DNA of 30,104 nt from a virus. Below are positions 1 to 30,104 of the stretch, in pieces (within the stretch, counting starts at the first letter, position 1; every line of letters begins with the position of its first letter). A model generated the notes under the pieces. That model was not told the DNA's origin. It made no database searches and saw only the letters and a list, made by a program, of their open reading frames with translations. The DNA is taken from the IMG/VR virus record IMGVR_UViG_3300017782_000125, positions 1 to 30,104 of that record, one strand, 5' to 3'. The position numbers and the translations under genes were made by a program.

Positions 1-2
1 AA

Positions 3-395
3 ATTAGCGACCAAATCTCCACTCTTTTTTCAGCGCAAAAAAAGCTGAATGAGGAGCGGAACAAGCAGGCAGGGGTGGGGGACATCCATCTAAAGTCCAG
101 CATCGATGCCGTTCTTGAGTCCAAGCGTCTCCAGGAGCAGATGCAAGAAGTCGCGACCATGATAAACATGAGGTGGCCTAAAGCAGCAAATCAAAAATCC
201 ACCTGGCAGGAAATTCTTGACCATCACAATCAGGCATTGCGTGACCAAAAAGAGGCGATCAGGAAAGCGCAAATTGAAGCGCGTCGAAAACAACACGAAA
301 TGGAAACGGCGATCAAGACGGCGTTATCAATCGCCTTTGCGATTGCAATCGGAGTCGGGCTGATCGTTTTCTTAGTATCTTTTGCAGTGAGATGA
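3..395 (+). CDS. Coiled-coil protein with C-terminal membrane anchor (5' truncated)
   Basis: The reading frame is open from base 3 with no stop, so the gene starts before the window; a GTG at 75 is only an internal candidate start. The visible part, about 130 residues, is polar and rich in Glu, Lys and Gln, as expected of a long coiled coil. It ends in one hydrophobic segment (ALSIAFAIAIGVGLIVFLVSF) followed by a single Arg. A C-terminal anchor on a soluble coiled coil suggests a membrane-associated phage protein. It lies directly upstream of the lysis genes and, if the genome is circular, downstream of the tail-fibre gene that runs off the right edge. No family was recognised. Confidence 0.6.
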   Translation: MSDQISTLFSAQKKLNEERNKQAGVGDIHLKSSIDAVLESKRLQEQMQEVATMINMRWPKAANQKSTWQEILDHHNQALRDQKEAIRKAQIEARRKQHEMETAIKTALSIAFAIAIGVGLIVFLVSFAVR

Positions 396-398
396 TAG

Positions 399-614
399 AT
401 GAGCGTTGAAAGAGAACTTGGTGAGATGTCGAGCCGCTTGCGCACATTAGAGCGTGAGATGTCTGAAACTAGAGAAACGCTAAAAGAACTGCATGACCTA
501 GCATTGCAGGCGAAAGGTGGCTGGAAAACCCTGATGTTGGTGGCTGGCTTTGCTGGGATGATCGGTGCGCTGGGCGCGAAGATCGCAATGATCATCGGGT
601 TTCTTCCAAAATAA
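399..614 (+). CDS. Small coiled-coil/one-TM protein, XhlA-like holin accessory
   Basis: This 71-residue protein has an N-terminal heptad-like helix of about 40 residues (MSSRLRTLEREMSETRETL) and one C-terminal transmembrane segment (TLMLVAGFAGMIGALGAKIAMIIG). The layout matches XhlA-type phage haemolysin/holin accessory proteins. It starts three bases after the previous stop and sits just upstream of the endolysin, which supports a role in host lysis at the inner membrane. The family call rests on topology and context, not on a specific motif. Confidence 0.6.
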   Translation: MSVERELGEMSSRLRTLEREMSETRETLKELHDLALQAKGGWKTLMLVAGFAGMIGALGAKIAMIIGFLPK

Positions 615-615
615 A

Positions 616-1053
616 ATGAGCGCAATTACAACAGGACGGATCGGTGAATATATCGCCGCTGCCGTTTGTGAACTTCATGGCTGGAAAACAGCCATATCTC
701 CTGCCGCTGGCTTTGATATGGTCGTCACCAAAGGCGATAAGGTTTATCGTTGCCAGGTCAAGGCCTCAACATTTCACAAGCCAGATGGCAATAGGTACAA
801 AGATGGCAAGCTGCAATGGCACTTTGGCATCGGCTCAGATAAGCGGCACCCAACCATTTCAGATTATGACTTCGCTGCTTGCGTCAGCATCCCCCAAAGG
901 CGTTGTCATTTTGTCCCAATCGAAAACATCAACCAGCTAACGATGTCGCGCTCTGCGGCGATCTTCCACGATCTTAACATCGAAAGCACCTCATTCAATG
1001 AAACAATGGAGACTCTAAATGAGCGCACTGCTCGACCTGATCAAAGAGCATGA
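616..1053 (+). CDS. PD-(D/E)XK-type nuclease-like protein
   Basis: This 145-residue protein begins with TGRIGEYIAAAVCELHGW, then has GFDMVV and CQVKAS. E11, D34 and the Q47-x-K49 pair fit the acidic-helix, D and (D/E/Q)xK pattern of PD-(D/E)XK endonucleases of the resolvase or homing type. A metal-dependent DNase or resolvase activity is inferred. Its 3' end overlaps the endolysin start by 35 bases, so the two are co-translated, yet a nuclease is an unusual member of a lysis cassette. It may be a homing-type insertion or may help with host DNA breakdown. The fold is well supported; the substrate is unknown. Confidence 0.6.
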   Translation: MSAITTGRIGEYIAAAVCELHGWKTAISPAAGFDMVVTKGDKVYRCQVKASTFHKPDGNRYKDGKLQWHFGIGSDKRHPTISDYDFAACVSIPQRRCHFVPIENINQLTMSRSAAIFHDLNIESTSFNETMETLNERTARPDQRA

Positions 1054-1438
1054 GGGCGTTGTCAAACACGCTTATCAGGACTCAAGAGGTTATTGGACTA
1101 TTGGTGTCGGACGGCTCATCGATGAGAAGCTGAAGGGCGGTTTGTCTGATGATGAGATCAACTATCTTTTGGCAAACGACATCCAGCGTTGTGAAGATGA
1201 GGCGATGCAATATCCCTTTTATCCTAAGCTCGATGAGCCAAGAAAAGCTGTCATTCTTTCAATGCTGTTCAACTTGGGTAAGCCAAATTTTGATAAATTT
1301 CAAAATTTTCAAGCGTCGATGCTGGTCGGCGACTTCAACTTAGCAGCAAACGAGATGCTTAACTCGCGCTGGGCAACGCAGGTTGGTCACCGCGCCAACC
1401 ATCTCGCACAGATGATGCGCACAGGAGAGTGGAAGTGA
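1019..1438 (+). CDS. Endolysin, T4-type lysozyme (GH24 muramidase)
   Basis: This 139-residue protein hydrolyses the MurNAc-GlcNAc bond of peptidoglycan. The N-terminus carries the T4-lysozyme triad with exact spacing: E12 (KEHEG), D21 (YQDSRG) and T27 (YWTIGVG). The remaining helical lobe, including AVILSMLFNLG and the C-terminal RANHLAQMM, is complete. There is no signal peptide or signal-anchor segment, so release probably depends on the neighbouring holin-type proteins. The start lies inside the upstream nuclease gene, and the stop overlaps the next gene. Confidence 0.93.
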   Translation: MSALLDLIKEHEGVVKHAYQDSRGYWTIGVGRLIDEKLKGGLSDDEINYLLANDIQRCEDEAMQYPFYPKLDEPRKAVILSMLFNLGKPNFDKFQNFQASMLVGDFNLAANEMLNSRWATQVGHRANHLAQMMRTGEWK

Positions 1439-1644
1439 GTGTTGAGAGCATCGCACAAAAAATGCTCGATTTGAAAATCCTGCCTCGTTTTATGATGGTT
1501 GTGATGACATTGGTTTACATCCGTGTCATTGAGTGGGGCATCTCTCTGGAAGATTTATCAACTCAGCAAAGCGCGATGATTTCTGTTGTAAGTGGAAGCA
1601 TGACAGGGTCATTAGCCGTTTGGCTTCAAAGCGAGAAAGGCTGA
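1435..1644 (+). CDS. Two-TM holin-like protein
   Basis: I chose the GTG at 1435: it overlaps the endolysin stop as GTGA and has AGGAG about seven bases upstream. A GTG at 1429 would add two residues. The 69-residue product has two hydrophobic segments, around LPRFMMVVMTLVYIRVIEW and MISVVSGSMTGSLAVWL, joined by a short polar loop. This pattern is familiar from marine phage proteins beside endolysins. Size, topology and position all suggest a holin that permeabilises the inner membrane. No experimental family was identified. Confidence 0.65.
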   Translation: MSVESIAQKMLDLKILPRFMMVVMTLVYIRVIEWGISLEDLSTQQSAMISVVSGSMTGSLAVWLQSEKG

Positions 1645-1856
1645 TGTATCAAGCAATAATTGTGGCCTGTTTGGTCAGCACCGCCCCAGCCTGTCCAAAC
1701 CCTGTGACACTTGAGACGCAGCGTTGGCATGAAACTGAGCGTGAGTGCAAAGCGGACGCTCTGGCGATGGCTGAGAGTGTTCACCGATATATGGAAGGCT
1801 ACAAGGGCAAAAGCTGGCGCTGCCGCTATATGCCTGAAGGAGTTTTGACAAGATGA
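1644..1856 (+). CDS. Small exported Cys-containing lysis-module protein
   Basis: The ATG at 1644 overlaps the preceding stop (TGATG), which makes it preferable to a longer frame opening at 1533. The 70-residue product has a short hydrophobic N-terminus (YQAIIVACLVSTAPACP) that looks like a signal peptide. Mature-region cysteines at about 17, 35 and 60 could form disulfides in the periplasm. It sits where many phages keep a spanin, but I see no convincing lipobox plus Pro-rich Rz1 pattern. It overlaps the next gene by four bases (ATGA). Unknown function, probably in lysis. Confidence 0.55.
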   Translation: MYQAIIVACLVSTAPACPNPVTLETQRWHETERECKADALAMAESVHRYMEGYKGKSWRCRYMPEGVLTR

Positions 1857-2221
1857 TTGCAATTTTGGGCAAAATATTGGGTTCAGGTGATGTCATCAAA
1901 AAAGGCATGGACTTGATCGATGATATGCACACCTCTGATGAAGAGGCTATCGCTGCAAAAAGCAAAGCGAAGGTCGATCTTTTGAATAGCTATGCGCCCT
2001 TTAAAGTCGCCCAGAGATATTTGGCGTTGATGTTTGGTGGCACATATTTGTCAGTGTTTGTGATCGTCATGGGCATGACCCTGATTGGCGAGGGCGACAT
2101 CGATAGCGTCAAGGCCGTTATGGGCGACTTCTATATTGGCGAGATCATGTTTGCCATCGTGGCCTTTTATTTCGGTGGTGGCGCGTTTGAAGGCGTGATG
2201 GAAAAACGCGCTAAAAAATAG
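1853..2221 (+). CDS. Holin-like protein resembling the three-TM GTA holin family
   Basis: This 122-residue protein starts with an amphipathic stretch (IAILGKILGSGDVIKKG), then a charged helix. Two clear hydrophobic segments follow, around LALMFGGTYLSVFVIVMGM and IMFAIVAFYFGGGAF, and the tail is basic (EKRAKK). This resembles the three-TM holin family found with alphaproteobacterial gene transfer agents and phages. It is the last gene before attP and ends with TAG. With the two other membrane proteins upstream, it may act as holin or antiholin; which one does so cannot be told from sequence. Confidence 0.6.
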   Translation: MIAILGKILGSGDVIKKGMDLIDDMHTSDEEAIAAKSKAKVDLLNSYAPFKVAQRYLALMFGGTYLSVFVIVMGMTLIGEGDIDSVKAVMGDFYIGEIMFAIVAFYFGGGAFEGVMEKRAKK

Positions 2222-2226
2222 ACTCG

Positions 2227-2277
2227 TGGCAACACAATCCCCCCTATTAGATGTTGTGGCAACACAATGGCAACACA
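2227..2277. repeat. Left arm repeats: three copies of TGGCAACACA
   Basis: TGGCAACACA occurs at 2227-2236, 2257-2266 and 2268-2277; the last two are 11 bases apart. Two more copies lie on the other side of the tRNA-like core (2440-2460). Paired short direct repeats flanking a core are what integrase arm-binding sites look like, so that is the inferred role. Confidence 0.7.
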
Positions 2278-2311
2278 GCGATTCGCTTTAGGTTTTCCGC
2301 CAGTTTCGCTA

Positions 2312-2359
<48 letters not shown>

Positions 2360-2386
2360 AAACCCCCTTATATCAATGATTTACAA

Positions 2387-2420
2387 CCCCTCAAGATTTT
2401 TATCTTGCAGGGGCTTTCTG
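2387..2420 (+). terminator. Hairpin terminator between attP core and integrase
   Basis: CCCCT plus CAAGAT (2387-2397) pairs with ATCTTG plus AGGGG (2402-2413), with one bulged C at 2408 and a TTTT loop. The downstream T tract is short and broken (CTTTCTGTGTTT). It probably ends rightward lysis transcription before the integrase promoter and may partly serve both directions. Confidence 0.6.
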
Positions 2421-2439
2421 TGTTTGGCTCTATGCTTAG

Positions 2440-2460
2440 TGGCAACACAGTGGCAACACA
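2440..2460. repeat. Right arm repeats: two copies of TGGCAACACA
   Basis: TGGCAACACA at 2440-2449 and 2451-2460, with the same 11-base spacing as the left pair. Together with 2227-2277 they frame the tRNA-derived core and are the best candidates for integrase arm sites. Confidence 0.7.
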
Positions 2461-2482
2461 CCGTCAGGTTTTTTGTCTTTTT

Positions 2483-2523
2483 TGCTCATAATTGCTTTAC
2501 TATTGCGCATAAATGCTTATATT
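2483..2523 (+). promoter_or_regulatory. Integrase-cassette promoter with two operator copies
   Basis: Two direct 15-base elements lie 21 bases apart, about two helical turns: TGCTCATAATTGCTT (2483-2497) and TGCGCATAAATGCTT (2504-2518). A possible promoter has -35 TTTACT (2496-2501), 16 bases, then -10 TATATT (2518-2523), so the second element fills the spacer. The same element recurs at 6552-6575, 7331-7442 and 10663-10720. A repressor bound here would silence the small gene and the integrase. Confidence 0.6.
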
Positions 2524-2555
2524 GAAGTTATTAGGTAATCAAAAGGGAGACTAAA

Positions 2556-2795
2556 ATGACCAATTATAACGTAAAGCACAGCGGACAGGGGTTACTTACT
2601 GTTTATCAAGACGACAAAGAAACCTCTTGGAAAATACAAAACAAAAATGGGCGGTGGATGTTGTACTGTGTTCTTGATGGCAAAACTCACGAACACCCCA
2701 GAGATTTCGCTGATATAATTCACGACCCAGAAAAGTTATCGCTTCATTTGGGCGGGGTATTTGACTGCCGTACTCGCAACTTGGCTTCGATATGA
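2556..2795 (+). CDS. Small protein upstream of integrase, unknown (excisionase candidate by position)
   Basis: This 79-residue polar protein starts at ATG 2556 after an AAAAGGGAGA ribosome-binding site. It overlaps the integrase start by four bases (ATGA), so the two are translationally coupled. I recognise no domain; the middle (SWKIQNKNGRWMLYCVLDG) looks like a small beta-sheet and the C-terminus is HLGGVFDCRTRNLASI. A small gene coupled to an integrase and under an operator-bearing promoter could be a recombination directionality factor, but this is inference from position only. Confidence 0.65.
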   Translation: MTNYNVKHSGQGLLTVYQDDKETSWKIQNKNGRWMLYCVLDGKTHEHPRDFADIIHDPEKLSLHLGGVFDCRTRNLASI

Positions 2796-3913
2796 TGGAT
2801 ATTTATGTAGGCGATCCGTATCAGACGGAACTATCAAATAGGGACGGCTCCAAGCGCACGACTTGGGCTGTCTCTTACAAAGACCTTACAGGCAAACGCA
2901 GACGCATCTTTGCGCAATCGGAGTCTGACATCCGGCGCAAGCTCAAACAGCTTGAGGTCGATTTGCAGACAGGCAAGCATAATGCGCACCGCATCGGGTT
3001 CGACAAGGTTGCGATTGAGGCTCTTGATGCACGAGCAAAATTGGTCGGCAAAAAGAACGGCATCAGAGCGCAGACCTATGATAATGATGAGCGTCATTTG
3101 CGTCTGTATCTGACTCCGCATTACGGCAATCAGCAGATGAAGCTGATCACAACAGGCGATATCAACCTGTTTATTGACCGAATGGCCTCTGATGAGGTAG
3201 CTCCCAAAACACAGCGCCATATCATCAACACGCTAAATATGGTCTGCAAATATGCTGTGGCAAAAGGCTATCTACTGACCAACCCTTGTCAGAAAGAGGA
3301 CAGGCAACAGATACGTGGCTCAATGGGTGAGCGGAGCGGTTATCATGCAAACGAGGTGCAAACAATATTGGCGCAAAATATGACCCTGCAAGTTCGCGCC
3401 ATGATAATGACCGCCGCATTTACTGGCCTCGCCGCAAATGAGCTTCAGGGGCTTCAATGGAAGGACGTTGACCTCTACGCTGGCACAGTTTCGGTGGAGC
3501 GCACAGGCTTCAGGTATATGGTTCAGGACGAGACCAAGACAGAGTATCGCCGCCGCACCCTGCCAATGCCGTCAGGATTGATTAAGACGCTCCGTGAGTG
3601 GCAGTTGCAATGTCATAGCCAAGTCTGGGTTTTCCCCGCTGTGAGCGGACGTATGGGCGAGCAAAACGCATGGCGCAAGCTCATTGCGACCGTGTGCCGC
3701 CATGCAGGTGTCGATGATAAAGGGCTTGGGGGTTTCAGGAAGTTTTACCACACCCAAATGGAGATGGCGGGTGTGCCAGAGTCTATCCGCAAATATCGGA
3801 TGGGTCACTCCAAGCGGTCAACTACAGCGAAGATACATTACACAGACGCAGATATATCAGCCGCACAAAACGTGGCAGATATTGAAACCATCGCGGCTGG
3901 CGTCTCTCCATAA
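2792..3913 (+). CDS. int: Tyrosine-recombinase integrase with two degenerate catalytic positions
   Basis: This 373-residue protein has an N-terminal arm-binding region, a core-binding SAM-like domain (about 85-175) and a C-terminal catalytic domain. Recognisable active-site residues are K249 (DETKTEYRRRTLPMP), R316 (GGFRKFYHT), H339 (RMGHS) and the nucleophile Y350 (KIHYTD). The first catalytic Arg, normally TGLR.SEL, is Ala here (TGLAANEL, A214), and the His of HxLR is Gly (G313). It should act on the attP core and arm repeats just upstream. The family call is secure; whether it is fully active is open. ATG 2795 is an alternative start one codon in. Confidence 0.9.
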   Translation: MMDIYVGDPYQTELSNRDGSKRTTWAVSYKDLTGKRRRIFAQSESDIRRKLKQLEVDLQTGKHNAHRIGFDKVAIEALDARAKLVGKKNGIRAQTYDNDERHLRLYLTPHYGNQQMKLITTGDINLFIDRMASDEVAPKTQRHIINTLNMVCKYAVAKGYLLTNPCQKEDRQQIRGSMGERSGYHANEVQTILAQNMTLQVRAMIMTAAFTGLAANELQGLQWKDVDLYAGTVSVERTGFRYMVQDETKTEYRRRTLPMPSGLIKTLREWQLQCHSQVWVFPAVSGRMGEQNAWRKLIATVCRHAGVDDKGLGGFRKFYHTQMEMAGVPESIRKYRMGHSKRSTTAKIHYTDADISAAQNVADIETIAAGVSP

Positions 3914-3935
3914 TGACCGAATATTGGGCGTGATG

Positions 3936-3959
3936 TGGAGCCATATGTCTGCCGCTCCA
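3936..3959. terminator. Possible hairpin between convergent genes
   Basis: TGGAGC (3936-3941) pairs with GCTCCA (3954-3959) around a 12-base loop, in the 102-base gap where the integrase and the leftward operon converge. The following T-rich stretch is weak (CCCTTTTCTTCATATTG). It may end one or both transcripts. Confidence 0.3.
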
Positions 3960-4015
3960 TACCCAGCCCTTTTCTTCATATTGCTTGATTTGACTGTGCA
4001 AAACGTAGCGCAGAA

Positions 4016-4246
4016 TTATTTTACGCGCCAAACCCGCCAGCCTTTATAAGGTATCTTTTCGATTGTATAAGAGCCTGTGCCATATCGGTGGCGCAACGCA
4101 TAGCGAAGTTGATCGACCTCTTTTGCTGTCGGTAAAACAACGCTGTCGCTTGGCTTCATATTAATAGCTGTCAGACCAAACTTTGATTTTGCCCGACCAC
4201 GCATGGGCAGCGGGATGCCTTTTTCTATTGTTAAAAGTCCGTCCAT
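4016..4246 (-). CDS. Small phage protein, last gene of leftward operon
   Basis: I chose the ATG at 4246, which has an AAAAGGGAGAAG ribosome-binding site six bases upstream; a longer frame from 4285 lacks one. The 76-residue product is basic and has a conserved-looking C-terminal half (LPTAKEVDQLRYALRHRYG, then SYTIEKIPYKGWRVWRVK) that suggests a small alpha/beta fold. It ends the leftward recombination operon and overlaps the upstream gene by 16 bases. Function unknown. Confidence 0.65.
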   Translation of the reverse strand: MDGLLTIEKGIPLPMRGRAKSKFGLTAINMKPSDSVVLPTAKEVDQLRYALRHRYGTGSYTIEKIPYKGWRVWRVK

Positions 4247-4437
4247 GTTGCTTCTCCCTTTTGTAACCTCTCCATCCGCCGCCACACATCTTCAAAGCAA
4301 GAGCGGCTGCACAGCAATTTCTTTGCGCCATTTACAAGCCAGCCAGAACCGTTTAAATCAATCGGTTTCTCGCAAGCGGTGCAATGTTCGATACGTGCCG
4401 TGACTCGTGTTAGTTTGCTCTTTTTTCTGCGTGCCAA
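4231..4437 (-). CDS. Small Zn-finger protein
   Basis: This 68-residue protein starts at a TTG (4437) with GAGGG five bases upstream. Two Cys pairs, CTAC (19-22) and CSRSC (43-47), form a probable four-Cys zinc site, followed by an amphipathic helix (FEDVWRRMERLQKG). The N-terminus is very basic (ARRKKSKLTR), so nucleic-acid binding is plausible. It overlaps the upstream Zn-finger gene by about 80 bases in another frame, an unusually long overlap between two genes that both look real. Confidence 0.55.
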   Translation of the reverse strand: MARRKKSKLTRVTARIEHCTACEKPIDLNGSGWLVNGAKKLLCSRSCFEDVWRRMERLQKGEATWTDF

Positions 4438-4570
4438 ACTTTCCCTCGCTGAGTGGCATATGACAGGAGCCGCAGCGCATCACATCTGGCTCGTCATCCC
4501 AGCGCCGCGCTCTGGTCAAACGCCCACAAAAATCACAAGTTATGTGCCTCTGATATATCTGCCGAAACAT
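4358..4570 (-). CDS. Small Zn-ribbon protein
   Basis: The product, about 70 residues, carries CDFC and CGSC pairs separated by about 20 residues, a typical zinc-ribbon spacing, followed by a polar tail (GKFGTQKKEQTNTSHG). ATGs at 4570 and 4573 and a TTG at 4576 are all in frame; AAGAGG (4578-4583 on the top strand) favours 4570. It starts inside the preceding gene and ends inside the next one, so the operon is tightly packed. A DNA- or RNA-binding early role is inferred. Confidence 0.55.
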   Translation of the reverse strand: MFRQIYQRHITCDFCGRLTRARRWDDEPDVMRCGSCHMPLSEGKFGTQKKEQTNTSHGTYRTLHRLRETD

Positions 4571-4784
4571 CATCAAGCCTCTTCAACGCCTTACCGATTA
4601 GCTCCAACCCAAGTTGCGCTTGCTGTTTTGGTGTCATCTCTTTTTGTGCTTGATTGCTGCCAATAACCAACAACACGCCATCAGGATTCGGTATGCAGAG
4701 GATGGGGTGAACATCCTCTGGCTTTTTTATCCAATCATCGTTAAACGATGTGTCGATCATTTGCTCAGAAGGGGATCGCGTCAT
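4533..4784 (-). CDS. Small early protein, unknown
   Basis: This 83-residue protein has a strand-rich middle (PILCIPNPDGVLLVIGSN) and a C-terminal helix (TPKQQAQLGLELIGKALKRL). The ATG at 4784 overlaps the end of the SSB-like gene by 20 bases; an ATG at 4760, four bases after that stop, is an equally good start, and neither has a clear ribosome-binding site. It belongs to the leftward recombination operon. No family was recognised. Confidence 0.5.
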   Translation of the reverse strand: MTRSPSEQMIDTSFNDDWIKKPEDVHPILCIPNPDGVLLVIGSNQAQKEMTPKQQAQLGLELIGKALKRLDDVSADISEAHNL

Positions 4785-5022
4785 CTAGAGGAGCCTGCTT
4801 CTGTTGTTCTGGTGGCGGGGCTTGCTCTGCGCTTCGCTCTTTCCACTCACTGACTTTTAATCCCAGATATGGCTTCCCACCTTTGCTGGTGTTCTTCCAC
4901 GCTGAAACGCTGTATTTGACACCTTCGATGGTGACCTCACCGCGCATATCAGGGCGCATTTCGTTGTCACCTTTGTCATTTGGGAACAGCGCCCCTTTCA
5001 TTTCATTGTCCACTGATCTCAT
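4765..5022 (-). CDS. Small SSB-like protein with acidic DDAIPF tip
   Basis: From ATG 5022 the product has 85 residues; ATG 5001 would remove seven. It has a compact beta-rich domain (GALFPNDKGDNEMRPDMRGE, then KYSVSAWKNTSKGGKPYLGL), a Pro/Gln-rich linker (QAPPPEQQKQ) and the terminus PLDDAIPF. The acidic tip ending in IPF copies the bacterial SSB C-terminal peptide that recruits recombination and repair proteins. Its place directly after the ERF annealing protein and the exonuclease supports a role at single-stranded DNA. It is shorter than a normal OB-fold SSB, so binding is inferred. Confidence 0.6.
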   Translation of the reverse strand: MRSVDNEMKGALFPNDKGDNEMRPDMRGEVTIEGVKYSVSAWKNTSKGGKPYLGLKVSEWKERSAEQAPPPEQQKQAPLDDAIPF

Positions 5023-5602
5023 CCTTTCTCTTGCTAAACTTCTGGATCGTGTGTTGGTCAGTTGGTTTGACCCTATTGAACAGGGCAACCAGTTCGTCTC
5101 TGGTTTTTGCCTGTTGCAATTCTTCATCAAGCGTCAAAGGGGCAGCCCCTGACCCTACGGATTTGGTCGCAGAGTCAGGGGGCGAACCTGAAAGGAGGGA
5201 GGAAGTACCTTTCGGTTCATCATCGAAATAGCCGTTATCAGCGCCATCATTATCAGCATCCTCAACACCTTTTTCGGTGCCAAATAATGAGGCCAAGCCA
5301 TACCGCTTGGCATAGGTAATCGCGCCCCCAACCTTCTGATTGTTAGTGCGGTCATCGACTATGACTGGATATCGGCTCTCCCTTTTTTCACCTGACTCAT
5401 GCAGCATCACACTGCGCACGAAAATCATGTCTCCTTCAAAATCCACCTCTTGCGTAAATGCCAAGCCATATTGAGCGGCCTGTTTTACGTTAGATATCAC
5501 TGCGCCAATGGACGCATATTTTGATCTGTTACCCTGTTTATCAGCCTCAAAACCCGCAGTTTTTTTCTGAAACTGCACCAAAGCCTTTGCTAGTTCACTC
5601 AT
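5003..5602 (-). CDS. erf: ERF-family single-strand annealing protein
   Basis: This 199-residue protein has the ERF signature: SKYASIGAVI, KQAAQYGLAFTQ, a MLHESGE turn, and GGAITYAKRYGLASLFG followed by an acidic segment (EDADNDGADNG). ERF proteins anneal complementary strands in phage recombination, like lambda Beta. The C-terminal 70 residues are a low-complexity linker plus a short helical end. It overlaps the exonuclease stop by eight bases and precedes the SSB-like gene, giving the expected exonuclease-annealase-SSB set. Confidence 0.92.
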   Translation of the reverse strand: MSELAKALVQFQKKTAGFEADKQGNRSKYASIGAVISNVKQAAQYGLAFTQEVDFEGDMIFVRSVMLHESGEKRESRYPVIVDDRTNNQKVGGAITYAKRYGLASLFGTEKGVEDADNDGADNGYFDDEPKGTSSLLSGSPPDSATKSVGSGAAPLTLDEELQQAKTRDELVALFNRVKPTDQHTIQKFSKRKDEISGQ

Positions 5603-6557
5603 TTATAACCTCGATTTTTTTCGCATTATTTTTGGCAACCTTTACACGGATGCCATGACCAAAGGCTTCAGAGGCGTGAGGCGGCACAAGTTTCTTTATG
5701 CCTGCCTCTGCCTTTTTATATGTCTCCGCCGCACCAGCCGTTTGGATGAATGTGTTGGCAAGTTGTTCCCACCTGGCATCGTTGTTGCTCTGGGTCATAT
5801 CGACAGGCAAACGATCTTCTGGTGGCAGGATTATCTCTTGGCGCTCAACCTCATCGGGATAGACGCCCATCTCAATACACCCCATGAAATAGGTGGCTAG
5901 GCCAATCAGGTGCTTTGTATATTCTGGATCAAGTTTTACCTCGTGAAAGGTTGGCTCATTGCCGCCTTTGAGGATTGACAACAGCCCATATTCGACAGGC
6001 CGTCCCAGCGCTTCAGATAACAAAAAACCGTTCCAATGAAGCTGCGGGGTGTATTTGCGCACCAAGCGAGGGATCACATCTGACCACTCCTCGCCCTTCA
6101 TCGGCCTGCCCATCGTGAACTTTGCATCGAATACGGCGGCTGAGTCTTTATAATTGTGAACCGCGCCATCTAAGGTGCAACGCATAAAGTCGTGCTTCTT
6201 GCCGTTGATCACTCTTTGGCGGTCAATGATTTCGATGCCTTGCTTATATTGACACCATTCGGTGTTCACTTCTTCTGTGACATAGCCCATCAAGACAGGC
6301 CAAACGGTCGAAAGGTCGAGGTCTGTACCCGCAACCTTGCGCTCATATAAGTCGTTTATTTCTTTGGGATCACCTGCGGCAAGAGTGTTTATTTCAGACC
6401 CGCCAATGGTTCTGCGCCTTTCATCAAGGCTTTTCTGACTCAAAGAGAATGAGCGGAAAAATGCAGGTATCTCCTGCACTTCCCCCTCATCTCCCTTTTT
6501 ATGATCTCCAATGGTCATACCCCTTTTTACATTAGGGCATAACCATTGGTCAAGCAT
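5595..6557 (-). CDS. YqaJ/lambda-exonuclease-like recombination exonuclease
   Basis: This 320-residue protein has the YqaJ pattern: RRRTIGGSEI (about 48-56), an acidic pair in GYVTEEV (95-96), CTLDG (D130) and FDAKF (D144, K146). These form a PD-(D/E)XK active site that resects double-stranded ends, giving tails for the ERF protein downstream. The start is uncertain: ATG 6557 has no ribosome-binding site and overlaps an operator-like element; ATG 6518 has AAAAAGGGGT immediately before it. Family confidence is high despite this. Confidence 0.88.
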   Translation of the reverse strand: MLDQWLCPNVKRGMTIGDHKKGDEGEVQEIPAFFRSFSLSQKSLDERRRTIGGSEINTLAAGDPKEINDLYERKVAGTDLDLSTVWPVLMGYVTEEVNTEWCQYKQGIEIIDRQRVINGKKHDFMRCTLDGAVHNYKDSAAVFDAKFTMGRPMKGEEWSDVIPRLVRKYTPQLHWNGFLLSEALGRPVEYGLLSILKGGNEPTFHEVKLDPEYTKHLIGLATYFMGCIEMGVYPDEVERQEIILPPEDRLPVDMTQSNNDARWEQLANTFIQTAGAAETYKKAEAGIKKLVPPHASEAFGHGIRVKVAKNNAKKIEVINE

Positions 6558-6575
6558 TTATGCTCATATATGCTA
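6552..6575. promoter_or_regulatory. Operator-like element at exonuclease start
   Basis: AAGCATTTATGCTCATA (6552-6568) matches 10663-10679 and 10704-10720, and its reverse complement TGAGCATAAATGCTT differs by one base from the copy at 2504-2518. A second overlapping half reads TGCTCATATATGCTA (6561-6575). It lies in the 15-base gap between repressor stop and exonuclease start and extends over that start, so it could regulate the exonuclease separately from the repressor. Confidence 0.55.
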
Positions 6576-7166
6576 TCTTGCGAGGTTTATTGAGATAACT
6601 GGTGCCACCCCTTTCAGTTCCTTTCCGAAGGTCTGTTCCTCTGAGAGCTCTGGCCTGAAATAGACGCCATTGCCAACAAACTCGCGGACTATTGCGACCA
6701 AACGATTGCCGCGCTGGATTGTCAGCACAACAATATCATTGTCTTTTACTGGCTCGTCTGGGTCACAAAAGAGAAAGTCACCATGCCGCAGGCGCGGTTC
6801 CATTGCGCTGCCGCAGTTAAACATACCAAACGCTTCTTTTGCTTTTGCCAAAACAGGCGGACGATCAATGCGGCTGGTCATTGCCATATCGAAGCGCACC
6901 GACTCGCCATCTGGCTCCGGCAAAGCATACACAGGGATATCATCTGATAGCATATGAGACGCAGGCTGATATTGATCAGGCGCTAAGATATCGTCCTCAT
7001 CACATTTGAGGATTTGCGCCAAGCCAGCTAAGTGAGTGCCGACTCTTCTGCGTCCTTTTTCGATGCGGCTGTATTCAGCCTGATTGATGCCAAGTGACTC
7101 TGAGACTTGGCCTTGCGATAGTTTCTGCGCATCACGAAGTCTACGCAGGTTGTTTGGATACTCCAT
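6573..7166 (-). CDS. CI-like repressor: XRE HTH plus S24-like domain lacking the catalytic Ser/Lys
   Basis: Residues 5-55 form a helix-turn-helix (LRRLRDAQKLSQGQVSESLG, then NQAEYSRIEKGRRR). Residues about 105-190 resemble the LexA/CI S24 domain. In active repressors the G-x-SM-x-P motif holds the nucleophile; here it reads CGSAMEPRLRHGD, with Ala121 at the Ser position, and the Lys position reads IVREF with Arg161. Self-cleavage is therefore doubtful. No clear ribosome-binding site precedes ATG 7166; a 54-codon leader frame overlaps it. Divergence from a Cro-like gene supports a lysogeny repressor role. Confidence 0.88.
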   Translation of the reverse strand: MEYPNNLRRLRDAQKLSQGQVSESLGINQAEYSRIEKGRRRVGTHLAGLAQILKCDEDDILAPDQYQPASHMLSDDIPVYALPEPDGESVRFDMAMTSRIDRPPVLAKAKEAFGMFNCGSAMEPRLRHGDFLFCDPDEPVKDNDIVVLTIQRGNRLVAIVREFVGNGVYFRPELSEEQTFGKELKGVAPVISINLAR

Positions 7167-7305
7167 AACTATAACCGATCTGTGCGGGTGGTGAAGTTAC
7201 GCCCTTTGACGCAAATTTGCGAGGGAGCATTAAAGAATATTCTCGTTGCCCAAAGAGTGGCGGGGCTTTTGCCCAATCGTTATGCCCAGCAATGTGAAAG
7301 TTCAT
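7141..7305 (-). CDS. Possible 54-aa leader ORF upstream of repressor
   Basis: An ATG at 7305 follows an excellent ribosome-binding site (AAAGGAGATTTGATATG). The frame runs 54 codons to TAG at 7141, overlapping the repressor start by 26 bases in another frame. The product begins NFHIAGHNDWAKAPPLFGQR and resembles nothing I know. The repressor has no obvious ribosome-binding site of its own, so translation of this leader may couple to it. It could also be a chance frame. Confidence 0.4.
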   Translation of the reverse strand: MNFHIAGHNDWAKAPPLFGQREYSLMLPRKFASKGVTSPPAQIGYSYGVSKQPA

Positions 7306-7330
7306 ATCAAATCTCCTTTATATTTACTAT

Positions 7331-7442
7331 TACGCATATATACTAACGCTTAAACGCGCAGAAATGCTAGTATTTTTATTGCTATTACATAATAGCCCAC
7401 TATATGGTTTGACATATGAGCCTATATGCGTAATTATGCGCT
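7331..7442. promoter_or_regulatory. Repressor/Cro divergent control region
   Basis: This AT-rich gap holds operator-like elements: TACGCATATATACTA (7331-7345), CGCGCAGAAATGCTA (7355-7369) and the reverse of AGCGCATAATTACGC (7428-7442), plus a half-site ATATGAGC near 7414. A rightward promoter is likely: TTGACA (7409-7414), then about 16 bases, then TAATTA (7431-7436), with the last element on its -10. This is the layout of a lambda-like immunity region. I did not find a convincing leftward -35. Confidence 0.55.
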
Positions 7443-7473
7443 AAAGTGAAATGTCAGCATATTGTGTTGGGAT

Positions 7474-7683
7474 ATGAAATTAAATCAATATTTGGTGTCT
7501 AAAGGGCTGAGTCAGTCCGATTTTGCGAAACAATGTCAGGTATGCCAGGCCACAGTCCATAAATGGATTTATGGCAGGTCAGTGCCGTCCGGCAAGCGGA
7601 TGATGCAGATACACAGCCTGACTCGCGGCAAAGTTTCTATTGATGATTGGGTGCGGGAATATGGGCAAGAGTCAGAGGGATAA
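7474..7683 (+). CDS. Cro-like HTH regulator
   Basis: I use ATG 7474 rather than a TTG at 7462. The 69-residue protein has a helix-turn-helix across residues 8-33 (SKGLSQSDFAKQCQVCQATV, then HKWIYG). Its size and divergence from the CI-like repressor match Cro, which competes for the operators and commits to lytic growth. It leads the rightward early operon and overlaps the next gene by 23 bases. The upstream ribosome-binding site is weak (TTGGGAT). Confidence 0.78.
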   Translation: MKLNQYLVSKGLSQSDFAKQCQVCQATVHKWIYGRSVPSGKRMMQIHSLTRGKVSIDDWVREYGQESEG

Positions 7684-7969
7684 GGGCTGGCGGTCGGAAA
7701 ACAACGTCCGCAAAAAGGCTCTGGATCACGAGCTTGACGCTTATCGGGTGCCGCTCAGCGGCGGCGCATCAATTAAAGGCGATGTGGTTGTGAAGGGCAA
7801 AGGCGATAGCTGGACGCTAGAAGTTAAATGCCGCGCTACAGGCTTTAAACAAATATATGACTGGCTGGGTGACAATGATGCACTCGTTATTAAGGCCGAC
7901 AATAAACCTGAACTGGTCGTCCTTGATATGGGCGACTTTTTTGATTTATTGGCAGGGAAGCATGGGTAA
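7661..7969 (+). CDS. Holliday-junction-resolvase-like PD-(D/E)XK nuclease
   Basis: From ATG 7661 the product has 102 residues. The order GKSQRDKGWRSENNVRKKAL (with the helix-1 Glu), PLSGGASIKGDVVV (catalytic Asp) and WTLEVKCRA (ExK) matches Hjc-like and VRR-NUC-like resolvases. It would cut branched DNA made during replication or recombination. It overlaps the Cro-like gene upstream and the Zn-finger gene downstream by eight bases, so it is part of the early operon. Confidence 0.75.
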   Translation: MGKSQRDKGWRSENNVRKKALDHELDAYRVPLSGGASIKGDVVVKGKGDSWTLEVKCRATGFKQIYDWLGDNDALVIKADNKPELVVLDMGDFFDLLAGKHG

Positions 7970-8171
7970 AGAGAGGCCATCAGCACGCAAAGGTGTCGCA
8001 AACCCAGAGAAATGGGTGGCTGATCATAGGAGCGGTGAGCGCAAGTGTCTGCGGTGTCAAAAGCCTTTCTTCAGCTTTCATGCAGGACATCGCATCTGCG
8101 CACACTGCATAGAGCTTGATTCATATAAGGACGATTTGAGTGGGGTGCCGACTCATGGGGTGTTGAAGTGA
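7962..8171 (+). CDS. Small Zn-finger protein, early operon
   Basis: The ATG at 7962 follows GGCAGGGAAGC, a good ribosome-binding site. The 69-residue protein has a basic N-terminus and a CLRC...CAHC zinc site (KCLRCQKPFFSFHAGHRICA). Small C4-finger proteins of this size are common early phage proteins and usually bind nucleic acid or a host partner; the target is unknown. It overlaps the next gene through GTGA. Confidence 0.7.
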   Translation: MGKERPSARKGVANPEKWVADHRSGERKCLRCQKPFFSFHAGHRICAHCIELDSYKDDLSGVPTHGVLK

Positions 8172-8656
8172 TTGATGTGACGCTGACTGATTATGAGATG
8201 GCTATGGCATCAGACGCTGGCAGGCTGCGCAATATTGCGGCGGTTAAGCGGGGATATGAGAGCCGCATCGCAGGGCGTGAATGGCAGGCGCACATTGAAG
8301 GTGCTTGTGGTGAGGTGGCGGTTGCTAAAGCTACTGGCAAATATTGGGGCGGCAGCATCAATTCTTTCAAAACCGGTGGTGACCTTGACAGTACAGGCTG
8401 GGAAGTGCGAACACGGTCTGACCATAGTTATGATCTAATTGTGAGAGATAGTGATCCTGATGATCGCGTTTTTATATTGGTCACAGGTTTATCACCAAAC
8501 TTTAAAATATGGGGCTGGATAATGTCTCAGGATGCAAAGCGAGAGAAGTGGCGAGAAAATCATGGCGGTCACGGAACGGCGTTCTTCGTTCCAAAAATAG
8601 AGTTGAATGAAATGGGAGAACTATATGAGCATCAAAGCAATAACGTGGGCATTTGA
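8168..8656 (+). CDS. Phage protein resembling a PD-(D/E)XK nuclease
   Basis: This 162-residue protein starts at GTG 8168, overlapping the previous stop. Motifs GACGEVAVAKATGKYW, GGDLDSTGWEVRTRS and RVFILVTG follow the helix-Glu, Asp, E-x-K-like order of PD-(D/E)XK nucleases. However, the usual Lys is Arg (EVR), so activity is uncertain. It is placed between a Zn-finger gene and the replication initiator, with a 32-base overlap into the latter. It could be a DNA-binding relic of the fold. Confidence 0.6.
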   Translation: MIDVTLTDYEMAMASDAGRLRNIAAVKRGYESRIAGREWQAHIEGACGEVAVAKATGKYWGGSINSFKTGGDLDSTGWEVRTRSDHSYDLIVRDSDPDDRVFILVTGLSPNFKIWGWIMSQDAKREKWRENHGGHGTAFFVPKIELNEMGELYEHQSNNVGI

Positions 8657-9383
8657 TCAGAAGCTAGATGATCCGACAGCCAAGTTAGTGTTACTTGGAA
8701 TAGCAGACAAATATAATGAGGACAGGGGCTATGCTTGGCCTTCTGTCGAGCGTCTAGCAGAGATGGCGGATTGTACAGAGCGGACGATTAACCGAAAAAT
8801 TGTCATGCTGGCAGAGCTTGGATTGGTGCAGATTTTACGCAATCCGCCGCAAACAAATCGGTATTTTTTACCTACCCTGACAAATTGTCACCCTGACACC
8901 CATGACAGGGTTACCCTGACACCAGATGTCGGGGTTACCCTGACACCTAGTGTCGTCCAAACTATAGAGAACGATAGTGAACAATATATATCGTTCAAAA
9001 GTGCATTTGAGATGTTCTGGGATGCTGTACCTCGCAAGCAAGGCAAGAAGGGTGCAATGAGAGCGTATAAGACTGCTTTGAAGGACACAGATGCGGACAC
9101 GTTACTCACAGCAATGAAGGCATTTACTGCGGATGTTAAGGTAAAAGGCACAGAGTCACGCTTTATCCCTTTACCAGCTACATGGCTTAATCAAGGCAGA
9201 TGGGATGATGACCTTGCGGGTGAAGCTCCTCAACCGCACGAGAACTTCGGCATATCGCAACGCTGGATGCCCAAAACAGAGGAGCAATTCAAATCACGCT
9301 TTGACAAGATGCCAAATTGGTATCGGCAAAACAGGCCAGACGTTATCAGCGTGGCGAAAGAAGCAGGGTGGCTGAATGAGTGA
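8625..9383 (+). CDS. Replication initiator, lambda O-like, with internal iterons
   Basis: I start at ATG 8625 (GGGAGAACTAT upstream), giving 252 residues. Residues 1-80 form a winged-helix domain of the HTH_36 type (KLVLLGIADKYNEDRGYAWP, then SVERLAEMADCTERTINRKI). A linker (about 85-120) is encoded by the iteron block at 8874-8954. The C-terminal domain (FEMFWDAVPRKQGKKGAMRA and later SRFIPLPATWLNQGRW) is a common phage replication-protein C-terminus. DNA binding by the N-terminus and helicase-loader contact by the C-terminus are inferred by analogy with lambda O. Confidence 0.85.
   Translation: MSIKAITWAFDQKLDDPTAKLVLLGIADKYNEDRGYAWPSVERLAEMADCTERTINRKIVMLAELGLVQILRNPPQTNRYFLPTLTNCHPDTHDRVTLTPDVGVTLTPSVVQTIENDSEQYISFKSAFEMFWDAVPRKQGKKGAMRAYKTALKDTDADTLLTAMKAFTADVKVKGTESRFIPLPATWLNQGRWDDDLAGEAPQPHENFGISQRWMPKTEEQFKSRFDKMPNWYRQNRPDVISVAKEAGWLNE
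8874..8996 (+). other. Candidate replication origin: four iterons plus AT-rich inverted repeat
   Basis: ACCCTGACA occurs at 8874-8882, 8890-8898, 8913-8921 and 8937-8945. Units 3 and 4 have an inner dyad (GACACC.. to ..TGTC) and unit 2 a looser one. An AT-rich stretch follows with an 8-base perfect inverted repeat, GAACGATA (8969-8976) and TATCGTTC (8989-8996). Iterons inside the initiator gene followed by AT-rich DNA is the lambda ori design. Confidence 0.75.
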
Positions 9384-9897
9384 AAAGGACGTAATACTGC
9401 CAACCGCAGAGTTTTTACGCCATCACACTGTTGAGCAGGTTGAGACTCGCAAGGCGGGGAAGAAACGCACAAGGGTCACTGATCAGCGCTGGATTGATTA
9501 TTATCGCAAGCACCAGCACATCAGCGTAGTGCAGCACATGACTGCGGAACGGCTCCTGGCGCTTTATCGTGCGGCTGGTAGGGCGCAGAGGGTGACTGGA
9601 GCTATGGATGGGATGCCAAAAGGCGCAGGCGGTGAGGTGAGCGATTATAGCGCAATGGCATTGATGGATTATTTCAAGCTCAAATGGCTTATGGGGTCAG
9701 AGAGCTTCAGTTGTGTCGAGGATGTTGTGGTGCATGATTACAGCGCACCTGAGTGGGCAAGGAAGCACAATCGCAACCCAAAGGCTGCGACTGAGATATT
9801 GCGCATGAGTCTTGATCACCTAGAAGAGGCCTTCAAGAACCTCAGATCATTTAGACGGCACATTGATTTGAGCGGGATAAATCAACCCTCTGAGTAG
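9376..9897 (+). CDS. Unknown early protein, possibly DUF6456-like
   Basis: This 173-residue, mostly helical protein overlaps the initiator stop by eight bases. The middle (AERLLALYRAAGRAQRVTGA) and the end (WARKHNRNPKAATEILRMSL DHLEEAF) recall the DUF6456 domain of alphaproteobacteria, but the match is from memory and loose. It sits where lambda keeps its helicase loader, yet has no P-loop, so it is not an AAA+ loader. It could be a non-ATPase loader or a late regulator. Confidence 0.55.
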   Translation: MSEKDVILPTAEFLRHHTVEQVETRKAGKKRTRVTDQRWIDYYRKHQHISVVQHMTAERLLALYRAAGRAQRVTGAMDGMPKGAGGEVSDYSAMALMDYFKLKWLMGSESFSCVEDVVVHDYSAPEWARKHNRNPKAATEILRMSLDHLEEAFKNLRSFRRHIDLSGINQPSE

Positions 9898-10391
9898 CGC
9901 TTTTCAGCACGACTCATGATTTCATCATATTCTTGCTTTGCTCTTTTGTTGTTTTTCTTCACGATTTTATTTATCTGACCGTAAATGTTTTTAGAGATGC
10001 CAAAGCGACTGCCGCCATTTAGCCAGTGCCTTGTAAGATCTTCCCAATCTAATTGTTCAAGACCATCTTTAAGTGGCTGATCTTCTTGATGGCATTCATC
10101 GATTTCCAAAACGCCGTCAACCCATTTTTCCGATAAAATATCCGGCTGTTTATGCCAACCATTCTCGTGGCACTCTTTAATCAAGGCTTTTGCTTTACGG
10201 TAAAAAGTCTGCCATCGCTCTGTTTCAACCTCTTCTTCTCCATCGTACCAAGCAAATGCGTGGCGCATGATGATGCTTCTATCAATCGCTTTAAGCCAAT
10301 TCACGCGATCTTTGCCATCAAACTCCGCGATCACTTTTTCACGTTGTTCAAAGCATTTGATTAGATCTGCAAGTAATTCACCTTCTTTCAT
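9882..10391 (-). CDS. Unknown accessory protein on opposite strand
   Basis: This 169-residue charged protein has no recognised domain. Long helices dominate (AWYDGEEEVETERWQTFYRK) and the C-terminus is basic (NKIVKKNNKRAKQEYDEIMS). It converges with and overlaps the end of the rightward early operon by 16 bases, and overlaps the upstream Zn-finger gene by 14. It belongs to a three-gene leftward accessory unit starting from the operator-flanked promoter at 10663-10720. AGGAG lies 11 bases from the ATG, rather far. Confidence 0.6.
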   Translation of the reverse strand: MKEGELLADLIKCFEQREKVIAEFDGKDRVNWLKAIDRSIIMRHAFAWYDGEEEVETERWQTFYRKAKALIKECHENGWHKQPDILSEKWVDGVLEIDECHQEDQPLKDGLEQLDWEDLTRHWLNGGSRFGISKNIYGQINKIVKKNNKRAKQEYDEIMSRAEKRYSEG

Positions 10392-10548
10392 CGTATTCTA
10401 ACTCCTCATCTTCAGTTAATGCTCTATGGCCTTTATATTCACACTCCCAGCAACCAGCGATATCACCGCCTTTTGCAAGGCAATGCTCGCACTCAGCTTT
10501 TGGCTGGAAGCCTATTTCAGGCCATTCAAGAACCTCAATGATCGCCAT
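10378..10548 (-). CDS. Small Zn-finger protein of accessory operon
   Basis: The ATG at 10548 shares a base with the stop of the upstream 32-codon gene (TAATG), which decides this start over a longer frame from 10644. The 56-residue product holds CEHC (about 20-23) and CWEC (about 33-36) with glycines between (KGGDIAG), a DnaJ-like zinc knuckle. The C-terminus is strongly acidic (LTEDEELEYDERR). Function unknown; a protein- or nucleic-acid-binding regulator is plausible. Confidence 0.6.
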   Translation of the reverse strand: MAIIEVLEWPEIGFQPKAECEHCLAKGGDIAGCWECEYKGHRALTEDEELEYDERR

Positions 10549-10646
10549 TATGGTGCAGTCATCATTGCGAAGAAAAAGACGCAGACCACATACCAGGTGG
10601 CAAAAAAGGCTAATGTTGCAAAAAGTTCTCTGATGTAAAACCACAT
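10548..10646 (-). CDS. 32-aa single-TM microprotein
   Basis: An ATG at 10646 follows GAAGGGAGCTTGAT, a strong ribosome-binding site with six-base spacing. The 32-codon frame encodes a short polar N-terminus (MWFYIREL), a hydrophobic helix (FATLAFFATWYVVCVFFFAM) and the end MTAP. Its TAA overlaps the next ATG, so the two are coupled. It is the first gene after the leftward promoter and is too short for usual gene finders. A membrane role is clear; partner and purpose are not. Confidence 0.6.
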   Translation of the reverse strand: MWFYIRELFATLAFFATWYVVCVFFFAMMTAP

Positions 10647-10662
10647 ATCAAGCTCCCTTCAT

Positions 10663-10720
10663 AAGCATATTTGCTCATATTATTACCTAGAGTAATATAA
10701 TGCAAGCATATATGCGCATA
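10663..10720. promoter_or_regulatory. Overlapping divergent promoters between two operators
   Basis: Leftward: TTGCAT (10705 to 10700), 17 bases, TAATAT (10682 to 10677). Rightward: a perfect TATAAT at 10696-10701 with a weak TTGCTC (10671-10676). Operator copies AAGCATATTTGCTCATA (10663-10679) and AAGCATATATGCGCATA (10704-10720) flank both. Between them TATTAC-CTAGA-GTAATA (10681-10697) is a further dyad. A protein bound to the two copies would shut both promoters. Confidence 0.6.
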
Positions 10721-10772
10721 GGGTTGTGTGGTGGGGACGCTTGTGATATGTTCTATGGAACAATGAATAGTT

Positions 10773-10795
10773 GCGCCACTGGGGGCGCTTTTTTT
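10773..10795 (+). terminator. Terminator-like hairpin directly before methyltransferase start
   Basis: GCGCC (10773-10777) pairs with GGCGC (10784-10788), followed by seven T, and the methyltransferase ATG comes next at 10796. Termination here would prevent expression from the upstream promoter, so it may be an attenuator. The G-run in the hairpin is the only purine-rich stretch near the start codon. Confidence 0.6.
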
Positions 10796-12076
10796 ATGTC
10801 TGGAATTGAAGTCAAGTATATGGACGCAAAGGCAATCACGCCTTATGCGAGGAACAGCCGCACGCACAGCGATGAGCAGGTTGCTCAAGTAGCTGCAAGC
10901 ATCAAAGAGTTTGGCTGGACTAACCCGATATTAATTGATGAAAAGCACACAATCATTGCAGGGCATGGCAGGCTTATGGCTGCGCAAAGGCTTGGCTTTG
11001 ATGAAGTGCCAACGATTATGCTGCCCAATCTTACCGATGCGCAGAAACGTGCTTATGTCATAGCTGACAACAAATTGGCACTAAATGCGGGTTGGGACGA
11101 GGAAATGCTCGCTGTCGAGATTGAGGAGTTGCTGGATCAGGGCTATGACCTTGATCTAACTGGCTTTGGTGCAGATGAAATCGATAGCCTACTTGCTGAA
11201 GCCGAAAAGGTTGATGAAGGGTTAACAGATGAAGATGCTGTGCCAGAAGCGCCAGCAGAGCCTATTAGCAAATTGGGCGATGTATGGACACTAGGCAAGC
11301 ACCGTGTTCTTTGCGGCGATAGCACAAGCATTGATTGCATTGACGCTTTGATGCTTAGCTCACCAGCCGATATGGTGTTCACCGACCCGCCATATAATGC
11401 TGATTATAAATCACGTGGTGGCAATGAATTGCTACGCAAGGGCATCAAAAATGATGCAATGTCTAATCAAGCATTTGATGACTTTATAAGCGGTTTTTTG
11501 CCAATGATGTTTGCGGCCTCAAAAGAGGGAGCGTCATTTTACGTTTGTTGTAATTGGAAAGATAGTTATCCACGCTTTTACAATCATATCACCGATGCTG
11601 GCATGAATGTTTCATCCTGCATTGTTTGGGATAAAAAGTCTGGCGGTATGGGTTGGCAAGATTACCGTTATCAATATGAGTTGATTATTTACGGATTTAA
11701 AAAAGATAAAGCGCACTCGTGGTATGGTGGCAGGACTGAGACTGACATTTGGCAATTCAGCCGTGAAAACAGAACCGACTACGTTCACCCAACACAAAAG
11801 CCAGTTGAGTTAATTGAGAGAGCAATCAACAACAGCAGTAAAGCTGGGGATTGTGTTGTAGATTTGTTTGGTGGCTCAGGCTCCACGTTAATTGCCTGTG
11901 AGAAAACAGGCAGGCACTCACGATTGCTTGAATTAGATCCAATTTATGTCGATGTGATTGTAAAGCGCTGGCAGGACTTCACAGGACAAGACGCGGTGCA
12001 TGAAGCATCAGGGAAAACATTTAACGAGTTGAGCAATGGCAAGACCGCACAAGACGAACAGCAAGAAATCGCCTGA
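10796..12076 (+). CDS. ParB-domain DNA methyltransferase (beta-class, N6A or N4C)
   Basis: I use ATG 10796, giving 426 residues; a frame from 10700 would have to read through the hairpin. The N-terminal 110 residues are a ParB/Srx-like domain (ITPYARNSRTHSDEQV, then IIAGHGRLMAAQRLG). The methyltransferase part has TDPPYNADY (about 197-200) before DLFGGSGST (about 358-363), the beta-class order, and the usual HPTQKP. It transfers methyl groups to adenine or cytosine amino groups. No specific restriction partner is evident, so protection from host nucleases or epigenetic control is likely. It overlaps terS by 41 bases. Confidence 0.9.
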   Translation: MSGIEVKYMDAKAITPYARNSRTHSDEQVAQVAASIKEFGWTNPILIDEKHTIIAGHGRLMAAQRLGFDEVPTIMLPNLTDAQKRAYVIADNKLALNAGWDEEMLAVEIEELLDQGYDLDLTGFGADEIDSLLAEAEKVDEGLTDEDAVPEAPAEPISKLGDVWTLGKHRVLCGDSTSIDCIDALMLSSPADMVFTDPPYNADYKSRGGNELLRKGIKNDAMSNQAFDDFISGFLPMMFAASKEGASFYVCCNWKDSYPRFYNHITDAGMNVSSCIVWDKKSGGMGWQDYRYQYELIIYGFKKDKAHSWYGGRTETDIWQFSRENRTDYVHPTQKPVELIERAINNSSKAGDCVVDLFGGSGSTLIACEKTGRHSRLLELDPIYVDVIVKRWQDFTGQDAVHEASGKTFNELSNGKTAQDEQQEIA

Positions 12077-12512
12077 AGTTGTCGCACGCTTCCTGGACAT
12101 GATCAGGAACGGACGTAGCTGTGCGCAGGCGTGCAAGCAGCAGGGTATGCCAACAAGCAAGACCATTGGTGAATGGGTCAAGAATGATGCAGCGTTTGCG
12201 CTGCAGTATGAGAAGGCAAAAGAGGAGCGCGGTAATTATTACGGCGAACTGGTAGCTGAAATAGCGCTGGCAGGGCTGCAAGGGAAGTACAAGGACAGTG
12301 CAATGCTTCGTGCTGCTATTGATGGCTTAAAGTGGAGTGCTGCCAGGATGGCACCGAAGGCATATGGTGACAGGATGGAAGTCAACCATAGCGCTGAAGG
12401 GAGCTATGTAGAGGCATTGAAGGCAGTGCAAGGGAAGGTTAGTGGTGATGGTACTGACAAGCTACCGTTAGCACTACGCGCACGCGAGGCCGATACTCCG
12501 ACAATTCAATAG
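12036..12512 (+). CDS. terS: Terminase small subunit (Sf6 gp1-like)
   Basis: This 158-residue protein has an N-terminal helix-turn-helix (GRSCAQACKQQGMPTSKTIG, then EWVKND) followed by the helical oligomerisation region ending KWSAARMAPKAYGDRMEV, matching the small terminases of Sf6 and related headful phages. It recognises the packaging site and loads the large subunit. ATG 12036 lies inside the methyltransferase gene. The C-terminal 35 residues are variable. A pac site, if present, may lie within this gene. Confidence 0.85.
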   Translation: MARPHKTNSKKSPEVVARFLDMIRNGRSCAQACKQQGMPTSKTIGEWVKNDAAFALQYEKAKEERGNYYGELVAEIALAGLQGKYKDSAMLRAAIDGLKWSAARMAPKAYGDRMEVNHSAEGSYVEALKAVQGKVSGDGTDKLPLALRAREADTPTIQ

Positions 12513-12565
12513 GTCGTTAGATAAAGAGCCTGACGAAAAGCTATATATCCTGCGGGTTAGCGGGT

Positions 12566-12586
12566 TGTGTTGCCAATGTGTTGCCA
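12566..12586 (-). repeat. Inverted pair of TGGCAACACA beside terL
   Basis: TGTGTTGCCA at 12566-12575 and 12577-12586 is the reverse complement of the attP arm repeat, with the same 11-base spacing as at 2257/2268 and 2440/2451. There is no tRNA-like core here. It lies in the 268-base terS-terL gap. Confidence 0.75.
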
Positions 12587-12623
12587 ATAAAGCTGCGGTT
12601 TTTGGTGGTTCCTGGCTGATATA

Positions 12624-12648
12624 CCCCCCCCTGTAATATCGCGGGGGG
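12624..12648. other. C-run/G-run hairpin in the terS-terL gap
   Basis: Eight C (12624-12631) face six G (12643-12648), which can pair as a six-base GC stem with a loop of about 12. No T tract follows, so it is not a standard terminator. A TATACCCC direct repeat brackets it (12620-12627 and 12661-12668). Function unknown. Confidence 0.35.
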
Positions 12649-12687
12649 CAGGTGTTGCGCTATACCCCAACCTTTTCAGGAGACCAA

Positions 12688-12771
12688 ATGATACAGTCGT
12701 TTCCCCTAACCATTGCCGAAGCGATAATCATTGCGCTTCTTGTGGCGATCATCATCAAGGCACATCGCTAG
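12688..12771 (+). CDS. 27-aa single-TM microprotein, in frame with terL
   Basis: An ATG at 12688 follows AGGAGA (12678-12683) at good spacing. The 27-codon frame encodes MIQSFPLTIA, then a hydrophobic helix (EAIIIALLVAIII) and KAHR, ending with TAG at 12769-12771. It is in the same frame as the terL frame that opens right after this stop. A small membrane peptide is the simplest reading; translation could also help deliver ribosomes to terL. Confidence 0.55.
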   Translation: MIQSFPLTIAEAIIIALLVAIIIKAHR

Positions 12772-12780
12772 ACCCCCCCT

Positions 12781-14259
12781 TTGTTGCTGGGAATCAAAGG
12801 GACTCCGGCACTGAAAAATTTTGGCAATGCGCTTCTCCCAGACTGCGCATGGGATTGGGGCGGGCTTTTGACTGACCTAGAAGATACCCTTTTAAAGCTC
12901 CGTAACGACCCTGAGATGTTTGTGCGGCACGTTATAGGGGCAGAGCCGCAGGGCTGGCAGACAGAGGCGCTCAGAGCGATTGCGAGCGATAATAAGCTGG
13001 CGATTAAGTCGGGTCACGGTACTGGCAAATCGGCCTATTTGTCATGGCTAATCTTGTGGTGGCTGCTGACGAGGTATCCGACCAAGATCGTGGCAACTGC
13101 TAATACGGCGCATCAGTTAAATGATGTGTTGTGGACTGAGGTTGATAAATGGGCGCGGCAGATGCCCGAAGGCTTCAAGAGCCAATTAGATTTCAAGAGC
13201 GACAAGATCAGCTTGTCGGGCAGCAGTGATAGTTTTTGTGCATTTCGCACAAGTCGCAGAGAGAACCCAGAGGCTTTGCAGGGGTTTCACAGCGAAAATA
13301 TGCTGATCATTGTTGATGAGGCGTCTGGTGTGCCAGATGTGGTGTTCCAGGTTGGTGAGGGTGCTATGTCCACGAAGGGGGCAAAGACGGTTCTCACTGG
13401 CAACCCAACAAGGGCAGAGGGCTTTTTCTTCGATGCCTTCCATAGCAATCGTGAGCAGTTTCATTGCATGACGGTGAGTTGTGCGGATGCTGACACGGTT
13501 GACCCCAAGTTTATCGGGGACATGGCGGCGAAGTATGGCGAGGAGAGCAATGTCTATCGCGTCCGTGTTTTGGGAGAGTTCCCGACTCAAAGCGATGATG
13601 TTCTGCTGCCTCTGCATTTGGTTGAGGACGCTGTAAAGCGGGACATTGAGTCGAGTCCTATGACCCCTGTTGTTTGGGGCGTTGATGTTGCGCGGTTTGG
13701 TGGCGACAGATCAGCCCTTTGCAAGCGGCAGGGTCAGGTGGTGACGGAGAAGGTCAAGACCTGGCAGGGCAAGGACTTGATGGAGCTTGCTGGCATCATT
13801 TTGACTGAATATGAGGCCACGCCTTATTCGTTGCGGCCTGAACAGGTGTTCATTGACTCTATTGGTGTTGGTGGCGGTTTAGCAGATAGATTGAGCGAGT
13901 TGGGTGTGCCTACGATTGGCATTGCAGTGTCTGAGAGTCCTTCATTGAAGGATCGCTTTACAAGGCTTCGGGACGAGTTGTTCTGGAAGGCTAGAGAGTG
14001 GTTTGAGGCCAGAGATTGCAAAATACCGAATGATGAGGCGCTCATTAGCGAAGTCACAGCCGTCAGGTATAAATATCAATCTACTGGCAAGCTCAAGATT
14101 GAGTCGAAGGACGAGATGAAGCGCAGAGGGCAGCGAAGCCCTGACGTTGCGGATGCTTTTGTGCTGACCTTTGCCCAAGAGGGTGCGATGGCTCTAGGCC
14201 ACACTTCAAGGTGGAACACAAGGGCAAGCATCAAGCCAGACGCGAGGTGGGTTGTATGA
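12781..14259 (+). CDS. terL: Terminase large subunit (ATPase-nuclease)
   Basis: This 492-residue protein packages DNA. The ATPase domain has Walker A GHGTGKS (78-84), Walker B MLIIVDEA (D179, E180) and the coupling motif TGNPT (206-210). The RNase H-like nuclease domain has GVDVARFGGDRS (D302, D309), FIDS (D359) and a late PDVADAF. The start is unusual: the only nearby start codons are TTG at 12781 and 12784, without a ribosome-binding site, nine bases after the in-frame TAG of the 27-codon gene. The first ATG (near 12915) would remove about 45 residues. Confidence 0.92.
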   Translation: MLLGIKGTPALKNFGNALLPDCAWDWGGLLTDLEDTLLKLRNDPEMFVRHVIGAEPQGWQTEALRAIASDNKLAIKSGHGTGKSAYLSWLILWWLLTRYPTKIVATANTAHQLNDVLWTEVDKWARQMPEGFKSQLDFKSDKISLSGSSDSFCAFRTSRRENPEALQGFHSENMLIIVDEASGVPDVVFQVGEGAMSTKGAKTVLTGNPTRAEGFFFDAFHSNREQFHCMTVSCADADTVDPKFIGDMAAKYGEESNVYRVRVLGEFPTQSDDVLLPLHLVEDAVKRDIESSPMTPVVWGVDVARFGGDRSALCKRQGQVVTEKVKTWQGKDLMELAGIILTEYEATPYSLRPEQVFIDSIGVGGGLADRLSELGVPTIGIAVSESPSLKDRFTRLRDELFWKAREWFEARDCKIPNDEALISEVTAVRYKYQSTGKLKIESKDEMKRRGQRSPDVADAFVLTFAQEGAMALGHTSRWNTRASIKPDARWVV

Positions 14260-14531
14260 CTGACAATGTTGTTGAGTTTCCCAAGCGCGAAAACATGAAC
14301 ATCGTTGTTGAGTTAGATGCAGAGCAAGAGAACATTGAAACGTGCTTGACCTCATTAATATGTCATATCAATGGGTTACACGTTTCTGCGGACATGACTT
14401 GGATTGAGTTGATGCACGCCAGCTTACTAGCTGCGGCAAACTGCGGGATGCAGGCAGGCCTCACGGCTGGTGAGTATAAGGAAATTTTAGACTCAATTGA
14501 GATTTTAAAAGATGAGGATAAAAATGGTTAA
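14256..14531 (+). CDS. Small acidic protein after terL, unknown
   Basis: ATG 14256 overlaps the terL stop (ATGA), preferred over an upstream ATG at 14211 inside terL. The 91-residue product is acidic and probably helical, with VVELDAEQENIETCLTSL and a C-terminal EYKEILDSIEILKDED. It leads a run of seven very short genes before the portal. No family was recognised. Confidence 0.65.
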   Translation: MTDNVVEFPKRENMNIVVELDAEQENIETCLTSLICHINGLHVSADMTWIELMHASLLAAANCGMQAGLTAGEYKEILDSIEILKDEDKNG

Positions 14532-14670
14532 AAGCACAAAAAAGCCAGTAAACACTGAAAAAGTGGAGAAAGCGCCAAAAGCTGTAAAAAAGCCATCTGT
14601 GAATATTAGTGCGATGTCACCAAAACAGCGCCGCGAGTATGAATTGCAACAAAGATTGGCGAAAGGCTAA
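14524..14670 (+). CDS. 48-aa Lys-rich protein
   Basis: ATG 14524 lies four bases after AGGAT and overlaps the previous gene by eight bases. The 48-residue product is Lys/Ala/Pro-rich (KKPVNTEKVEKAPKAVKKPS) and ends with a possible short helix (MSPKQRREYELQQRLAKG). Its composition suggests binding to nucleic acid or to an acidic capsid partner. It is part of the small basic protein cluster between terL and the portal. Confidence 0.6.
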   Translation: MVKSTKKPVNTEKVEKAPKAVKKPSVNISAMSPKQRREYELQQRLAKG

Positions 14671-14673
14671 TCA

Positions 14674-14943
14674 ATGCCCAGAGCAAAGCCAGCGAAGGGA
14701 AAGGCACGAGTCAAAGTCACCGCTAGTGGCAAAAAAGTGTCATATGGGCAAGCTGGCAAGGCAAAAGATGGCGGATCACGAGTCCGTAAAGGCACAAAAA
14801 AGGGTGACGCTTATTGCGCAAGATCAGATGCGCAAATGAAGCGCTTTCCAAAATCTGCAAAAAACCCAAACAGCCCTTTGAGGCTTTCTCGCGCTCGTTG
14901 GGGCTGCGTTGGTAAAAAGTCCAATAGGCGATCAAAGGCATGA
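14674..14943 (+). CDS. Small basic protein, DUF6321-like
   Basis: This 89-residue protein contains KKGDAYCARS and NSPLRLSRARWGCVGKKSNR, which I recall as the signature of a small basic family (DUF6321) seen in marine phages. Two cysteines sit in conserved positions. It starts three bases after the previous stop with AAAGG upstream. Very high Lys/Arg content fits a DNA-binding or capsid-internal protein, but its role is not known to me. Confidence 0.65.
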   Translation: MPRAKPAKGKARVKVTASGKKVSYGQAGKAKDGGSRVRKGTKKGDAYCARSDAQMKRFPKSAKNPNSPLRLSRARWGCVGKKSNRRSKA

Positions 14944-15092
14944 AAAAATTAACTGCACGTCAAGAGGCTGCGCTGAAACGGCACAAAGAGCATCACACAG
15001 CGAAGCATATGGCTGCGATGCGCCGTTCTATGGGCGCGGGAAAAACATTCAAAGAGGCTCATCGGTTGGCGATGCGTAAAGTCGGGAGATAA
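14940..15092 (+). CDS. 50-aa basic helical protein
   Basis: ATG 14940 overlaps the previous stop (ATGA). The 50-residue product is rich in Lys, Arg and His (KRHKEHHTAKHMAAMRRSMG) and ends AHRLAMRKVGR. It is probably a single amphipathic helix or a helical hairpin. Overlap, order and composition mark it as part of the small basic cluster. Function unknown. Confidence 0.6.
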   Translation: MKKLTARQEAALKRHKEHHTAKHMAAMRRSMGAGKTFKEAHRLAMRKVGR

Positions 15093-15094
15093 CG

Positions 15095-15160
15095 ATGTAT
15101 CATAAGAAAAAGGGCAATAAAAAAGGCGGAAACGTCAAAAAAGGCAAGTTCTGCTCATAG
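15095..15160 (+). CDS. 21-aa Lys/Gly-rich microprotein
   Basis: ATG 15095 follows GGGAGATAAC. The product is YHKKKGNKKGGNVKKGKFCS after the Met, ending in TAG immediately before the ATG of the next gene in the same frame. Extreme Lys/Gly content matches its neighbours. It may be a true short gene or the 5' part of a longer product if TAG were read through. Confidence 0.4.
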   Translation: MYHKKKGNKKGGNVKKGKFCS

Positions 15161-15400
15161 ATGTATTACGTCCGTGTTTTACGCCCGAAGAAAAACGCAC
15201 CCCCGCAGTTCTCCCTCTGCGAGGGGTGTGTGACCCCTAAACGATGCAAAGGCAAGGAGACCTGTGATGCCCCGACGCTTTCCGAAAGTGCCGAAGGACA
15301 AGAAAACAGGCCTGCCAAAAAAGTATCTAGCAGGGTCAAAAAACAAGTCAAAAAAAGCAGCAGAACTCAAGCGAACCGCCGCAGCGTACAAGCGGGGTGA
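15161..15400 (+). CDS. Small Cys-motif protein with overlapping basic tail
   Basis: This 79-residue frame begins YYVRVLRPKKNAPPQFSL and has CEGC, KRC and ETC, a likely four-Cys metal site (residues 20, 23, 29, 35). The remaining 44 residues are low-complexity and basic, and are encoded over the start of the next gene in another frame, an overlap of 134 bases. The N-terminal half looks real; the tail may only be tolerated. No ribosome-binding site of its own is obvious. Confidence 0.45.
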   Translation: MYYVRVLRPKKNAPPQFSLCEGCVTPKRCKGKETCDAPTLSESAEGQENRPAKKVSSRVKKQVKKSSRTQANRRSVQAG

Positions 15401-15503
15401 GCCCATTGATGTCGCTGCTATAAGCAAGTCGAGAGCCGCTCAGAATGTCAAAAGCAAAGCCACTAAACGAAAAAACAAAAGCCGCTCTAAGAAAAAAAGC
15501 TGA
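15267..15503 (+). CDS. Small very basic protein, unknown
   Basis: ATG 15267 has AAGGAG at 15254-15259, an excellent ribosome-binding site. The 78-residue product (PRRFPKVPKDKKTGLPKKYL, then GSKNKSKKAAELKRTAAAYK) is strongly basic, with a C-terminal run ending RKNKSRSKKKS. It resembles small proteins of marine phages near the portal gene. A nucleic-acid-binding or head-internal role is inferred only from charge and place. Confidence 0.65.
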   Translation: MPRRFPKVPKDKKTGLPKKYLAGSKNKSKKAAELKRTAAAYKRGEPIDVAAISKSRAAQNVKSKATKRKNKSRSKKKS

Positions 15504-15702
15504 AGGCTCAAAGTTCACCTATGGCGAGTTGGCCTCTGTTTATCGCAGAGGGCAAGGCGCTTATCTTGGTGGCGGCTCACGCAATGTGCCAATGGCGGCG
15601 TGGTCTATGGGCAGAGTTAATTCGTATATGCGTGGTGACAAGGCGCGGACGGCTGATAAAGATATTTATAAAAAGGCTCGCGCCAGAGGCAAAAGCAAAT
15701 GA
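15445..15702 (+). CDS. Small basic protein, DUF5824-like
   Basis: This 85-residue protein has KPLNEKTKAALRKKAEGS, a short linker, then TYGELASVYRRGQGAYLGGG and AWSMGRVNSYMRG. This order recalls a small phage family (DUF5824) known from marine viruses; the match is from memory. It overlaps the previous gene by 59 bases and the portal by four (ATGA), and is the last of the small cluster. Function unknown. Confidence 0.65.
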   Translation: MSKAKPLNEKTKAALRKKAEGSKFTYGELASVYRRGQGAYLGGGSRNVPMAAWSMGRVNSYMRGDKARTADKDIYKKARARGKSK

Positions 15703-17687
15703 TGGATGATGAACAGCTAGGCTCAGTGATCTCGCGAGAGATCACAGAAAGCCTCAATCATTTCGACACCGAATACACGCAAGACCGCATCGATGCGCTT
15801 GATTATTATTTGGGTCGGCCTCTGGGCAATGAGGTTGAAGGCCGCTCGTCTGTAATTTCTACAGAGGTTGCGGATGTTGTTGAGCAGATTATGCCCTCAA
15901 TGATGCGCATCTTTACAGGCACCGATAAGGTAGTTCGGTTTGCCCCGCGCACTGAAGAAGATGTTGAAAAAGCTGAACAAGCCACCGACTATGTAAACTT
16001 TGTGCTTCAAAATGATAACGATTATTACCGCATATTATATAACTTCATCAAAGACTCCCTGCTGTTTAAAATCGGGGTTATCAAGGTGTGCTGGGACGAG
16101 ACCGATGAGGTGCAGCAGGAGACCTACGAAGGGCTGGAAGAGAGTGAACTGGCTCTCTTACTGGCAAACCCTGACGTTGAAGTTGTTGAGCAAAACGAAA
16201 ACATTGTGGTCGCGGGTGACGAAGATCTAGGGATCGAACAGGTCATTAGCTATGACATCACACTGCGCATCAAAACAAAGTCAGGCCGTGTTCGTGTCGA
16301 GAATGTGCCGCCTGAGGAATTCTTGGTAAGCCGCAGAGCGAAATCCCTTGAAGAAGCACGATTTGTCTGCCACAGGACAACTATGACAGTCAGCCAGCTT
16401 GTGAGCATGGGCTATGACCAAGAAGAGGTCGAGGCTTATGCTGGCGTTGGTGAGTTGGATGTTGAGCATGAGCGCCGCAAGCGTTTTGAAGATTTAGATG
16501 CGCAGCAGAACTATGATTATGCAGACCCATCACAGCGCGAAGTGCCTGTTTATGAGAGCATCATCAAAGTTGACTATGACGAGGACGGCGTTGCGGAACA
16601 TCGCCGTGTTTTGAGCATTGGTGACTCCGGCGAATATGTGCTGGAAAACGATATTATTGATTATATCCCATTTGCGGTGGTGTCACCGATATTGATGCCG
16701 CATCGTTTGATCGGGCGGTCGATATTTGATCTGACAAAGGACTTGCAGGTTATCAAGTCCACACTGCTGCGCCAATATCTCGACAGCACATATCTTAGCG
16801 TTATGCCCCGCATTGTGGCGGTTGAAGGTCAGGTCAATCTGGATGATCTGCTAGATGGGACTGCTGGGGGCATTATCAGGGCTAGGAATCCTGGCGCGGT
16901 GCAGCCATTGAACACTGGCGGCATTGGCGCTGAAATCCAGCCTTTGATGCGGTATCTTGACGAAATCAAGGAACAAAGAACAGGCCAGTCAAAAGCATCG
17001 ATGGGACTCGATGCAAACGCGCTGCAATCAACAACGGCGGCGGCTGTTGCCGCGACAGTTAAGGGTGCAGGCCAAAAGCTGGAATCTTATGCCAGGACAA
17101 TTGCTGAGACTGGCATGAAGGACGTTTATAAACTTGTGCTGAAGATTGTTTCCACTTATCAGCAACAGCCTCGCATTATGCGGCTGCGCAATAAGTTTGT
17201 GCCAATTGATCCGCGTGAGTTTGAGGGCTTCGACTTGGTGGTCAATGTCGGACTTGGCACTATGGACGAGCAAGAGAAGATGGCTCGTTTGATGGAGATC
17301 ATCGTCAAGCAAGAGCAAATCTTGCAGCAGCTAGGCGTGAACAACCCGATTGTTTCTGTAGAGCAATACACAAACACTCTGCGCCAATATGTTGAGCTTG
17401 CTGGCATGAAAGATGCCAGCCGCTATTTCAAAGACCCGATGCAGGCGCAAATGGAACAGCAGCAGATGGCATCACAGCAACAGCAACAGCCATCGCCAGA
17501 AATAATGAAACTTCAGCAAGACTTTGAGTTGAAAAAAGCCAAGCTGGATGCAGAGATCTCTTTGGAGCGTGAAAAGATGATGTTGGAGCTTGATCTCCGG
17601 CGGCAAGAGTTACAAGCGGAAAGTCAACTCCGCGCAGCCAAAGCAATCACTGACGCAGAGATATCGACCAACCTGCCACGAGCATGA
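15699..17687 (+). CDS. Portal protein, P22-like
   Basis: This 662-residue protein forms the dodecameric ring through which DNA enters and leaves the head. Recognisable segments are EVEGRSSVISTEVADVVEQI, MRIFTGTDKVVRFAPR, QATDYVNFVLQNDNDYY and IKDSLLFKIGVIKVCW, which I know from podoviral P22-type portals. The C-terminal 100 residues are a Gln-rich linker (MASQQQQQPSPE) and a long coiled coil, as in P22, where the barrel reaches into the head. It overlaps the next gene by four bases. Confidence 0.9.
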   Translation: MMDDEQLGSVISREITESLNHFDTEYTQDRIDALDYYLGRPLGNEVEGRSSVISTEVADVVEQIMPSMMRIFTGTDKVVRFAPRTEEDVEKAEQATDYVNFVLQNDNDYYRILYNFIKDSLLFKIGVIKVCWDETDEVQQETYEGLEESELALLLANPDVEVVEQNENIVVAGDEDLGIEQVISYDITLRIKTKSGRVRVENVPPEEFLVSRRAKSLEEARFVCHRTTMTVSQLVSMGYDQEEVEAYAGVGELDVEHERRKRFEDLDAQQNYDYADPSQREVPVYESIIKVDYDEDGVAEHRRVLSIGDSGEYVLENDIIDYIPFAVVSPILMPHRLIGRSIFDLTKDLQVIKSTLLRQYLDSTYLSVMPRIVAVEGQVNLDDLLDGTAGGIIRARNPGAVQPLNTGGIGAEIQPLMRYLDEIKEQRTGQSKASMGLDANALQSTTAAAVAATVKGAGQKLESYARTIAETGMKDVYKLVLKIVSTYQQQPRIMRLRNKFVPIDPREFEGFDLVVNVGLGTMDEQEKMARLMEIIVKQEQILQQLGVNNPIVSVEQYTNTLRQYVELAGMKDASRYFKDPMQAQMEQQQMASQQQQQPSPEIMKLQQDFELKKAKLDAEISLEREKMMLELDLRRQELQAESQLRAAKAITDAEISTNLPRA

Positions 17688-18085
17688 GTCAGTTTGGAGA
17701 TGCCTGCCTTCTCTTGGCAAGCACAGGAACTTACACGCACTGGAAGCTGTCAAAGATCATGGCCTGCATCGGCTATCCGATCACGCTGAACCAATGCTTG
17801 ATTTATTATGATGGCAAGATGCCAATCGGGTTGATCACGTTTGGATATGTGAGCGATTGGGCGCTTGACGAGCTTATGAGTGGCAAGCGGACGATTGAGA
17901 AGCAAGACTGGCAAAGTGGCGACAATTTGTTTGTCCCCGACCTGATAGCACCGCATGGCAACGTGCGGCAAATGACAAAGCATTTTCACAAATTTGTGAA
18001 GGGCAGACACGGAGAGGGATTTCGGTGCAACTGGTATCGACCCGCTTTGAAGAGGACTGGATATGCGCGGACGCGATCTGATTAA
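17684..18085 (+). CDS. HlyC-family toxin-activating lysine acyltransferase homologue
   Basis: This 133-residue protein matches the HlyC/RtxC family: YTHWKLSKIMACIGYPITLN, then PIGLITFGYVSDWALDELM, then DWQSGDNLFVPDLIAPHG. HlyC uses a His and an Asp; the equivalents H19 (THW) and D86 (VPDLIAP) are present at matching spacing. HlyC enzymes move fatty acyl groups from acyl-ACP to lysines of RTX toxins. No RTX repeat protein is visible here, and the gene is wedged between portal and a structural protein, overlapping both. Acylation of a virion or host protein is a reasonable inference. Confidence 0.8.
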   Translation: MSQFGDACLLLASTGTYTHWKLSKIMACIGYPITLNQCLIYYDGKMPIGLITFGYVSDWALDELMSGKRTIEKQDWQSGDNLFVPDLIAPHGNVRQMTKHFHKFVKGRHGEGFRCNWYRPALKRTGYARTRSD

Positions 18086-19382
18086 CGGTTATGACTACGG
18101 CAAACATATGCATCAGCAGATGTATTGCTTTGGTTCGGACGGTGGTGGTGACTCTGGTGGTATGTCTGACGAGGACATGGATCAGGATTTGCAGCAAGAT
18201 ATTGCTGCCGCTGCGGCTCAAGATCAGGGCGTCGATATTGGTGGTTATGAATTTGACAACAATTTTGACAGATCCAATGCCAATACAGCCACAGCCGTTC
18301 AAGCCACACAAGATGTGATGGATGCTGTTGATGCGGCTCGTGCGGCAGACCCTATGAATGTCAATGCTGGAGTGCGTGCAGCGCAGGATATTATTGGCGC
18401 TAGTCCAACTGTCCAAGCGGCAATCAATAATCTCGCTAATTACACATCTGTTGGCACACCGTCATCATTCGCAAACAGGTCGCTCGTTAGCGATATAATT
18501 GATAGGAACCGCAGGCTCGGCACCCCAACATATGATATCACTGAAAACTATGTCGGGGCGGTAACAGATCCTACATTTAGCAATCCAGACGAAGTAACAG
18601 AGACGCAAGATGTCTATGGCATGGATGATGAATATGACGCTGTTTCACCTGAAGATGTCGAAGCATATGCAGACCAAATGGGTTACGACCTCAGTGATGC
18701 GTCAACAGGTTATCGTGATGCAAGGCTGTTTGGCGGCATAACACCAGATCAAATAGCAAATCTAGAAACTCGCGCTGAAAGCCCATTTGGGTTCAACGCG
18801 AGGGGGATTCTGGACGAAATTGCGAAGGGCAAAGTGACAGGCTATGCCGTTGATGATCAGGGCATAGTGCAAGGGGTCAAATCGATAGACGACAGCGCGT
18901 TTGGAAAAGGGTTGTCACAACTTGCCACTCTTTCGCCTTTTTCTAATTTGCTGGGTATCGACCCAAACGCCGTGTTTGAAACATACACTGGTCGACCTGA
19001 TTTCAACCCTTCAGGTCAAGGCTCTCGTGGCTTTGCTAACGACAGGGGCGGGGATGGCGAGCCTGAAGTGCCGCCTGTTCAAAACCCAATGACAGGGGCT
19101 GTAAGTTGTCCTGATGGTTATAGTTTTGATCCTGATAAAAATGCTTGTGTTGAGAATGATGTAACATCTGACCAAGCGGGGGGCGGTCAGCCAGTAACTA
19201 ACTTCCCTCTTGACCCAGATATGTATGTTCGCATGACGGCGCTTGACCAAGCGCCAACTGGCCTGCCATCAGGTTTTGACTTTAATACGGCAAACCGCCG
19301 CTTTCAGGAGTCATATGCTTACAGACCACAATATTATGGTCGAACACCGATGAATTTAACTGGTTTCACTCGCCTAAGATGA
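18063..19382 (+). CDS. Putative virion structural protein, unknown
   Basis: This 439-residue protein begins inside the acyltransferase gene with AGAGGA seven bases upstream. It is acidic and low in complexity, with long Asp/Ala/Asn-rich stretches (QDIAAAAAQDQGVDIGG) and a Cys motif CPDGYSFDPDKNACVEN of a type often seen in phage structural proteins. No transmembrane segment or enzyme motif is visible. Its position between portal and scaffold suggests a head or connector role. It is the neighbour most likely to meet the acyltransferase. Confidence 0.6.
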   Translation: MRGRDLINGYDYGKHMHQQMYCFGSDGGGDSGGMSDEDMDQDLQQDIAAAAAQDQGVDIGGYEFDNNFDRSNANTATAVQATQDVMDAVDAARAADPMNVNAGVRAAQDIIGASPTVQAAINNLANYTSVGTPSSFANRSLVSDIIDRNRRLGTPTYDITENYVGAVTDPTFSNPDEVTETQDVYGMDDEYDAVSPEDVEAYADQMGYDLSDASTGYRDARLFGGITPDQIANLETRAESPFGFNARGILDEIAKGKVTGYAVDDQGIVQGVKSIDDSAFGKGLSQLATLSPFSNLLGIDPNAVFETYTGRPDFNPSGQGSRGFANDRGGDGEPEVPPVQNPMTGAVSCPDGYSFDPDKNACVENDVTSDQAGGGQPVTNFPLDPDMYVRMTALDQAPTGLPSGFDFNTANRRFQESYAYRPQYYGRTPMNLTGFTRLR

Positions 19383-19633
19383 ACGAGGGGAAACTGAGGC
19401 ACGACATGGAGCGTGCAGCGAAAGTGGAAGCGCTACTGAGCGATCCGCTTATCACAGAGGCATTTGAAACTCTGGAACAAGAATTTGTTACCGCGTGGAA
19501 ACAGTCAGCGATTGCTGACCAGGCAGCACGCGAGAACATCTACCAGCTTTTGCAAGCACTAGATGCTCTCAAGGGACACTTTGTCAAAGTCCTTGAGGAC
19601 GGAAAACTCGCAAAGGATCGGCTAAAATTTTAA
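19379..19633 (+). CDS. Small helical protein before scaffold
   Basis: This 84-residue, fully helical-looking protein (KLRHDMERAAKVEALLSDPL, then ITEAFETLEQEFVTAWKQSA) overlaps the previous stop (ATGA) and ends 17 bases before the scaffold gene. Similar short proteins precede scaffolds in podovirus-like genomes. A minor head-assembly role is inferred from position only. Confidence 0.6.
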   Translation: MNEGKLRHDMERAAKVEALLSDPLITEAFETLEQEFVTAWKQSAIADQAARENIYQLLQALDALKGHFVKVLEDGKLAKDRLKF

Positions 19634-19650
19634 TATATTAGGAGCTAAAG

Positions 19651-20670
19651 ATGGTTCAACCCGAAGCGGAAACCAATAATCTTTCACTTGAAGATGCAGC
19701 AGGGTTGTTGCTTCAGTCTCGACACGAGGCAACTGAACAGCAGCCAGCCGCGCAACCTGAAGAAGCGATTGTCGAAGATCAGGTTTTGCCCTCTGAAGAA
19801 GAAGCCGTTGAAGGTGAGGAATTAGAACTCACTGAGGACGATTACGAAGAGGAAGATCAAGCCAGCGATGAAGCTGATGAGGACGACTACGAGGAGCAAG
19901 ATGTCTATACCGTCAATTTGGCGGGACAAGAGATCGATGTAACCCTTGATGAAGCCCTCAAAGGTTACACGCGCGAGGCTGATTACACGCGAAAGACGCA
20001 GCAACTAGCGAGCGAGCGCAAAGAGTTCAAAGCTGAACAAGAAGAATTTGAACAAGTCCGCGCCCAAACCGCTCAACTGCGTGATGCGTATGCAAACACG
20101 CTTCAGGACTTGGGAAGCCAACTTGAACAGGGTCTTGGTAAAGAACCTGATTGGGATAAGGCATATCAAGAGCTTGATGCGAAGGAATACACTAGGCTTG
20201 TCCAAGATTGGAACACACGCAAAGAAAACCTGCAAAAAGTGCGGGTTGAACAAAATCGTGTTGCAAAAGAGCGTGCTAGGGAAAACCAAGAGCTTATGCA
20301 GCGGCATTTGTCTCAGCAGTCAGAACTCATGCTTGAGCGGTTGCCTCAGTGGAAGGACGAAAAAGTCCGCGATACTGAGCGTGCCAGCTTAATCAAACAC
20401 GCGAAAACATTGGGATACACTGACGAAGAAATATATCAAGCAGCCGATCACAGGGCTATTATTGCTCTGTACCACTCCTGGCAACTTTCAAAGCTACAAG
20501 CGGCAACGCCTGAAGCTAAGAAAAAGGTCAAGCGTGCGCCAAAAATGGCAAAAGCCGGAGTTCCTCGCAGCAAGAATGAAGTGGCATCACGGCGCAAAGA
20601 AAAACTGCGCCAGCGTCATGCCAAAGAGGGTTCAATAGCCTCTGCGGTGGATCTTCTACTTAATCGCTAA
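19651..20670 (+). CDS. Scaffolding protein
   Basis: This 339-residue protein sits directly before the capsid gene, has AGGAG upstream, and has the scaffold composition. There is a highly acidic N-terminal part (LTEDDYEEEDQASDEADEDD), a short strand domain (YTVNLAGQEIDVTLDEALKG), a long coiled coil (about 105-240), and a basic C-terminus (KKKVKRAPKMAKAGVPRSKN and following) of the type that binds coat protein. It guides procapsid assembly and then leaves. Confidence 0.82.
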   Translation: MVQPEAETNNLSLEDAAGLLLQSRHEATEQQPAAQPEEAIVEDQVLPSEEEAVEGEELELTEDDYEEEDQASDEADEDDYEEQDVYTVNLAGQEIDVTLDEALKGYTREADYTRKTQQLASERKEFKAEQEEFEQVRAQTAQLRDAYANTLQDLGSQLEQGLGKEPDWDKAYQELDAKEYTRLVQDWNTRKENLQKVRVEQNRVAKERARENQELMQRHLSQQSELMLERLPQWKDEKVRDTERASLIKHAKTLGYTDEEIYQAADHRAIIALYHSWQLSKLQAATPEAKKKVKRAPKMAKAGVPRSKNEVASRRKEKLRQRHAKEGSIASAVDLLLNR

Positions 20671-20685
20671 TGTGAGGTAATTATT

Positions 20686-21639
20686 ATGGCGACTTTAACC
20701 ACAGCAACAAAAATCGGAGAAAGAGAGACCCTCTCCGATGTTATCGCTCGGATTGACAGCGATGAGACTCCTGTTTATTCAGCAGCGCAAAAGCGCACCA
20801 ACAACGGCATTTTTGCTGAGTTCTTAGTTCAAGAACTGGCAACGCCTGCAACCAATAACCACCGCGCAGAAGGTGCGGACATGACCGACACAGGCGTGAC
20901 CGCTCTGACGAGATTCGGAAATTATCATCAGGTGTCAACCAGAGGTTTTCTAATTTCTGGAACGGTTGAGGCTGTTGATAAGGCGGGAGTCGAGTCAGAA
21001 GTAGCATATCAAACGGTGTTAGCCGGACTTGATTTGCGTAGAGACATCGAAAAGATGGTCACTGACACAAACGTGGCTCGTGACTCAGGCTCACCGCGCA
21101 AATCAGCATCATTGATCACTTGGATCACAAACGGTGATGCGCCATCAGACATGGCCTTTGCGACAGGTGACGGCAGTGATGTGGCTGATTTGACAGGCAC
21201 CGCTCGTGCCTTGACTTTGGCTCAGATCGACACAGCGATGCAAGCAGCCTGGACAGACGGTGGTAATCCTCGTTTGTTGGTGGCAAGTGCGGGAAATAGA
21301 GCTAATATCTCTGATCTTAGCCAAGCAGGTACAAACTTGGTGACAAACCAAGCCACAACAACTGCTTCAAAGCCTGTGTCCTTCAACGGAGCGGTCTCAA
21401 TTTTGTTCAATGATTTCGGTCAGTTAGAGGTCATCCCCTCTCGGTCGATGTCAAATGACAAAGTGTTCTTGATTGACCCAGACCACGTTGCCATTGGTGC
21501 AATCAATGGACGTAACTTTGCGGAGCAAGAAATTGCCGCCACAGGTGACGCTCAGAAACGACAAATTCTGACGGAGTGGACTTTAATGCCAGACGCTCCG
21601 AAGGCACACGCAGCCGTGATTGGACTGAATGGCTCCTAA
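20686..21639 (+). CDS. Major capsid protein, SU10/DUF5309-like
   Basis: This 317-residue protein starts after GAGGT. It has the DUF5309-type order: TKIGERETLSDVIARIDSDE, TPVYSA, a strand segment (FLISGTVEAVDKAGVESEVA), a long helix (YQTVLAGLDLRRDIEKM) and the P-domain end VFLIDPDHVAIGAINGRNF. It should adopt the HK97 fold and build the head with the portal and scaffold upstream. A strong terminator follows, which fits a highly expressed gene. Confidence 0.9.
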   Translation: MATLTTATKIGERETLSDVIARIDSDETPVYSAAQKRTNNGIFAEFLVQELATPATNNHRAEGADMTDTGVTALTRFGNYHQVSTRGFLISGTVEAVDKAGVESEVAYQTVLAGLDLRRDIEKMVTDTNVARDSGSPRKSASLITWITNGDAPSDMAFATGDGSDVADLTGTARALTLAQIDTAMQAAWTDGGNPRLLVASAGNRANISDLSQAGTNLVTNQATTTASKPVSFNGAVSILFNDFGQLEVIPSRSMSNDKVFLIDPDHVAIGAINGRNFAEQEIAATGDAQKRQILTEWTLMPDAPKAHAAVIGLNGS

Positions 21640-21660
21640 GCCTACTTGAACAAAATTAAG

Positions 21661-21688
21661 AGGGCGGCTTTCGGGTCGCCCTTTTTTT
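21661..21688 (+). terminator. Rho-independent terminator after capsid
   Basis: AGGGCG (21661-21666) pairs with CGCCCT (21677-21682) around a 10-base loop and runs into seven T. It should cut transcription after the capsid gene, lowering expression of the connector and tail genes that follow. Confidence 0.88.
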
Positions 21689-21700
21689 AAGGGAGATTTT

Positions 21701-22030
21701 ATGGAACGTAAAAGAGTTATTTCTTCTGATCCTGCTGCAGGCAAACAGACCACTATGGAGTTTGATCGGGATGGCAAAGCGACCATCGTGCAGCGGCAGA
21801 ATGTTGACCACATCATTGAGGCTAACAAGCAGAAGCAAAACGCATGGCAGTATGGGAAGCTGATCGGGAACACCCAACGGCATCATCAGCAAGTCGCTGA
21901 GATACCAAATCAGCTTTACATGCAACTGCGAGAGAAGTTTGGGCATCCATCCGACAACCCAAAAGACTGGGCGCGTTGGTTAAATGATCCAAACAACAGG
22001 TTTTTTAGAACAGGTGGCGGACGCATCTAA
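21701..22030 (+). CDS. Conserved phage protein after capsid, unknown
   Basis: This 109-residue protein has a good ribosome-binding site (AAGGGAGATTTT). Its C-terminal half (KFGHPSDNPKDWARWLNDPN, then NRFFRTGGGRI) is Trp/Arg-rich and recalls small proteins found just after the capsid gene in other podovirus-like phages. It overlaps the adaptor start by one base (TAATG). A connector or head-completion role is inferred. Confidence 0.6.
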   Translation: MERKRVISSDPAAGKQTTMEFDRDGKATIVQRQNVDHIIEANKQKQNAWQYGKLIGNTQRHHQQVAEIPNQLYMQLREKFGHPSDNPKDWARWLNDPNNRFFRTGGGRI

Positions 22031-22665
22031 TGGCAATAATTGATTATTCCACGCTCCAAACAGCTATCGCAAACAGCCTCGCGAGAACAGACCTCACCAG
22101 TCAGATACCCGACTTTATAACTCTGGCAGAGGCGCGGTTGTCTCGTGAGCTTGAGACTCGTGAGCAAGAGAAGCGTGCTTTGGCGACATTGACTGCTGGT
22201 GATGAGTTTACGGCGCTCCCAACTGACATGAGGCAGCTTCGCCAGGTAAAGCTGAACACCAGCCCGAACGCTGTGCTTGAATATATGTCTCCTGTGGCTT
22301 TGGACAACACCTTCCCAAGCGGCAGCAGTGGTCTGCCGTCTGCGTTTTCTGTTGTTGGTCAGGAAATCAAGCTGCGGCCTGTGCCTGACTCAGCTTATGT
22401 GATGGAGATCATATATATTGGCAATCTGCCAGCTTTGTCTAACACCAATACATCAAACACGATGCTCACAAGGCACCCTGACGCATATCTAACAGGTAGT
22501 CTCGTTGAGGCTTATTTGTATCTGATGGATGACCAGAGAGCGCAGTTATACGATCAAAAGTTCAGCCGCATTATAGATGAAGTGCGAAAGGACGAAGATC
22601 GTTCTAGCTATGGAAGTGGTGCCTTACAAATTCAGTCCGTTTATCAGCGTCAAGCAAATATCTAG
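22030..22665 (+). CDS. Head-tail adaptor protein, SU10-like
   Basis: This 211-residue protein opens with DYSTLQTAIANSLARTDLTS and QIPDFITLAEARLSRELETR, an adaptor signature in marine and SU10-like phages. It continues through ALPTDMRQLRQVKL and ends in a helix bundle (MLTRHPDAYLTGSLVEAYLY). It should bind the portal ring and provide the dock for the nozzle. Confidence rests on motif memory plus position. Confidence 0.78.
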   Translation: MAIIDYSTLQTAIANSLARTDLTSQIPDFITLAEARLSRELETREQEKRALATLTAGDEFTALPTDMRQLRQVKLNTSPNAVLEYMSPVALDNTFPSGSSGLPSAFSVVGQEIKLRPVPDSAYVMEIIYIGNLPALSNTNTSNTMLTRHPDAYLTGSLVEAYLYLMDDQRAQLYDQKFSRIIDEVRKDEDRSSYGSGALQIQSVYQRQANI

Positions 22666-22674
22666 GAGTAAGCC

Positions 22675-23061
22675 ATGACGGCAATGAGTGATTATTTAGA
22701 GCTAAAATACCTTGACCATTTCACAGGTACAGCCAGCACAACCGCGCCATCGGCTGTGTATCTTGGCCTATCAACTGCATCAATGAATGACGATGACTCT
22801 GGCACAGAGTTATCCGGCAACGGCTACGCTCGCAGGGCTGTTACATTTGCATCAGCAGCAAGTGGCAGTATTTCAAGCAACTCCGCAGTCGAGTTTCCAG
22901 CCGCAACAGCTTCATGGGGAACCGTGAGCTTTTGGGCTATTTATGACGCAAGCTCTGGCGGTAACCAGCTTTTCAATGGGGCTTTTTCAACAGGCAAAGC
23001 AATCGGCAGTGGAGATATTTTAAAGGTAGCAAGCGGCTCTTTGACCATCAACGCCGATTGA
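22675..23061 (+). CDS. Gp80-like tail-associated protein
   Basis: This 128-residue protein starts after TAGGAGTAAGCC; ATG 22684 is an alternative. It has YLELKYLDHFTGTASTTAPS, AVYLGLST, then GNGYARRAVTF and WGTVSFWAIYDASSGGNQL, the pattern of the Gp80-like phage proteins found beside tail-fibre genes. It is probably all beta and attached to the tail. Specific function unknown. Confidence 0.72.
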   Translation: MTAMSDYLELKYLDHFTGTASTTAPSAVYLGLSTASMNDDDSGTELSGNGYARRAVTFASAASGSISSNSAVEFPAATASWGTVSFWAIYDASSGGNQLFNGAFSTGKAIGSGDILKVASGSLTINAD

Positions 23062-23073
23062 TAGGGGGTTGTT

Positions 23074-23817
23074 ATGGCTTTGGGTATTCCTAACCTTGAC
23101 CAGATAACCACCTCGCTTGATGGCAGTTACCCCAGAGTTGGATGGTCGCTCGACAGCGCATCCGACATGGACAAGGTTGAGTGGCAAAGCCCAACCCTTG
23201 AGCAGCTAGATAATTGGGGTGCGAACCTCGACAGTCTGGACACATTTGGCAATTTAGACTCGCTGACATCACTTGCTGTTAAGCAGGGCTTGGCAACAGC
23301 CTCGACAACTGCAACAGCAACCGCAGAGATTGTTTTTGCGATTGAGGTTGATGCTAATGTCTCGACAAGCGCAACAGCATCTGCTGCTTGTGTGGTCATT
23401 AGGCAGGTTGAGGCAAGCGTTTCAACCACCAGTACCGCGACGGCTGCGTTTGTTCCGATACGCATGGTGCAAGCCAGCGTATCTGTAAGCGCTACCGCAA
23501 CGGCGACACCAACGCCTGTTCGTCAAGTTGAGGCAACGGTAGACACATCAGCGACAGCGCCGGATGTGACCGCAAACTTTGTGTTCCTGGCAGACGCTAC
23601 GGTTTCGACAGAGGCTACTGCCACAGCCTCGCCAACTGGTGAGTTTGCTTTTGTGGCAACCGCAAACACAACTGTAACTGCCACAGTAGACGCGAAAATT
23701 TTAGGCGAAGAATGGACAGGCGAGCCTATTGGCAGCGAGACATGGACAATTCAAACGGCTGGTTCAGAGATTTGGGCGGTTCAGTCTAAAGGCAATGAGG
23801 TCTGGTTTATACAATGA
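23074..23817 (+). CDS. Thr/Ala-rich repeat protein of the tail region
   Basis: This 247-residue protein has a non-repetitive N-terminus, then about six copies of a roughly 21-residue unit like VEASVSTTSTATAAFVPIR (about 80-205). It ends with three short Trp repeats, GSETWTIQ, GSEIWAVQ and GNEVWFIQ. The Thr/Ala/Ser/Val content suggests a beta-solenoid or extended fibre. It overlaps the nozzle gene by four bases. A tail decoration or needle role is inferred. Confidence 0.7.
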   Translation: MALGIPNLDQITTSLDGSYPRVGWSLDSASDMDKVEWQSPTLEQLDNWGANLDSLDTFGNLDSLTSLAVKQGLATASTTATATAEIVFAIEVDANVSTSATASAACVVIRQVEASVSTTSTATAAFVPIRMVQASVSVSATATATPTPVRQVEATVDTSATAPDVTANFVFLADATVSTEATATASPTGEFAFVATANTTVTATVDAKILGEEWTGEPIGSETWTIQTAGSEIWAVQSKGNEVWFIQ

Positions 23818-25274
23818 TTAAGTTCGGTGAATGGCTGCCCTCACAGCCCGATATGGAAAACGGCGGGGTCACGGTTGCAACAAATGTTGTGCCTGCTCTT
23901 GGTGGATACAGGAGTTATCCATCTGCTGTTGCGTTTTCTAATGCTGCGGATAGCCGTATCAGAGGCGTTGTATCTGTCAAGGATTCCAGCGCGAATATCT
24001 CGTTGTTCGCTGGCGATGCTGGGAAGCTCTACAAATTCAATCAGGGCAGTAGCAATCTTGATGATGTCAGTAAGTCTGGTTCGCCTGCCTATGATCTAAC
24101 AGGCGCGGAGCGTTGGCGCTTCGTTCAGTTTGGAACCAATGTGATTGCGGCGGGAGGCACAGGTGAGGAGCTTCAGAAATTCAATGTCGGCACTGACACG
24201 TCTTTCTCCGATTTGTCAGGCACGCCACCGAAGGCAGAATATATCGCAGTCGTCAGAGACCAAGTTTGGACGGCTAACATCGACGAAGGATCAGGCCGTG
24301 TCCCAAACAAAGTGCGATGGTCAGGACTCAACGATGAGACAAGCTGGACGATAGGTACAGATCAAGCGGATAGCCAGATTTTGCCCGACTCCGGCGATAT
24401 CACTGGACTTTGTGGCGGGGAAAGAGCGGTCATCCTTATGGAGCGTGCCATAGCGGTGGCAACATATGTTGGCTCTCCTTTGATTTATCAAATTGATCGC
24501 GTTGAAACGCAAAGGGGCTGCCCTTTTCCAAACAGCGTCACGCAGGTTGGCGGGAACGTGTTTTATCTAGCGCGGGATGGCTTTTACAGATTTTCAGGCA
24601 ACCAGTCTGTCGCCATAGGAGCGGAGAAAGTTGATACATTTTTCTTCAAAGATTTTAACGAAGCCCAAGTTGAAAAAATGTCGGCTTCTGTTGACCCTGA
24701 AACTCAAATTGTGGCGTGGTCATATGTCAGTAACAATGCTGTCGATAACACGCCGGATCGGATACTTGTTTACAACTATGCCATTGATCGGTGGTCATTG
24801 CTTGAGGTTTCAGCGGAGTTGCTTGCGCCAATGTTCACGCCTGCATACACGCTTGAAGCATTGGACAACCTCTCGTCGTCAATAGACACCCTGCCTGCGC
24901 CTCTCGACTCAAATCTGTATAAAGGTGGTCAATATTTCTTCGGCGGTAGTGATGGGAACAAACTGATCTCATTTAATGGCTCTGCACTAGCCGCAACGAT
25001 AGAAACATCTGAGTTCGGTTTGACGCAAAATCGTCACACGCTTGTGACTCGCTCTGTCCCATACTTTAAGAATGGTTCAGTTACGATGCAAGTTGGCTCT
25101 CGTGATCGCCAGGACGATACAACTGTTTTCGATACAGCATCGAACCTGACAGACGAGGGCTTTTGCGAACATCGCGTGCAAGGGCGTTTCCACCGCGCCC
25201 GAATGAATATTAGCGGTGATTGGTCTTTTGCGCAGGGTATTGATTTAGAGGGCAGACCCATTGGCAGAAGGTAA
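23814..25274 (+). CDS. Tail nozzle protein, beta-propeller type
   Basis: This 486-residue, beta-rich protein starts IKFGEWLPSQPDMENGGVTV and has repeated blade-like segments (NISLFAGDAGKLYKFN, then WRFVQFGTNVIAAGG, then RAVILMERAIAVATYV). The late motif ARDGFYRFSGN is typical of podoviral nozzle or tail-tube proteins such as T7 gp12 and SU10 nozzle. It should hang below the adaptor and hold the fibres. The next gene starts within its last five codons. Confidence 0.78.
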   Translation: MIKFGEWLPSQPDMENGGVTVATNVVPALGGYRSYPSAVAFSNAADSRIRGVVSVKDSSANISLFAGDAGKLYKFNQGSSNLDDVSKSGSPAYDLTGAERWRFVQFGTNVIAAGGTGEELQKFNVGTDTSFSDLSGTPPKAEYIAVVRDQVWTANIDEGSGRVPNKVRWSGLNDETSWTIGTDQADSQILPDSGDITGLCGGERAVILMERAIAVATYVGSPLIYQIDRVETQRGCPFPNSVTQVGGNVFYLARDGFYRFSGNQSVAIGAEKVDTFFFKDFNEAQVEKMSASVDPETQIVAWSYVSNNAVDNTPDRILVYNYAIDRWSLLEVSAELLAPMFTPAYTLEALDNLSSSIDTLPAPLDSNLYKGGQYFFGGSDGNKLISFNGSALAATIETSEFGLTQNRHTLVTRSVPYFKNGSVTMQVGSRDRQDDTTVFDTASNLTDEGFCEHRVQGRFHRARMNISGDWSFAQGIDLEGRPIGRR

Positions 25275-25584
25275 CTTTTTACGGCTTCCATATGAGGCGA
25301 ACAACCCTCGCCAAGTGGCGCAAGTTGTCAACAATGTGCTTGATGGCAAGCTCAATAGCACTGGCGAGTTCACCTGCACTGCAAGTGCGGGTTCAACAAA
25401 TGTCACAGATTATCGGGCAGGCAAGAACAGCGTCATCCTTTTAATGCCAACAACCGCTAACGCTTCAGCAGAGGTGGGGGCAGGCACGATTTATATTAGC
25501 GCTCGTAACAAACAGAGTTTTACTGTCACTCATGCAAACAACACGCAAACCGATAGAACCTTCGGATACATCGTTATCGGATAG
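25261..25584 (+). CDS. Small tail-region protein, unknown
   Basis: This 107-residue protein starts at TTG 25261 inside the nozzle gene, with AGAGGGCAGA upstream. It has FLRLPYEANNPRQVAQVVNN, VLDGKLNSTG, and a beta-rich end (AGTIYISARNKQSFTVTHAN). The type is common next to fibre genes and may be a minor tail or trimeric decoration protein. It overlaps the next gene by 53 bases. Confidence 0.62.
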   Translation: MAEGNFLRLPYEANNPRQVAQVVNNVLDGKLNSTGEFTCTASAGSTNVTDYRAGKNSVILLMPTTANASAEVGAGTIYISARNKQSFTVTHANNTQTDRTFGYIVIG

Positions 25585-25930
25585 TTGGCAGCACTGCACT
25601 CCGTTCATAGCGGCGGCGCTGGAATATGCACACGGCTCACACAACCTCGTTGATGTGTTCAATGCAGTGATTAAGGGCGACGCGCAGTTCTGGCCTGCTG
25701 AAGATGCTGGCCTTGTTACAGAGATAATAGAGTACCCCCGCCGCCGGACGCTTCGGTTCTGGCTGGCAGGCGGGTCGTTGGAGACTCTCCAAAAGTTAGA
25801 GGTAAATGCGATTGAGTGGTCAAAGCAATGGGATTGCGTGGCTTGTGAAATTATAGGACGGCGCGGCTGGGTTCGCGCTTTAGAAGGCTATCAAGAGGCC
25901 GCAACATTAGGAGTCAAGGAATATGAGTAA
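25532..25930 (+). CDS. Phage protein, possibly GNAT-like
   Basis: This 132-residue protein reads AQFWPAEDAGLVTEIIEYPR, then LRFWLAGGSLETLQKL, then EWSKQWDCVACEIIGRRGWV. It is a short alpha/beta domain that I recall beside phage ejection genes and that resembles a minimal GNAT acyltransferase; the acetyl-CoA loop is not clear. ATG 25532 lies inside the preceding gene. Enzyme activity is not shown by the sequence. Confidence 0.6.
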   Translation: MQTTRKPIEPSDTSLSDSWQHCTPFIAAALEYAHGSHNLVDVFNAVIKGDAQFWPAEDAGLVTEIIEYPRRRTLRFWLAGGSLETLQKLEVNAIEWSKQWDCVACEIIGRRGWVRALEGYQEAATLGVKEYE

Positions 25931-26666
25931 AGGTGGTGGAAGCGGCGGCGGTCAGCAGACCGTGAACACTCAGGTGCAGCCGCCAGATTATGCGATGCCC
26001 TTTTTGAAGTTTGGTTTAAACCAAGCGAAGGCACAATATAACTCGGCAACTCCAAGCTATTATCCAGCCAGCACAACTGTTGGATTTTCTCCTGAAACGG
26101 TCACGGCTTTGGACACTATGCGTGACCGCGCACTTGATCCAAACAGCATGACCGCACAGACACAAAACGTGGTCATGCAGAATTTGATGGGGACTAACCC
26201 TCTTCAAAGCGCGGCGTTTGCCCCTGTTATCAATCAGGTTCAATCGCAGTTTTCAAAAGCAGGCAGATATGGCTCTGGCGCAAATCAGCAAGCATTGGCA
26301 ACAGCGTTGGCACCAGCCGCATTGCAAGCGCAGCAGGCCGCAATAACTCAAGCGCCTAACGTGCAAAACCTTGATTTGGCTCAACTCATGGGCGTTGGCG
26401 AAGCTCGTGAGGGTCAGGCGCAAGCTGACCTTCAAGACAATATCAATCGCTTTCAATTTAAGCAAAACATCAACCAGCAGAAGCTGCGCGATTATATGGC
26501 TCTCGTTGGCGGTGGCACAGTCGGTCAAAACACTGTCCAGCCAGTGTTCCGTAATCAAGCATCGTCTGCTTTGGGCGGCGCATTAGGTGGCGCTCAACTT
26601 GGCGCATCGGCAGGCTTTAATCCTATGCTCGGCGCTGTTGGTGGCGGCTTACTAGGACTTATGTAA
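25923..26666 (+). CDS. Putative internal virion/ejection protein 1
   Basis: This 247-residue protein has a glycine-rich start (SKGGGSGGGQQTVNTQVQPP), a Gln/Ala-rich helical middle (QQALATALAPAALQAQQAAI) and a C-terminal glycine zipper (ALGGALGGAQLGASAGFNPM). Such zippers insert into membranes when podoviral ejection proteins form a channel across the cell envelope. It is first of three consecutive large Gly/Ala-rich genes before the tail fibre. Function inferred. Confidence 0.65.
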   Translation: MSKGGGSGGGQQTVNTQVQPPDYAMPFLKFGLNQAKAQYNSATPSYYPASTTVGFSPETVTALDTMRDRALDPNSMTAQTQNVVMQNLMGTNPLQSAAFAPVINQVQSQFSKAGRYGSGANQQALATALAPAALQAQQAAITQAPNVQNLDLAQLMGVGEAREGQAQADLQDNINRFQFKQNINQQKLRDYMALVGGGTVGQNTVQPVFRNQASSALGGALGGAQLGASAGFNPMLGAVGGGLLGLM

Positions 26667-26676
26667 GGGGTAAAAA

Positions 26677-27600
26677 ATGAGCTTTGGTGGTGGTAACACA
26701 ATGGGCGGGTTGCTTGGCGGTGACTTTAACGACCCAGCAGCACAGCGAAATATGGCTATAGCGGCTGGCCTGCTTGCAGGTGGTGCACCCTCAGTCGGGG
26801 TTCCGACATCTTTAGGCGGCAGCTTGGGCAAAAGTCTAATGATGGGCATGGATGCTGGAAACAAAGCGCAGCAACGCCTTGACAGATTGCAAAGAGCAAA
26901 CACACAGGTTGTCGGCGGTTCTTTGCTTGATATGTCAGATCCCGCAAATCCAAAGGTCGTTTATGAGCAACCTGAAAAAGTGCAATCAGGCCTGTTAGGC
27001 GGCGGCAAATACACCTACACCAAAGACCGTGATGGAAACATCAAAGTCAAGCGGAGCGATGTATTTGACGAGATCGTGGCAGCAGAACAAAAAGCAAAAT
27101 CCACAAAGCCTCTCCCAACAGGTGTCCAAAAAGCAGAGGACGAGGACTTTGGCGCGATCGATACAGCAAGCAATATACTCAGTGAAACGCAAGATTTTAT
27201 GCAGTTAATTGATGACGACAAACTCAGCTTCTCACCACTCGCGGGTGTCACTGACGATTTGTCGTTGATGTTTGGCGGCGGTGATGAGGACACCTTGAAC
27301 AGGCAGAGTTTCGATTTGTTTCTGCAAAGATTGCGGAACGCAAGCCTGCGGCTCAACAAAGGCACACAGACAGAAGGTGACGCTGAGAGAGCCTTGCAAG
27401 AAATTGTCAACAATCGCAATAACACAAAAGCAGTCCGCAAAGCTCTGCAAGATCTGCAACGCGCAAATGAGCGTGCTGTCGAGGAAAGAAAGCGCAACAT
27501 CAACCGCCGCCGCAAAGCGCAAGGCGCTGAAGCGTTTAGCTTTGATGATTACACAACCCCAACCACATCATCCGATGTTGGCTTCAAGGTGATTAACTGA
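26677..27600 (+). CDS. Putative internal virion/ejection protein 2
   Basis: This 307-residue protein follows a GTAAGGGGTAAAAA ribosome-binding site. The first 60 residues are glycine-rich and may be membrane-active (NMAIAAGLLAGGAPSVGVPT); the rest is helical, with RNASLRLNKGTQTEGDAERA LQEIV, a stretch I associate with phage ejection proteins, and a basic coiled coil (RAVEERKRNINRRRKAQGAE). It shares one base with the next gene (TGATG), so they are coupled. Confidence 0.65.
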   Translation: MSFGGGNTMGGLLGGDFNDPAAQRNMAIAAGLLAGGAPSVGVPTSLGGSLGKSLMMGMDAGNKAQQRLDRLQRANTQVVGGSLLDMSDPANPKVVYEQPEKVQSGLLGGGKYTYTKDRDGNIKVKRSDVFDEIVAAEQKAKSTKPLPTGVQKAEDEDFGAIDTASNILSETQDFMQLIDDDKLSFSPLAGVTDDLSLMFGGGDEDTLNRQSFDLFLQRLRNASLRLNKGTQTEGDAERALQEIVNNRNNTKAVRKALQDLQRANERAVEERKRNINRRRKAQGAEAFSFDDYTTPTTSSDVGFKVIN

Positions 27601-29606
27601 TGGCGAAGATTGAAATTGACGGCGTTGGTGTTGTTGAGGTCGGTGACGATTTCAACAAAATGACCAATCGGCAGAAGCAAGATTTTGTCAATAAGATTGC
27701 GGCAGAGCGCAAAAGCGTTGATGCAAAAAAAACGCGCAAAGAAGATGATGACGGTTATGCAGCCAACCTGGCGAGAACCGCTCTTGGTCAAGGCGCACTG
27801 CTTGGGTTTGGCGATGAAGTTGAAGCGGGTTTGCGGACAGGTTTCGGATTGCTTGGAGACTATGACAAGACAGTCGCAGATGTGCGTGGTCAACTAAAAG
27901 GCTTCAGAGATGAAAACCCAATGACCGCATTGGCGGCAGAGATCGGCGGTGGGCTGGTAACAGGCGGTTTAGGCGGTGCTAGAGCCGCAGGGACGGCGGC
28001 TGGACGCAAGGTGCTAGAAAAGGCAGGCACAACAGGTTTGGCGGCTGGCATCGGCGCTACAGAGGGCGCTATCGCAGGCATCGGATCAGGTGAAGATGCC
28101 GCAAGCAGGGCGGCTGGTGGCTTAGTTGGTTTAGGTCTTGGCGGCACTCTGGGTGCGGCTGCACCAGCGGCTATTGGTGCGGTAAAATCAGGTGTTAATC
28201 GGCTGCGCTCCGGCGTGAGTGAAAAGGCGGCGCAGAACACAGCCGACCTCAAGGCACTCCAAGCATTAGAAGAAGCAAACACCACACCAGAGGCGGTTCA
28301 GACTGCTTTGAATGAGCAAGCATCGATGGGTGTTGCGGACGCAATGATCCCAGACGTTGCAGGCGAAGCGACCCGCAGATTGGCGCGGGGTGCAACCACA
28401 GTTTCCGGCGAAGGCGGCGACATTGCGACAAAGGCGCTAGATGAGCGTGCGGCAAATCTTGGCGATGAGATTGCAGATGATGTCGGTAGCATCTTGGGTG
28501 GCAACAAAAGCGCGGCTGAAGCGCTTGATGAGATTGCAACTCGCCAGTCAGCCAATGCTGGGAGCGACTATGATGCGGCGTTCAATGTTGACGGCGCACC
28601 AGTAACGGTTGAAGTCACAGACGATCTAAAGCGGTTGTTTAGCCTGCCTGCATTTGACGAGGCGGTTGAGCAAGCGCGCAACCTTGCCAAGTTTGACGGC
28701 GTTGATATGCCATCTGCGACACAACTGATCAAAGGCGAAAAGCTAGACAATCTGTCGCTGAAAGAGATGCACTATATCAAAATGGGGCTTGATGAGGTTA
28801 TGGGGCTGGGCAAGCGTGGTCAGTCCAAGACATCAATCGGCAGGGGCGTTGAGCGTGGTTTAAAAAAATCTCGCGCAGACTTTATCAAGATATTAGACGA
28901 GGCTTCTCCAAAGGTCGATGGTGTCAGCACATATCAGACGGCACGCAACAAGTTTGCAGGCGATGCCAGGTTGCGCGAGGCGATTGAGGATGGCGAAGGC
29001 TTCTTCAAAATGAAGCCAGACGATCTTGAAGGCAAAGTGCGCGGGATGTCCGACTCTGAAAAAGAGGCATTTCGCATCGGCGTTGCCCAAGCGGTTCGCA
29101 ACAGCGTTGACAGCACCGCAGACATGGCTGACGCAGGCCGCAAAATATTCGGCAACAAAAAACAGCGCAAATTGCTCAAGTCTGCGTTTCCAGATGAGGC
29201 ATCATTCAACCAGTTTGAGAAGCGGATGAAGGCACGCACAGAGCAGGTCAAGACCCGCGCAAGAACATCACCAAGTGCAGGAAGCCAGACAGCTTTGCGG
29301 CAACAGGATGCGGCGAACCTGACGGAGAGTGCAGATGCCTTGTCATCGATGCTGATGGGCAACCCACTCCCAGCCGCACGCAGCTTGGCAGGCCGTGTCA
29401 CCGACAGGGCGACCACATCCGGCAAGGTTGGCAACGCACTATCTCGTGATTTGTTTAGCGTTGATCCGCAACAGCAGAGAGCGTTTTTAGATCGTCTAAT
29501 TGCTCGCAGGTCAGCAGAGCAGGCACGCATGGCGAGAGCGGGGCGTGCATCAGGTTTGTATGGTGGTGGGGCTGGAACCTTTAGCGGCCTCTTAACAGGA
29601 GAATAA
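27600..29606 (+). CDS. Large internal virion protein, DNA-ejection type
   Basis: This 668-residue protein has an N-terminal docking-like segment (AKIEIDGVGVVEVGDDFNKM), then ARTALGQGALLGFGDEVEAG. A long Gly/Ala zipper region (about 110-200, e.g. GGGLVTGGLGGARAAGTAAG) is followed by extended helices to the end. P22 gp16-like and other ejection proteins share this plan. It should leave the head before the genome and help form the transfer channel. No lytic transglycosylase motif is visible. Confidence 0.72.
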   Translation: MAKIEIDGVGVVEVGDDFNKMTNRQKQDFVNKIAAERKSVDAKKTRKEDDDGYAANLARTALGQGALLGFGDEVEAGLRTGFGLLGDYDKTVADVRGQLKGFRDENPMTALAAEIGGGLVTGGLGGARAAGTAAGRKVLEKAGTTGLAAGIGATEGAIAGIGSGEDAASRAAGGLVGLGLGGTLGAAAPAAIGAVKSGVNRLRSGVSEKAAQNTADLKALQALEEANTTPEAVQTALNEQASMGVADAMIPDVAGEATRRLARGATTVSGEGGDIATKALDERAANLGDEIADDVGSILGGNKSAAEALDEIATRQSANAGSDYDAAFNVDGAPVTVEVTDDLKRLFSLPAFDEAVEQARNLAKFDGVDMPSATQLIKGEKLDNLSLKEMHYIKMGLDEVMGLGKRGQSKTSIGRGVERGLKKSRADFIKILDEASPKVDGVSTYQTARNKFAGDARLREAIEDGEGFFKMKPDDLEGKVRGMSDSEKEAFRIGVAQAVRNSVDSTADMADAGRKIFGNKKQRKLLKSAFPDEASFNQFEKRMKARTEQVKTRARTSPSAGSQTALRQQDAANLTESADALSSMLMGNPLPAARSLAGRVTDRATTSGKVGNALSRDLFSVDPQQQRAFLDRLIARRSAEQARMARAGRASGLYGGGAGTFSGLLTGE

Positions 29607-29607
29607 C

Positions 29608-30104
29608 ATGGCGAAGAACTCTGTGCGGGATTTTAGTTCAACCGCAGCTTCAAATACGGACATCCAGTCTGTAAATATTGATGAGAATTGTGCCGCCAGT
29701 GGGATTAACAATGCGATCCGCGAAGTTATGGCTGACCTCAAAGACGTATCGGTTGGCACAGTCGCATTAGAAAGCCCCAAGTTTGACAGCATTTTAGATG
29801 GAAATATAAAAGCCACAGACGCTAGTGGCACTGACACGGCTGGCACAGCTACAACGATTAAGGGCGGCGCTGGGACTGGCACAGGTGCAGGCGGTTCAAT
29901 CGTTTTTCAGGTGGCTGATGGCGCTGGGTCAACTGGTAGCTCAGTCAACGCTCACTCTACCGCTATGACTATTACTGATGATGGCAACTTGCTGGTGGGG
30001 TCTACAAATGAACTTCCAGCCGACAATTCAGTCGAAGGAATGACTTATAAAAACGGTCTTAGTCTACAAGTTTTTAGGGACGCTGGTGCGCCAGTTGTTT
30101 TTGG
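29608..30104 (+). CDS. Tail fibre/spike protein, 3' truncated by window end
   Basis: ATG 29608 follows AACAGGAGAATAAC. About 165 codons are visible without a stop. The N-terminal 50 residues (VRDFSSTAASNTDIQSVNID, then ENCAASGINNAIREVMADLK) are a widespread phage fibre-attachment domain. The following part is Gly/Thr-rich (GGAGTGTGAGGSIVFQVADG) and likely a beta-structured trimeric shaft. The receptor-binding end lies outside the window. Confidence 0.82.
   Translation, partial: MAKNSVRDFSSTAASNTDIQSVNIDENCAASGINNAIREVMADLKDVSVGTVALESPKFDSILDGNIKATDASGTDTAGTATTIKGGAGTGTGAGGSIVFQVADGAGSTGSSVNAHSTAMTITDDGNLLVGSTNELPADNSVEGMTYKNGLSLQVFRDAGAPVVF

Follow-up and report, generated by a model that had tools for sequence, protein, structure and literature searches.

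A probable replication origin of the lambda plan nested in the initiator gene of a temperate phage from environmental sequence

The initiator gene of a temperate phage represented by an environmental sequence (virus record IMGVR_UViG_3300017782_000125) contains an array of four dyad-bearing iterons followed by AT-rich DNA, and the sequence evidence makes it very probable that the two together are the replication origin of the phage, laid out on the plan of bacteriophage lambda. The window, which is the whole stretch of DNA analysed, comprises 30,104 bases. An origin inside the initiator gene is a known design, of which this is a well-supported new example; the more useful result is that the architecture stays fixed while the repeats are exchanged across the initiator family. 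The initial annotation had proposed that the initiator linker holds a lambda-like origin, and this proposal is supported by the conservation of synonymous sites, by dyads fixed in position, and by linker repeats and AT-rich DNA throughout the family. A literature search found no description of origins in the HTH_36 family, subscription reviews lying outside the search, so that an earlier description is possible. The features concerned are as follows.

6573..7166, minus strand: CI-like repressor (HTH and S24 peptidase), divergent from the early operon
7409-7437: promoter-like match (consensus match only) before the Cro/YdaS-like gene of the rightward operon
7462..7683, plus strand: Cro/YdaS-like gene, the first of the rightward operon, which extends through the initiator
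8625..9383, plus strand (ORF from 8607): replication initiator gene, assigned from PHROG 270, Pfam HTH_36 and a structure model; domains, numbered from 8607, are a winged helix (residues about 7-80), a linker (81-129) and a C-terminal domain (130-202)
8874..8889, plus strand: iteron 1, ACCCTGACAAATTGTC, with the dyad GACA-AAT-TGTC
8890..8911, plus strand: iteron 2, ACCCTGACACCCATGACAGGGT, self-complementary at 16 of 22 positions
8913..8935, plus strand: iteron 3, ACCCTGACACCAGATGTCGGGGT, self-complementary at 18 of 23 positions
8937..8959, plus strand: iteron 4, ACCCTGACACCTAGTGTCGTCCA, with the inner dyad only
8960..8999, plus strand: putative AT-rich unwinding region, 72% AT, with AACNATA three times (8960, 8970 and 8980)
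8969-8976 and 8989-8996, no strand: 8-bp inverted repeat, conserved only in near-identical contigs

The encoded protein matches the profile of the PHROG 270 replication initiation proteins across both of its domains (E 5e-38, residues 11-225), and Pfam HTH_36 (PF13730) is matched at residues 23-74 (E 5e-10). Translation probably starts at the ATG at 8625 rather than at 8607, since GGGAG lies six bases upstream of the former and MSI is the N-terminal sequence of the relatives; the preceding gene ends within the ORF. An AlphaFold2 model built with an alignment of 28 relatives has a confident winged helix and a confident helical domain from about residue 123 on, and linker residues 94-125, with pLDDT below 50, are predicted to be disordered. 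The iterons code for about residues 90-118, within or adjoining this predicted disordered stretch. A Foldseek search with the model matched phage replication proteins in a viral library, and in the PDB nothing beyond generic winged helices, with no E value below 0.001.

The repeat ACCCTGACA occurs exactly at 8874, 8890, 8913 and 8937, spanning 8874-8945 with start-to-start spacings of 16, 23 and 24 bp, and has no other exact occurrence in the 30 kb window. Each exact copy is the left arm of an imperfect dyad, and the reverse copies with one mismatch at 8903 and 8927 are right arms of dyads in the same array. The inner dyad GACA-N(3-5)-TG(T/A)C is present in 4/4 iterons, extending in iterons 2 and 3 to ACCC...GGGT. 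The array thus lies inside the initiator coding sequence and each iteron is an inverted repeat, as befits a dimer site, the imperfect dyads being kept in the set of eight related sequences described below. Four copies of any 9-mer arose in none of 20,000 synonymous-codon shuffles of the initiator gene, and four such dyads within 80 bp in none of 5,000; these shuffles preserve the protein and hence its repetitive peptide too. The four linker iterons of the initial annotation are therefore real and beyond what codon shuffling yields, and the dyads are real as well, but its attribution of a dyad to only some of the iterons was too low.

Directly 3' of the array, 8960-8999 is the AT-richest 40 bp of the initiator gene, in agreement with the AT-rich stretch that had been claimed to follow the iterons. 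Its three AACNATA repeats stand 10 bp apart and are largely conserved in relatives. A cluster of this kind was matched by 14 of 2,000 codon shuffles in the window gene and by 4 of 2,000 in a relative (L004, see below), with 64-80 per 2,000 in three other relatives, and as an origin element the AACNATA array is suggestive only. The perfect 8-base inverted repeat noticed earlier in this stretch does exist; as a part of the origin it was rejected, being absent from relatives of 50-63% identity.

Comparison with relatives indicates that selection acts on the DNA of the array itself. The L004 initiator protein is about 60% identical to that of the window, and at the DNA level the linker is 91% identical, the winged-helix part 74% and the C-domain 60%. 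Codons for the same residue are identical at 22/25 positions in the linker and at 63/126 elsewhere (Fisher p 3e-4), i.e. synonymous sites are conserved in the linker. The four dyads stand at offsets 0, 16, 39 or 40, and 63 in eight sequences (the window, L003, L004, L188, L026, L186, L027 and L005). In L027 and L005 the dyad positions are kept, and the flanks of the repeats and the linker peptide differ from those of the window. The flanks in L027 are altered jointly on both arms (CATGACA...TGTCATG), as is expected if a dimer reads each dyad. Homologues with a conserved linker peptide and no DNA repeats had been named as the finding that would speak against an origin; the opposite was found.

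Linker repeats and AT-rich DNA are, as judged from sequence, general in the initiator family. A repeat family surpassing 99 or more of 100 codon shuffles is present in 34 of the 72 non-redundant homologues; most copies lie in the linker in 34/34 of these, and all copies in 30/34, the linker making up 23% of the gene in this test. Most periods fall at 21-24 bp, and the sequence of the repeat differs between homologues. The other 38 of the 72 failed the strict shuffle test, many of them having only three copies or degenerate ones. Lambda O, the positive control, was positive, and so was one of 66 valid control ORFs taken from the homologues' own loci, with the L186 initiator itself excluded. The AT-richest 40 bp falls within the linker in 88/96 homologues, against an expectation of 26, and usually within the 3' portion of the linker, which is the same side as in lambda. 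The homologues are not independent, and these counts therefore show breadth rather than exact significance. They provide an origin call for a large phage group whose origins are seemingly unannotated, together with naturally occurring pairs of initiator and iterons that differ in recognition sequence and share a fixed architecture; such pairs could show how winged-helix initiators read DNA.

Two observations from these scans concern loci outside the initiator genes. The sole control ORF beyond the shuffles (L070, 239-1094) has GTTTGAATG-like repeats, and its locus also has an initiator homologue. A scan for the DNA pattern gave one match outside initiators, in L187; it lies in a structural gene that is baseplate-like by its translation as judged by eye, and was taken as chance.

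The same array could serve as an operator or as another kind of site, for autoregulation, partition or incompatibility, with replication starting elsewhere. Dyads are typical of dimeric regulators, the winged helix bears a weak resemblance to transcriptional regulators of solved structure, and a sequence search of solved structures with the initiator gave only weak matches, to winged-helix regulators. However, the array lies 250 bp inside the gene and not at a promoter, its repeat recurs exactly nowhere else in the window, the AT-richest part of the gene falls in the linker too in the great majority of homologues as counted above, and the layout follows that of the proven lambda origin (PMC5043065, PMC7466680). 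An operator or similar role is accordingly improbable. Far less probable still, to the point of being nearly negligible, is that a repetitive linker peptide (VTLTPD repeats), kept by selection on the protein or produced by slippage, gave rise to the DNA repeats as a side effect. The peptide encoded by the repeats is indeed partly repetitive, with a period of 8 codons, but shuffles that preserve this peptide never give the array, the spacings of 16 and 23 bp are not divisible by three, and the linker is predicted to be disordered. Moreover, the conserved synonymous sites and the dyads that L005 and L027 keep with a different peptide both point to the DNA as the conserved element, which favours the reading of the array as an origin.

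The likeness to lambda ori covers four dyad iterons about midway along the initiator gene, a similar spacing (annotated lambda iterons are at offsets 0, 20, 44 and 67, i.e. spaced by 20, 24 and 23 bp), and then about 40 bp of AT-rich DNA. The sequences differ, the window iteron beginning with ACCCTGACA and that of lambda being TCCCTCAAAACGAGGGA. The initiators differ too, the window protein matching PF13730 and neither PF04492 nor TIGR01610, the families of lambda O, and having another C-terminal domain. The initial annotation had suggested independent convergence on this plan by an initiator unrelated to O, a reading that is compatible with the site being an origin. It draws support from the absence of any match between the initiator and lambda O in direct BLASTP and profile comparison, from the different Pfam families (HTH_36 vs Phage_rep_O) and from the unlike C-terminal domains. 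It is weakened by the N-terminal domains of the window protein and lambda O, both of which find matches in overlapping regions of phrog_345 and phrog_678 (E 2e-7 for the window protein; 5e-17 and 2e-35 for lambda O), and by phrog_391, which has a window-like N-domain together with a lambda-O-like C-domain. Because of these shared matches and this mixture of domains, distant common ancestry with module exchange appears more likely than full convergence, and complete independence of the two initiators is rather unlikely. Searches with lambda O itself matched none of the solved structures by sequence, and among viral contigs found near-identical copies only.

In lambda, each iteron is an inverted repeat bound by dimers of O, which open the neighbouring 40 bp of AT-rich DNA (PMC5043065, PMC7466680). 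By analogy, binding, melting and helicase loading may be ascribed to the initiator of the present phage. Its winged helix would bind each dyad as a dimer, and four such dimers would wrap or bend the array; the AT-rich DNA at 8960-8999, with its AACNATA repeats, would melt next to it, after which the host replicative helicase would be brought in by the C-terminal domain, either unaided or together with another factor. Early-operon transcription continuing beyond the cro-like gene would pass through the origin. Since the linker is apparently unstructured, it could tolerate any peptide spelled by the origin DNA, and this would let initiator and origin travel as one cassette. A broader proposal, put forward tentatively, is that embedded origins are ancestral and general for the winged-helix initiators of this family. 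The disordered linker might then be a peptide-neutral space in which iterons are swapped along with matching changes in the winged helix, altering replicon specificity with the protein unbroken, and the helically phased AACNATA repeats might serve specifically to open the strands, beyond being merely rich in AT.

The genome context also resembles that of lambda, with a CI-like repressor, a cro-like gene and then the initiator in a rightward operon. Beyond the repressor, a leftward operon on the minus strand (5003-6557) encodes an Erf-like annealing protein and a RecE-like exonuclease. A difference from lambda is that no P-like helicase loader was recognised downstream of the initiator or anywhere among the scanned genes. 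The gene at 9376-9897, directly downstream of the initiator, sits where lambda has the loader P and has no Pfam, PHROG or NCBIfam match; it is possibly a loader of a so far unmatched type. No DnaA box was found near the array. GC skew, which had been suggested as a further check, does not point to the array; the sign changes near 7 kb and not at 8.9 kb, and gene direction confounds the measure.

Origins in initiator genes occur in several phages of Gram-positive bacteria as well, and the iterons of plasmids of the RK2, P1 and pSC101 type lie mostly outside the initiator gene. These plasmids likewise combine an iteron array with an AT-rich region, and differ from the window, with its dyads, in that their iterons are mostly direct repeats binding monomers (PMC5043065). 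RepC of repABC plasmids offers a nearer likeness in placement; for example, oriV of Rhizobium etli p42d lies inside repC and has an essential AT-rich region, but repC is without iterons or DnaA boxes (PMC3155836). The similarity of RepC to the window initiator is weak, confined to the N-domain and below the cut-off.

The PHROG 270 / HTH_36 initiators of the Arthrobacter phages Marchesin and Galaxy share the protein architecture and have in-gene linker repeats with a 22-bp period; their repeat differs, being GGGGTGAAC. No origin feature is annotated in the examined stretches of the Arthrobacter phage records. Three initiators that are 45-48% identical to that of the window (L029, L030 and L031) have a linker repeat of the GGGGTGA type, quite unlike the window's and resembling that of the distant Arthrobacter phages; the repeat type may have been exchanged or have converged. 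Upstream of the window initiator, a small gene (7640-7969) has a weak match to the phage endonuclease family PDDEXK_15, and Arthrobacter relatives have a RusA-like resolvase at this place. Further downstream, 10700-12076 encodes a DNA methyltransferase whose N-terminal domain is ParB-like (phrog_498); in the Arthrobacter phages L020 and L023, a DNA methyltransferase gene follows the initiator directly.
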